A stretch of DNA of 64,000 nt, from the NCBI RefSeq assembly GCF_902500225.1, contig NZ_LR722658.1, positions 62,001-126,000 on the forward strand, in the 5' to 3' direction. Below are positions 1 through 64,000 of the stretch, one piece after another. How positions within the stretch are numbered: position 1 is the stretch's first letter; every line of letters begins with the position of its first letter. The position numbers and the translations under genes were made by a program. The notes below the pieces were generated by a model. The model did not search any database. It saw only the letters and a program-made list of their open reading frames with translations, and was not told the origin of the DNA. The stretch comes from Buttiauxella massiliensis. Lineage in GTDB: Bacteria > Pseudomonadota > Gammaproteobacteria > Enterobacterales > Enterobacteriaceae.

Positions 1-948
1 GCGTTTCATCCATTCGTTTTTCTTAAACATCATCGTCATATACAACATACAGACGGAAAAAGAGATGAAAACAGAAAGTATGAATGACAGGGCAAATTCT
101 GTATTAACCCCGTAAAGGAAACCATTGTTATATGTCAGTAGTAGCCATACAGATATAGCCCATAACAGCCCCATTAAACGCGGGCCAAAATGGCGGATAC
201 CCAGCGTAAATAGCACAAAGATAGCGGGCACAAGGTAACCTGAAACCTGCAACAAGCCCCACGATGAGCACAGCACCACCAGCAGAGTTATCAGGCATAA
301 CAACCAGGTGAAAGAATAAAAACGACGTGGGCCAACGAAATCACGCATCACGCAACGACGCCAGAAGGCTCGGACGTAATTTGGATTCAGGATCATTCTA
401 AGCGGATAGTAAAACAGGAAAGTAAATATCAGCGAGGCGGCAATTAAATTTTGAAAATCCACCACCATAAACATGAGTGAATTGTCACCAAAGTACGCAG
501 CCACTGCTTCTGGAAATTGAATATAGTGACCCGCCAGATACATCAATAATTTAGTGCTGAAAGGTGCGACAAACCCTAGCCAGAATATCCGAGTCCCCAT
601 TCCTTTATCGGTCAAAGCATAGCGCCATCTCGACCCAAGGTAATGACGAGCAATTATGCTACAAACTATTATTGGAAATATCAGGCAAAAAACAAAAGAC
701 GCTAATGCTACAAATGACAGATGAAGTACGCATGAGAATGTGACTACTGATGAAATTATTAGAGGAATAATCGCAGTCCGACCATAGATAAACACCATGG
801 CTATCAACAAACCCATTGGGAGATAAGCGAGATAAACCTGAACACCATCAATTGTCGTTAACGGTGAAATGTAGCGAGAAAAAGGGACAAGCAAGAGAGA
901 TAAAACCAGTGCTGTGACGAATTTCTTGAGAGATTTTTGAAAAATCAT
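1..948 (-). CDS. pdeA: PdeA (YfeA) N-terminal MASE1 membrane sensor region, 3' part beyond window
   Basis: An open frame of 316 codons runs from an ATG at 948 to the window edge with no stop, so the C-terminal part is missing. The translated part is almost wholly hydrophobic: about eight to nine membrane helices joined by short basic loops, as in the MASE1 sensor domain. In E. coli pdeA lies in this position, upstream of the two tRNA-Ala genes, and encodes MASE1 followed by GGDEF and EAL domains that hydrolyse cyclic di-GMP. The catalytic domains are outside the window, so the function is inferred from position and membrane topology. A CAGGG Shine-Dalgarno lies just before the start. The upstream 250 bases are AT-rich with no clear promoter. 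Confidence 0.72.
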   Translation of the reverse strand, partial: MIFQKSLKKFVTALVLSLLLVPFSRYISPLTTIDGVQVYLAYLPMGLLIAMVFIYGRTAIIPLIISSVVTFSCVLHLSFVALASFVFCLIFPIIVCSIIARHYLGSRWRYALTDKGMGTRIFWLGFVAPFSTKLLMYLAGHYIQFPEAVAAYFGDNSLMFMVVDFQNLIAASLIFTFLFYYPLRMILNPNYVRAFWRRCVMRDFVGPRRFYSFTWLLCLITLLVVLCSSWGLLQVSGYLVPAIFVLFTLGIRHFGPRLMGLLWAISVWLLLTYNNGFLYGVNTEFALSFILSVFISFSVCMLYMTMMFKKNEWMKR

Positions 949-1198
949 AAGCCCTGGTCTGAGTATTCTTTAATGGCTTTGCAGCATTATTCGGTGATAA
1001 ATAATACGTTTATTTGTTGCGCAAATCAAGTTTGTTAATTATTGCATGTGGTTAAATTTATTGGTTTTTTATACAACCCAACAAAGAGAAATAGTTTGAT
1101 ATATTCATACTGAGAATGCATCGTATTTATATATTCACTAAATTGAGGAAAGTCGAGCTCAGATCACTATTTTGTGACGTTATTCTGGCGCAGAAACG

Positions 1199-1227
1199 AA
1201 AAAACCCCCGCCATTAGGCGAGGGTTT
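1199..1227 (-). terminator. Intrinsic terminator of the tRNA-Ala operon
   Basis: Read on the minus strand, a hairpin with arms AAACCCTCGCC and GGCGGGGGTTT (one U-G pair) is followed by a run of T. It lies 8 bases beyond the CCA end of the distal tRNA-Ala gene. Confidence 0.85.
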
Positions 1228-1234
1228 CATATTT

Positions 1235-1310
<76 letters not shown>

Positions 1311-1356
1311 ACGAATGGGTTTGGTTTAAACGATTCAAATCTTGCTGGTAAAGATT

Positions 1357-1432
<76 letters not shown>

Positions 1433-1465
1433 GTACCGTGAAACCGTGTCGTATCGACGGGCGGC

Positions 1466-1494
1466 ATCATATGAAACCCATTCGAGAGTGTCAA
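1466..1494 (-). promoter_or_regulatory. Sigma-70 promoter of the tRNA-Ala operon
   Basis: On the minus strand a perfect -35 TTGACA (1494-1489) is separated by 17 bases from TATGAT (1471-1466). The following discriminator is GC-rich (GCCGCCCG), as in stable-RNA promoters under stringent control. Confidence 0.85.
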
Positions 1495-1653
1495 CGTCAA
1501 ATTCAGCTTCTGCGATTAATCGCCGAAAAAGCAAACAATACAAGTAAAAGCAAATGCATCTCGTCTTCCTGTAGTTAATCCTGTCACAGTTTCCAGTAAA
1601 ATGATCCCCTAAAATGAACCACTAATAACCCCTTTGGATTTAAGGAAAAAACT

Positions 1654-2007
1654 GTGCTCAAGGAACGTATGACCCCGGAAGAGCTGGCGATGATTACTGG
1701 TTATAGTCGCCAAACAATCAACAAATGGGTACGTAAAGAAAGTTGGCTCACCACTCAAAAACCCGGTGTTCAGGGAGGTAAAGCTCGCCTGATTCATGTG
1801 GATGAACGTGTTCGCGATTTTATTAATAGTGCAAAACGCGTTTCGGAGAAACTCAGCAGCTACCACGTTAATGACACTTCACTGGAAGGGCTTTTGCTCA
1901 ATTCGATGAAACAGATGTCTATCTCGGAACAAGAAAAGATGTCTGCATTGATTCTGCGAGAAGGCATTGCTGGGGTGTTAAAACGTTTAGGTATTCGTGA
2001 TGAGTAA
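1654..2007 (+). CDS. yfeC: YfeC-like DUF1323 putative DNA-binding protein
   Basis: A small protein of 117 residues that begins with a helix-turn-helix-like segment (EELAMITGYSRQTINKWVRK) and a following GKARLI strand, as in E. coli YfeC. The family is presumed to bind DNA; targets are unknown. The GTG at 1654 has AAGGA 7 bases upstream; an in-frame ATG at 1669 with a closer AAGGA is an alternative giving 112 residues. In E. coli a paralogue, yfeD, follows directly. Here only one gene is present, and a terminator separates it from gltX, which converges on it. Confidence 0.82.
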   Translation: MLKERMTPEELAMITGYSRQTINKWVRKESWLTTQKPGVQGGKARLIHVDERVRDFINSAKRVSEKLSSYHVNDTSLEGLLLNSMKQMSISEQEKMSALILREGIAGVLKRLGIRDE

Positions 2008-2017
2008 AACGAGTATC

Positions 2018-2043
2018 AAAAAGCCGGCATAAGCCGGCTTTTT
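2018..2043. terminator. Bidirectional terminator between yfeC and gltX
   Basis: An 8-bp perfect stem (AAGCCGGC/GCCGGCTT) with a four-base loop, flanked by A-run and T-run, sits between the convergent yfeC and gltX genes and can end both transcripts. Confidence 0.88.
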
Positions 2044-2070
2044 AGTCACAACACTTTATAACGTCAGGCG

Positions 2071-3486
2071 TTACTGTTGTGCTTCGCGCGCAGCAATGAA
2101 TTCCAGAGCCTGATTAATACGAGCAATCGAACGTTGCTTACCAATCGCGTGAACAGTGACATCAAGACCAGGTGACTGCCCTGCCCCTGTAACAGCAACA
2201 CGCAGCGGCATACCAACTTTACCCATGCCTACTTCCAATTCATCAGCTGTTGCCTGAATTGCAGTATGCACATTCTCTGCAGTCCAGTCGGTCAATGCTG
2301 CCAGTTTGTCGCGCACAACTTCCAGCGGCTGACGGGCAACCGGACGAAGGTGTTTCTTCGCAGCATCTGCGTCAAACTCACTGAAGTCTTCATAGAAGTA
2401 GCGGCAAGTTTCAGCCATCTCTTTCAGAGTTTTGCAGCGGTCGCCAAGCAATTTAACCAACTCAGCCAGTTGTGGGCCGTTGCGAGTATCAATGTTTTGC
2501 TGCTCGATGTGCCATTGCAGATGGGTCGCAACATATTCAGGAGCAAGGTGGTTAATGTAGTGGTGGTTCAGCCACTGCAATTTTTCAGTATTGAATGCAC
2601 TGGCCGATTTGCTAACGGAGTCCAGTGTGAACAATTTGATCATCTCTTCACGAGTGAAGATTTCCTGATCGCCATGAGACCAGCCCAAACGCACCAGGTA
2701 GTTGAGCAGCGCTTCTGGCAGATAGCCGTCATCGCGATACTGCATGACACTCACTGCGCCATGACGTTTGGACAGTTTTTTACCGTCGTCGCCATTAATC
2801 ATAGAAACGTGCGCATAAACCGGTACTGGCGCATTCAACGCTTTCAGGATGTTGATCTGACGCGGAGTGTTGTTGATATGGTCTTCGCCACGAACAACGT
2901 GGGTGATTTCCATATCCCAGTCATCCACTACAACACAGAAGTTGTAGGTTGGGGATCCATCGGTACGGCGAATGATCAGATCATCCAACTCCTGGTTGCT
3001 AAATTCGATTGGGCCACGGATCTGGTCATCGAAAATAACAGAACCTTCTTGTGGGTTGGCAAAACGCACAACACATGGTTCATCAGCAGTATGATGCTCA
3101 TGGCCATGACGGCAGCGCCCGTCATAACGCGGCTTGTCGCCGTTCGCCATTTGTTCTTCACGCAAAGCTTCAAGGCGTTCTTTAGAGCAGTAGCATTTGT
3201 ACGCTGTACCAGCTTCCAGCATCTCGTCGATAACCGCGTTATAGCGATCAAAACGCTTGGTCTGATAATACGGGCCTTCATCCCACTCAAGGCTCAGCCA
3301 GTTCATGCCATCCATAATAGCTTCGATAGCTTCTGGTGTTGAACGCTCAAGGTCTGTGTCTTCTATACGAAGCACGAACTCACCGTCGTGGTTACGAGCA
3401 AAAAGCCATGAATAGAGAGCAGTACGAGCACCACCAACGTGCAAATAGCCTGTTGGGCTTGGCGCGAAGCGAGTTTTGATTTTCAT
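2071..3486 (-). CDS. gltX: Glutamate-tRNA ligase GltX
   Basis: This class I aminoacyl-tRNA synthetase charges tRNA-Glu with glutamate in the cytoplasm. The 471-residue product has the full family length. The HIGH-type motif is [14 protein letters not shown] near residues 11-24, and the KMSKS equivalent is KKLSKRHG near residue 237. A zinc-site cluster is visible as C98, C100, C125 and H127. The ATG at 3486 gives the standard N-terminus [13 protein letters not shown]. Gene order (alaXW, yfeC, gltX, then valUXY-lysV on the other strand) is that of E. coli. Confidence 0.97.
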
Positions 3487-3701
3487 TAAACGGCCTTAAT
3501 TACGCAAAAGTACCGGGGAACCGGCAAATGCCAGGGAATATAGAGTGGGCAACATTCTAACACTGTGTACTGATTCCTCAATGTCGATACCCTTTCTTGT
3601 CTTCAATCCACATATTTTGATGACAAATCAATCACCAATGCGTAATTCGCGATCGCATTGTTTATTTTTACGACGAACGAACAAAATCTTTAGAAAAGGC
3701 G

Positions 3702-3729
3702 TTGACTCATTTTCAACTCTCCCTATAAT
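3702..3729 (+). promoter_or_regulatory. Sigma-70 promoter of the Val-Lys tRNA operon
   Basis: TTGACT (3702-3707) and a perfect TATAAT (3724-3729) are spaced by 16 bases, followed by a GCGACTCC discriminator. The first tRNA-Val begins 17 bases after the -10 box. Confidence 0.9.
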
Positions 3730-3746
3730 GCGACTCCACACAGCGG

Positions 3747-3822
3747 GGGTGATTAGCTCAGTTGGTAGAGCACCTCCTTTACACGGAGGGGGTCGGCGGT
3801 TCGAGCCCGTCATCACCCACCA
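3747..3822 (+). tRNA. valU: tRNA-Val (TAC anticodon), copy 1
   Basis: A 76-base gene with encoded CCA. The acceptor GGGTGAT pairs with ATCACCC and the anticodon loop CTTTACA contains TAC. It is the first of three identical copies in the array that corresponds to valU-valX-valY-lysV of E. coli. Confidence 0.96.
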
Positions 3823-3865
3823 TTCATTAGTGAGTGATTCCGCAGTGTAGCAAGAGATAAGATTT

Positions 3866-3941
3866 GGGTGATTAGCTCAGTTGGTAGAGCACCTCCTTTA
3901 CACGGAGGGGGTCGGCGGTTCGAGCCCGTCATCACCCACCA
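3866..3941 (+). tRNA. valX: tRNA-Val (TAC anticodon), copy 2
   Basis: Identical in sequence to copy 1, 43 bases downstream of it, with encoded CCA. Confidence 0.96.
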
Positions 3942-3974
3942 TTACCTACTCTTGCAATAGAAGTACCGAAGTTT

Positions 3975-4050
3975 GGGTGATTAGCTCAGTTGGTAGAGCA
4001 CCTCCTTTACACGGAGGGGGTCGGCGGTTCGAGCCCGTCATCACCCACCA
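3975..4050 (+). tRNA. valY: tRNA-Val (TAC anticodon), copy 3
   Basis: Third identical copy, 33 bases after copy 2 and only 3 bases before the tRNA-Lys gene. Confidence 0.96.
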
Positions 4051-4053
4051 TTC

Positions 4054-4129
4054 GGGGCGTTAGCTCAGTTGGTAGAGCAGTTGACTTTTAATCAATTGGT
4101 CGCAGGTTCGAATCCTGCACGCCCCACCA
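4054..4129 (+). tRNA. lysV: tRNA-Lys (TTT anticodon)
   Basis: A 76-base gene with encoded CCA. The acceptor GGGGCGT pairs with ACGCCCC and the anticodon loop is CTTTTAA. It is the last gene of the operon and is followed at once by an intrinsic terminator. Confidence 0.96.
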
Positions 4130-4135
4130 ATGTAG

Positions 4136-4160
4136 AAAGGCGCCCTAAAGGCGCCTTTTT
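4136..4160 (+). terminator. Intrinsic terminator of the Val-Lys tRNA operon
   Basis: A 9-bp stem AAAGGCGCC/GGCGCCTTT with loop CTAAA ends in a T-run. The next 215 bases (4161-4376) hold nothing I recognise. E. coli has xapR-xapB-xapA at this point; they are absent here. Confidence 0.9.
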
Positions 4161-4376
4161 GCTATGTGCGATTCAGCAGAATTTTGCACGTATTCCCCAT
4201 ACAAAACTCTACTCGTCTTCCCCACCCAATCAATACTGAAATTGTATCAATCGCACCGAATACAATATTGGTGTTTCCCATTCTTCCCTCGCAATATGCC
4301 ATCGGCCGACACACTACTTGTTGTCAGCATCTTTCCGGACGGAAATCTCGGATTTAAGGCTCAGGGAAAATAAAAA

Positions 4377-5130
4377 ATTAAAAAACACCTCACCGCTACA
4401 CTCGCTTTATTGTCCTCGTTAATGGCTGTTCCTGCCACTCAAGCCGAATTTAAAGGAGGATTCGCTGACATCGGCTTACATTATCTCGACTGGACATCTC
4501 GAACCACGCATCGCACCAGTGAAAAATCCCACAAAGACGATTTCGCGTATCTGGAACTCGAAGGCGGTGCCAACTTCACCAGGGGTGAAATGTATGGCTT
4601 CTTCGATCTTGAAAACCCGTTGAATAGCCGCCACGATAAACCGGATTCAGAACAACGCTATACCTTCAAAAATACTAACCGTATTTATCTGGGCGATATA
4701 TCTGCACGTCTATGGCACTTACGGTTACCCTAACGCCAATAATTTCCATGACGTGATGGGACTTTACGGTCTGGGTTATAACTATGCGGCTAATGGCTTC
4801 TGGTTTAAACCGTTCATTGCTAAACGCTACACCGACCAGACTTACTACACCGGAAATAACGGTTATATCGCGGGTTGGGTTGCGGGATATAGCTTCTCGC
4901 TTTGGGGCGAGAAACTGATGCTCACCAACTGGAATGAATATGAATTTGACCGCGCCGACAATTACGCTGCCGGCAACGGTGGCAAAGATGGCATAAACGG
5001 TGCTATCGCTTTGTGGTGGACACCCATTCTGAGCATTACCACAGGCATACAATATCGTTATGCCGACAACAAACTGGGCGAAAGCTTCCTGCAAGAAGGG
5101 TTTATCTATTCGGTAAAATATAACTTCTGA
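4377..5130 (+). pseudogene. yfeN: Decayed yfeN, OmpK/Tsx-like outer membrane channel
   Basis: Two reading frames together encode a YfeN-like outer membrane beta-barrel of the nucleoside-channel (Tsx/OmpK) family. The first frame (4377-4733) starts with a signal peptide beginning KKHLTATLALLSS and ending ATQA before EFKGGFADIG. Its start codon appears lost: ATT stands where ATG is expected and a stop lies two codons upstream. After the YLGD segment near 4700 the frame breaks. The barrel continues in another frame (about 4700-5130) with LHVYGTYG and ends in the barrel-type terminal residues VKYNF. Relative to the family a few residues are missing at the junction, so a short deletion not divisible by three is the simplest cause. 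In E. coli yfeN lies just upstream of yfeR, as here. Confidence 0.85.
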
Positions 5131-5173
5131 TGAATACAGCCCTGCCACGAATGGTAGGTTCAGCCCAATTCAC

Positions 5174-5201
5174 TCAAGATTATTCCTTGCTTAGCCGATA
5201 A
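5174..5201 (+). promoter_or_regulatory. Candidate FliA (sigma-28) flagellar promoter of the flxA-like gene
   Basis: GCCGATAA at 5194-5201 is the exact consensus -10 of the flagellar sigma factor FliA. TCAAGATT at 5174-5181 matches 6 of 8 positions of the -35 consensus TAAAGTTT, with a spacer of 12 (usual 11). The gene starts 30 bases downstream, and flxA of E. coli is a known FliA-dependent gene. The -10 box is also the left arm of a 9-bp palindrome (5193-5214) whose right arm is followed by CCTTTT. Confidence 0.75.
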
Positions 5202-5231
5202 CCTTTTATCGGCTCCTTTTAGGGAATTATT

Positions 5232-5576
5232 ATGAGCAACACCATAACAACGTCCACGCCTTCGCTGCAAACTACTGCGAACACTTCTTCATCAAACTCG
5301 GGTAACGATCTAACGTCACAAATCAGCCGTATCACCCAGCAAATCACTAAACTCACTCAGCAAGCGAAAGATATTGCCAATGGCAGCGGCACAACAGAAG
5401 AAAAGCAGAAGCAACAAGAGCTCATTCAGGCGCAAATTAAAATGTTACAGGCGCAACTGGCGCAACTCCAGCGTGAGCAAGCTGAACAGGCCCAGCAAAA
5501 ACAGGAACAGCAACAATCCCGAGTAGAAGGTGTGAATAAACCGTCCGAAGATCATCAGATTGATATCTACGTCTAA
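5232..5576 (+). CDS. flxA: FlxA-like protein
   Basis: A 114-residue protein with a Ser/Thr-rich start, a long Gln-rich amphipathic stretch (about residues 28-97, repeated ITxLTxQ and LQAQL patterns) that should form a coiled coil, and the terminal pentapeptide IDIYV also found in E. coli FlxA. FlxA belongs to the flagellar late-gene regulon; its biochemical role is unknown. No signal peptide or membrane segment is seen. AGGGA precedes the ATG. The TAA stop overlaps the convergent yfeR stop, with no terminator between them. In E. coli flxA lies in the Qin prophage; here it is in a core-genome gap and has no prophage neighbours. Confidence 0.8.
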
Positions 5577-6502
5577 TCTTTATTAAACAGTGGGTCGCTC
5601 AGGCGAGCAGTGGTTAACTGCTGCGCCTGTTGACGAACAACCTGCCAGATAGCCTCAGCAGCACGAGAAAGCGAGCGATTTTTCCGCCGCACCAACATTA
5701 ATTGCCGATCGACAACCGGCATCAAGGGCCTGACAACCAGAGGACGCTCTTTAGGTAACGGCAACGCCAGTGCCGGAAGAACGCTAATGCCAATTCCCGC
5801 CTCGACCATTGGAAACAGTGTTGCCGGGTGGCCAATCTGCTGAACTATATTTGCTTCAATTCCCTGACGCATTAACGCATCATCGATCAACGGGCGGCTA
5901 CCTGATGCGTAATCCTGTAGCACCAGGTTTTGACCTTGTAATGCCTGCCACGAAACACGCGACTGAGCGGCAAACTGATGGTCATTACGGCAAAGCAATA
6001 AAAACGGCTCGGAAAGCACGACTTCACAATCCAGATCGTTGGCCTGAATAGGGTCGATAACCATGCCGAAATCGACCTCCCCCTGACGAATGCTTTGCAG
6101 CACCCATTGTTGCGGGCGGTCATGAAGCACAAAACGGATCGCGGGAAACTCAATAGCTGCAGCAGCGATAGATTGCGGCATTAAATGGGCGGAGATAGTC
6201 TGGCTCGCCGCGACACGCACAATTCCGCTTAGCTGATGGCCAACGCTACGTGTATCCAAAAGTGTGCTGTTCAATTCTTCCAGAAGCCGTTCGAGCCTGG
6301 ACGCCAGTTGTTGGCCTGCATCGGTCAGCACGACTTCTCGCGTTGTGCGGTCCAGTAGCTTTACGCCTAGCTCACTCTCTAACTCTTTTACGCTATGGCT
6401 AACCGCCGATTGGCTCAAACCAATTTGCTCCCCTGCCCGGCTAAAACTCCCGGCATGAGCCACGGCGACAAACACTTTTAACTGACGCAGTGAATAATTC
6501 AT
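5573..6502 (-). CDS. yfeR: LysR-type transcriptional regulator YfeR
   Basis: A 309-residue LysR-type regulator. The N-terminal winged helix-turn-helix is clear ([20 protein letters not shown], about residues 20-39), followed by the linker helix and a periplasmic-binding-protein-like effector domain from about residue 90. It is divergent from yfeH, the arrangement found in E. coli and Salmonella, where YfeR is reported to act on yfeH in response to osmolarity. The effector is not known. Its 3' end overlaps the flxA-like gene by 4 bases. Confidence 0.92.
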
Positions 6503-6510
6503 CTATTTAA

Positions 6511-6530
6511 TTCATTAATGCATTCAATAA
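6511..6530. promoter_or_regulatory. Possible YfeR operator between yfeR and yfeH
   Basis: The 84-base divergent gap is AT-rich and holds an AATGCATT palindrome (6517-6524) inside a larger near-symmetric ATTAATGCATTCAAT. LysR-type proteins often bind such T-N11-A sites. This is position-based inference only. Confidence 0.3.
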
Positions 6531-6592
6531 ATCAATTTTATTTCTAAAACTAATGAAAGCACAATAGCTCTACAACAGTTTGAGGAATGATG

Positions 6593-7582
6593 ATGAAACT
6601 CTTTCGCGTACTCGACCCCTTCACGCTGACGCTAATTGTGACGGTATTACTGGCGTCTTTCTTCCCCGCTCAAGGCAGCTTTGTTGGCTTCTTTGAAGGG
6701 CTAACGACCGCCGCAATCGCACTTTTATTCTTTATGCACGGAGCAAAACTTTCTCGCGAAGCGATTATTGCTGGCAGCAGCCACTGGCGTTTACACCTGT
6801 GGGTCATGTGCAGCACGTTCGTGCTATTCCCGGTGCTAGGCGTGTTGTTCGCCTGGTGGGCACCAGTCAATGTCAGCCCTGAGATTTATACAGGATTCTT
6901 GTACCTCTGTATTTTGCCTGCCACAGTGCAGTCCGCTATTGCGTTCACCTCGCTTGCAGGAGGCAACGTGGCTGCTGCCGTGTGCGCCGCATCGGCCTCT
7001 AGTCTGCTTGGTATATTCCTGTCGCCACTTTTAGTGGGCATGGTGATGCATGTTCATGGCGCGAGTGGCAGCTTGCAGCAGGTAGGCAGCATTATGATGC
7101 AGCTACTGGTGCCGTTTGTGGCGGGTCATCTTTCTCGCCCGTGGATTGGTAATTGGGTCGCAAAACATAAAAAATGGATTGGTAAAACGGATCAGACTTC
7201 CATTCTGCTCGTCATTTACACGGCATTTAGCGAAGCGGTCAGGCATGGAATTTGGCACAAAGTCGGCCTGGGCTCACTGCTGTTTATTGTAGTGGTCAGT
7301 CTGGTGTTGCTGGCTATTGTCATCACCATCAACATGTTTGTGGCAAGACGACTGGGCTTTAGCAAAGCTGATGAAATTACCATTGTGTTTTGCGGTTCGA
7401 AGAAGAGTTTGGCGAATGGTATTCCGATGGCAAATATCTTATTCCCGGTCGCAACCGTCGGGATGATGGTGCTGCCGCTTATGATCTTCCACCAGCTGCA
7501 GTTGATGATATGCGCGGTGCTAGCCCGCCGTTATCAGAAAGAGACTCAGGTGGCAGCCAAAGCCGCCACCGATAACACATAG
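6593..7582 (+). CDS. yfeH: YfeH, bile acid:sodium symporter (BASS) family transporter
   Basis: An inner membrane protein of 329 residues with about ten hydrophobic segments, of the SBF-like/BASS transporter family. Family motifs are visible: LPATVQSAIAFTSLAGGN in the middle and FCGSKKSLANGIPMANILF toward the C-terminus, both lining the transport core. The substrate is unknown. Three consecutive ATG codons occur at 6587, 6590 and 6593. GAGGA at 6582-6586 is correctly spaced only for the third, which gives the MKLFRVLDPF start. The stop codon abuts the convergent ypeB stop with no gap and no terminator. Confidence 0.92.
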   Translation: MKLFRVLDPFTLTLIVTVLLASFFPAQGSFVGFFEGLTTAAIALLFFMHGAKLSREAIIAGSSHWRLHLWVMCSTFVLFPVLGVLFAWWAPVNVSPEIYTGFLYLCILPATVQSAIAFTSLAGGNVAAAVCAASASSLLGIFLSPLLVGMVMHVHGASGSLQQVGSIMMQLLVPFVAGHLSRPWIGNWVAKHKKWIGKTDQTSILLVIYTAFSEAVRHGIWHKVGLGSLLFIVVVSLVLLAIVITINMFVARRLGFSKADEITIVFCGSKKSLANGIPMANILFPVATVGMMVLPLMIFHQLQLMICAVLARRYQKETQVAAKAATDNT

Positions 7583-7798
7583 TTAATGCCGTTTGAGGGG
7601 CTTCACCAGTCCCTCCAACCCTTCGGTCTTAATCAGTAAAGTAAGCCTCATCAGTTCACCAAGATGCCCTTGAGGAAATTCATCTTTACGCGCAAACCAC
7701 AGCAAGTACTCTTCCGGTACATCAATCAATACGCGACCTTTATACTTGCCGAACGGCATAATGGTATTAGCTATCTCAATAAGCTGCTCTTTATCCAT
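7583..7798 (-). CDS. ypeB: YpeB, DUF3820 protein
   Basis: A 71-residue protein starting MDKEQLIEIANTIMPFGKYK, with the GKYKG and YLLWFARKDEFP motifs of the DUF3820 family. Its function is unknown; some relatives are annotated as putative quorum-sensing-regulated virulence factors. The ATG at 7798 begins one base after the ligA stop, so it is translationally linked to ligA as the downstream gene. A GTG at 7807, inside the ligA end, is a possible earlier start. Confidence 0.9.
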   Translation of the reverse strand: MDKEQLIEIANTIMPFGKYKGRVLIDVPEEYLLWFARKDEFPQGHLGELMRLTLLIKTEGLEGLVKPLKRH

Positions 7799-7799
7799 C

Positions 7800-9827
<2,028 letters not shown>

Positions 9828-9834
9828 TCAATAT

Positions 9835-9859
9835 AAAAAACCCCCGGAATCCGAGGGTT
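9835..9859 (-). terminator. Intrinsic terminator of zipA
   Basis: On the minus strand the hairpin AACCCTCGG-ATT-CCGGGGGTT (with one U-G pair) is followed by six T. It lies between zipA and ligA, 28 bases past the zipA stop. Confidence 0.85.
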
Positions 9860-9886
9860 CAAAGAAAAACATGTTCAGAGCGCGTA

Positions 9887-10873
9887 TCAATGGCTGATGT
9901 TAGCTTCAACCACTTCGCGGATACGGTCCTGGTACTCACGCATTTTTTGCGGTGTCATCATACGACGTTGGTCATCCAGCACCACACCACCGACTTCATC
10001 GGCAATGTGCTGAGCAGACTGCAGCATCAACTTAAAGTTTTGCGTTGGGTCGCCATATGACGGTACCTGCATGAAGATTGTCACACCTGGCGTTGCAAAA
10101 TTCGTCATGCTTTCTGGGTCAAATGAACCAGGCTTAACCATATTAGCAAGACTAAAGAGAACCGGGCCGCTGCCATCAGGGCTGAGATGACGGTGGAAAA
10201 TGTTCATTTCGCCAAAGATAAAGCCCGCTTGCTGAATACTATTTAACAGCACATCGCCGTTAATCATGCTGCCAGCATGAGCCGAAACGTTCAGCACAAT
10301 CACCGTCTCTTTACGACGTGCCGGAGGTTCCGGTATCGGAGCAGGTTGTACCGCAACTGGCTCAGGCGCAGGTTCAGAATGCTGCACCGGTTGGACCGGC
10401 GCTTGCGGTGCCACTGGCTGAGGCGGTTGAACAGGCTGTTGTACCGGTTGATGGACAGCTGGTTGCTGTGGCGCAGGCTGATATGCAGGCGCAACAGGAA
10501 CTTCCTGACGTGGAATAACCGGTTCAGGCTGACGCACTGGCGCACTCTGACGCGGCTCCGCAGAGGCGTAAGGTGGCTCATACTGATGTTGAGGAGCTTG
10601 CGGCTGACGAGGCATTTCTGTCTCGCGACTCACGCTTTCTGGCGCAGGGTTAGCCCGACGCACACGCACCTCACCTACTCCATCATCTTGCTCATCGTCA
10701 GCCTCGGCGTCATCCGATTCGTATTCGTCACGCTTAGACTTCAAACGCTTCATTGGACGATCACGAAAAATGGAAGAACGCTCCTTACGACTTGTCCACA
10801 GGCCGTGAACCAGTAAGGCTATTATGGCGATCGCGCCAACAATGATTAATATCAGACGCAAATCCTGCATCAT
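9887..10873 (-). CDS. zipA: Cell division protein ZipA
   Basis: ZipA tethers FtsZ to the inner membrane at the division site. From the ATG at 10873 the product has 328 residues, the E. coli length. An N-terminal membrane helix ([20 protein letters not shown]) is followed by a charged segment, a long Pro/Gln-rich linker (about 75-190, with [15 protein letters not shown]-type repeats) and the conserved globular FtsZ-binding domain ending [13 protein letters not shown]. The upstream in-frame extension to 10924 is not conserved. It is divergent from cysZ. Confidence 0.96.
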
Positions 10874-11103
10874 TATATTCTCTGTTGTTCTAACACCTTG
10901 CCACCACGGCAAACATTTACTCACTAAGAGTATTTGCCCATCTGCTCAAGTGCAAGTCCGCACACTGTTTTCTCAGCATAAAGATGTACCAAAATCGATT
11001 TTTCGCTGTTTTTTCGACCATTTCTTAATAAGTTTTTCTCCTGGCACTCAGTTATGATAGCTCTGCACGTCATTGTAATGACCAAAAAGGAGTTCGTTCA
11101 GAT

Positions 11104-11865
11104 ATGGTTTCAACTTCAGGAGCCGGGCCACGTAGTGGCGTTTATTACTTTTCGCAAGGCTGGAAGCTGGTACATCAGCCTGGAATCAGGCGCTTCGTAC
11201 TCATGCCATTGTTGGTCAATATTTTATTGATGGGTGGAGCATTTTGGTGGTTGTTTACTCGCCTGGATGTTTGGGTTCCCACACTTCTTTCTTACGTTCC
11301 AGATTGGTTACAGTGGTTGAGCTATCTCATTTGGCCACTGGCAGTCGTGTCTATCTTGCTGGTATTTGGCTACTTCTTCTCAACCATCGCAAACTGGATT
11401 GCTGCCCCCTTTAACGGCTTACTGGCAGAACAACTCGAAGCTCGTCTGACTGGCGCAACACCTCCGGATACCGGCGTGTTAGGTATCATGAAAGATGTTC
11501 CACGTATTATGAAACGCGAATGGCAAAAGCTCTCCTGGTATCTACCGCGAGCGCTTGTATTGCTGGTTCTCTACTTTATCCCTGGTATTGGCCAAACCGT
11601 CGCGCCAGTTTTATGGTTCTTATTTAGCGCCTGGATGCTGGCTATCCAGTATTGCGATTACCCATTTGATAACCATAAAGTGCCATTTAAAGAAATGCGC
11701 ATCTCACTGCGTGAGAAGAAAATCATTAACATGCAGTTTGGCTCACTAGTCAGTATGTTTACGCTTATCCCATTCCTGAATCTGGTTATCATGCCAGTCG
11801 CTGTATGTGGTGCTACTGCCATGTGGGTCGACTGCTATCGCCCTAAACACGCCATGTGGAAGTAA
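11104..11865 (+). CDS. cysZ: Sulfate permease CysZ
   Basis: A 253-residue inner membrane protein, the same length as E. coli CysZ, which mediates high-affinity sulfate uptake for cysteine synthesis. Hydrophobic segments lie near residues 30-50, 72-95, 147-170 and 205-230, with the family sequences [16 protein letters not shown] and [20 protein letters not shown] stands about 12 bases before the ATG. It lies upstream of cysK but a terminator separates the two. Confidence 0.95.
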
Positions 11866-11872
11866 ATCTGCA

Positions 11873-11896
11873 GGAGCGGCTTATGCCGCTCCTTAT
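11873..11896 (+). terminator. Intrinsic terminator of cysZ
   Basis: The stem GGAGCGGC/GCCGCTCC with loop TTAT is followed by TTATT, directly after the cysZ stop. The T-tract is weak. Confidence 0.7.
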
Positions 11897-12017
11897 TCCT
11901 TCTGGCTTCTGCTTATTTCCCTTCTACATATAGATATGCGATTTCTTTACTTCCGCATAACTTCTAAGCAGGTATGCTGGAGAGGTTTCCCAAATTTCAT
12001 ACAGTTAAGGACGGGTT

Positions 12018-12989
12018 ATGAGCAAGATCTATGAAGACAACTCTCTGACTATCGGTCATACGCCGCTGGTTCGACTGAACCGCATCGGTAATGGACGCAT
12101 CCTGGCCAAGGTAGAGTCCCGTAACCCGAGCTTTAGCGTAAAATGCCGTATCGGGGCCAATATGATTTGGGATGCCGAAAAACGCGGTGTGCTGAAGCCC
12201 GGTATAGAGTTAGTTGAGCCAACCAGTGGTAACACCGGCATTGCACTGGCATATGTCGCCGCAGCACGTGGTTATAAGCTAACGCTAACCATGCCTGAAA
12301 CCATGAGTATTGAACGCCGTAAGCTGCTCAAAGCCCTGGGTGCTAACCTGGTATTGACTGAAGGCGCGAAAGGCATGAAAGGCGCGATTCAGAAAGCAGA
12401 AGAAATTGTTGCCAGTAATCCTGAGAAATTCCTGTTACTGCAACAGTTTAGCAATCCAGCAAACCCTGAAATCCATGAAAAAACTACTGGCCCAGAAATC
12501 TGGGAAGATACAGATGGTGAAGTGGACGTGTTCATCGCTGGTGTTGGCACCGGTGGTACGTTGACTGGTGTGAGCCGCTATATTAAAAACACCAAGGGCA
12601 AAACGGACCTTATCAGTGTGGCCGTTGAGCCAACTGACTCCCCGGTTATTGCTCAGGCATTGGCGGGCGAAGAACTCAAACCTGGTCCACATAAAATTCA
12701 AGGTATCGGTGCTGGTTTTATCCCTGGAAACCTCGATCTGAAACTTATCGACAGAGTCATCGCAATCACTAACGACGAAGCTATTTCTACTGCACGTCGT
12801 TTGATGGAAGAAGAAGGTATTCTGGCAGGAATTTCGTCGGGTGCAGCAGTAGCTGCAGCGTTAAAACTTCAGGAAGATGAAGCATTTACCAATAAAAATA
12901 TTGTGGTTATACTGCCTTCTTCCGGTGAGCGTTACCTGAGTACCGCCCTGTTTGCTGATCTTTTCACTGAAAAAGAACTCCAACAGTGA
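12018..12989 (+). CDS. cysK: Cysteine synthase A (O-acetylserine sulfhydrylase A)
   Basis: CysK makes L-cysteine from O-acetylserine and sulfide with pyridoxal phosphate. The 323-residue protein contains the PLP lysine in [14 protein letters not shown] (K42), the substrate loop [13 protein letters not shown], the phosphate loop [11 protein letters not shown], and SSGAAVAAA. The leader before the ATG contains the ATACAGTTAAGGA element typical of enterobacterial cysK. Expression is expected to depend on CysB; I could not delimit the operator. Its own promoter region lies between the cysZ terminator and 12017. Confidence 0.98.
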
Positions 12990-13011
12990 TGCCAGGCAGG
13001 TAAATCAGTGT

Positions 13012-13039
13012 AAAAAAGCACCCGAATGGGTGCTTTTTT
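13012..13039 (+). terminator. Intrinsic terminator of cysK
   Basis: A hairpin of GCACCC/GGGTGC around GAAT, flanked by six A and six T, ends cysK before the pts promoter region. Confidence 0.92.
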
Positions 13040-13108
13040 GTGGCATACGTCAAACTTTTGGCCACCCTGCCATTGCGTCACTTCGCCAGGTCTGGTATCT
13101 ATCCAGCA

Positions 13109-13133
13109 AATTATTTTGATGCGCGAAATTAAT
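13109..13133 (+). promoter_or_regulatory. Mlc (DgsA) operator upstream of ptsH
   Basis: The sequence TTATTTTGATGCGCGAAATTAA (read in two halves: TTATTTTGATG and CGCGAAATTAA) matches the Mlc repressor consensus, an AT-rich imperfect palindrome around a GCGC core. Mlc represses ptsHI in E. coli when glucose is absent. The gene-free stretch 13040-13384 contains this site, a CRP-like site and the ptsH leader. Confidence 0.7.
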
Positions 13134-13137
13134 CGAA

Positions 13138-13159
13138 AAATGTGATGTGCATCTGCTGA
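13138..13159 (+). promoter_or_regulatory. CRP-like site upstream of ptsH
   Basis: AAATGTGAT is a perfect left CRP half-site; the right half ATCTGCTGA is weak (14 of 22 positions match overall). The pts operon of E. coli is CRP-activated from distal promoters, which fits the position about 230 bases upstream of ptsH. Confidence 0.5.
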
Positions 13160-13384
13160 ATCGATTTAACGATTTGGTGCAAAATCATATTTCACGGCAT
13201 AATGATTAATGACGAGCGAGCCGCAAAGCGCATGGTCGATACCAAAGCACATTTCGTGGTTCCCGAAAGCATCCTGTGTCGCGTAGAGTTACAATTAACA
13301 CGGCGCTAACTATACAGGCTAAAGTTTTGCCACCAGGCTAGACTTTAGTTCCACAACACTAAACCTATAAGTTGGGGAAATACA

Positions 13385-13642
13385 ATGTTCCAGCAAGAAG
13401 TTACCATTACCGCTCCAAACGGTCTGCATACCCGCCCTGCTGCTCAGTTTGTTAAAGAAGCTAAAGGCTTCACTTCTGAGATCACTGTGACCTCCAACGG
13501 CAAAAGCGCAAGCGCGAAAAGCCTGTTCAAACTGCAAACTCTGGGTCTGACCCAAGGTACTGTTGTGACCATCTCCGCTGAAGGTGAAGATGATCAGAAA
13601 GCAGTTGAGCATCTGGTAAAACTGATGGCTGAACTCGAGTAA
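13385..13642 (+). CDS. ptsH: Phosphocarrier protein HPr
   Basis: HPr passes phosphate from enzyme I to the sugar-specific IIA proteins of the PTS. The 85-residue protein carries the phosphorylated histidine H15 in GLHTRPAA and S46 in SAKSLF. GGGGAAA precedes the ATG. It is the first gene of ptsH-ptsI-crr, with ptsI 44 bases downstream. Confidence 0.98.
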
Positions 13643-13686
13643 GTTCTGGGTTCTTCGTAAATATCAGTCACAAGTAAGGTAGGGTT

Positions 13687-15414
13687 ATGATTTCAGGCAT
13701 TTTAGCATCCCCGGGTATCGCTTTCGGCAAGGCACTTTTGCTGAAGGAAGATGAAATTGTCATCGACCGGAAGAAAATTTCTGCCGACAAAGTTGCGCAG
13801 GAAGTTGAACGTTTCTTAAGCGGGCGCGCTAAAGCGTCAGCACAGTTAGAAGCGATCAAAATTAAAGCTGGCGAGACCTTCGGTGAAGAAAAGGAAGCTA
13901 TCTTCGAAGGCCACATTATGTTGCTGGAAGACGAAGAGCTTGAGCAGGAAATCATAGCCCTTATCACCGATAAGTTAGTGACTGCTGATGCAGCTGCTCA
14001 CGAAATTATCGAAGGCCAAGCGATCGCGCTGGAAGAATTAGACGATGAATACCTGAAAGAACGTGCGGCTGACGTACGTGATATCGGTAAGCGTCTGCTG
14101 CGCAATATCCTTGGTCTGGCAATTATTGACCTTAGCGCCATCCAGGATGAAGTTATCCTTGTCGCTAAAGATTTGACTCCGTCAGAAACCGCACAGCTTA
14201 ACCTGCAAAAGGTTCTGGGTTTCATCACCGATATCGGTGGCCGTACCTCCCACACCTCCATCATGGCGCGTTCTCTTGAACTGCCTGCGATTGTTGGTAC
14301 CGGTAGCGTGACCAGCCAGGTGAAGAATGGCGATTACCTGATCCTCGATGCTGTTAACAATAAAGTTTACGTTAACCCAACCAACGAAGAGATCGAAGCT
14401 CTGCGTGCTGTACAGCAGCAAGAAGCTTCTGAGAAAGCTGAACTGGCGAAACTGAAAGATCTGCCAGCAATCACTCTCGATGGTCATCAGGTAGAAGTAT
14501 GCGCAAACATCGGTACTGTTCGTGATGTCGACGGTGCTGAGCGTAATGGTGCAGAAGGTGTAGGTCTGTATCGTACAGAATTCCTGTTCATGGACCGCGA
14601 TTCACTGCCAACTGAAGATGAGCAGTTCGCGGCGTACAAAGCTGTTGCTGAAGCCTGTGGCTCACAAGCAGTTATCGTACGTACCATGGATATCGGTGGC
14701 GACAAAGAGCTGCCGTACATGAACTTCCCGAAAGAAGAGAACCCGTTCCTGGGCTGGCGTGCAGTGCGTATCGCTATGGATCGTAAAGAGATCCTGTACG
14801 CTCAGGTTCGCGCTATCCTGCGTGCTTCTGTATTCGGTAAATTACGTATCATGTTCCCAATGATCATCTCTGTTGAAGAAGTGCGTGCACTGAAAGCTGA
14901 GATCGAAATCATGAAGGCGCAACTGCGTGAAGAAGGCAAAGCGTTTGACGAAACTATCGAAGTTGGCGTGATGGTTGAGACTCCGGCTGCGGCCACGATT
15001 GCTCGCCATTTGGCTAAAGAAGTCGACTTCTTCAGTATCGGTACCAATGATCTGACGCAGTACACCCTGGCAGTTGACCGTGGTAATGATATGATTTCAC
15101 ATCTTTACCAGCCAATGTCACCGTCTGTACTAACTCTGATTAAGCAAGTTATTGATGCTTCTCATGCAGAAGGTAAATGGACCGGTATGTGTGGTGAGCT
15201 TGCAGGCGACGAACGTGCTACACTTCTGTTGCTGGGAATGGGTCTGGACGAATTTAGTATGAGCTCCATTTCTATCCCGCGCATTAAGAAGATTATTCGT
15301 AACACGAACTTCGAAGATGCGAAGGTGTTAGCAGAGCAAGCACTTGCTCAACCGACAACGGACGAGTTAATGATGCTGGTTAACAAGTTCATTGAAGAAA
15401 AAACAATCTGCTAA
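13687..15414 (+). CDS. ptsI: PTS enzyme I
   Basis: Enzyme I takes phosphate from phosphoenolpyruvate and gives it to HPr. The 575-residue product has the swivelling domain with the active histidine in [14 protein letters not shown] (about residue 189), followed by the TIM-barrel PEP-binding domain with [22 protein letters not shown] and the catalytic cysteine in [10 protein letters not shown]. The start [18 protein letters not shown] is the standard one. Second gene of the operon. Confidence 0.98.
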
Positions 15415-15454
15415 TCCACCGGATGCGGCCCAATTTACTGCTTAGGAGAAGATC

Positions 15455-15964
15455 ATGGGTTTGTTTGATAAACTGAAATCTCTGGTTTCTGATGATAAAA
15501 AAGACACCGGAACCATTGAGATTGTTGCCCCACTTTCTGGCGAAATCGTTAACATTGAAGATGTTCCAGATGTGGTTTTCGCCGAGAAGATTGTTGGTGA
15601 TGGCATTGCAATTAAACCGACTGGCAACAAAATGGTTGCTCCGGTTGACGGCACCATCGGTAAAATCTTCGAAACTAACCATGCTTTCTCTATCGAATCC
15701 GATAGCGGCATTGAGTTGTTCGTCCACTTCGGTATCGACACTGTTGAACTGAAAGGCGAAGGCTTCAAACGCATCGCAGAAGAAGGCCAGCGTGTTAAGA
15801 AAGGCGACGTAGTTATCGAGTTCGATTTGGCCCTGCTGGAAGAGAAAGCGAAGTCTACCCTGACTCCGGTTGTTATCTCCAACATGGACGAAATCAAAGA
15901 GCTGATCAAACTGACTGGTAGCGTGACTGTGGGCGAAACCCCGGTAATCCGCATCAAGAAGTAA
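15455..15964 (+). CDS. crr: PTS glucose-specific enzyme IIA
   Basis: IIA-Glc carries phosphate from HPr to IICB-Glc and, by its phosphorylation state, controls adenylate cyclase and several sugar permeases (inducer exclusion). The 169-residue protein has both active-site histidines: H76 in ETNHAFSI and H91 in LFVHFGID (counting the initiator Met; H75 and H90 in mature numbering). AGGAGA precedes the ATG. It is the last gene of the pts operon and is followed by a strong terminator. Confidence 0.98.
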
Positions 15965-15980
15965 GCTATCCGCACAATGG

Positions 15981-16011
15981 AAAACGGCACCCCTGAGGTG
16001 CCGTTTTTTTT
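15981..16011. terminator. Terminator between crr and cysM
   Basis: A stem of AAAACGGCACC/GGTGCCGTTTT around CCTGA with a long T-run ends crr. The A-run on the other side lets it also serve the convergent cysM. Confidence 0.93.
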
Positions 16012-16025
16012 GGCAAACTCCAGGA

Positions 16026-16937
16026 TCAGATTCCAGAGCCTTGCGAATAACTCTCTTCGCCAAACACGCCGGTCGATAAATAACGGTCACCGCGATCGCA
16101 GATAATCGCCACAACCACAGACCCTGGGTTTGCCTGTGCAACACGTAATGCACCAGCAACCGCACCGCCGGAACTCACGCCGCAGAAAATCCCCTCTTCA
16201 CGCGCAAGTTTGCGCATGGTTCTTTCGGCGTCGACCTGCGACATATCAATCACTTCATCAACCAGACTTGGGTTGAAGATCTTCGGCAGCCACTCTTCGG
16301 GCCAACGGCGAATGCCTGGAATACTGCTGCCATCTTCCGGCTGCAGGCCGACGATTTTCACCGATTTTTCCTGCTCGCGCATAAACTGGCTGACGCCGGT
16401 TACTGTTCCGGTCGTGCCCATGCTGGAAACGAAGTGCGTGATTCGCCCCTGGGTTTGCTGCCAGATTTCTGGCCCGGTGGTGCTGTAGTGCGCATAGGGA
16501 TTATCAGGATTGTTAAACTGGTCGAGAACTTTCCCTTCGCCACGTTCATCCATCAAACGGGCCATTTCACGCGCGCCTTCCATGCCCTGCTCTTTGGTCA
16601 CCAAAATCAGTTCTGCGCCATAAGCCTGCATCGCCGCTTTGCGTTCCATGCTCATGTTATCGGGCATTAAAAGCTTCATTCGATAGCCTTTAAGCGCTGC
16701 AATCATCGCCAGCGCAATACCGGTATTGCCGCTGGTCGCTTCAATGAGCGTATCTCCTGGGGAGATTTCACCGCGAGCTTCTGCGCGCACAATCATAGAA
16801 AGTGCCGCGCGATCTTTTACCGAGCCTGCCGGGTTATTCCCCTCAAGCTTCACCCAAATTTCACTGCCGTTATCAAGGCCGGTGCGCTGCAATTTAACCA
16901 GAGGTGTATTGCCAATCGTGCTTTCTAAGGTGTTCAC
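16026..16937 (-). CDS. cysM: Cysteine synthase B
   Basis: CysM makes cysteine from O-acetylserine with sulfide, or S-sulfocysteine with thiosulfate, using PLP. The GTG at 16937 gives NTLESTIGNTPLVKLQ and 303 residues, the E. coli length; a TTG at 16949 is an earlier in-frame possibility. The PLP lysine is in NPAGSVKDRAAL, followed by [13 protein letters not shown] and GTTGTVTGVS. It is the last gene of cysPTWAM but is set off from cysA by a hairpin that looks like a full intrinsic terminator. Confidence 0.97.
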   Translation of the reverse strand: MNTLESTIGNTPLVKLQRTGLDNGSEIWVKLEGNNPAGSVKDRAALSMIVRAEARGEISPGDTLIEATSGNTGIALAMIAALKGYRMKLLMPDNMSMERKAAMQAYGAELILVTKEQGMEGAREMARLMDERGEGKVLDQFNNPDNPYAHYSTTGPEIWQQTQGRITHFVSSMGTTGTVTGVSQFMREQEKSVKIVGLQPEDGSSIPGIRRWPEEWLPKIFNPSLVDEVIDMSQVDAERTMRKLAREEGIFCGVSSGGAVAGALRVAQANPGSVVVAIICDRGDRYLSTGVFGEESYSQGSGI

Positions 16938-16947
16938 TTGCCTGTCC

Positions 16948-16983
16948 AAAAAATAAGAAAAGCGGCCACGTGGGCCGCCTTTG
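16948..16983 (-). terminator. Terminator-like hairpin between cysA and cysM
   Basis: On the minus strand a GC-rich stem (AAGGCGGCC pairing with GGCCGCTT, one bulge, loop CACGT) is followed by TTTTCTTATTTTTT. It sits after the cysA stop and just before the cysM ribosome site, so cysM would be read only by read-through or from its own start. Confidence 0.8.
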
Positions 16984-17008
16984 CGTGTCGTGTTGTTCAG
17001 TAAACTTA

Positions 17009-18094
17009 TCAGGCTGATTGAGCCAGGTCTACACCCTGAATTCGGTTGTTGCCTTCATACAAGCGCGCATGTTGCAAGCCAACGAACAGACGCTCGCCAC
17101 GTACCGGGACATGATTTTCACGTAGAACAACGGTTAATGGTTCGTCATACCAGCCGATCGGCTGCACAACCAACTGCATATAATGTCCACGTGGGCTGAT
17201 TTCCAGCACCTGTACCGGGAGTGGAGAGTCGAGATTAGTACGGCGACTGACATCTACTTCCCATGGGCGTAAGAATAAATCAACAGCCCCCTGATATGCA
17301 GGAGTGAAGCCCAGCGGCCAGCGGTGTGCGCCTACATGGAACTGGCTGCCGCGAATAGTGCCTTTCATACGGTTCACTTCGCCGAGGAACTCCAGCACAA
17401 AACGAGTCGCTGGTTCGCGCCATACCGCTTCTGGCGTATCAACCTGCTCGATATTCCCCTGGCTCATTACGACAACCCTATCCGCAACTTCCATCGCTTC
17501 TTCCTGATCGTGGGTCACGAATACGCTGGTGAATTTCAGCTCTTCATGCAACTGGCGCAACCAGCGACGTAACTCTTTACGCACCTGAGCATCCAGTGCG
17601 CCAAACGGCTCATCAAGCAGCAGGATTTGCGGCTCAACCGCCAGCGCGCGTGCCAGAGCGACACGTTGCTTCTGCCCACCAGAAAGCTGTGCCGGGAAAC
17701 GATCTGCCAGATGTGATAACTGCACCATCTCCAGCAAACGAGTCACTTTCTGTTTAATAGCCGCAGACGATGGACGCTCACGGCGCGGTAAAACCGTCAG
17801 GCCGAAGGCGATATTGTCGAAAACAGTCATATGGCGGAACAGCGCGTAATGCTGGAACACGAAGCCCACTTTACGTTCACGCGCGTGAATGCGACTGACA
17901 TCAGTGCCATGGAAACTAATGCGCCCGCTGTTCTGGTGCTCAAGCCCGGCAATAATACGCAGCAGCGTGGTTTTGCCCGAACCCGATGGGCCTAACAGCG
18001 CTACCATTTGACCAGAAGGGATATCCAGAGAGATATCATTCAGCACCTGGGTGCGACCAAAAGATTTCTTAATATTGGTAATATCAATGCTCAT
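17009..18094 (-). CDS. cysA: Sulfate/thiosulfate ABC transporter ATPase CysA
   Basis: CysA powers the CysTW permease. The 361-residue protein shows Walker [12 protein letters not shown] (about 36-46), Q-loop VFQHYALF, signature [15 protein letters not shown], Walker [13 protein letters not shown] and the switch histidine in [10 protein letters not shown]. The region after residue 240 is the regulatory extension of this subfamily. Its start overlaps the cysW end by 11 bases, which supports coupled translation. Confidence 0.97.
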
Positions 18095-18959
18095 GATTCC
18101 CCTCCTGTTGCAGGCGTTTTTCCTGGCTATTCAAACGCCACTGCACCGCACTCTTTAAGAACAACGTAACGATTGCCATCAGGGTTAATAACGCAGCGGC
18201 GGTAAACGAGCCGACTGTGTTGTAGTCCTGCTGTAGCAATTCAATCTGTAACGGCAGCGAGAATGTCTCGCCGCGAATCGAACCGGAAACCACCGATACC
18301 GCACCAAACTCGCCAATGGCGCGGGCGTTGGTCAACACCACGCCGTAGAGCAGAGCCCAACGGATATTGGGTAATGTGACGCGGCGGAACATCTGCCAAC
18401 CGGATGCGCCGAGTAAAATAGCCGCTTCGTCCTCCTGGCTGCCCTGGCTCAACATCACCGGCACCAGTTCGCGCACCACAAACGGGCACGTCACGAAAAT
18501 TGTCACTAAAACCATGCCCGGCCAGGCGAACATAATCTGAATGTTGTGCTCGTCCATAAAACCCGCCAGCGGGCCGTTGGAGCCGTAAAACAGCAGGTAA
18601 ACTAAACCGGCGACCACTGGCGAAACCGCAAAGGGAATGTCCAGCAGCGTCAGCAATAACTGGCGTCCTGGGAAATCAAAACGCGTTACCAGCCACGCCA
18701 GCAAAATACCGAACACCAGGTTCACCGGCACGGTAATCAGCGCAATCATCACCGTCAGCCAGATGGCATGAAGCATATCCGGGTCGACAATATTCTGTAG
18801 CGCAGGCATCAGCCCTTTCGAGAAAGCCTGAGCGAAAATAGAGGCCACCGGTACCACCAGCAGCAAAAATGAAATCAGCACGCCGAGGCCAATCAGTGTC
18901 CATTTGCCCCAGTTAAATCCCGTGCGGCGATAGCTTTTCAATTCAGTTACGTCCGTCAT
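18084..18959 (-). CDS. cysW: Sulfate/thiosulfate ABC transporter permease CysW
   Basis: A 291-residue inner membrane permease with about six helices and the coupling-loop motif [20 protein letters not shown] followed by [11 protein letters not shown]. It pairs with CysT. The ATG shares one base with the cysT stop (TGATG), and the gene overlaps cysA. Confidence 0.97.
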
Positions 18960-19792
18960 CAGTGACCTACCACGCGCCGACCAAAGCGACTTTGCAACGT
19001 GTTAATGGTAAACAGCAGCAGCAGTGAAGCAGCAAGGATCACCGAGGCAATCGCACTGGCTGCCGGGTAATCGAACTCCTGCAAACGCACGAAAATCATC
19101 AGCGATGTCACTTCGGTTTTCCAGGCGATGTTGCCGGCGATAAATATCACCGCACCAAACTCGCCGAGGCTGCGCGTGAATGACAGCGCCACGCCCGCCA
19201 TCAATGCGGGGGAAAGCTCCGGTAAAATCACACGGCGAAAACTCTGCCAGCGCGTCGCACCGAGGGTTTCAGCCGCTTCTTCATATTCCGGGCCAAGTTC
19301 TTCAAGCACCGGTTGGATAGTACGCACCACAAACGGGATGCTGGTAAATGCCATCGCCACCGCGATACCCAGCCAGGTGTAAGTCACTTTGATGCCAAAC
19401 TGCGCCAGCCATTCGCCGTACCAACCGTTAACGGAAAACAGCCCCGCCAGCGTTAAACCTGCAACGGCGGTTGGCAGTGCAAACGGCAAGTCCATCAAAG
19501 CATCGAGCAGGCTGCGGCCGGGAAATTGATAACGCGTTAAAATCCACGCCATCAACATACCAAACGCGCCGTTAAAGATTGAGGCAACCCCCGCCGACAG
19601 CAGTGTGACTTTATATGCCGCCACTACCTGCGGGTTGGTGATCACTTCCCAATACTGAGCCAGCGTCATCTCGGAAAGCTGCATTACCAGCGCGCTTAAA
19701 GGCAGCAGCAAAATCAGGCAAACAAACAGCAAACTGGTGCCGAGGCTTAAGGTAAAGCCCGGCAGCACCCGTTTAGAAGCAACAGCAAACAT
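18959..19792 (-). CDS. cysU: Sulfate/thiosulfate ABC transporter permease CysT (CysU)
   Basis: A 277-residue permease with about six membrane helices. The EAA coupling loop reads EEAAETLGATRWQSFRRVILP and is followed by SLGEFGAVIFIAG. It forms the membrane channel with CysW. The start codon overlaps the cysP stop by one base, so cysP-T-W-A are tightly coupled. Confidence 0.97.
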   Translation of the reverse strand: MFAVASKRVLPGFTLSLGTSLLFVCLILLLPLSALVMQLSEMTLAQYWEVITNPQVVAAYKVTLLSAGVASIFNGAFGMLMAWILTRYQFPGRSLLDALMDLPFALPTAVAGLTLAGLFSVNGWYGEWLAQFGIKVTYTWLGIAVAMAFTSIPFVVRTIQPVLEELGPEYEEAAETLGATRWQSFRRVILPELSPALMAGVALSFTRSLGEFGAVIFIAGNIAWKTEVTSLMIFVRLQEFDYPAASAIASVILAASLLLLFTINTLQSRFGRRVVGH

Positions 19793-20808
19793 TACTCACG
19801 CCCCTTGCCGAGCAACTTGTCGAACTCACCGCCACTGGCAAAGTGGGTTTTCATCGCTTCTGGCCAACCGCCAAATTCGTCTTCGACGCGGAACAGTTCG
19901 GTCTGCGGGAATTTATCTTTCAGTTTCGCCATCACTTCCGGGTTATTCACGCGGTAGTAATAGTCAGTAATGATGGTTTGCGCCGCAGGGCTATACAAGA
20001 AGTTCAGGTACTCTTTCACCGCTTTTTCAGTGCCGTTGGCTTTAACGTTTTTATCCACCCAGGCCACCGGGAATTCAGCAAGAATGTTGACCTTAGGCAC
20101 CACCACTTCGTAGCCATCTTTCTCGTACTGTTTGCTAATGTTGTTAACTTCAGACTCAAAGCTAATCAGCACATCACCCAGGTTACGCTCAACAAATGTC
20201 GTGGTTGCGCCACGGCCACCGGTATCAAACACTTCGACGTTTTTCAGGAACTGCGTCATATACTGTTCGGTTTTGGCTTTATCGCCACCGTCAGCTTTGT
20301 TTGCCGCACCCCATGCGCCTAAGTAGGTGTAACGGGCGTTACCGGAAGTTTTTGGGTTAGGGAAAATGAGTTTTACGTCCGGGCGAACCAGGTCGCTCCA
20401 GTCGTGAATATTTTTAGGGTTGCCCTTGCGTACCAGGAACGCCATGGTGGAATAGAACGGCGAACTGTTGTTTGGCAAACGGGTCTGCCAGTCGGCGGGA
20501 ATCAGGTTGCCTTTGTCATGCAGGATCTGCACATCAGAAACCTGGTTATAAGTTACAACGTCTGCTTTTAAGCCCTGCAAAATCGCCAGTGCCTGTTTTG
20601 ATGACCCGGCATGAGATTGTTTAATCACCAGCTTGTCGCCGTTATTTTCCTCAGCCCACTGCTTCTGGAAGGCAGGATTGAGCGCGGCAAAAAGCTCGCG
20701 AGACACATCATAAGAGCTGTTCAGCAGTTCCGTGGCATGAGCTGAACCTGCCAGCAACGCAGAAACAACCAAAGCACTCCAGACTTTTTTAACCGATGTC
20801 ATTGCCAT
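19792..20808 (-). CDS. cysP: Thiosulfate/sulfate-binding periplasmic protein CysP
   Basis: CysP is the periplasmic binding protein that delivers thiosulfate or sulfate to CysTWA. The 338-residue precursor has a Sec signal peptide ending in GSAHA before [15 protein letters not shown]. Anion-binding family segments are present: [22 protein letters not shown] and [13 protein letters not shown] lies 6 bases before the ATG at 20808. It heads the operon, which is expected to be CysB-dependent. An ERIC element lies only about 20 bases upstream of the start. Confidence 0.97.
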
Positions 20809-20829
20809 TGGGCACCCTTATAAATGTTA

Positions 20830-20955
20830 TATACCCATCATCTTTCAAGTTGCAGATGCGTTGGCTGCTCTCGTTCACCCGAATCACTTACTTGTGTAAG
20901 CTCATCGGGATTCGCTCGTTTGCCGCCTTCCTGCATCTTGAAATATTTTGGGTAT
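20830..20955. repeat. ERIC element 1, directly upstream of cysP
   Basis: About 126 bases bounded by the inverted ends ATACCCATCAT...TTTGGGTAT. The centre CACTTACTTGTGTAAGCTC with flanking CCGAAT/ATTCG is that of an enterobacterial repetitive intergenic consensus (ERIC/IRU). It lies between the cysP ribosome site and any upstream promoter, so it would be transcribed as part of the cysP leader and fold into a long hairpin. Confidence 0.9.
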
Positions 20956-21052
20956 TACGGTCTGCTTAATTGTGACCAGTGTATTTATAACGAGTGTCAA
21001 AGCTGTAACGGTTTTATATATCGTTTGGTGATTTGCAATAAGAAAGGGATAT
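20956..21052 (-). promoter_or_regulatory. Probable location of the cysP promoter, between two ERIC elements
   Basis: This 97-base AT-rich stretch is the only non-repeat sequence close upstream of cysP. On the minus strand it holds TATATAAAA and TTATAAATA elements that could be -10 boxes. No CysB site can be delimited by eye, since CysB sites have weak consensus. Call made by position. Confidence 0.3.
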
Positions 21053-21177
21053 ATACCCGTCATACTTCAAGTTGCACATGCGTTGACTGCGTCCGTTCGC
21101 CCCAGTCACATAGTTATCTATGCTCCTGGGGACTTACAGACTTGTCGCCTTTGGGCAACTCGAATTATTTAGGGTAT
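21053..21177. repeat. ERIC element 2, upstream of cysP
   Basis: About 125 bases with ends ATATACCCGTCATACTTC...GAATTATTTAGGGTAT and centre CACATAGTTATCTATGCTCC. The centre differs from elements 1, 3 and 4 and is the reverse complement of that in element 5 (33374-33502). It has the same orientation as element 1, opposite to elements 3 to 5. Confidence 0.9.
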
Positions 21178-21210
21178 CGTTTTGATATATGAAGGGTTTA
21201 AGCCTTTTTA

Positions 21211-21239
21211 GGGTGGATAAGCGCAGCGCCATCCACCAT
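21211..21239. repeat. REP-like palindrome after yfeX
   Basis: GGTGGAT (21212-21218) and ATCCACC (21231-21237) enclose AAGCGCAGCGCC. The layout resembles short REP/PU palindromes found at 3' ends of enterobacterial genes. It follows the yfeX stop on the transcribed strand. Confidence 0.55.
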
Positions 21240-21245
21240 TTAATT

Positions 21246-22145
21246 CTACAGGTTCAGTAACTTGTCTAAAGACGGCGCGAAATAATAACCACCCGTAACC
21301 GGTTTGGTAAAACGCAGCATCCCATCACGCTTGCCGTCGGTTTCGCCAAACATGCTCAACAACTGCTGCTCGATGTTATGCAAACGCGCGCAATAAGCGA
21401 TGAAATACAGGCCGTGTGCCCCGCTGGCAGTACCGTATGGCAGGCTCTGGCGCACAATCTTCAGGCCTTTGCCGTTTTCTTTTAAATCAACACGGGTCAG
21501 GTGAGATGTGTCCGGGCGCTCGTCACCGTCAATCTCTTCATTGGCTTCTTTGGTACGGCCAATGATCATCTCCTGCTCGTTAACGCTCATGCGGTTTAGC
21601 TGCTTGAGATTATGCTCCCAACGCTGCACGAACACGTAGCTACCACCTGCATCGATGCCATCATTAATGACCGCCACTTCACGGCGAGTCTCTTCGCCCT
21701 GCGGGTTTTCGGTGCCATCAATAAAGCCGCTCAGATCGCGATCTTCAACCCAACGGAAACCGTGGATTTCTTCTTCAATTTTCAGCGCGTCACCGAACGC
21801 CGCCAGTGCCGCCTGTGCCACAGAGAAATTCACGTCATGGCGCAGAGAAAGAATATGGATCATCACATCATGCTGCGTTGCTGGAGCAAGACCCTTGCCC
21901 AATGGAGCAAAGTTTTTCAACTCGGTCGCACCCACACCGCCGCTGAGATCACGCCATAGATCGTGACCAAACGCCACCACCGCGCCTAAGTTTGCGTCCG
22001 GGAATTTACCCTGCAACTCAGTTAGCGATTGATTAAAGATTTTGCAGCCCTGGCGAATAGCATCGAAATCGCCCTGAATACTCGCTTCCAGCCAAACGGC
22101 GGCGCGACAATGTTCTGGCAAAATGCCAGTTTGAACACGAGACAT
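21246..22145 (-). CDS. yfeX: Dye-decolourising-type heme peroxidase YfeX
   Basis: A 299-residue cytoplasmic DyP-type peroxidase that binds heme; activities on porphyrinogen and deferrochelatase-like roles have been proposed for E. coli YfeX. The GXXDG motif appears as [12 protein letters not shown] (about residues 142-153), the axial histidine region as [10 protein letters not shown], and the distal arginine region as [11 protein letters not shown]. The ATG at 22145 is preceded by AGGAGG and gives the E. coli length. ucpA and the mur genes that separate it from cysP in E. coli are missing. Confidence 0.95.
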
Positions 22146-22154
22146 GAATCCTCC

Positions 22155-22183
22155 TAAAAAACACACGCCACTCTACGTGGCGT
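22155..22183 (-). terminator. Intrinsic terminator of yfeY
   Basis: On the minus strand the stem ACGCCAC-GTAGA-GTGGCGT is followed by GTGTTTTTT. It lies between yfeY and yfeX, just before the yfeX ribosome site. Confidence 0.8.
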
Positions 22184-22248
22184 TTATTCCCTTATGATAC
22201 CCAATTCCGGCAACACCTTCTTGAGAAGGCGCAAGGCCAGGCTAATTT

Positions 22249-22824
22249 TTATCGACGCCAGATAATTTTACTGATCTTCCAGGCTTTGAGCGTATCGTCA
22301 GACGGCATCAACTCCTGCCCTCCATGCCATTCACCGCTAAAAATGTAGCTGATGTGCTGGCTGTCTTTGGCCTTACACTCGACACCGTCACTATCATCTC
22401 CAGTCCCTTTGACACACGCGCCAAATGCTTTGTCGTACAGGTCGCTGAAGGCGGTGCCAATCTTCACGCCGCTATCAGTTTCGATGTCGCTATCCATAAC
22501 ATCAACGCGGCTTACTGTGCCTTTTTCGCCGTTGACGGCAACCATCACGGTTTTGTCATCCATCGCTTCATAGAAGCGAACAATCTCGCCGTTATCGGTT
22601 TTCATGCCGCTGCGTAAACGGTAGTTATCATTCAACGCGCTGCTGACGGCCTTTTCATCCATCGGCGTACTGGCATTTAGCTCCCCGACGCCCTTCTCGC
22701 TGACTTCAATTGACGAACCAAACCAGTTCCACGGATTTGCCGCAGACCAATTGACGGATGACAACGTCGAACAGCCTGCTAATACCAGCGGCAGCCCTAA
22801 TAACATCAGGCGCAGTTTTTTCAT
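22249..22824 (-). CDS. yfeY: YfeY lipoprotein (DUF1131)
   Basis: A 191-residue predicted lipoprotein. The signal peptide is MKKLRLMLLGLPLVLAGC, with the lipobox LAGC giving the acylated cysteine at residue 18. The mature part matches E. coli YfeY (VNWSAANPWNWFGSS, HISYIFSGEWHG, WKISKIIWRR). The function is unknown; E. coli yfeY is listed among sigma-E-responsive genes. The ATG at 22824 was chosen over an upstream in-frame extension because it produces the signal peptide. Confidence 0.93.
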   Translation of the reverse strand: MKKLRLMLLGLPLVLAGCSTLSSVNWSAANPWNWFGSSIEVSEKGVGELNASTPMDEKAVSSALNDNYRLRSGMKTDNGEIVRFYEAMDDKTVMVAVNGEKGTVSRVDVMDSDIETDSGVKIGTAFSDLYDKAFGACVKGTGDDSDGVECKAKDSQHISYIFSGEWHGGQELMPSDDTLKAWKISKIIWRR

Positions 22825-22888
22825 CAGAAATTCCTTTATTAAGCATGGATACGCGCTTTGGAGTGCAAACTTTCCCAAAAGTGCCCGG

Positions 22889-23335
22889 TTATTCACGATT
22901 GATAGTGAAGTAATCCCGTAAACGGCGGCTGGTACACAGCCACCAGAGGGCAAAAATATCGGCAACCAGCAGCGCTAAAGTGACGCCCGTCAGCACTTCG
23001 CCCTGCCAAAGCAATATGAGTTGCCAGGCCAAAACGACGAGCTGTGCGGCAATCAATATCCAGCGCCAGGCGGCCCATAATCGAGGGTATAAATGGCGGC
23101 GGCCGCTAATCATAAATGCCAGAGCCGCAGGAACGCCAGGCAATAGCCCGAACCAGAAATTGTCGCGGTCAGGATAGAAGACGCCAAGGATGGCATCACC
23201 CTGTTGACGGGACGCTGCCGCCAGCACCAGGACAAACCAGGTTCGCGCCTGTAAAAGAAGGGTACACCAGAACAAAAAAGGTGTTTTCAGATTACCGTGG
23301 GTATCGTAATCCGAAGGTGGATACAGCACAGGCAT
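22889..23335 (-). CDS. yfeZ: YfeZ inner membrane protein (DUF2919)
   Basis: A 148-residue protein with about four hydrophobic segments, of the DUF2919 family, with no known function. Its ATG shares one base with the ypeA stop (TAATG), so the two genes form a coupled pair. Confidence 0.92.
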   Translation of the reverse strand: MPVLYPPSDYDTHGNLKTPFLFWCTLLLQARTWFVLVLAAASRQQGDAILGVFYPDRDNFWFGLLPGVPAALAFMISGRRHLYPRLWAAWRWILIAAQLVVLAWQLILLWQGEVLTGVTLALLVADIFALWWLCTSRRLRDYFTINRE

Positions 23336-23760
23336 TAATATTCCTGGTCTTCAATCAATCGCTTGCCGAGTAGCATCACATCTTGCTGCTCATACTCGAG
23401 CCGCTCGTACATGCCAATCACAAGGTCGTTTTCTTCACGCACCATGATTTGAATTTTTGGGCAACCGCGTGCGATTAGCTTCTTTTCCAGTCGGCTAAGT
23501 AGCGCATTAGCAATGCCGCGACCACGATATTCCGGGTGCACGCCAAGGTAATAAGCTGAGCCACGGTGGCCGTCGTAACCGCCCATCAGCGAGCCTACGA
23601 CTTCGCCGCCCACTTCTGCCACTAAGAACAGATCCGCGTCATGATTGAGTTTGCGTTCAATGTCCATCTCAGGATCGTTCCATGGACGCAGTAAGTCGCA
23701 ACGTTCCCAAAGCGTAATGACTTCTTCGAAATCATCCTGGCGAAAAACACGTATTTCCAT
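23335..23760 (-). CDS. ypeA: YpeA, GNAT-family acetyltransferase
   Basis: A 141-residue GNAT-fold acetyltransferase. The acetyl-CoA loop is [20 protein letters not shown] (about residues 78-97), followed by GCPKIQIMV and MYERLEYE. The substrate is unknown. AGGTGG precedes the ATG at 23760. It is divergent from amiA, with about 200 bases between them. Confidence 0.94.
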
Positions 23761-23966
23761 GGTATTAGCCACCTGAAAGTCTAAAACAGTGATTATGGCG
23801 TTAAGTTTCTGTTTAGCCAATATCTGCCGCAAAACGAGGCAAAAAATGACATACTAGCCACTCATTCATTTTTGGTAATGAAAATCCCAGAAATGCTTGT
23901 CGTTTACCCTTTGCCGATACGCTATAAATGCCTATCTGCAATTTTAAAGATAAAAATATTAGCCGC

Positions 23967-25750
<1,784 letters not shown>

Positions 25751-25751
25751 A

Positions 25752-28031
25752 TCACAGCGGAACGGTCTGCGCCTCAACCACTGCCAGCGCCACCATATTC
25801 ACAATACGACGAACAGACGCAATCGGTGTTAACACATGCACCGGTTTTGCCACGCCCATCAATACTGGCCCGACTGTCACCCCTTCGGAACTGGAAACAC
25901 GTAACAAGTTGTAGCTAATGCGTGCCGCTTCGACGTTTGGCATGATCAAGATATTTGCAGAACCTTTCAGTGGGCTGTCAGGCATACGCTCGTTACGAAT
26001 GCTTTCCACCAGCGCCGCATCACCATGCATTTCACCGTCAATTTCCAGCTCTGGTGCACGTTCGCGTACCATCTCCAGCGTTTTACGCATCTTGCATGCC
26101 GCTTTCGAATCGGAGGAACCATAGTTGGAATGCGACAACAACGCGACTTTTGGCTCGATACCAAAGCGACGCACAGTTTCCGCAGCTAACAAGGTTATTT
26201 CTGTCAGCTCTTCCGGCGACGGATCGTCATTCACATAGGTATCAGCAATGAAGGTGTTACCGCTTGGCAACAACAGCGCATTCATTGCCCCAGCCGCTTT
26301 CACGCCTTCACGATACCCGAACAACTTTTCCACTACGGAGAAGTGCTCGTGATACTCACCGATGGTACCGCAAATCATGGCATCCGCTTCACCACGGTGC
26401 ACCATAATTGCACCGATCACCGTGGTGTTGCTGATCACGGCACGTTGCGCCTGCTCTTGCGTAATACCACGGCGTTTCATGATGTTGTAGTACTCATTCC
26501 AGTACTCTTTGAAACGCGGATCGGATTCGTTATTCACGATCTCAAAATCGCGCCCGGCTTGCATTTGCAGGCCGAGTTTCTTCAGGCGCATTTCGATAAC
26601 CGCCGGGCGACCAATCAGAATCGGTTTCGCCAAACCAAGTGTAATCAGCTCCTGAGTCGCATGTAGCACACGCGCCTCTTCACCTTCCGTCAGCACCACA
26701 CGTTTTGGATCTTTGCGGGCCTGGGAGAAGATTGGCTTCATAAACAGGTTCGTTTTGTAGACGAACTCGGTCAGTTTTTCGCGATAAGCGTCGAAATCCT
26801 GAATCGGACGCGTTGCCACACCGGTTTCCATTGCCGCTTTCGCCACAGCTGGTGCGATTTGCACGATCAGACGCGGGTCGAATGGTTTTGGAATCAGGTA
26901 ATCAGGGCCGAAAGTCAGCTCTTCTTCGCCGTAGGCGGAAGCCACAACATCGCTCTGCTCGGCGTGAGCCAGTTCGGCAATCGCGTGAACCGCAGCCAGT
27001 TTCATCTCTTCGTTAATCGCCGTTGCGCCAACATCCAGCGCGCCGCGGAAGATGAACGGGAAGCACAGCACGTTGTTAACCTGGTTAGGGAAGTCAGAAC
27101 GACCGGTGCAGATAATTGCATCCGGGCGCACTTCTTTTGCCAGCGGAGGCAGAATTTCCGGCTCAGGGTTTGCCAGCGCAAGAATCAGGGGCGCTCGCGC
27201 CATCTTCTTGACCATTTCCTGGCTCATGGCTTTCGGGCCAGAACAGCCGAGGAAAATATCCGCGCCTTCAATCACTTCGTCGAGCGTGCGCTTACCGTTA
27301 TCTTCCACCGCGTAAGCCGCTTTGGTTTCAGCCATGTTCTCTTCACGGCCCTTGTAGATAACGCCTTTCGAATCGCACACAACGATGTTGTGTTTCTGGA
27401 TGCCCAGTTGTACCAGCAGGTTCATACAGGCGATAGCCGATGCGCCCGCGCCAGAAACCACTAAACGCACATCAGAGATATTCTTCTCAACTACACGCAG
27501 GCCGTTAAGCACCGCCGCAGTACAGATGATGGCCGTACCATGCTGATCGTCATGGAACACAGGAATGTTCATGCGCTCGCGTAGTTTTTTCTCGATGTAG
27601 AAGCACTCTGGCGCTTTGATGTCTTCCAGGTTAATGCCGCCAAACGTTGGTTCAAGTGCAGCAATCACCTCAATCAGTTTGTCCGGGTCCATTTCATCGA
27701 TTTCGATATCGAAAACATCAATACCTGCAAATTTCTTAAATAGAACGCCCTTACCTTCCATCACTGGCTTGCCCGCCAGTGCGCCAATATTACCCAGACC
27801 CAGCACCGCGGTGCCGTTGGAAATCACGCCGACCAGGTTGCCACGCGCGGTGTATTTGTAAGCAGCAAGTGGGTCTTTTTCAATCTCAAGACAAGGTGCC
27901 GCAACGCCCGGAGAGTAGGCCAATGCTAAGTCACGCTGGGTCGCCAGCGGTTTGGTTGGCGAAACCTGAATTTTACCGGGGACTGGGAATTCATGAAAAT
28001 CGAGGGCACTTTGTCTTAGTTGTTCGTCCAT
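25752..28031 (-). CDS. maeB: NADP-dependent malic enzyme MaeB
   Basis: MaeB decarboxylates malate to pyruvate, making NADPH. The 759-residue protein, the same length as in E. coli, is a fusion: a malic enzyme domain (residues 1 to about 420; [34 protein letters not shown]) and a C-terminal phosphotransacetylase-like domain (from about 430; [34 protein letters not shown]) thought to be regulatory. It is divergent from talA; the 280 bases between hold both promoters, which I did not resolve. Confidence 0.97.
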
Positions 28032-28311
28032 TTCTTCGTTCCTTTTTTATCACTCTCAAGGGTCGTAAGGTCACGTTAAGATCGCTTTAGGGCCACGTAG
28101 TATCACGCTTGCGCGCGTTCTAAACTTTGAACATCGCCATACTATCAGCAACGTCTTGCAAAAATGTTAGAAAATCAGAGCCATTATGTTACCTGGCATT
28201 AACAACAATGCCATGCCTATCTGCTATGCTTTTTAGTTATGCCAACGATGAACTTTCATCGCGAGTGACATGGAACACTCAAATTAGACTTTGCATTTCA
28301 AGGAGATAGTC

Positions 28312-29262
28312 ATGAATCAGTTAGATAGCATCAAGAAATTTACCACCGTTGTTGCAGACAGCGGTGATATTGAATCTATCCGCAATTACCAGCCTATCGA
28401 TGCGACGACCAACCCCTCGCTATTACTGAAGGCAGCAGGTTTAGCGCACTATCAAACGCTCATTGATGATGCCATTGCTTACGGTAAACAACGCGGCGAC
28501 ACGCGAGAAGCCCAGGTCGCTCAAGCCTGTGACAAACTTGCGGTCAATTTCGGTGCGGAAATTCTGAAAAGCATTCCTGGACGCGTCTCAACAGAAGTGG
28601 ACGCCCGTCTCTCGTTTGATAAAGAAAAAAGCATAGCGAAAGCCCGCCATTTGATCGCTCTTTATGAAGAGCTGGGCATTGATAAGTCGCGAGTTCTTAT
28701 CAAGCTTGCTTCAACCTGGGAAGGTATTCGTGCCGCCGAAGAACTGCAAAAAGAGGGTATCGATTGTAACCTGACGCTGCTGTTCTCTTTTGCTCAGGCA
28801 CGAGCCTGTGCGGAAGCTGGCGTGTTCCTGATCTCACCGTTCGTCGGGCGTATCTACGACTGGTATCAGGCCCGCAAACCGATGGACCCGTATGTGGTTG
28901 AAGAAGATCCGGGCGTCAAATCGGTGCGCAATATCTATGATTACTTTAAGCAGCACAACTACAGCACCATCGTGATGGGCGCGAGCTTCCGCCGCACCGA
29001 ACAGATTCTTGCGCTGGTAGGCTGTGATCGCCTGACTATCGCCCCTAACCTGCTGCAACAGTTGCAGGAAAGCGAAGAGCCGGTGGTTCGCAAACTAGTG
29101 CCGCTGTCACAGGGCTTCCGCCGTCCGGAACCGATTAGCGAAGCGGATTTCCGTTGGGAACATAACCAGGATCCAATGGCAGTAGAAAAACTGGCAGAAG
29201 GCATCCGCCTGTTCGCCATTGATCAACGAAAACTGGAAGATTTACTCGCCGCGAAACTTTGA
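28312..29262 (+). CDS. talA: Transaldolase A
   Basis: Transaldolase of the non-oxidative pentose phosphate pathway: transfers dihydroxyacetone from sedoheptulose-7-P to glyceraldehyde-3-P. The 316-residue protein has the Schiff-base lysine in [12 protein letters not shown] and [18 protein letters not shown]. The ATG at 28312 follows AAGGAG. talA-tktB is an operon, with 21 bases between; in E. coli this pair is RpoS-controlled. Confidence 0.97.
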
Positions 29263-29283
29263 ACGACAACCACGGAGTGAAAC

Positions 29284-31281
29284 ATGTCATCTCGTAAAGA
29301 GCTTGCTAATGCCATTCGTGCCCTGAGTATGGACGCGGTACAAAAAGCGAATTCGGGCCACCCTGGCGCACCGATGGGGATGGCGGATATCGCCGAAGTG
29401 TTATGGAATGAATTCCTGCACCATAACCCGACGAACCCCACATGGGCTGACCGTGACCGCTTTATTCTCTCTAACGGCCACGCCTCGATGCTGCTATACA
29501 GCCTGTTGCATCTGAGCGGGTATGACTTGCCGATGGAAGAGTTAAAAAACTTCCGTCAGCTTCACTCCAAAACCCCCGGCCACCCGGAAATTGGTTATAC
29601 ACCCGGAGTTGAAACCACCACCGGGCCGCTTGGCCAGGGGTTAGCTAATGCGGTCGGCATGGCGATTGCTGAACGCACGTTAGGGGCGCAATTTAACCGT
29701 CCCGACCATGAAATTGTCGATCATTTTACCTACGTATTTATGGGGGATGGTTGCCTGATGGAAGGCATCTCTCATGAAGTTTGCTCGCTTGCTGGTACCC
29801 TCGGTCTTGGCAAGCTTATCGGCTTCTACGACCACAACGGCATCTCAATTGATGGTGAAACTAAAGGCTGGTTTACCGACGACACAGCAAAACGTTTTGA
29901 GGCTTATCACTGGCATGTGGTGCATGAAATTGATGGCCACGACCCGGAAGCAGTGAAGAAAGCGATTCAAGAAGCGCAAAGTGTGAAAGATAAACCGTCA
30001 CTGATTATCTGCCGCACCATCATTGGCTTTGGCTCGCCAAACAAAGCGGGCAAAGAAGAGGCCCATGGCGCGGCACTCGGCGAGCAGGAAGTGGCTCTCG
30101 CCCGTAAACAACTGGGCTGGAAATACCCTGCATTTGAAATCCCAAGAGACATTTACCAGGCCTGGGATGCCAGAGAAAAAGGCGAGCACGCAGAAACGGC
30201 GTGGAACGATAAGTTTGCCGCCTACGCTAAAGCTCACCCTGATCTCGCCGCTGAATTTAACCGCCGTATGCACGGTGAAATGCCGGAGGATTGGCAGGAT
30301 CTCACTCAGCAGTACATTGAAAAATTGCAGGCCAACCCAGAGAAAATTGCCACCCGTAAGGCCTCACAAAACACGTTAAATGCCTATGGCCCAAGTCTGC
30401 CTGAATTGCTCGGCGGCTCGGCTGACTTAGCGCCAAGTAACCTGACCATCTGGAAAGAGTCTAAATCCATCAAAGAAGATCTCGCCGGGAATTATATTCA
30501 CTACGGCGTGCGCGAATTTGGTATGACGGCCATCGCCAATGGCATCGCCCATCACGGCGGATTTGTGCCCTATACCGCGACCTTCCTGATGTTTGTCGAA
30601 TATGCCCGTAACGCGGCGCGTATGGCAGCATTGATGAAAGCGCGTCAAATCATGGTCTATACACATGATTCTATCGGCCTTGGCGAAGACGGCCCTACAC
30701 ACCAGGCCGTGGAACAACTCGCCAGCCTGCGTATGACACCGAACTTCAGTACCTGGCGCCCGTGCGATCAGGTTGAAGCTGCTGTAGCCTGGAAAGCGGC
30801 AATCGAGCGACACAACGGCCCAACAGCGCTGATTCTTTCACGGCAGAACCTGGCGCAAATGGATCGTACTGCCGAACAGGTCAGCGCCATCAGCCGTGGC
30901 GGGTATATTCTGAAAGACAGCGGCGGTACGCCGGATGTGATTCTGATAGCCACAGGTTCGGAGATGGAAATCACTGTGCTGGCGGCAGATAAACTCACAG
31001 CCGAAGGCCACAAAGTACGCGTGGTTTCACTACCTTCTACCGACATTTTTGATGCTCAGGACGAAGAGTATCGCGAGTCAGTATTACCTTCAGATATTGC
31101 TGCACGTGTAGCGGTGGAGGCAGGTATTGCGGATTACTGGTACAAATATGTCGGCTTGAAAGGCGCGATTGTCGGCATGACGACTTACGGTGAATCGGCA
31201 CCTGCTGACAAGCTATTCCCGTTCTTTGGCTTTACCACCGAGAATGTGGTGGCGAAAGCGAAAAAGGTGATGGGCGTTTAA
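29284..31281 (+). CDS. tktB: Transketolase B
   Basis: Thiamine-diphosphate enzyme that moves two-carbon units in the pentose phosphate pathway. The 665-residue product has the TPP motif [13 protein letters not shown], followed by a conserved [12 protein letters not shown], the pyrimidine domain with [16 protein letters not shown] and the transketolase signature [17 protein letters not shown]. It is called tktB, not tktA, from linkage to talA. No separate terminator is seen; an ERIC element follows within 25 bases and may serve. Confidence 0.96.
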
Positions 31282-31303
31282 TCTTCTTAGAGAAAATTGA
31301 CGG

Positions 31304-31432
31304 TAATCCCCTAAATAATTCGAGTTGCAGAAAGGCGGCAAAGGAGTGAATCCCCAGGAGCTTACACAAGTAAGTGGCTGGGGTGAACGAAAGCAGCCAA
31401 CGCCTTTGCAGCTTGAAGTATGACGGGGATTA
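31304..31432. repeat. ERIC element 3, between tktB and ypfG
   Basis: About 129 bases with ends AATCCCCTAAATAATTCGAG...CTTGAAGTATGACGGGGATT and centre GAGCTTACACAAGTAAGTGG flanked by CCCCAG/CTGGGG. Its right end supplies the TAA stop of the convergent gene ypfG. Confidence 0.92.
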
Positions 31433-32473
31433 TTTGGTGACCCAGAGTGTGGGCCACGACGCATTTCCATTCCACGCATCACACGTCGGTTCCTCGGCAT
31501 AACGCACCAGGCGGAAGCGCTGCCCGTCAAAACGCCAACGCGTCGCCACGCCGCAATCGCCCACTCCACGCCCTTTGGCCAGCGTCGTCAGCTCTTTATT
31601 GGTTTCGTCATAACCCGCGTTCATCAGCTCAAGTTCGGTAGTTCCGCTTCCCGGTGTAAACGGCAGTTTTAAGCGAATCTGCCGGGCGGCAAAGGGCTTC
31701 TGGCGCGACACAACCCAGGCGAGATCCACCACGTTGTAAGCGCCCGCTTCACAACCGGTCATCAGCAAGGCTTTGTCATCACTGAGCGCAAACACACGTA
31801 CTTCGCGGCGAGCGGGATCGAGCGAACACTGGCTGTTGTTCATGCGCCAGGTGCCGTAATCGAGCAGGTCGCTGAGTTCTATTTGCGTGAGTGGCGTCGG
31901 GGTAGGGTTAGTCAGCGCGACTTCTTTAAGCGCTGGCGCTGGCGGCACGCTCAGCGGCGGATCGTCACCTTTCTTAATCCAGGCGGTTTCGCTCCCGACG
32001 CGCTGCTGTTGACTATCAATAAACAGCATTGAGGCTTTTAGGCCCGCAAGCGAAATATTTCCCTGCCCTTTCGCCAGCGTAATCGCATCGGCGTTGGCGA
32101 CTTTTTCGAGGAAAGTGTTAATCGCGTCGGCATCACTGGTTTTGAGATGGTGCGGTGTTTCCTGCCATTTCGCTAAGTCCAGCGTCAACGGTTCACCATC
32201 AACCAGCAGGCGTGGCGCAATTGGCGGCGCTTTAGGTTCTGCGATGGTCATATTACCGAAATCAATTCTCAGAGTTGCATCAGTACGCGCACCCGCACTG
32301 CGGGTCAGCGTCATGACTAATCCTTGATGCAGCCCAGTGTTACGGGCCGCACAAAAATTTTGGTTGTTGCAGGTAACTTGCCAGTCGGAGAAAGACTTTT
32401 GTGCAGGTGCCGCGAAAACAGAGCTCGCTATAAAGAATAAAAAGAGAAACAGCGACGTAATCCGGAGACCCAT
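31430..32473 (-). CDS. ypfG: YpfG, DUF1176 exported protein
   Basis: A 347-residue exported protein. The signal peptide is MGLRITSLFLFLFFIASSVFA with cleavage before APAQKS. The mature part has the DUF1176 cysteine pattern (CNNQNFCAARN, MTGCEAGAYN, GDCGVATRW, EEPTCDAW), suggesting disulfides in the periplasm. The function is unknown. The ATG at 32473 was chosen because it starts the signal peptide; longer frames run into ERIC element 4. Its stop codon lies inside ERIC element 3. Confidence 0.88.
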   Translation of the reverse strand: MGLRITSLFLFLFFIASSVFAAPAQKSFSDWQVTCNNQNFCAARNTGLHQGLVMTLTRSAGARTDATLRIDFGNMTIAEPKAPPIAPRLLVDGEPLTLDLAKWQETPHHLKTSDADAINTFLEKVANADAITLAKGQGNISLAGLKASMLFIDSQQQRVGSETAWIKKGDDPPLSVPPAPALKEVALTNPTPTPLTQIELSDLLDYGTWRMNNSQCSLDPARREVRVFALSDDKALLMTGCEAGAYNVVDLAWVVSRQKPFAARQIRLKLPFTPGSGTTELELMNAGYDETNKELTTLAKGRGVGDCGVATRWRFDGQRFRLVRYAEEPTCDAWNGNASWPTLWVTK

Positions 32474-32513
32474 TGGCGACACATACCCTGATAAGACGAA
32501 GACATAAGCTAAC

Positions 32514-32642
32514 GTATACCCAAAATAATTCGAGTTGCGTCGCGGCGGCAAGGGAGCGAGTCCCAGGGAGCTTACATAAGTAAGTGACCTGGGGGAGGTC
32601 ACGCAGCCAACAAAGAGGCAACTTGAAGTATGACGGATATAC
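32514..32642. repeat. ERIC element 4, between ypfG and nudK
   Basis: About 129 bases with ends GTATACCCAAAATAATTCGAG...ACTTGAAGTATGACGGATATAC and centre GAGCTTACATAAGTAAGTGA. It has the same orientation as element 3. It lies 40 bases upstream of the ypfG start, so it may be in the ypfG leader or behind its promoter. Confidence 0.92.
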
Positions 32643-32721
32643 AAAATGTGGCGATATCTTCGTCTGGTTAACGTTTACGCTCAATCGGATTTGTCGGATA
32701 GCGTTATGCCCTCAAACGCCT

Positions 32722-33297
32722 TTAGCCCATAATTCCGCGCAGCTGCAACTGCTGTAACAGAATCACTGTTTTTCCGTCACGAATTTCACCTGTTGATACC
32801 ATTTCCAGTGCGCGGCTAAACGGCAATTCGAGCACGTCGATATCTTCATCATCAATGCCGCCACCGGCGTTTTCACGTTGGGCATCGCTGTATTCGGCCA
32901 TGTAAAAGTGAATCAGCTCCGTCACGCCGCCCGGCGACATATATAGCTCAAAGACTTTTTCGACTTCCCCTACTTCGTAGCCGGTTTCTTCGATAGCTTC
33001 TTTGCGGGCGCAAACTTCCGGTTCATCGGCATCCAGCAAACCGGCACAGGTTTCAATCAACATGCCGTCAGCATTACCGTTAACCCACGTAGCCACGCGG
33101 AACTGACGCGTCAGCACCACGGTGTTTTTATCGCGGTTATACAGCAGCATGGTTGCGCCGTTACCCCGGTCATAGACTTCACGTTTGTGGCGAATAGCTT
33201 CGGCTTCGTTACGGTATAGATCGTAGGTGATATTGCGCAGGATGAAGTAATTATCTGAGAGGACTTTATCTTTGATGACTTCGATTTTAATCGACAT
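32722..33297 (-). CDS. nudK: GDP-mannose hydrolase NudK
   Basis: NudK, a Nudix hydrolase, cleaves GDP-mannose to GMP and mannose-1-phosphate. The 191-residue protein, the E. coli length, has the Nudix box as a glycine, GLLDADEPE, then [14 protein letters not shown] (about residues 85-108). [10 protein letters not shown] and [12 protein letters not shown] are also conserved. It stands alone between two ERIC elements. Confidence 0.94.
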
Positions 33298-33373
33298 ACC
33301 GTCTCCACAGTGAGTTAGGGGAGCCGATTATAATATTCCGCTAAATACTTTTTGTCTTCTGGTTATGAAACGA

Positions 33374-33502
33374 GATTACCCTAAATAATTCGAGGTGCAG
33401 GCAGGCGGCAAGGCCGTAAGTCCCCAGGAGCATAGATAACTATGTGACTGGGACGCACGGGTGCAGCCAACACACCTGCACCTCGAAGTATGACGGGTAA
33501 TC
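33374..33502. repeat. ERIC element 5, between nudK and napC
   Basis: About 129 bases with ends GATTACCCTAAATAATTCGAG...CTCGAAGTATGACGGGTAATC. The centre GAGCATAGATAACTATGTGA is the reverse complement of the centre of element 2. The right end overlaps the last two bases of the napC stop codon. Confidence 0.92.
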
Positions 33503-34103
33503 AAAAACCGTTTTTTACTTCACTCATGTCGGGCAACTTATGCGCAATCCCCTTGTGGCAATCCACGCAGGTTTGCCCATCTTTGACCGCTTTATCATGC
33601 ATCTTTGCCGCGACGGTTTTCTGCGCGGTGAAATCCATGAAATCAAAGTTATGACAGTTTCGGCACTCTTGCGAATTGTTGTTTTTCATTCGCCGCCACT
33701 CGTTTTGCGCCATCGCCAGGCGGTGGTCATCAAACTTTTGCGGCGTGTCGATTAAGCCAAACACTTTGGCATACAACTCTTTGCTGGCCTGAATTTTACG
33801 TAAAATTTTGGGCCCCCATTCGTGGGGAACGTGACAGTCCGGGCAGGTAGCCCGCACGCCGCTGCGGTTATTGTAGTGCACCGTCTGCATATATTCTTCG
33901 TAGACGTTGGCGCGCATTTCGTGGCAACCGATACAAAACTCTTCGCGGTTGGTCATCTCCATGCCGGTGTTAAAACCGCCCCAGAAAATAATCCCACCAG
34001 CGAAACCAATCAGGAGCAACGTGCCGAGCGCCAGGCGGCTCGGGCGACGCCACCACTGCCATATGCGGCGGATGATGCCGGGCTTACGGGTTGATTTATC
34101 CAT
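33501..34103 (-). CDS. napC: Membrane tetraheme cytochrome c NapC
   Basis: NapC takes electrons from the quinol pool and passes them to NapAB in the periplasm. The 200-residue protein has one N-terminal membrane anchor (about residues 22-45) and four CXXCH heme sites (CIGCH, CPDCH, CRNCH, CVDCH). It is the last gene of napFDABC. In an operon without napGH it is the only visible quinol dehydrogenase. In E. coli the ccm genes for cytochrome c maturation follow; here they do not. Confidence 0.97.
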   Translation of the reverse strand: MDKSTRKPGIIRRIWQWWRRPSRLALGTLLLIGFAGGIIFWGGFNTGMEMTNREEFCIGCHEMRANVYEEYMQTVHYNNRSGVRATCPDCHVPHEWGPKILRKIQASKELYAKVFGLIDTPQKFDDHRLAMAQNEWRRMKNNNSQECRNCHNFDFMDFTAQKTVAAKMHDKAVKDGQTCVDCHKGIAHKLPDMSEVKNGF

Positions 34104-34111
34104 AATGGCCT

Positions 34112-34549
34112 CTAGTTCCCAAAACCTTTAGACGGCGTGAATGTGTTTTCAACAATCGGCGCTGCATCGGTTTGAGGGACATGGCATTGCAGGCAGAAGT
34201 AACGACGCGGTGCCACATTAGAAAGCACGTTGCCGTCGCTGTCCATAAAGTGCGTCGGGCTAACGCGCGGCGCTCCCGTGGTGCGGTAATGTTCGACACC
34301 GTGGCATTGCAGACAACGGTTGGTGTTTTTGGAAACCTGATAGCCGTCGACGCTATGTGGGATCATCGGCGGCTGGTTTACGTAATTCAGCGCCATACGC
34401 CCCTGCTGTTTCGGCATTTTGACAGAGCCTTCCGGCGTGCCGGAAACCTCTGGCGACTGCGTGAGATCAACGCTGTTCGCCGCCCACAATGCGCCACTGA
34501 CCAAAAACACCAACGCCGTCATCCATTTGAATAACATTTTCTTGTTCAT
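34112..34549 (-). CDS. napB: Periplasmic nitrate reductase diheme subunit NapB
   Basis: NapB relays electrons from NapC to NapA. The 145-residue precursor has a signal peptide (about residues 1-23, ending ALWA) and two heme sites, CLQCHGVEH and CLQCHVPQ, with conserved histidines in MIPHSVDGYQ and SPTHFMDSDG. It lies 10 bases after napA and 8 before napC. In E. coli napG and napH lie between napA and napB; here there is no room for them. Confidence 0.97.
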   Translation of the reverse strand: MNKKMLFKWMTALVFLVSGALWAANSVDLTQSPEVSGTPEGSVKMPKQQGRMALNYVNQPPMIPHSVDGYQVSKNTNRCLQCHGVEHYRTTGAPRVSPTHFMDSDGNVLSNVAPRRYFCLQCHVPQTDAAPIVENTFTPSKGFGN

Positions 34550-34559
34550 GATATCCCCC

Positions 34560-37046
34560 TTAAACCTTCGCCAGTTTTACTGCGCATTTCTTGTAATCCG
34601 TCTCTTTGGAGAGCGGATCGGTCGCATCCAGCGTCAGGTTATTCACCAGTTGCGCGGCATCAAAGAACGGCATGTACACCAGACCCTGCGGTGGGCGGTT
34701 GCGCCCGCGAGTTTCAACAATCGAAATCACTTCGCCACGGCGCGATACCACTTTCACTTTGTCGCCACGGCGCAAATCACGCTTTTTGGCATCAAGCGGA
34801 TGGATAAACAACAGCGCTTCCGGGAAGGCACGGTGCAGTTCCGGTACGCGGCGCGTCATACTGCCGGTGTGCCAGTGTTCCAGCACGCGTCCGGTGGATA
34901 ACCACAGGTCGTATTCTGCATCCGGGGATTCTGCCGCTGGCTCAAATGGCAGTGCGAAAATCACCGCTTTGCCGTCCGGCTTGCCGTAGAACTTGAAGCC
35001 TTCGCCCGCTTTCACGTAAGGGTCATGACCTTCGCTGTAACGCCAGAGTGTTTCTTTGCCATCGACCACCGGCCAGCGCAAACCGCGCGCTTTGTGGTAA
35101 TCATCAAACGGAGCGAGATCGTGCCCGTGACCACGGCCAAATGCGGCGTACTCCTCGAACAACCCTTTTTGCAGGTAGAAACCTAACTCGTGGGATTCGT
35201 CATTCAACTGCCCTTCAGCCAGTTCAGTGACCGGGAATTTGCTGACGTTCGAGTTAGCAAACAGCACGTCAAATAGCGTTTTGCCCCGGTATTCTGGTTT
35301 CTGATCGATAAGTTCCACAGGCCACACTTCTTCAACTTTGAAGCGCTTCGCAAACTGGACGAGCTGCCAGAGATCCGATTTTGCCTCACCCGGTGCCTTG
35401 ACCTGCTGGCGCCAGAACTGGGTGCGGCGTTCGGCGTTGCCGTAAGCGCCCTCTTTTTCCACCCACATTGCGGTTGGCAGGATCAGATCCGCGCTCAGGG
35501 CACTGATCGTAGGATATGGATCGGAAACGATGATGAAGTTGCGCGGATCGCGCCAGCCCGGCATACGCTCTTCGGTAATGTTCGGCCCGGCCTGCATGTT
35601 GTTGTTACACATCACCCAGTAGACATTGAGCTTGCCATCTTTCAGCGCGCGGTCCTGGGCCACGGCATGTAAACCCACTTTTGCCGGGATGGTGCCTGCC
35701 GGCAACTGCCACATGTTTTCGGTGATTTGGCGATGCTTCTCGTTCGTCACCACCATGTCTGCTGGCAAACGATGGGAGAAAGTGCCGACTTCACGCGCTG
35801 TACCGCATGCCGATGGTTGGCCGGTTAAGGAGAATGGCCCGCAGCCCGGCTGAGAGATTTTTCCGGTGAGCAAATGGATGTTGTAAACCAGGTTGTTGGC
35901 CCACACACCACGCGAGTGCTGGTTGAAGCCCATTGTCCAGTAAGAGATCACTTTTTTGTTCGGGTCGGCGTACAGCTTCGCCAGCGCTTCAAGCTGGTCT
36001 TGCGGAACACCGCTCATCTCAGCGGTTTTTTCCAACGTGTACTCGGCAACGAACGCTTTGTAATCTTCAAAACTCATTGGCTCAGAGGCATCTGAACCTG
36101 GGTTTTTCGCTGCTTTTTCCAGTGGATGCGTCGGGCGCAAACCGTAACCAATATCCGTCACGCCTTTACGCAGATTCACATGCTGCTTAAAGAAGGATTC
36201 GTTTATCGCGTTGTTCTGAATAATGTAATTGGCGATATAGTTCAAAATCGCCAGGTCAGTTTGTGGCGTGAACACCATGCCGTTATCTGCCAACTCAAAA
36301 CTACGATGCTGGAAGGTAGAAAGAACGGCGACTTCAACGTTTTCATTCGACAGGCGGCGGTTGGTGATGCGCGACCATAAAACCGGGTGCATCTCGGCCA
36401 TGTTCGAACCCCACAGCACGAACGCGTCGCCCTGCTCGATATCGTCGTAGCAGCCCATCGGCTCGTCCATGCCGAAAGTACGCATGAAACCCACAACAGC
36501 TGAAGCCATGCAGTGGCGTGCGTTCGGGTCAAGGTTGTTGGAACGGAAACCGGCTTTGAATAATTTAGAGGCGGCATAACCTTCCCATACCGTCCACTGG
36601 CCGGAGCCAAACATACCGACCGCTTCCGGCCCTTTCTCTTTCAGGCTGGTCTTGAATTTTTGCTCCATGATGTCGAAGGCCTGATCCCAGGTGATGGGAG
36701 CGAACTCACCTTCTTTATCATACTGCCCGTCTTTCATGCGCAACAGCGGCTGCGTAAGGCGGTCTTTTCCGTACATGATTTTTGGCAGGAAGTAGCCTTT
36801 GATGCAGTTCAGGCCACGGTTAACCGGCGCATCCGGGTCGCCCTGGCTTGCAACAACTCGCCCGTCCTGGGTACCGACTAATACGCCACAACCGGTGCCG
36901 CAGAAACGGCATGGGGCTTTGTCCCATTTGATAGCATCTTGTTTCCCGACAACCGCACGGGCAACGCTCGGTACGCTAAGGCCAGCGGCGGCCGCCGCGG
37001 CTGCAATAGCGTTCGCTTTCATAAAGCTACGACGACTGAGTTTCAT
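34560..37046 (-). CDS. napA: Periplasmic nitrate reductase catalytic subunit NapA
   Basis: NapA reduces nitrate to nitrite in the periplasm at a molybdenum bis-MGD centre. The 828-residue precursor, the E. coli length, has a twin-arginine signal ([10 protein letters not shown]), a [4Fe-4S] site ([13 protein letters not shown] with the fourth cysteine in GLNCIKGY) and the molybdenum-ligand cysteine in [16 protein letters not shown]. The start overlaps the napD stop by 4 bases. Confidence 0.98.
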
Positions 37047-37306
37047 GGTGTTTCCTCACCTTGCTCATCCTGCTGGTGATAAACCAGCGACACCGCCAGC
37101 ACGCCCGCAATATTGCGTGCCGACTCGATTTGATTCAGCAGCACGTCACTACGTTCTGCTTCCATAACTACGACCAATTTGCCGTGTTCAGCATCACTTG
37201 CCGCGACTTCGCTGCCAGGTAATTCGTTTAATGCGGCACTGACCGCGAGAATATTGTGTGGTTGCGCCTGAACGACCAGGCCTACGACATGCCAGTTAGC
37301 TCGCAT
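37043..37306 (-). CDS. napD: NapA signal-peptide chaperone NapD
   Basis: NapD is a small cytoplasmic chaperone that binds the Tat signal of NapA until the cofactor is loaded. The 87-residue protein shows the ferredoxin-like fold pattern ([32 protein letters not shown]). It overlaps napA by 4 bases and napF by 11. Confidence 0.95.
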
Positions 37307-37787
37307 TTGCGTGCCTCATCTTGATGGCTGAAACCGGACAACCCGATATACATGCCCCGCAAGCGGTGCAATCGGTGTGATTGAGCAGAGGTTGTGCGAT
37401 ACCCTGCAAAGAAGGGTGAAATGAAATAGCCTGCATGTCGCAGGTGTCCTGGCAGCTACGGCATTCGATGCTGTTTTTAGCCAGGCAGTTATCGCCAATC
37501 GACAGCGTGTGTTCCCACGGGGAAACGTCACGCGCCAGGAAGAGTTGTTCCGGGCAAGCTTGTGCGCAGGCGTAGCAAAAAGTGCATTCACCGTGATCAA
37601 AGTTAACTTCGGGATAGCCGCCCTGGCCGCGTTTCAGAACGCGAGTTTCGCAGGCCGACAAACAGGTATCGCAGCGAGTGCAATCCACAAGGAAATGGTT
37701 TTCATCTCCGCTCCAGGGTGGGCGGAAAGCAGTTGCGGAGCGTCGAAAGCTCCCGGTCAATAATCCACGTCGGGAAAAATCAGCCAT
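37296..37787 (-). CDS. napF: Ferredoxin-type protein NapF
   Basis: NapF is a cytoplasmic iron-sulfur protein tied to NapA maturation. The 163-residue product has ferredoxin-type cysteine clusters: CTRCDTCLSACE, CTFCYACAQACP, CRSCQDTCD and CTACGACISGCP. MADFSRRGLLTGSFRR begins at the ATG at 37787, with AAGGATG upstream. It is the first gene of the operon; about 200 bases upstream hold NarP-like heptamers and an FNR-like half-site. Confidence 0.95.
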   Translation of the reverse strand: MADFSRRGLLTGSFRRSATAFRPPWSGDENHFLVDCTRCDTCLSACETRVLKRGQGGYPEVNFDHGECTFCYACAQACPEQLFLARDVSPWEHTLSIGDNCLAKNSIECRSCQDTCDMQAISFHPSLQGIAQPLLNHTDCTACGACISGCPVSAIKMRHANAS

Positions 37788-37918
37788 CAGGCACATCCTT
37801 GCATCACAAATGCCGCCTTAGCAGTGCTGAAGCCGGCAAACACACCTGTGTTATCTCCGTAATTTTCTACGGGTTTTTATAGAGTGATACGTTATGTGAC
37901 AAAGGGGGAGTAGAGGCA

Positions 37919-37953
37919 TCACCCTTTAGGGGTAAATACAGGGGTAGGATCAA
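37919..37953 (-). promoter_or_regulatory. Candidate NarP/NarL and FNR sites of the nap operon
   Basis: TCACCCT-TT-AGGGGTA (37919-37934) is a 7-2-7 arrangement like the NarP site TACCNMT-N2-AKNGGTA: the right half is a full match and the left matches at about five positions. A second heptamer AGGGGTA stands at 37940-37946. Next to it, on the minus strand, TTGATCC (37953-37947) resembles an FNR half-site. Location about 130-165 bases upstream of napF. Confidence 0.6.
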
Positions 37954-37973
37954 AAAGGAATTCGGTTTGTAAA

Positions 37974-38007
37974 ACAAACACTCACCCCGACTCACAGACG
38001 GGGTGAG
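37974..38007 (-). terminator. Terminator of aegA
   Basis: A perfect 9-bp stem CTCACCCCG/CGGGGTGAG with a 9-base loop follows the aegA stop on the minus strand and leads into TGTTTGTTTTA, a broken T-tract. Confidence 0.7.
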
Positions 38008-38015
38008 ATTAACGT

Positions 38016-40337
<2,322 letters not shown>

Positions 40338-42053
40338 GTGATAGTAAAACGCTCGCTCTCCACAAGCCTTGCCCGAGCTTTCTTTTACATTATTCTGCTA
40401 TCGCTGCTTTCCACAGGCATCGCGATGTTAACCCTTGCCAGCAGTTTGCGAGATGCCGAAGCGATTAACGTCGCAGGTTCGTTACGTATGCAGAGCTATC
40501 GCCTGGGATATGATTTGCAAGGCGACCGCATCAATCTGGACAAACATCTTGAGCAGTACAGCCAGTCGCTGCGCTCTCCAGCCCTGCTTAAAATTGAAAA
40601 ATTCTGGGTTCCTGCTGAAGTCCGTAACCGTTTCGCGGTGATTAACCATGCCTGGTCCGATATGGAAAACCATATTCGCCAGGGCGATTTGCAGTGGTAC
40701 AAGGCCAACATTACCGGCTATGTGGCACAAATTGACCTGTTTGTCCTGGCCCTTCAACATTATGCCGAACGCAAAATGATGCAGGTGGTGATAGCTTCAG
40801 TGGTGGGCTTTATTGCCATTTTCACGCTGGTCTTTTTCACCCTACGCCGCTTTCGCCACCAGGTTGTGGCACCTCTGAACAAACTAATGGAAGCAAGTCG
40901 CACTATTGAACGCGGTGAGTTTGATTACCCACCACTAAACACACAGCTACCCAATGAGCTGGGCTTGTTGTCACATACTTTCACGCGCATGTCGGGCGAG
41001 TTACATAAACTTTATCGTTCACTTGAAGAAAGCGTGCAGGAAAAAACGCTGCACCTGCAGGAAGCCAATCAGACGCTGGAAGTGCTATATGCCTGCTCAC
41101 AGGCACTGACCGTCAGCACCATAGACCAGTACTGTTTTGAAAGAGTATTGCAGCAGGTACGTCAGAAAACACCGGTCAATTATCTAGAGATGAAAACGGG
41201 TGAAAACTGGAAAATACAGGAAGGTGTTAAGCATGATAATGATGCATGGCAAATATTGCCGATTGTGCTTGAGAATAAAGAATTAGGTTTGCTCCGCTGG
41301 CAGGCTCCAGAAGGTGTTCCGCCACTGCCATTAATGCAAAGTCTGGCAAATATGTTGGGCCGTGGTCTCTACTTCAACCAGGCGCAAAAGCACTATCAAC
41401 AATTGCTGCTGATGGAAGAGCGCGCGACAATTGCCCGGGAATTACACGACTCGCTGGCGCAAGTGCTCTCTTATTTACGTATCCAACTCACGTTACTCAA
41501 ACGTGCGGTACCGGCAGAAAACCAGCCTGCACAGCGCATTATTGGTGATTTTTCCCAAGCGCTGAACGACGCCTACCGCCAGCTACGTGAACTGTTAACG
41601 ACCTTCCGCCTGACACTTCAGCAAGCCGATTTACCTTCCGCATTGCAGGAGATGATTGCCCCGCTGCGCAACCAGACTGAAGCCGTTATTACCATGGATT
41701 GCGACATACCCACTCAGGCGCTGGATGCCTCGCAACAGGTACATTTACTGCAGATTATTCGTGAGGGTGTGCTGAATGCTATTAAACATGCGCACGCACA
41801 AAAAATATCCGTAAGCTGTAATACATCCCCTAATGGGATTCATACTGTGAGTATTCTTGATGATGGTTCTGGAATTGCCAGTCTGACGGAGCCTGAAGGG
41901 CATTACGGATTGAACATTATGCACGAACGCGCAGCTCGTTTAGGTGGCGAGCTGGCTATTTCCCGCCCCGCAGAGGGTGGGACGTTGATTACGATGACTT
42001 TTCGTTCGCCGCCGTCAGACCAGGCAACGAACGAAACGCCGGTGAACCTATAA
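40338..42053 (+). CDS. narQ: Nitrate/nitrite sensor histidine kinase NarQ
   Basis: NarQ senses periplasmic nitrate or nitrite and phosphorylates NarP (and NarL). The 571-residue protein has two membrane helices (about 14-34 and 146-167), the periplasmic P-box nitrate site in NVAGSLRMQSYRLGYDL, a HAMP domain (PLNKLMEASRTIERGEFDYP), a HisKA_3 box with the phosphorylated histidine in TIARELHDSLAQVLSYLRIQ, and an ATPase domain (GLNIMHERAARLGGEL). Its start is GTG with no strong ribosome site. narP follows after 32 bases. Confidence 0.96.
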   Translation: MIVKRSLSTSLARAFFYIILLSLLSTGIAMLTLASSLRDAEAINVAGSLRMQSYRLGYDLQGDRINLDKHLEQYSQSLRSPALLKIEKFWVPAEVRNRFAVINHAWSDMENHIRQGDLQWYKANITGYVAQIDLFVLALQHYAERKMMQVVIASVVGFIAIFTLVFFTLRRFRHQVVAPLNKLMEASRTIERGEFDYPPLNTQLPNELGLLSHTFTRMSGELHKLYRSLEESVQEKTLHLQEANQTLEVLYACSQALTVSTIDQYCFERVLQQVRQKTPVNYLEMKTGENWKIQEGVKHDNDAWQILPIVLENKELGLLRWQAPEGVPPLPLMQSLANMLGRGLYFNQAQKHYQQLLLMEERATIARELHDSLAQVLSYLRIQLTLLKRAVPAENQPAQRIIGDFSQALNDAYRQLRELLTTFRLTLQQADLPSALQEMIAPLRNQTEAVITMDCDIPTQALDASQQVHLLQIIREGVLNAIKHAHAQKISVSCNTSPNGIHTVSILDDGSGIASLTEPEGHYGLNIMHERAARLGGELAISRPAEGGTLITMTFRSPPSDQATNETPVNL

Positions 42054-42085
42054 CGATAATAATGTGAACAATATTGGGAGTTGTG

Positions 42086-42730
42086 ATGAGTGAGAAAAAT
42101 GTCTGCCAGGTATTAATCGTCGATGATCATCCGTTAATGCGCCGTGGCATCCGCCAGTTGCTGGAAATGGATGACAGTTTTAGTGTGGTGGGTGAAGCAA
42201 GCAGCGGCGCAGAAGCCATTAGCCTTGCGAATCGCCTGACCCCTGATCTGATTTTGCTCGATCTGAATATGAAAGGCTTGAGCGGGTTGGACACGTTAAA
42301 CGCCCTGCGCCGTGATGGCGTCAGTGCCCGTATCGTCGTGCTGACAGTTTCTGATTCGCGCAGCGATATTTTCACCCTGATAGATGCCGGAGCAGACGGT
42401 TATTTGCTTAAAGACAGCGACCCGGACGTACTGCTGGAAGATATACACCGTGGTGCAACTGAAGGCGAAGCTTACAGTGAGCAAGTTGCTGAATACTTAC
42501 GAACCCGCAGCACAGATAAACGCAGTGATGACCCTTTTGCAGTATTAACCGAACGTGAGCTAGATGTGTTGCAAGAAGTTGCCAAAGGATTGTCAAACAA
42601 GCAGATTGCCTCTGGCCTGCATATATCAGAAGAGACTGTGAAAGTGCATATACGCAATTTGCTGCGCAAACTTCAGGTGCGTTCGCGAGTCGCGGCAACA
42701 GTACTTTTCCTTGAAAATCGGGGCTTCTAA
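42086..42730 (+). CDS. narP: Nitrate/nitrite response regulator NarP
   Basis: A NarL/FixJ-type response regulator of 214 residues. The receiver domain has VDDHP, the phospho-acceptor aspartate in ILLDLNMKGLSGLDTL, and the lysine in GYLLKDSDP. The C-terminal LuxR helix-turn-helix is LTERELDVLQEVAKGLSNKQ through VKVHIRNLLRKLQVRSRVAA. The sequence is NarP-like, not NarL-like (LNALRRDGV, LRKLQVRSRVAATVLFLE). GGGAG precedes the ATG. In E. coli narP is far from narQ, beside the nap-ccm genes; here it forms an operon with narQ. Confidence 0.94.
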   Translation: MSEKNVCQVLIVDDHPLMRRGIRQLLEMDDSFSVVGEASSGAEAISLANRLTPDLILLDLNMKGLSGLDTLNALRRDGVSARIVVLTVSDSRSDIFTLIDAGADGYLLKDSDPDVLLEDIHRGATEGEAYSEQVAEYLRTRSTDKRSDDPFAVLTERELDVLQEVAKGLSNKQIASGLHISEETVKVHIRNLLRKLQVRSRVAATVLFLENRGF

Positions 42731-42879
42731 GCCCTATTTCAACAGGTAAAACACCTACATAGCACGAAAATAATTTACATTATCTCCTTATTTCCTCCAC
42801 GTTTGGGCTTGCTGTTAAGGCTACAGTGACAACTGATATCAATAATCACAATCTGAAGTACTGACGAGGTCCTGACTGA

Positions 42880-45800
42880 ATGGCGAATTTCTTTATTAAT
42901 CGCCCCATTTTTGCCTGGGTGCTGGCCATTATTTTGTGCCTGACCGGCGCACTGGCTATTTTTTCATTGCCCGTAGAGCAATATCCCGACCTCGCTCCGC
43001 CAAATGTGCGAATCACTGCGAACTACCCTGGTGCGTCAGCACAAACGCTGGAAAACACGGTCACTCAGGTTATCGAGCAGAATATGACCGGGCTGGACAA
43101 CATGATGTATATGTCGTCCCAAAGTAGCAGCGCAGGCCAGGCGACGATCACGCTGAGCTTTAAAGCCGGAACCGACCCAGATGAAGCCGTGCAGCAGGTG
43201 CAAAACCAGTTGCAATCTGCATTACGTAAATTGCCGCAGGCCGTGCAAACCCAGGGCGTAACGGTTAGAAAAACCGGCGATACCAACATTCTAATGGTGG
43301 CGTTTGTGTCTACCGACGGCAGCATGGATAAGCAAGATATCGCGGACTACGTCGCCAGTAATATTCAGGATCCTATAAGCCGTATTAACGGCGTCGGTGA
43401 TGTGGATGCCTACGGTTCGCAATATTCAATGCGTATCTGGCTCGACCCGACCAAACTCACCAGTTTCCAGATGACCACGCAGGATGTGGTGGATGCGATT
43501 AAATCGCAGAATGCACAAATTGCGGTCGGGCAGCTAGGTGGAACGCCTTCTGTCGATATGCAGGCGCTGAACGCCACCGTTAATTCTCAGTCACTGCTGC
43601 AAACGCCGCAGCAATTCAAAGACATTACGCTGCGTGTAAATCAGGATGGATCTCTGGTTTCGCTGGGCGATGTTGCAGAAGTTGAACTAGGTGCCGAGAA
43701 GTACGACTTCCTGAGCCGTTATAACGGGCAAGCAGCGTCAGGCCTGGGAATTAAACTCGCCTCGGGCGCTAACGAGATGGAAACTGATAAACTCGCCCGC
43801 GCAAAAATTGAAGAATTATCGCAGTACTTCCCTCATGGCCTGGAAGCGAAGATTGCTTACGAAACCACGCCTTTTGTGAAAGCCTCGATTACTGATGTAG
43901 TGAAAACTCTGCTGGAAGCCATCCTACTGGTATTCCTCGTCATGTATCTTTTCTTACAGAACTTCAGAGCGACGTTAATTCCGACTATCGCCGTGCCGGT
44001 AGTATTATTGGGTACCTTCTCCGTCCTGTATGCGTTTGGCTACAGCATTAACACCCTGACGATGTTTGCCATGGTTCTGGCTATCGGTTTGTTAGTTGAC
44101 GACGCCATCGTGGTGGTCGAAAACGTTGAACGCATCATGAGTGAGGAAGGGTTATCACCCAAAGAAGCGACCCGAAAATCAATGGGCCAGATCCAAGGCG
44201 CGTTGGTTGGGATTGCAATGGTGCTGTCAGCGGTGTTTGTACCGATGGCATTTTTTGGCGGCACCACAGGGGCGATATACCGCCAGTTCTCGATAACCAT
44301 CGTTTCCGCGATGGTGCTATCAGTATTAGTGGCAATGATTCTGACGCCCGCGTTGTGTGCCACCATTCTCAAGCCATTGCATAAAGGTGAACATCACGGC
44401 CAGAAAGGTTTCTTTGGCTGGTTTAACCGCATGTTTAACCGCAATGCACTGCGCTATGAATCTGCTGTCGGCAAAATTCTGGCGCACAGTCTGCGCTGGA
44501 TCCTGATTTATGTGCTGCTGATTGGCGGCATGGTGTTCCTGTTCCTGCGCCTGCCAACCTCTTTCCTGCCGCTGGAAGATCAGGGTGTATTCACCACTTC
44601 AATACAATTGCCGAGCGGCTCTACGCAGCAGCAAACTACCAAAGTGGTGGAAAAGCTTGAGCAGTATTATCTGACCAAAGAGAAAGATAACGTACTGTCG
44701 GTGTTTGCCACTATAGGCTCCGGCCCCGGCGGTAACGGGCAAAACGTGGCGCGCATGTTTGTACGCCTGAAAGACTGGGATGTACGTGACCCGAATACCG
44801 CCAGTTCTTTTGCCATTATCGAGCGGGCAACAAAAGCCTTCCGTGATATTAAAGAAGCACGTGTGATAGCCAGCAGCCCACCGGCCATCAGCGGTTTAGG
44901 TAACGCAGCTGGGTTTGATATGGAATTGCAAGACCACGCAGGTGCCGGGCACGATGCGCTCATGCAGGCGCGCGATCAGTTACTGGATATGGCGAGCGAT
45001 GAAAAACTGCTGACTCGCGTGCGTCACAACGGTTTAGACGATAGCCCGCAAATGCAGATCGATATCGACCAACGAAAAGCGCAAGCATTGGGCGTATCCA
45101 TTGACGATATCAATAACACGCTGCAAACCGCCTGGGGTTCCAGCTACGTGAACGATTTTATGGATCGTGGCCGTGTGAAAAAGGTATATGTGCAGGCAGG
45201 AGCGAAATATCGCATGCTGCCGGAAGACATTAACCAGTGGTATGTGCGTAACAAAGACGGTGGAATGGTGCCTTTCTCTGCTTTTGCCAGCTCGCACTGG
45301 GAAACAGGGTCACCACGTCTCGAACGTTATAACGGTTATTCAGCTTTGGAAATTGTCGGTGAAGCAGCACCTGGTGTAAGTACCGGGACCGCGATGCAGG
45401 TGATGGAAACCTTGGTGCAAAAGCTGCCAACAGGTTTTGGCCTGGAATGGACCGGTATGTCTTATCAGGAACGGCTATCAGGGGCGCAGGCTCCAGCGCT
45501 GTACGCCATCTCGCTATTAGTGGTGTTCCTGTGCCTGGCGGCACTTTATGAAAGCTGGTCAGTGCCATTCTCGGTGATGCTGGTTGTTCCGTTGGGGGTA
45601 GTTGGTGCACTGCTGGCAACCTGGATGCGTGGGCTGGAAAACGATGTGTACTTCCAGGTGGGGCTGTTAACGGTTATAGGATTGGCGGCCAAGAACGCCA
45701 TTCTGATTGTTGAGTTCGCCAACGATATGAATGCCCAGGGCCGCGAACTGGTTGCCGCAGCGCTTGACGCCTGCCGCCAACGTTTACGCCCGATACTGAT

Positions 45801-45996
45801 GACATCCCTGGCGTTTATCTTCGGCGTGTTGCCAATGGCAACCAGCAGCGGTGCGGGTTCCGGTAGCCAGCATGCAGTGGGTACCGGGGTGATGGGCGGG
45901 ATGATTTCAGCGACCGTGCTGGCGATATTCTTCGTGCCATTGTTCTTCGTGCTGGTGCGCAGACGATTCCCGCTCAAAGAACATTCAGATAGCTAA
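42880..45996 (+). CDS. acrD: Aminoglycoside/multidrug RND efflux pump AcrD
   Basis: AcrD is an inner membrane RND proton antiporter that exports aminoglycosides and other amphiphilic compounds through AcrA and TolC. The 1038-residue product has twelve predicted membrane helices. The proton-relay aspartates are in [16 protein letters not shown] in helix 4, and the lysine is in [16 protein letters not shown] in helix 10. The start [17 protein letters not shown] is standard. It lies downstream of narP in the same direction, 149 bases apart, as narQ-acrD neighbours do in E. coli. Confidence 0.96.
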
Positions 45997-46001
45997 CCAA
46001 C

Positions 46002-46030
46002 AAAAAAGCGACCTTAAGTGGTCGCTTTTT
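46002..46030. terminator. Terminator between acrD and ypfM
   Basis: The stem AAGCGACC/GGTCGCTT around TTAAGT, with A-run before and T-run after, ends acrD and can also end the convergent ypfM transcript. Confidence 0.9.
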
Positions 46031-46095
46031 GTATGGCTCAAAGGATATTGAGAATAAGAACATCATGTTCCCATTGTATTTTTTACCCGGTTAGA

Positions 46096-46155
46096 TCATT
46101 TACGAAGCATATCTTCAATGAAATCTTTCCAGTTCCCTAGTTCGTGCTCAATCAT
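46096..46155 (-). CDS. ypfM: Small protein YpfM (19 residues)
   Basis: A 19-codon frame encodes MIEHELGNWKDFIEDMLRK, nearly identical to E. coli YpfM, a small protein found downstream of acrD. It has GAGAGG 5 bases before the ATG and a good promoter upstream. No function is known. It is too short for usual gene callers and is supported by conservation of sequence and position. Confidence 0.92.
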   Translation of the reverse strand: MIEHELGNWKDFIEDMLRK

Positions 46156-46180
46156 AACCGCCTCTCTTATAATTGCTTTA

Positions 46181-46209
46181 ATTATACGTAATCCCTTCCA
46201 TGGAGTGAA
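46181..46209 (-). promoter_or_regulatory. Sigma-70 promoter of ypfM
   Basis: On the minus strand TTCACT (46209-46204) and a perfect TATAAT (46186-46181) are 17 bases apart, followed by the ribosome site and the ypfM ATG about 25 bases on. Confidence 0.8.
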
Positions 46210-46230
46210 GCGGCATTACTTTGCAGCTTC

Positions 46231-46565
46231 ACTGGCTATCTATCATCAAATATTGAGAGTCGACTGCGTATGGACTTAATTATTAGCTCAATAGGTATTT
46301 AATAATGTGACGAAACACTTGAAATAAAATGTTTCAGTTACTCAGCAGCTCTGCAAGCCGCGAAAATCGGACTTTTCGTAGCAACCAAAGACTCTGAACT
46401 CTCTACACGCCAAACGGCGATAAATTAATCAAAGCAGAAAAAAATCTCTATTACCTAACTTTTAGATTAGCAATTGAGTTATATTTTTCCTTGCAACTTT
46501 TTTATCATTTTATTTATTCTAAATTCCTGCATAAATAATCACTGCCAAAAATAAGGATTTAACCC
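46231..46565. other. Gene-free AT-rich stretch before yffB
   Basis: About 335 bases with no gene, repeat or RNA that I recognise. A short frame near 46335-46430 (about 30 codons) has no start signal and no known match. The last 100 bases are very AT-rich and probably hold the yffB-dapE promoter. Confidence 0.5.
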
Positions 46566-46922
46566 GTGATAATTCTCTACGGTATTAAAAACTGCGACAC
46601 CATCAAGAAAGCGCGCCGCTGGTTGGATACTCAAGGCGTGGAATATCAATTCCATGACTATCGTGTAGATGGGTTAGATGCCGAATTATTGAATAGTTTT
46701 ATTGCCGAATTAGGTTGGGAAGCACTGCTGAATACGCGAGGAACGACCTGGCGCAAACTCGACGAAGCACATCGCGCAAGTATTACTGACGCCCAAACTG
46801 CAGCAGCGCTAATGCTCAAAATGCCAGCAATCATCAAACGCCCATTGCTCTACGTGCCCGGTCAGCCTATGCTGCTGGGTTTCAATGAATCGAACTATAA
46901 TAAATTTATCAACGAGGTATAG
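46566..46922 (+). CDS. yffB: YffB, ArsC/Spx-like thioredoxin-fold protein
   Basis: A 118-residue member of the ArsC/Spx family, the length of E. coli YffB. It keeps the single N-terminal cysteine in [16 protein letters not shown] (C10) and the RGTTWRKL and AIIKRPLL segments. Arsenate reduction is not established for it; it may be a glutathione-dependent reductase. Start codon is GTG. dapE follows after 4 bases, so the two are an operon. Confidence 0.93.
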
Positions 46923-46926
46923 AGCT

Positions 46927-48054
46927 ATGTCTTGCCCGGTTATTGAGCTGACGCAACAGCTTATCCGCCGCCCTTCTCTGAGCCCTGACGACGCTGGCTG
47001 CCAGGCGCTGATGATTGAGCGACTACGTGCCATTGGTTTTACTATCGAGCACATGGATTTTGGCGACACGCAAAACTTCTGGGCATGGCGAGGAAAAGGC
47101 GAAACGCTGGCGTTTGCTGGCCATACCGACGTCGTGCCTTCAGGTGATGCCGACCGTTGGATTAACCCACCGTTTGAACCGACTATCCGTGATGGCATGC
47201 TATTTGGTCGTGGTGCTGCAGATATGAAAGGGTCGCTTGCCGCGATGGTGGTTGCTGCAGAACGTTTTGTGGCACAGAACCCGCGCCATAAAGGCCGCCT
47301 TGCATTTCTCATCACGTCTGATGAAGAAGCCAGTGCCAAAAATGGCACTGTGAAAGTAGTCGAAACATTAATGGCACGCCATGAAAGGCTCGATTACTGC
47401 CTGGTTGGTGAACCTTCCAGCACTGAAGTTGTAGGCGATGTGGTGAAAAACGGCCGCCGTGGCTCGTTGACCTGTAACCTGACCGTCCACGGTGTGCAAG
47501 GGCACGTTGCTTACCCGCATCTGGCTGATAACCCTGTTCATCGTGCAGCACCAATGCTGAATGAGCTGGTCAATATTGAGTGGGACAAAGGTAACGAGTT
47601 CTTCCCTGCCACCAGCATGCAGATTGCCAACGTTCAGGCCGGCACCGGCAGCAATAACGTAATTCCAGGCGATCTGTATGTACAGTTCAACTTCCGCTTC
47701 AGCACCGAACTGACTGATGAAGACATCAAGCAACGCGTTATTGCCCTGCTCGATAAGTATGAATTGCGTTATACCCTCGACTGGTGGCTTTCCGGCCAAC
47801 CGTTCCTTACGTCACGCGGGAAGCTGGTCGATGCGGTAGTGAATGCAGTTGAGCACTATAATGAGATCAGACCGCAACTGTTGACCACCGGTGGCACATC
47901 CGATGGGCGCTTTATCGCACGGATGGGGGCGCAGGTGGTGGAACTTGGACCAGTGAACGCGACTATTCATAAAATTAATGAGTGTGTTAACGCCGCTGAC
48001 CTGCAAATGTTGGCCCGTATGTATCAACGCATTATGGAGCAGCTTGTCGCCTGA
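46927..48054 (+). CDS. dapE: Succinyl-diaminopimelate desuccinylase DapE
   Basis: DapE removes succinate from N-succinyl-LL-diaminopimelate in the lysine/peptidoglycan pathway, using two zinc ions. The 375-residue protein, the E. coli length, has zinc ligands in [12 protein letters not shown] and [10 protein letters not shown], the catalytic and metal glutamates in TSDEEASA, and GGTSDGRF near the end. The ATG at 46927 follows GAGGTATAG. Confidence 0.97.
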
Positions 48055-48088
48055 CAGGCCGCAATAAACATCAATCATAGCCAGATTA

Positions 48089-48189
48089 ATTGGCGTTGTG
48101 GCAAGGCAGCCAGGGAGCTTCTCCCGATGCGCTTACTTGAGTAAGTGATTCGGGGAAATGAGTGCAGCAAGCGCCGCCACAACGTCAAG
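48089..48189. repeat. ERIC-like element 6 (short variant), between dapE and ypfN
   Basis: About 100 bases bounded by inverted ends TTGGCGTTGTGGC and GCCACAACGTCAA. The core GCTTACTTGAGTAAGTGATT with CCCGA/TCGGGG on either side is ERIC-like. It is shorter than the ~126-base elements and its outer arms differ. It ends 25 bases before the ypfN start, so it lies in the ypfN leader if ypfN is read from dapE. Confidence 0.7.
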
Positions 48190-48214
48190 TAACAAGGCGA
48201 AAGAGGTTATACGC

Positions 48215-48406
48215 ATGGAATGGCTATCGCATTATTGGTGGATCATCGTACTGGTGCTGCTTCTGGGCATTTTCCTTAATGTGATTAAGGATCTGAAGCG
48301 TATTGATCCGAAGAAATATATGGCGAATAAACCTGAGCTTCCTCCTCATCGTGACTTTAACGATAAGTGGGATGACGAAGACGATTTCCCAAAGAAAAAG
48401 CCTTAA
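48215..48406 (+). CDS. ypfN: YpfN, UPF0370 small membrane protein
   Basis: A 63-residue protein with one N-terminal membrane helix ([19 protein letters not shown]) and an acidic C-terminal tail ([18 protein letters not shown]), as in E. coli YpfN. Function unknown. The ATG at 48215 was chosen because upstream codons are inside the ERIC-like repeat. Confidence 0.92.
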
Positions 48407-48416
48407 TTAACAAATG

Positions 48417-48438
48417 AGCGGGGAAATCCCCGCTTTTC
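48417..48438 (+). terminator. Intrinsic terminator of ypfN
   Basis: Stem AGCGGGG/CCCCGCT with loop AAAT, then TTT, 10 bases past the ypfN stop. Confidence 0.8.
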
Positions 48439-48501
48439 AGACTACCGAACCCTTCGCGTTTCTGGCATTCAGGCCAGTATCTACAGGCAAGCAGTCAAAA
48501 C

Positions 48502-49020
48502 TTAACGTTTTAATTTGGCTACATAAGGCAGATTTCTGTACTTATTTTCCCATGGCATGCCATATCCAATTAATAAGTCATCATTTTCCATCTCATATGC
48601 ATAATATTGTCTGACGGGGATATCTACCCGACCCGGTTTGACAAAAAGAACAGCAACACAGACCGATTTTGGCGTGTAGTTTTCTAAGATAAATTGAACA
48701 AGGCGCTTCATCGTTCCGCCTGACTCAATGGCATCATCAATGATGATGACATCCCGACCGCTGATATCGATATTCTGATGGAAAACTATCGCTGAATTAT
48801 TATTTCTGTCGCCTGGAGTATGCGGGCAGGCAATATAATCCATATTAATATCAAACTCTAACTGCCGGGTCAGGTCCGCAGTGAAGAGGATCCCGCCCGG
48901 TACAACCGTAATAATGACAGCGTCATTAAAATGCTGGTTGAGTTGTGCAGCAACCTTCGTCACGCCCTCAGCAATAGCCGATTCACTAATTATGATTTCA
49001 CCAACATGTTCATGTTTCAT
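48502..49020 (-). CDS. Divergent hypoxanthine phosphoribosyltransferase-like protein
   Basis: A 172-residue type I phosphoribosyltransferase of the HPRT group. The PRPP-binding motif is VIIIDDAIESGGTM (about residues 90-103) and the C-terminal hood is LLIGYGMPWENKYRNLPYVAKLK, both typical of Hpt. Two loops are unusual: the LKG loop that binds pyrophosphate reads PGG (VVPGGILFTADL), and the flexible-loop Ser-Tyr pair is replaced (ACPHTPGDRNNNS). It may act on a different base or be less active. It is not the E. coli hpt or gpt locus. The gene is in parts more AT-rich than its neighbours and is divergent from a HAD phosphatase gene. Confidence 0.8.
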   Translation of the reverse strand: MKHEHVGEIIISESAIAEGVTKVAAQLNQHFNDAVIITVVPGGILFTADLTRQLEFDINMDYIACPHTPGDRNNNSAIVFHQNIDISGRDVIIIDDAIESGGTMKRLVQFILENYTPKSVCVAVLFVKPGRVDIPVRQYYAYEMENDDLLIGYGMPWENKYRNLPYVAKLKR

Positions 49021-49339
49021 AGAAATTTCTCTTTAGTTATCAGAGTAATCAACAGATTCAGAATTCGTTAAAACCCTTACTGGCCAGACTCGTCACCCCC
49101 GGCAAGCTCCTGCCGCGCATACCTCTAACAGCATATGTTCTGAAAATAAATCTATCATAAACTATCACCGAGGCGATTTTTTAGATCTAAATATTGCACA
49201 AAAATACACTAACGAGCATCATCGAGCATAATTAAACCACCATAACATGTGCGTAATGTCGCACAACCCACCATGCTTTGTTAGATTCGAATATCACCTG
49301 ACGTCGTCAAAAACTCCAACACATAGAGGCTCTGACCTA
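49021..49339. promoter_or_regulatory. Divergent control region of the HPRT/HAD cassette
   Basis: This 319-base gap between divergent genes carries several symmetric elements: a direct repeat CGAGCAT at 49213-49219 and 49223-49229 (10-base spacing, one helical turn), an inverted repeat TGTGCG-N6-CGCACA at 49248-49265, and TCTAACA (49124-49130) facing TGTTAGA (49279-49285). Any of them could be the operator for the nearby DeoR-type regulator. None can be assigned from sequence alone. Confidence 0.45.
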
Positions 49340-50128
49340 ATGATTAAACTTATTATTACTGACCTGGATGGCACATTTCTGAATAGTAACGGCGATTATG
49401 ACAGGGCGTTATTCATGGAGGTCAGCGAACTAATGGCCGAAAAGGGTGTTCACTTCGCAGCCTGTACCGGAAAACAGTGCGACAGGGTTGAGGAGTTGTT
49501 TGGAGACTACAGCAGAAACCTGTGGATTGTGGGAGACAGCGCAACCCGAATCAAACATGACGGGAAATTTGTTTATCAGTCACTGATGGGCTTACGCATC
49601 ATTAATACCCTTCAGGAAGTTAATTCTCAACATGTCATCATCGCCTGTACTTCAGAGGGGGCAGTGATCCGCGCCGACCTTGCGCAAAGGCTGAAGGATA
49701 AGGTACGAAATTCGTATTCCAGTATGATTGAAGTAGACGACCTGAGTGCGCTGACATCTGATTTTGTTAAAATTACAGTGTATGACGAGGAAGGTCATTG
49801 CCCACAGACTCGACCTCACCTGTCCACTTTCGAAAATGAAGTTTACATTGTGGTGTCAGAAGCGGCGTGGATTGATATTGCGGACTATGGTGTTCACAAA
49901 GGAACCACCATACAAAAGCTCCAGGAACTGCTTGGTGTCAGTAAGCACGAAACCATGGCTTTCGGCGATGGCTACAACGATATTGAGTTGCTCGCAATGG
50001 CCGAATACAGTTTTGCAATGCGCAATGCCTTCGAGGAAACCAAGGCGGTTGCAAATTTTATCACTGGATATAATGACGCAAATGCAGTCCAGGAAACGAT
50101 CAAACGAATGTTGGCTCTTCAGTCCTAA
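49340..50128 (+). CDS. Cof-type HAD-IIB hydrolase
   Basis: A 262-residue phosphatase of the haloacid dehalogenase superfamily, subclass IIB (Cof type). Motif I is ITDLDGTFLNS with nucleophile D8 and D10, motif II is AACTGKQ, the motif III lysine is at GVHKGTTIQKL, and motif IV is AFGDGYNDIELLAMAEYSFAM. Such enzymes dephosphorylate sugar phosphates or nucleotides; the substrate here is unknown. The ATG at 49340 puts motif I at the N-terminus as expected; the longer frame is not needed. It lies between the HPRT-like gene and a DeoR regulator. Confidence 0.87.
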   Translation: MIKLIITDLDGTFLNSNGDYDRALFMEVSELMAEKGVHFAACTGKQCDRVEELFGDYSRNLWIVGDSATRIKHDGKFVYQSLMGLRIINTLQEVNSQHVIIACTSEGAVIRADLAQRLKDKVRNSYSSMIEVDDLSALTSDFVKITVYDEEGHCPQTRPHLSTFENEVYIVVSEAAWIDIADYGVHKGTTIQKLQELLGVSKHETMAFGDGYNDIELLAMAEYSFAMRNAFEETKAVANFITGYNDANAVQETIKRMLALQS

Positions 50129-50190
50129 CATCTGCTTGCGCAAGCCATCAGTGAAGGTTCACTCCAGCCTTCACTGATGTGGATTTGAGG

Positions 50191-50955
50191 CTAATCAACA
50201 ATCTCGATGCGAAGATTTTCGCTACTGAAATCCTGCACTCGGGTTTCACGGCTCACCACGACAATATCAATAGCATCACAGGTAGCAACTTTGTATCTCG
50301 CCACCTGACACATTTTATCTGCAATGACCGCAGCAATAACTTCATTACTCTGAGCGATGACTTCTTTTTTAAAACAGGCATCTTCGTAGTATACGGCTGT
50401 GAGCCCAGCCTGTGGGTCGAGGCCACAAACACCGATAAATGTCTGGTCAAAAATCATATTACGGACCTGGTTTACGGTATCTAAACCTAAAGTGCTCCCT
50501 GTTTTGGGACTCACCTTTCCTCCCAACAGAATCAACTCCCCTGACTGTCTACTGCTTAATGCAGAGGCAATTTGTGGCGAATTTGTCACGATGGTGAGTT
50601 CAAAAGTCTCAGGGATAAAATCCACCATCGCCAGATACGTTGAACCAGCGTCGATGAAAATACAGGTATCCGGCTTTATCAATTCAGCGCATCGTCTGGC
50701 AACATCTGACTTCTCAGAAACACTCTGTGCCACACGGGTTTCAAAGCTCGCTGATTGCTGAAGCTGACAGACAGCCCCTCCGTAGACTTTTTTACATAAA
50801 CCTTTGCGGGCCAGAACCTGAAGATCACGGCGAATGGTATGTTCTGAAACACCGAGTTGGCGGGCAATATCGGCACCAATCACCCTGCCAGTTTCAGTAA
50901 GCATTTGATGAATAAGATCCTGCCGCTGCTCAGGGAAAGCATCATAATCGATCAC
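50191..50955 (-). CDS. DeoR/GlpR-family transcriptional regulator
   Basis: A 254-residue regulator. The N-terminal helix-turn-helix is IGADIARQLGVSEHTIRRDL (about residues 26-45), and the C-terminal DeoR sensor domain has the effector-site strings FIDAGSTYLAMVDFIP, VTNSPQIASAL and LLGGKVSPKTGSTLG. This family senses phosphorylated sugars. The GTG at 50955 has GAGG 6 bases upstream and is preferred over a TTG at 50967. It is convergent with the HAD gene and probably controls the HAD and HPRT-like genes. Confidence 0.88.
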   Translation of the reverse strand: MIDYDAFPEQRQDLIHQMLTETGRVIGADIARQLGVSEHTIRRDLQVLARKGLCKKVYGGAVCQLQQSASFETRVAQSVSEKSDVARRCAELIKPDTCIFIDAGSTYLAMVDFIPETFELTIVTNSPQIASALSSRQSGELILLGGKVSPKTGSTLGLDTVNQVRNMIFDQTFIGVCGLDPQAGLTAVYYEDACFKKEVIAQSNEVIAAVIADKMCQVARYKVATCDAIDIVVVSRETRVQDFSSENLRIEIVD

Positions 50956-51109
50956 GAAAAACCTCAATCAAACACAACATTGCATGAAGCATAACATGGA
51001 TAAATTATCTCAGCAGGAACGTGACGTTCTGGTGTGCCTTTAGACTCCCCCTGTGTTCAAAATCCAGAAGAAGTCTATAGGCAGGAGGGACTTCACTAAG
51101 ACCGGGTTT

Positions 51110-51808
51110 TCAAAGAAACTCAACAATATCATCGTTGTTTGGCTTACCGCCGCTGAGCGCCTCATCGAAGTAGTGCTTCGGCACGGTATAACGCAGGTGA
51201 TCGAGCGCAATCTGAATACTGCGGTCATCTATCGCATGGCCCAAATCGTCAATCACATCCAGCGTCACATCACCACCCAGTTGCGTTAACTGTTCATGAG
51301 CATCAAAGGCATGCTTCACATCAATCACTTTATCAACGTCGCCATGAATCAAATGAATAGTGGTTGAAGTTGAGGCATTTTGCGGAAGTTGCGCATAACG
51401 GCCATTAAAAGCCACCACGCGAGAGGCCAGTTCTGACTGTGCTTTCACACCCTCAAGCGCCATGATTGCCCCTTGCGAGAAACCGATCAGAGCTGTGGCA
51501 TTCGCAGGCACGCCACTGTCTTTTTGCAAGTCACGCACCACCTGGACAAATATTGGCATGATGGCATCAACTCGTGCCTGGCGGTTTTCTTCCGTGACTC
51601 CCGCAACGGAAAACCACTCACGGCCTTGATACGGGCCGCTGGGTGCCGGGCCACCAATGCTGACCACCAGCGCTTCCGGGAAATGTGGCGCAAACCAGCT
51701 ACCAATTTCCCCCATTGCTACCGGGTTATCGCCAACACCATGAAATAACAAAATCAGTTGCTTAGCCGGGCTGGCTGGGCTTTGAACTACAAAATGGTCG
51801 TGTTTCAT
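51110..51808 (-). CDS. ypfH: YpfH, carboxylesterase-like alpha/beta hydrolase
   Basis: A 232-residue serine hydrolase of the phospholipase/carboxylesterase family, the E. coli length. The nucleophile lies in ALIGFSQGAIMALEG, the oxyanion region in LFHGVGDNP, the aspartate probably in HLIHGDVDKVIDV and the histidine in DLGHAID. Esterase activity has been shown for E. coli YpfH; the natural substrate is unknown. Confidence 0.94.
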   Translation of the reverse strand: MKHDHFVVQSPASPAKQLILLFHGVGDNPVAMGEIGSWFAPHFPEALVVSIGGPAPSGPYQGREWFSVAGVTEENRQARVDAIMPIFVQVVRDLQKDSGVPANATALIGFSQGAIMALEGVKAQSELASRVVAFNGRYAQLPQNASTSTTIHLIHGDVDKVIDVKHAFDAHEQLTQLGGDVTLDVIDDLGHAIDDRSIQIALDHLRYTVPKHYFDEALSGGKPNNDDIVEFL

Positions 51809-51882
51809 GGTGTTCTCCTTTAGTTTCTGGAGATGACTATACGCCGGGATTCCATGATGACCATACCGTTTGACTGAATGAG

Positions 51883-53898
51883 TTAGTGGAAAAATTGCAA
51901 TTGCATAAGCGTATTTTTCAGCTCAATACACTGTTGCTCATCGAGTTTTTCCAGCGCCTTTTGCACTTCCTGCCGCATCACAATTAACAATGCTTTACGT
52001 CCGGAAATACGTAATTGCAGGCAAAGTGACTCCACACTTAGACATTGTTGTACTCGGCCACGTAGCGCGTTAAGGGGTAAATCACTGGTGAGCAACAAAC
52101 GATTCAAAGAGCCCAGGCAGGCCTCCACAGGGCGATGCCCAAAGGCGAAGCCTGCCAACTCCAGCCAATCATCACTGTTTAGCGCAGCCTTTTCATCAGG
52201 GATAACAGGTAAGGATTGGTCAATCCACGGTTGCAACCACCTAATATCGCGCTGTAGCCGCTGCTGCTCGTGACCAGTCAAAGCCTCACCTTGCTTAGTT
52301 AACGGCAATAACGCCATCGCCGTATAGCAGCCACTGCTGGCCTCCCGGTGACTTCCTACGCGCACCAACCGAAAGCCACAGCTTTCCCAAAAGCGCCATA
52401 ACTCGTTGGTAAAACCAAAACTCACCGAAAGATAATCAGCAGCAAACGTTGCGTGAGCTTTCACTTTGGCAATCATCTGTTGGCCGATTTGCTGACGCTG
52501 GCGTAGTGGATGCACAGCAATACGGCTGACGCGCAATCCTTTAAGCGTTGCGGCTAATGGACTACCGCCATGGGCTGCCAGCGATTGCGCCACTAAATTT
52601 CCACGTGGGCGCCGAAATCCAGCCCACACCGCCCGACTGAGATCCTCATGAAGCCCACCCTCCTCCACAAGCCAGGTCGCCCCAATCGTTTCCCCACGGC
52701 TGATTGCCGCAATAAAGTGCTGCCCCGGAGCATCCAGCATCCGACGCCAGTCCAGTGGTGAAGTACGATAATGTGCGCCAGACAGTAAGCGGTACATCTG
52801 TTGTAGTTGTTGCGATGGTTGTAACTCGCTGGCTCGTTCAATGACCTGCAAAGAAATCATACCTTGCGGGGCTGTCGTTATGTCGATTTCATCAAATAGC
52901 AAAACAGCGTCAATTAACTTTTCCAGCGGATCATTTGCAGCCCAACGGATGGGAGTTGAAAGGGTGTAGCGCGTCAGTTCGTCGAGACTTGCGCAGAACT
53001 TGAGTACAAACCCGCGTCCTGTTCCTTCGTAACCCTGAACCGTGGTGGTGAGTAAAGCCCGTGGAAAATGGGAAATTAGCTGGCGTAGCTGGGGGGCCGG
53101 AAGAGCTGCGGCTTCATCAATGATGAGCCAGTCGGCCTGAAATGCATCGGGGTTGGCAAGCAGTGCGTCAGGCGCAACAAAGTTAAAGCGATCGCCAGCA
53201 TGCTCAGCGAGCACATCTGTCGCCGCTTTTCCGGGAGCGGTTACCAGCCCTTTGCCTGGAATCCTTTGCAGTAACATTCCCGCCAGCGCAGATTTACCAC
53301 GCCCTCTCGGTGCGGTAACCACCGCAACGCCCGCAGACATGTTCAAAAGCTCATCCAGAATAGCGGCCTGCTCTGCAAAAGGTGCACCATTGGCTGCATG
53401 CCATTTTGGACGTGGCGAGAAATCAGGGATTTGCAGCGGCTGATGCTGCTGCCAGAGCACGCATTCGTTATCAACACTGATACAGTGCTGTAGATGAGCG
53501 ATAAAATGTGGTGTGGGAATCGCTTCCGGCTGCTCACTCCAGCGGTTTGAATCGCAATCTGGCTGCATCGACCAATTGTCCCATTCGGGAGCCAGCAGAA
53601 CTAACCAACTGCCCGCTTTAAGCGTTCCCGCAAGGGCTGCCAGCGATTCAGCATCCAACCCTTCTCTTGCATCAAAGACCGCATGCAGAAACTCACGACC
53701 CAATAGAGTGCGCAGTGCCGACGTTGCACAATGAAGCGGCAATTCCGGTGCGGCCCCAACCCATAGCCAGTCACCGGGTAATTGCCGGGTAAGAGATTGT
53801 ACCTGCTGGCTACTCCAGGTTTTCTCACCCGCCATGATAATCATACGGCGAATACCAGCATCAGCCATACTGGCGGTTGCTTGCCTTAGCAGCTCCAT
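51883..53898 (-). CDS. tmcA: tRNA(Met) cytidine acetyltransferase TmcA
   Basis: TmcA makes N4-acetylcytidine at the wobble position of elongator tRNA-Met, using ATP and acetyl-CoA. From the ATG at 53898 the product has 671 residues, the E. coli length; a GTG at 53916 is an alternative but has a poorer ribosome site. Visible parts are a helicase-like domain with Walker A APRGRGKSALAG and the DEAA box in WLIIDEAAALP, then a GNAT domain (RVSRIAVHPLRQRQQIGQQM) and a C-terminal tRNA-binding region. ypfJ lies 24 bases upstream of this start. Confidence 0.95.
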   Translation of the reverse strand: MELLRQATASMADAGIRRMIIMAGEKTWSSQQVQSLTRQLPGDWLWVGAAPELPLHCATSALRTLLGREFLHAVFDAREGLDAESLAALAGTLKAGSWLVLLAPEWDNWSMQPDCDSNRWSEQPEAIPTPHFIAHLQHCISVDNECVLWQQHQPLQIPDFSPRPKWHAANGAPFAEQAAILDELLNMSAGVAVVTAPRGRGKSALAGMLLQRIPGKGLVTAPGKAATDVLAEHAGDRFNFVAPDALLANPDAFQADWLIIDEAAALPAPQLRQLISHFPRALLTTTVQGYEGTGRGFVLKFCASLDELTRYTLSTPIRWAANDPLEKLIDAVLLFDEIDITTAPQGMISLQVIERASELQPSQQLQQMYRLLSGAHYRTSPLDWRRMLDAPGQHFIAAISRGETIGATWLVEEGGLHEDLSRAVWAGFRRPRGNLVAQSLAAHGGSPLAATLKGLRVSRIAVHPLRQRQQIGQQMIAKVKAHATFAADYLSVSFGFTNELWRFWESCGFRLVRVGSHREASSGCYTAMALLPLTKQGEALTGHEQQRLQRDIRWLQPWIDQSLPVIPDEKAALNSDDWLELAGFAFGHRPVEACLGSLNRLLLTSDLPLNALRGRVQQCLSVESLCLQLRISGRKALLIVMRQEVQKALEKLDEQQCIELKNTLMQLQFFH

Positions 53899-53922
53899 GG
53901 CTTGCGTCCTTGTCACATCTCG

Positions 53923-54798
53923 TTATTTGGCGGTATTACCGAAGGTATTGCACTGCGCCGGGTCGCCGCTATCGAAACCGCGTTTGAACCAGGTATAGCG
54001 CTGTTCTGAAGTGCCATGGGTGAAGCTGTCGGGAACTACGCGTCCCTGACTCTGTTGTTGCAGTTTATCATCGCCAATCGCTTCAGCTGCATTCAACGCT
54101 TCCTGCAAATCTCCGGCATCCAACACTTCTTGTTTTTGCATGCTGTTACCCCAGACACCCGCGAAGCAATCAGCCTGCAATTCCATTTTTACAGAAAGAC
54201 GATTGCCCTCCGCCTGGCTTACACCCTGCTGGAGCTGGCGGACTTTCGGTTCAATCCCTAACAATTTCTGCACGTGGTGGCCGACTTCATGAGCAATGAC
54301 ATAGCCTTGAGCGAAATCACCATCAGCGCCCAGTTTGCTTTTCATTTCATCATAGAAAGAGAGATCGATATACACCGTGCTGTCAGCCGGGCAGTAGAAA
54401 GGCCCCATGATTGACTGACCAGTGCCACAACCAGTACGCGTACTGCCACGATACATCACCAGTTTTGGTGGTTGATAAGTACGCCCCATCTTCTGGAAAA
54501 CTTCTCCCCAGGAGTCCTCGGTCGTGGCCAGAATAACCCGGGTAAATTTAGCGGCTTCGTCATCGTTAGGACTGATAGATCGTTGCGTAGATTGCTGTTG
54601 CGGAACTGGCTGCCCACCGAGCATTGAGGTGAGATCGACACCATAATAGCTCGCCACAACGACCACTATTAATAAGATGATACCGCCTTTACCGCCGGGT
54701 AAGCGGAATCCACCACCACCGCCTCCGAAGCTTGGGCCAGAAGAGTTGTTTCGTCTGTCTTCAACATTGTCGCTTTCGCGACGACCTTGCCAGCGCAT
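53923..54798 (-). CDS. ypfJ: YpfJ, putative neutral zinc metallopeptidase
   Basis: A 291-residue membrane-anchored protein with one N-terminal helix ([19 protein letters not shown]) after a Gly-rich cytoplasmic start. The extracytoplasmic domain has a zincin motif in [15 protein letters not shown] and a downstream [11 protein letters not shown] that supplies the third ligand. Family: putative neutral zinc metallopeptidase. Substrate unknown. The ATG at 54798 has GAGG 6 bases upstream. Confidence 0.94.
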
Positions 54799-54878
54799 AG
54801 TCGACCTCATTATTCACAACTTGTAATAAGTAGATCGTAGGTGGTTAATTCCAGGATTACCATAGGAAACAAGACGTG

Positions 54879-54909
54879 AAAAAGCCGAATGTGAGAACAC
54901 ATTCGGCTT
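54879..54909 (-). terminator. Intrinsic terminator of purC
   Basis: A 12-bp perfect stem AAGCCGAATGTG/CACATTCGGCTT with loop TTCT on the minus strand, followed by TTT, 20 bases past the purC stop. Confidence 0.9.
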
Positions 54910-54929
54910 CATAAGAATCGTGCGAGATT

Positions 54930-55643
54930 TTAGTCTAATTGAACGCCAAGACGACGAGCGACTTCTTCATAAGCTTCAATCAGGCCACCAAGGCTCTGGC
55001 GGAAACGGTCTTTGTCCATCTTGTCGAGGGTTTCTTTGTCCCACAAGCGGCTACCGTCTGGGGAAAACTCATCACCCAGTACAACCTCGCCGTTGAACAA
55101 ACCAAATTCCAGCTTGAAATCGACCAGGATCAGACCCGCGTCATCAAACAGTTTGCTCAGAACATCGTTAGCTTTGTAGCTCAACTCACGCATACGAGCC
55201 AAATTCTCTTTGTTCACCCAACCAAAGGTTTCACAGTAAGATTCATTGACCATCGGATCATGCATCGCATCGTTTTTCAGGAACAGGTCAAACAGCGGTG
55301 GATTCAGCTCAATGCCTTCTTCAATACCGAGGCGTTTAACCAGTGAGCCTGCCGCACGGTTACGAATTACACACTCAACCGGCACCATATCCAGCTTTTT
55401 CACCAGCACTTCGTTGTCGGAGAGCAGAGCTTCCATTTGCGTAGGAATGCCCGCCTCTTCCAGTTTAGTCATAATGAAATGGTTGAACTTATTGTTCACC
55501 ATGCCTTTACGGTCAAACTGTTCAATACGAGCACCATCTCCTGCTGAAGTATCATTGCGGAATTCGAGCACCAACAGATCCGGATTTTCCGTGCTGTATA
55601 CGGTTTTCGCTTTGCCACGATACAACTCAGCTTGCTTTTGCAT
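54930..55643 (-). CDS. purC: SAICAR synthetase PurC
   Basis: PurC joins aspartate to carboxyaminoimidazole ribotide with ATP in purine synthesis. The 237-residue protein has the signatures [28 protein letters not shown] and [11 protein letters not shown]. It stands as its own unit: a PurR box lies 50 bases upstream and a terminator follows. Confidence 0.97.
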
Positions 55644-55692
55644 CTTTCTTACTCCAGGTGTGATTTAACTAAAAATTCCGCTATCTGTGTCT

Positions 55693-55708
55693 ACGCACAC
55701 GTTTGCGT
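55693..55708 (-). promoter_or_regulatory. PurR operator of purC
   Basis: ACGCAAACGTGTGCGT on the minus strand matches the PurR consensus palindrome ACGCAAACGTTTGCGT at 15 of 16 positions. It lies 50 bases upstream of the purC start, where PurR would block the promoter when purine bases are plentiful. Confidence 0.92.
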
Positions 55709-55714
55709 AGCCTA

Positions 55715-55745
55715 ACAGAAAAAAGGCCAGAGAGCTCTGGCCTTT
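55715..55745 (-). terminator. Intrinsic terminator of the dapA-bamC operon
   Basis: On the minus strand AAAGGCCAGAG pairs with CTCTGGCCTTT and is followed by a T-run, directly past the bamC stop. Confidence 0.9.
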
Positions 55746-55750
55746 AAATG

Positions 55751-56785
55751 TTACTTGCTGAATGCCGCCTGGAATGCAGCTACCAGAGCATCGTTCTGAG
55801 ACTGCGTCAGCGTGTGACCTTTTGGATCGATGAACTGCAGACTGCTGCGGTTATCGAGGTCGCCCACTTGCAGTTTATAGTCGCCACTGGACAGACCCGG
55901 GTCTTTCGCACCTAAATCTTGCCATGCACTGTCAGACAATGGTTTGTATGTTACAGCCATGCTGCCTGTTGAACGCGTAGAGTCGGTGACTTTCATGCCC
56001 ACTTTCTCAAGCGTTGCCGGTAAACGGTTCCATACGACGTTGAATGGACCACGCACCACCAGCATTGGCAGGCCAGTGTCATCAGCGGCACTTTGAACAT
56101 CAAGTTGCGTTGCTGCACGGCTTTCTTTCGCATTTTGCAGATCGGTCTGGGTTTTATCCAGTGCCGCACTGATGCTGTTAAGCATTTCTGCACTATAACG
56201 TTGCATAGATGCCGCATCAGCAATTGGCTTGCCGGCCTGTTCCAGATTCAGCAGCTTAACCACCACAGCTTGTTGATAGCCTTGAGGTTTCACACTGATT
56301 TGATAGCGCCCACGGTACTGCTGATCTTCATCAGCACGGTTCCATTGGACCCAGTCAGTGGTCAGCGTTTGGCTTGCGTCATCACGTTTATCAATACCGT
56401 AATTTTTCGCCTGTACAGCGCTTACGACCTGTGGCCACAGCGTTGCACCACGCGCACTTTCAACCATCAGAGTTGCGGTGTCCCCAGTAAACTGAGTACG
56501 TGCGCCACTGACTAATGCCAGAGGTTGAGCCGGCGGACGGATATCCAGCTGTTTGCCTACTGCGCCGCTGCCGTTGGTGACCGGAATATTGTATTCACCA
56601 TTCTGCACCGGCAGGATCATCCCCGCCGGGGAGTGGATTTCCGCGAGGGGTGCTGCATCCAGATAGGATTCGTCACCACTAACCTGGCGCTTATAACGCT
56701 GGTCGGTGCTACATGCTGCTAACAGCATGGCTAACGAAACCACTGCAACTTTCGCCACCGTCGACTTCTGTACTGAGTAAGCCAT
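55751..56785 (-). CDS. bamC: Outer membrane assembly lipoprotein BamC
   Basis: BamC is a lipoprotein of the BAM complex that inserts beta-barrel proteins into the outer membrane. The ATG at 56785 gives 344 residues, the E. coli length. The signal peptide ends in the lipobox LAAC with C25 acylated. After an extended lasso region ([20 protein letters not shown]) come two helix-grip domains. It is downstream of dapA by 16 bases and ends at a terminator. Confidence 0.96.
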
Positions 56786-56801
56786 CAAATCTCCCTAAAC
56801 T

Positions 56802-57680
56802 TTACAGCAAACCGGCATGCTTGAGCGCGCTAACAATCACCGGACGACTGGCTTCAGTCAGCGGTGTCATTGGCAGGCGTAAGGTATCGGTTGCCACAAG
56901 TCCCAACTCCCTACATGCCCATTTGACTGGGATAGGGTTGGGTTCAACAAATAATTTATTGTGCAGCGGCATCAAACGTTCGTTGATAACGCGCGCTTGC
57001 GCATATTGCCCATTGGCGGCCAGTTTACACACTTCTGCCATTTCTCGCGCGGCTACGTTTGCCGTCACAGAAATCACACCGTGCCCACCCAATTGCATAA
57101 AGTCCAGCGCACTAGCGTCATCGCCGCTAACCAGGATGAAGTCATCTTCAACCAGCTCTTTGATCTGGTTTACTCGTGTTAAGTTCCCGGTCGCTTCTTT
57201 GATACCAATAATATTTTTAATCTTCGCCAAACGGCCTACTGTTTCAGGCAGCATGTCGCAACCGGTACGAGATGGCACATTGTACAGCATCTGCGGCAGG
57301 TCTGTACTTCCAGCGATGGCTTTGAAGTGCTGATATAGCCCTTCCTGGGTTGGGCGATTGTAGTATGGAGTTACCGTCAGGCAGCCCACAATTCCGCTGT
57401 TTTCGAAACGCTTTGTCAGCGAGATAGCTTCAGAGGTGGCATTAGCGCCAGTCCCCGCGATAATCGGAATACGGCCATCGGCCAGTTCCAGCGTCATCAG
57501 TACCACATCACCGTGCTCGTCATGGCTCAACGTAGCAGACTCTCCGGTCGTACCTACCGAGACAATCGCCGAGGTCCCGCTGGCGACATGGTAATCAATC
57601 AGTTTTTTCAGGCTTGACCGGCAGACATTACCTTTCTCATCCATCGGCGTCACAAGCGCGACAATACTTCCAGTGAACAT
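56802..57680 (-). CDS. dapA: 4-hydroxy-tetrahydrodipicolinate synthase DapA
   Basis: DapA condenses pyruvate with aspartate semialdehyde, the first step of the diaminopimelate/lysine branch. The 292-residue TIM barrel, the E. coli length, has the Schiff-base lysine in [10 protein letters not shown] (K161) and the catalytic tyrosine in [11 protein letters not shown] (Y133), with GTTGESATL near residue 44. It is divergent from gcvR. Confidence 0.98.
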
Positions 57681-57825
57681 TGGCCATCCTCTGTGCTAAC
57701 AAGTGTCTCAATGGTACGTTTGGTGCAGGATCAAAAGCAAGTCACCAGGTGACGCTACACGGTTGTACGCAACTTTTTTTTATGCTTTCCTTATGATATC
57801 TCACCGATTCACAGGAAGAACACGT

Positions 57826-58383
57826 TTGACACTCTCACCACACCATTATTTGGTCATTACGGCCCTTGGGGCGGACAGACCTGGTATTGTTAATACCATC
57901 ACCCGCCATGTGAGCAGTTGCGGCTGTAATATTGAAGACAGTCGCCTCGCTATGCTCGGTGAAGAGTTCACGTTTATTATGCTGCTATCGGGCAGTTGGA
58001 ATGCCATAACCCTGATTGAATCAACGCTACCGCTGAAAGGTGCTGAGCTAGATTTATTAATCGTTATGAAACGTACCGCAGCGCAAGAGCGCCCAGCAAT
58101 GCCAGCAACAGTCTGGGTGCAGGTAGAAGTGACCGACTCGCCTCATTTAATCGAGCGTTTCACCCATCTGTTTGATGCCCATCACATGAATATTGCGGAA
58201 TTGAGTTCACGTACCCAGCCGGCTCAGGATGGCAATCCACCCCAGCTGTATATTCAGATAACAGCTCATAGTCCGGCAGGTCAGGATGCGAATGTTATCG
58301 AAGATGAATTCAAGGCCCTCTGTACAGAACTTAAAGCACAAGGCAGTATTAACGTTGTGAATTATCCACAGCAAGATGATTAA
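57826..58383 (+). CDS. gcvR: Glycine cleavage system regulator GcvR
   Basis: GcvR binds GcvA and turns it into a repressor of the glycine cleavage operon when glycine is low. The 185-residue protein has two ACT domains (LVITALGADRPGIVNTI and VEVTDSPHLIERFTHLFDAH). The conserved N-terminus TLSPHHYLVIT is reached only by a TTG at 57826, with AGGA 8 bases upstream; an in-frame ATG at 57793 would add eleven residues that do not look conserved. bcp follows after 14 bases. Confidence 0.92.
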   Translation: MTLSPHHYLVITALGADRPGIVNTITRHVSSCGCNIEDSRLAMLGEEFTFIMLLSGSWNAITLIESTLPLKGAELDLLIVMKRTAAQERPAMPATVWVQVEVTDSPHLIERFTHLFDAHHMNIAELSSRTQPAQDGNPPQLYIQITAHSPAGQDANVIEDEFKALCTELKAQGSINVVNYPQQDD

Positions 58384-58397
58384 GACGGAGAGTTGTA

Positions 58398-58868
58398 ATG
58401 AGCCCACTGAAAGCCGGTGACAGTGCACCGAAATTTAGCTTGCCTGATCAAGACGGCGAGCAGATAAATTTAACCGACTTCCAGGGACAGCGCGTTCTGG
58501 TTTATTTTTATCCTAAAGCGATGACGCCAGGCTGCACCGTGCAAGCATGTGGCTTGCGCGACAACATGGATGCGTTGAAACAAAGTGGTGTGGAAGTGCT
58601 GGGTATTAGCACCGACAAGCCAGAGAAACTTTCACGTTTTGCCGAAAAAGAGTTACTCAACTTCACCCTGCTTTCTGATGAAGACCACCAAGTCTGTGAG
58701 CAATTTGGGGTTTGGGGCGAGAAGTCATTTATGGGTAAAACCTACGACGGCATCCATCGCATTAGCTTCTTGTTGGATGGTGAAGGGAAAGTTGAAAAAG
58801 TGTTTGATGATTTCAAAACCAGCAACCATCACGACATTGTGGTGAACTGGCTGAAAGAAAACGCTTAA
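58398..58868 (+). CDS. bcp: Thiol peroxidase Bcp (peroxiredoxin Q)
   Basis: Bcp reduces hydrogen and organic peroxides with thioredoxin. The 156-residue protein has the peroxidatic cysteine C46 and resolving cysteine C51 in TPGCTVQACGLRD. GGAGAG precedes the ATG. It is in an operon with gcvR. The hyf operon that follows bcp in E. coli K-12 is absent. Confidence 0.96.
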   Translation: MSPLKAGDSAPKFSLPDQDGEQINLTDFQGQRVLVYFYPKAMTPGCTVQACGLRDNMDALKQSGVEVLGISTDKPEKLSRFAEKELLNFTLLSDEDHQVCEQFGVWGEKSFMGKTYDGIHRISFLLDGEGKVEKVFDDFKTSNHHDIVVNWLKENA

Positions 58869-58888
58869 TAGCTACGCTAAAAATATTA

Positions 58889-58916
58889 AAAAAGCCGACT
58901 TTATGTCGGCTTTTTA
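58889..58916. terminator. Terminator between bcp and perM
   Basis: Stem AAAGCCGAC/GTCGGCTTT around TTTAT with A-run and T-run; it can serve both convergent genes. Confidence 0.9.
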
Positions 58917-58922
58917 CTTTCT

Positions 58923-59993
58923 CTAGTTTGGCTTATCGTCTATCAACACGCTATCCGGCCAGGCATGCACCACCGCTTTAATCAGGGTAGCAAGTGGAAT
59001 CGCGAAGAAGACCCCCCAGAACCCCCACAGACCGCCAAAAATAACTACCGACAAAATGATGACCAATGGATGCAGGTTAACCGCTTCGGAAAATAATACC
59101 GGTACCAACAGATTGCCATCTAATGCCTGAATAATTAAATACACGGCAAATAGCGTCCAGAACTCTGGCCCCACTCCAAATTGGAATAACGCCACGCACA
59201 CCACTGGGATTGTCACGACAAACGCGCCAATATATGGAATCAGCACAGAGAATCCGACCAGCACCGCCAGCAGCAGAGAGTAATTCAGGCCAAAAATCAC
59301 AAAACCAATATAGGTCACCACACCCACAACCAGCATTTCCAGCACTTTGCCGCGGATGTAGTTCGTAATTTGCTGATTCATCTCCAGCCATACCTGCCCC
59401 GCAAGCCCACGGTTTCGAGGTAAAACCCGGCGAACAGCATTAAGCATCTGTTCTTTGTCTTTAACGAGGAAGAACACCATTAACGGCACTAACACCAGAT
59501 AGATTGCCAGCGTTAACAGCCCAACTAATGAAGCCAGTGAATATTTGACCACTTGATCGCCCATACCCATCATGCGCCCACGCATGTTCTCGGCGATGGC
59601 ATCAATGATGCCTGCATCAACCAGTGCCGGGTAACGTCTTGGCAGTGTGGCGGCATAATCGGAAAGTTTATTCAGCATTCCCGGCATGTCACGTATCAGA
59701 TAGATACCCTGCTGCCAGGCAACTGGCGCAACCACCAGCACCATCAACAGCAAAATGCCGACAAACAGCACCAATACAATTGTAGCAGCCCAGGTTCGAG
59801 AACATCCGATACGCTGAAGCCGTGCGGTTGGCCACTCCAGTAAATAAGCCAGCACAATCGCCACCAACAGCGGCGCTAACAGTCCGTGGAAGAAGAACAG
59901 AATGACAAATCCTGCAACCAGAATGACTAGCAGTGCGATAGCCTCCGGATCGCTAAACCGTCGTCGATACCACTGCAACAACATTTCAAGCAT
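58923..59993 (-). CDS. perM: PerM (YfgO), AI-2E family putative permease
   Basis: A 356-residue inner membrane protein with about eight helices of the AI-2E/PerM transporter family. The signature stretches are FSVLIPYIGAFVVTIP and HPLVIILSVVIFGGLWGFWG. The substrate is unknown. The ATG at 59993 gives MLEMLLQWYRRRFSDPEA, as in E. coli. It is divergent from bepA across about 210 bases. Confidence 0.94.
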   Translation of the reverse strand: MLEMLLQWYRRRFSDPEAIALLVILVAGFVILFFFHGLLAPLLVAIVLAYLLEWPTARLQRIGCSRTWAATIVLVLFVGILLLMVLVVAPVAWQQGIYLIRDMPGMLNKLSDYAATLPRRYPALVDAGIIDAIAENMRGRMMGMGDQVVKYSLASLVGLLTLAIYLVLVPLMVFFLVKDKEQMLNAVRRVLPRNRGLAGQVWLEMNQQITNYIRGKVLEMLVVGVVTYIGFVIFGLNYSLLLAVLVGFSVLIPYIGAFVVTIPVVCVALFQFGVGPEFWTLFAVYLIIQALDGNLLVPVLFSEAVNLHPLVIILSVVIFGGLWGFWGVFFAIPLATLIKAVVHAWPDSVLIDDKPN

Positions 59994-60204
59994 ACATCCC
60001 TTCCCTGACAGCATTGTGCGAGGAGAGATTGTATCTAAATGTCACTGTAAAGACTTTGCTTTTTATCTCTGTTCAATGGCGGTTTAAAATTGTCGCAGAT
60101 AAGATAGGTCTCAGTCATGCGGTGGGCTACAGTTCATCTTTGTATGCGAACAAATTCACGTAATACATGTCGAAGATTAACTTTGATTAAACAGGACAGG
60201 ACGT

Positions 60205-61668
60205 ATGTTCAAGCAGTTGAAAAAATCGCTGGTTGCAACACTGATGGCAGCTTTGCTTGCGGGTCCAGTAACTCCAGCCTTTGCGGACGTTAGCGACCAA
60301 CTGCCAGATATGGGAACTTCAGCAGGTAATACTCTGTCAATTGGCCAGGAAATGCAGATGGGCGACTTTTATGTTCGTCAGCTGCGAGGCAGCGCCCCAT
60401 TAATCAATGATCCTTTGCTCGTGCAGTACATCAACAAACTGGGTATGCGTCTGGTTAGCCATGCCAACTCAGTTAAGACCCCATTCCATTTCTTTCTGAT
60501 CAATAACGACGAAATCAACGCCTTTGCTTTCTTCGGCGGCAACGTGGTGCTGCACTCTGCGCTATTCCGTTATGCCGATAATGAAAGCCAGCTCGCGTCG
60601 GTTATGGCGCACGAAATCTCTCACGTCACACAACGTCACCTGGCGCGAGCCATGGAAGATCAGAAAAAAAATGCCCCGCTAACCTGGGTGGGTGCATTAG
60701 GGTCTATTTTACTGGCGATGGCCAGCCCACAAGCGGGGATGGCGGCGTTAAGTGGAACACTCGCCGGCACACAACAGGGCATGATCAGCTTCACGCAACA
60801 AAACGAGCAGGAAGCAGACCGCATCGGTATTCAGGTGTTACAGCGCTCCGGTTTCGATCCACAAGCGATGCCAACCTTCCTCGAGAAACTGCTCGACCAG
60901 TCGCGTTATTCATCTCGCCCACCGGAAATTTTGCTCACCCACCCATTGCCTGAAAGCCGTTTGGCAGATGCGCGCAACCGCGCCAACCAAATGCGGCCGG
61001 TGGTGACACAATCTTCAGAAGATTTTTACATGGCAAAAGCCCGTACGTTGGGTATGTACAACTCCGGACGTAACCAACTAACCAGTGATTTATTAGATAG
61101 CTGGTCCAAGGGAAATATTCGCGAACAACACGCGGCGGCATATGGTCGTGCGCTTCAGGCGATGGGCGGTAATAAATGGGATGAGGCCCGTAAGCTTTTG
61201 CAACCACTGCTTACCGCACAACCTACAAATGCGTGGTATCTCGATTTATCTACCGATATTGACCTTGGGCAAAATAAATTCGCAGACGCTATCAATCGAC
61301 TGAAAAACGCGCCTGATTTAAAACAGAACCCGGTATTACAGCTTAACCTTGCTAACGCCTACGTTCAGGCAAAACAACCAGAGCAGGCGGCAACAATTCT
61401 CAATCGTTATACCTTCGCTCACCCTGATGATAGCAATGCCTGGGATTTGTTAGCGCAAACCGAGGCAGATTTAGGCAATCGTGATCAAGAGCTCGCTGCA
61501 CGCGCTGAGGTTATGGCACTCGTTGGACGCCTCGACCAGGCTATTTCGCTACTCAGTAGTGCCAGCGCTCAGGTGAAATTGGGTAGCTTGCAGCAAGCCC
61601 GTTATGATGCGCGAATCGATCAGTTCCGCGAATTGCAAAAACGCTTCCTTCCGTATTCTAAGATGTAA
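60205..61668 (+). CDS. bepA: Periplasmic chaperone/metalloprotease BepA
   Basis: BepA (YfgC) helps assemble LptD and degrades stalled outer membrane proteins at the BAM complex. The 487-residue precursor, the E. coli length, has a signal peptide ending PAFA before DVSDQLPD. The M48 zinc-protease motif is [14 protein letters not shown] and the third ligand lies in [11 protein letters not shown]. The C-terminal third is TPR repeats ([20 protein letters not shown]). yfgD follows after 11 bases. Confidence 0.97.
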
Positions 61669-61679
61669 CAGGAGTTACG

Positions 61680-62036
61680 ATGTCTACAGCCGTTTCTATT
61701 TATCACAATCCGCGCTGCTCTAAGAGCCGTGAAACGTTAAGCCTGCTAAAAGCAAATGGCGTAGAACCCGAAGTGGTGCTGTACCTGGAAACCCATCCGG
61801 ATGCGGCAACCATCAAAATGTTATTGAGCCAATTGGGTTTTGCCAGCGCACGCGAGTTAATGCGTCAGAAAGAGGATTTGTACAAGGAGTTGAATCTGGT
61901 AGATAGCTCATTAAGCGAAGAGCAATTGATTCAGGCGATGGTCGATAATCCAAAGCTGATTGAGCGCCCGATAGTGCTGGCTAATGGCCAAGCCCGTATT
62001 GGTCGCCCGCCTGAGTCGGTGCTAGAAATTTTGTAG
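61680..62036 (+). CDS. yfgD: YfgD, ArsC-family oxidoreductase
   Basis: A 118-residue ArsC-like protein with the catalytic cysteine in IYHNPRCSKSRETL and the conserved arginine in IERPIVLANGQARIGRPPE. It resembles glutaredoxin-dependent arsenate reductases, but a physiological role in arsenate resistance is not shown. It is in an operon with bepA. Confidence 0.93.
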   Translation: MSTAVSIYHNPRCSKSRETLSLLKANGVEPEVVLYLETHPDAATIKMLLSQLGFASARELMRQKEDLYKELNLVDSSLSEEQLIQAMVDNPKLIERPIVLANGQARIGRPPESVLEIL

Positions 62037-62042
62037 TGATAA

Positions 62043-62070
62043 TGGCGGATGCCGCGCTGGGTATCCGCCA
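62043..62070. repeat. REP-like palindrome between yfgD and hda
   Basis: TGGCGGAT (62043-62050) and ATCCGCCA (62063-62070) enclose GCCGCGCTGGGT. The GC-rich stem between convergent genes resembles a REP/PU unit and may act as a shared transcript end. Confidence 0.6.
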
Positions 62071-62076
62071 AACGAA

Positions 62077-62778
62077 TTAAAGACTCAGAATCTCTTTCAC
62101 AAACGGGATCGTCAGTTTACGTTGCGCCGTGATAGAAGCATGATCTAGCTGATCGAGCGTCATAAACAGCGTACGCATTTCGCGATCCAAACGTTTTAAC
62201 AGGAACCGGCCCACATCTTCTGGCAGCTCAAAACCGCGCAGTCGTGAACGCAGTTGCAGGGCCTGAAGTTTGTCTTCGTCGGAAAGCGGTTGCAGCTTAT
62301 AGATTTGGCCCCAGTCAAGGCGCGATGCGAGGTCGGGAAGTTGCAAATTGAGTTGGCGCGGAGGACGATCGCCGGTAATCAACAAACGGGTTTTTCCTGA
62401 TTCAAGAATGCGGTTATAGAGATTAAAAATCGCCATTTCCCACAGTTCGTCGCCCGCTACACACTCGATATTGTCGATACACACAAGCGAAAGCTGTTCC
62501 ATACCGTCCAATACTTCCGGAACAAACCAGGTGCGCTTATCAAGCGGCACATAGCCAACAGCTTCGCCACGTTGTGACAGTTCCGCACAGGCGGCATGCA
62601 ACAAATGGCTGCGCCCTCCTCCCTCTCGCGACCAGAAATAGATATATCCGCTGTGATCCTGACGGAGCACGGACTGGAGTGCGGCGAGTAAAGAAGGGTT
62701 ATCACCCGGCCAGAAACTCGCAAAAGTTTCGTCATCAGGCAAATAGAGTGGCAGTGATAGCTGTGCCGGCGTATTCAG
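62077..62778 (-). CDS. hda: DnaA regulatory inactivator Hda, CTG start
   Basis: Hda works with the DNA-loaded sliding clamp to stimulate ATP hydrolysis by DnaA and so prevents early re-initiation. The N-terminal clamp-binding motif QLSLPL is at residues 5-10. The AAA+ domain has the P-loop-like GGGRSHLL and the box [13 protein letters not shown]. No ATG fits: CTG at 62778 has GAGG 5 bases upstream and gives 233 residues starting [10 protein letters not shown], as reported for E. coli Hda. An ATG at 62793 lacks a ribosome site. Confidence 0.93.
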
Positions 62779-62844
62779 AATTACCTCAACCATAACAGGC
62801 AGAAAAACGCAGAGAGTCTAACACAGAAATGAGGATCAATAGAA

Positions 62845-62865
62845 CCGGGCGAACGCGCCGCCCGG
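62845..62865 (-). terminator. Probable terminator of uraA
   Basis: The minus-strand stem CCGGGCG/CGCCCGG with a 7-base loop lies 12 bases past the uraA stop and leads into TTCTATT, a weak T-tract. Confidence 0.6.
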
Positions 62866-62877
62866 CTTGAAGCAAAA

Positions 62878-64000
62878 CTACGATTTTACGTCGTTTTCTT
62901 CAGCATCCAGCACCACTTCTTCCGGGCGCAGTACGCTGATAAGTTTGAAGATCAGGCTCAGACTCACGCCAACAACTGTCGCCAGCGCCATACCTTTAAG
63001 CTCAGCCGCGCCAATGTGCACTTTCGCACCACTCACACCGATAATCAGGATAACGGAGGTCAGGATCAGGTTTTGCGTTTTGTTGTAATCGACTTTTGAC
63101 TCGATCAACACGCGAATACCGGATGCACCGATCACGCCGTACAGCAGCAGAGAAACGCCACCAATCACTGGAACCGGGATAATCTGAATCGCTGCCGCCA
63201 GTTTGCCAACGCAAGAAAGCAGAATCGCCAGAATCGCCGCGCCACCAATAACCCAGGTGGAATAAACACGGGTAATGGCCATAACGCCGATGTTCTCACC
63301 ATAAGTAGTGTTTGGTGTCGAACCAAAGAAGCCGGAGAAAATCGTTGAAATCCCGTTGGCGAACATTGAACGATGCAGGCCTGGGTCACGAATCAAATCT
63401 TTCTTGACGATATTTGCCGTTACGACCAGGTGACCCACGTGTTCTGCAATCACTACCAGTGCTGCAGGCAGAATGGTGAAGATCGCAAACCACTCGAAAC
63501 GCGGGGTGTAGAAGGTTGGCAGTGCAAACCAGTGCGCGTTAACAATTGGCGTGACATCGACCACGCCCATGGCGAAGGAGAGTGCATAACCGGCCAGCAC
63601 ACCGATAAGAATCGGGATAATCGCCAGGAAGCCGCGGAACAGAACCGAACCAAAGATGGTTACCCCAAGCGTCACCAGGGAAATAATAATGGTGGTTGAG
63701 TCAGGTGAAGTGCCATCAGCAGGTAGAAGGCCAGCCATATTCGCCGCAACACCCGCCAGTTCAAGGCCGATAACTGCCACAATCGCCCCCATTGCCGCCG
63801 GAGGGAACATCACATCCAGCCAGCCAGTACCGGCTTTTTTGACAATCAGCGCCACGATACAGAACAACACGCCGCACATGATAAAACCGCCCAGCGCCAC
63901 TTCATAACCCAGCGGTAGGAGTAGCAGTACCGGTGAAATAAACGCAAAGCTCGAACCGAGATAAGCCGGGATCTTGCCTTTACAGATAAAGAGATACAGC
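62878..64000 (-). CDS. uraA: Uracil permease UraA, 5' end beyond window
   Basis: UraA is the uracil:proton symporter of the NCS2 family in the inner membrane. The reading frame is open from 62878 to the window edge (373 codons), and the N-terminus, about 55 residues by comparison with E. coli UraA (429), is outside. Family motifs are visible: GFFGSTPNTTYGENIGVMAITRV after a bend (the conserved NCS2 signature), and PAALVVIAEHVGHLVVTANI with the substrate-site glutamate. In E. coli upp lies upstream. Confidence 0.96.
   Translation of the reverse strand, partial: LYLFICKGKIPAYLGSSFAFISPVLLLLPLGYEVALGGFIMCGVLFCIVALIVKKAGTGWLDVMFPPAAMGAIVAVIGLELAGVAANMAGLLPADGTSPDSTTIIISLVTLGVTIFGSVLFRGFLAIIPILIGVLAGYALSFAMGVVDVTPIVNAHWFALPTFYTPRFEWFAIFTILPAALVVIAEHVGHLVVTANIVKKDLIRDPGLHRSMFANGISTIFSGFFGSTPNTTYGENIGVMAITRVYSTWVIGGAAILAILLSCVGKLAAAIQIIPVPVIGGVSLLLYGVIGASGIRVLIESKVDYNKTQNLILTSVILIIGVSGAKVHIGAAELKGMALATVVGVSLSLIFKLISVLRPEEVVLDAEENDVKS

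Follow-up and report, generated by a model that had tools for sequence, protein, structure and literature searches.

The nap, aegA, narQ and narP genes between nudK and acrD in Buttiauxella massiliensis: a probable older arrangement of a periplasmic nitrate-respiration locus

The block described here, which occupies positions 33501-42730 of the window (the whole stretch of 64,000 nucleotides that was analysed, from contig NZ_LR722658.1 of the Buttiauxella massiliensis assembly GCF_902500225.1), combines napFDABC and aegA on the reverse strand with narQ-narP on the forward strand, and is flanked by nudK and acrD. With little doubt it is the standard locus for periplasmic nitrate respiration in its lineage and has remained at its ancestral place, the acrD-nudK site. 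The adjacency of narP and nap is standard in the genus, is the commonest state in the family and is found in outgroups, which argues for an older arrangement and not for a gathering, the ancestral state being read from outgroups and counts. How the E. coli-type nap-ccm genes were apparently exchanged is a more interesting by-product of the analysis than the block itself.

Results

The ten named genes from nudK to acrD were searched with NCBIfam family models under their curated cut-offs, and the gene content and place that the first-pass annotation had given for the block were confirmed, every gene of the block exceeding its cut-off. The five nap genes are collinear (FDABC) on the reverse strand: napF (ferredoxin-type protein, 37296..37796, TIGR00402), napD (NapA chaperone, 37043..37306, NF007840), napA (catalytic subunit of the periplasmic nitrate reductase, 34560..37046, full length, NF010055 and TIGR01706), napB (c-type cytochrome subunit, 34112..34549, NF008609) and napC (c-type cytochrome and membrane subunit, 33501..34103, NF007906), the product of which we take to be the quinol-oxidising subunit. 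No match to napG or napH, which in the E. coli subtype lie between napA and napB, was obtained at the locus in any of the 12 genomes of the genus. On the same strand lies aegA (FeS/flavin oxidoreductase, 38016..40013, NF009408), for which the family match begins at residue 9 of the listed ORF and gives 40013 as the upper coordinate in place of 40037. The forward strand carries narQ (nitrate/nitrite sensor kinase, 40338..42053, NF008184) and narP (response regulator, 42086..42730, NF007708). The start codon of narP was read from the sequence: the family match has its residue 1 at the ATG at 42086, a codon preceded by GGGAG, where the ORF list had a TTG at 42074, and this ATG stands 32 bases from the narQ stop, the spacing first annotated. 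Both flanks, nudK (32722..33297, reverse strand, NF011585, E 1.1e-108) and acrD (42880..45996, forward strand, NF007842), are conserved. The bit score of NarQ is 831.5 (cut-off 553) versus 298.8 with the NarX model (cut-off 578), and that of NarP is 376.1 (cut-off 343) versus 249.3 with the NarL model (cut-off 250), so that the predicted sensor/regulator pair is an equivalog match to NarQ and NarP and not to NarX and NarL.

A putative NarP/NarL-type 7-2-7 site, TACCCCTAAAGGGTGA (37919..37934, reverse strand), lies upstream of napF and agrees with 12 of the 14 positions of the consensus that was used for scoring; among 300 mononucleotide shuffles of the 330-base stretch upstream of napF, 3% attain a score of at least 12. 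The site is identical in all 12 genomes of the genus, and E. coli K-12 has a like NarP-type site, TACCCCGATCGGGGTA, at a comparable distance ahead of napF. In the window, the candidate FNR sites upstream of napF, narQ and aegA are weak or not significant. The best one ahead of napF scores 6/10, no full site being found there, and a weak FNR-like site in the aegA/narQ divergent spacer (40136..40149, no strand assigned) scores 8/10, which alone is not significant, the shuffles yielding 0.59 sites of at least 8 per spacer; in all six genomes of the genus listed, a like FNR-type site precedes the aegA match by 112-130 bases. The promoter scan gave 4 promoter-like sites versus 9.3 in shuffles, and the terminator scan 15 terminator-like sites versus 11.3 (sd 3.8).

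The B. massiliensis genome (4.88 Mb in 46 contigs, with a stated completeness of 100) contains a single full-length napA, a single narP and a single ccmF. The next best match to narP reaches 45% and falls at the site where the K-12 NarL matches at 92%; that NarL-like match adjoins narX-narK-narGH, and the resulting narXL-narK-narGH group is on a third contig. The ccmF gene belongs to a stand-alone ccmABC-EFGH cluster on another contig (ccmD was not sought), the nap and narP references had no match in the 36 kb fetched around this cluster, and a second nap-ccm-narP locus was not found in the genome.

One napA of 96-99% identity is present in each of the 11 congeners, and 10 of them share the order acrD-narP-narQ-aegA-nap-nudK, so that the layout, which had been singled out as a regrouping, is not remarkable within the genus. 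For the eleventh, G006, the order is undecidable, since its contig has its start 5.2 kb ahead of napF. An RHS/YD-repeat-like ORF, judged by eye, is located at that contig start.

The family sample comprised 246 genomes, with napA in 65, narP in 74 (E<=1e-75) and NarQ in 74 (E<=1e-130), and of the 62 nap genomes that do not belong to the genus, 60 were examined. In 37 of these 60, which is the commonest state, narP adjoins nap, with or without narQ. This adjacency occurs at acrD, yffB or nudK markers in 29 genomes; in five, narPQ-nap adjoins a reversed ccm, and in three the fetched stretch shows narPQ-nap but none of those markers, acrD lying just beyond it in one of them (G136). G037, G028 and G173, which represent two other genera, have the full order of the window, aegA included, together with napGH. 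Three further genomes carry nap-nudK and acrD-narP-narQ-aegA on two contigs, which is compatible with the acrD-nudK layout, two have nrf-nap-ccm, one has narP-nrf-nap, and 17 have the E. coli-type nap-ccm, among them G055, which is cut inside ccmA by a contig end. In 15 of the 17 E. coli-type genomes narP and napA share a contig at a distance of about 10-12 kb, the exceptions being G055, with narP on another contig, and G225, without a narP match.

The acrD side was approached through 59 fetched acrD loci, scored by the reference genes found beside acrD: narQ-aegA-nudK (17), nudK only (13), aegA-nudK (9), narP-narQ-nudK (6), none (6), narP-narQ-aegA (3, at contig ends), narP-nudK (2), narP-narQ (2) and all four (1, G205, whose narP match spans 130 residues only). 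E. coli K-12 has the layout given in the first-pass annotation: narQ-aegA separates acrD from nudK, and napFDAGHBC-ccmABCDEFGH-narP is at another locus; among all 17 E. coli-type genomes of the set, 13 keep narQ-aegA at the site and four (g81, g43, g109) keep aegA alone. The acrD-nudK site looks like one of graded erosion, and the narQ-aegA of E. coli like its remnant.

The rpoB DNA tree of 39 genomes places the Enterobacteriaceae proper in one clade (100/99) with Providencia outside. The Nap tree, which rests on five concatenated Nap proteins and is, as are the CcmF and NarPQ trees, a quick tree with SH-aLRT support only (further trees were built with FastTree), joins 11 E. coli-type genomes, G084 and two Providencia-type genomes into a single clade (SH-aLRT 99). 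The groups submitted to AU tests were picked after inspection of the trees, which makes all the p values given here lenient; a mixture model was used for the nap tests with p 0.004 and p 0.36 and for the NarPQ test with p 0.197, and LG+G4 for the others. Enterobacteriaceae without Providencia were rejected both for nap (p 0.004, four Pectobacterium-type rows being left out) and for ccmF (p 0.002), the Pectobacterium-type rows being left out of the first test on ccmF as well. Also rejected by the nap data (p 5e-41) is a union of Providencia and five further genomes, a group that lacks support in the rpoB tree. At a threshold of E<=1e-75, neither of the two Providencia-type genomes gave a narP match.

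Since the nap and ccm genes of the E. coli group go with Providencia against rpoB, E. coli probably underwent more than the simple split of a block that the first-pass annotation offered as one of two alternatives, and relocation together with horizontal exchange was probably involved: the idea of a split agrees with the narQ-aegA kept at the old site and fails for nap and ccm. We consider it close to an even chance that the E. coli nap-ccm-narP group is a horizontally shared cassette that replaced the ancestral nap-narP of the acrD-nudK site, narQ and aegA being the remnants; NarQ would then be native, and nap and ccm, perhaps narP too, would be newcomers. Plausible, if on balance doubtful, is the alternative that the E. 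coli lineage itself moved nap and narP to ccm and later gave nap-ccm to Providencia, its native nap never having been replaced. In its favour, the nap-ccm clade with its Providencia members falls among the nap genes of Enterobacteriaceae (98), and the nap-linked CcmF stands beside the native CcmF of g1, g65 and g71 (98). Against such a move within the lineage, rpoB joins the groups g81 and g43 to the acrD-site genera g3 and g99 (93/97, not starred), a grouping that nap rejects (p 2e-5), and G225 possesses two ccmF genes, one native and one nap-linked, as would be expected of an arrival.

Transfer of a whole set is apparent in G058, where narP, narQ and ccmF each occur twice, a second narPQ-nap-ccm set being present in addition to the native narPQ and ccmF. 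The set that contains nap clusters with Pectobacterium-type genomes and not with the rpoB relatives of G058: union of its nap with those relatives is rejected (p 9e-5), as is that of its nap-linked ccmF with their native copies (p 1e-9). The suggestion that such a sensor-regulator-enzyme unit could move as one piece is thereby supported for this relative, to which narPQ-nap-ccm seems to have been added, and not for the B. massiliensis genome, whose branch is constant across trees. The Pectobacterium-type narPQ-nap-ccm appears nested in Enterobacteriaceae in the trees, a nesting that the AU tests do not uphold (nap p 0.36, Providencia rows left out; NarPQ p 0.197), and transfer is therefore claimed for G058 only.

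A set of 80 named NapA loci, which extends to outgroups of the family, was inspected, 16 of the loci having less than 6 kb upstream. Genes for NarP/NarL-like and NarQ/NarX-like proteins were found upstream of nap on the opposite strand in 24, including loci of Vibrio, Enterovibrio, Grimontia, Photobacterium, Aeromonas, Endozoicomonas and two Psychromonas; five had the regulator only, one the sensor only, and 50 neither. The pairing is thus not universal, and the loci without the regulator pair include E. coli-type loci, Haemophilus, Ferrimonas and Colwellia. We infer from these comparisons that the adjacency of regulator and nap would be older than the family, with losses. The other half of the original proposal, in which scattered nap, narP, narQ and aegA were secondarily united in this lineage, is very improbable: the genes are apart in E. 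coli and in 17/60 of the sampled nap genomes, but the family-wide adjacency of narP and nap (37/60) recurs in Vibrio, Aeromonas and some Psychromonas, and five genomes devoid of napA (G129, G035, G113, G060 and G078) keep narPQ at acrD.

Very improbable, too, is a mobile sensor-regulator-enzyme island recently acquired by the B. massiliensis genome, for which the apparent movement of such a unit in G058 would speak, and against which stand flanks that are the same in 10/11 congeners, the branch (g71,(g65,g1)) common to the rpoB, Nap, NarPQ and CcmF trees, and a block G+C of 0.475-0.558 (2-kb steps) that overlaps the 0.425-0.546 found elsewhere in the window, albeit with the maximum in the napA stretch. 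Judged by these trees, the block of the window follows vertical descent.

Discussion

By analogy with the known families, the NarQ of this ancestral-type locus would detect nitrate or nitrite and phosphorylate NarP. The phosphorylated NarP, together with FNR at low oxygen, would turn on napFDABC through the 7-2-7 site ahead of napF. Electrons from quinol would then pass through NapC and NapB to NapA, which would reduce nitrate in the periplasm, AegA being the neighbour divergent from narQ. In the E. coli group the acrD-nudK site would have been eroded to narQ-aegA or to aegA, nap would have come to lie with ccm, mostly with narP in addition, and the nap and ccm genes of this cluster would have been exchanged horizontally with Providencia.

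If so, the E. coli layout, which has been used to study the cross-talk of NarXL and NarQP, becomes a derived state, and the B. massiliensis block, with sensor, regulator and enzyme side by side, is useful as a reference state. Furthermore, the acrD-nudK site with its graded remnants offers a test case for the loss, replacement or displacement of a regulated operon whose sensor stays in place.

Parts of the locus are already in print. In the acrD locus of Erwinia amylovora NarQP lies upstream of acrD, as here, only NarQ being upstream of acrD in E. coli and S. enterica; the passage concerned reports a NarQ of 328 aa and does not mention nap (PMC3915751). In Pectobacterium atrosepticum nap, narP and narQ are grouped, as here, but the group is described with ccm and nrf and not at acrD-nudK (PMC3349551). 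Some gamma-proteobacteria are stated to have NarQ-NarP as their sole pair of this kind (PMC1805755), and operons under narL/narP or gntR/idnR, unnamed in the passage concerned, to have been gained after duplication of the regulators (PMC2395238). The link between the nap-ccm genes of E. coli and Providencia is not described in the titles or abstract openings of the literature searched. Compared with the present locus, E. coli K-12 has the same gene families but in two separate loci and with napGH, and Vibrio and Aeromonas share a narP-narQ divergent from nap but have no acrD or nudK flanks, and no aegA was found, in the loci examined.

Among the loci examined, AegA at the acrD-nudK site occurs only within Enterobacteriaceae proper. 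It is absent from the site in g65, g71, g99 and L009, so that the adjacency of aegA and nap requires several losses or more than one insertion. Of the 10 listed spacers between narQ and nap that lack aegA, 8 have best NarP-type sites for narQ and for napF that are reverse complements of each other; narQ and napF thus share one site in most of these spacers, and in this genus aegA would separate two promoters.

Variation in and around the nap genes

The napGH genes are absent from the napB/napA junction (34549-34560 in the window) in all 12 genomes of the genus and are likewise missing in several further genera, yet they are present at locus L009 and in the family-sample genomes G037 and G028, which suggests that napGH has been lost repeatedly. 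The gap between aegA and napF measures about 4.5 kb at locus L111 and 3 kb at locus L106, as against 219 bases to the aegA reading frame in the window. When read by eye, the gap at L111 (in the stretch 6480-10461) encodes an AraC-type regulator together with antiporter-like and aminotransferase-like proteins.

In the NarQ search of the family sample, no match at E<=1e-130 was obtained in the nap-ccm genomes of groups g109, g81 and g43 and in the two Providencia-type genomes (loci L140, L149, L151, L138, L146 and L147). Nitrate control in these genomes may therefore be exerted through another sensor, perhaps NarX.

In the genome of the window itself, contig C45 (locus L104) carries, from about position 2814, a NapA-related oxidoreductase (36% in the best piece), possibly assimilatory, which lies a few kb away from narL-narX-narK-narGH.

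Two records, titled Serratia marcescens 1001295B (L017) and Enterobacter cancerogenus M004 (L023), are placed in the trees with the Pectobacterium-type genomes and with group g146, and their titles may therefore be wrong.
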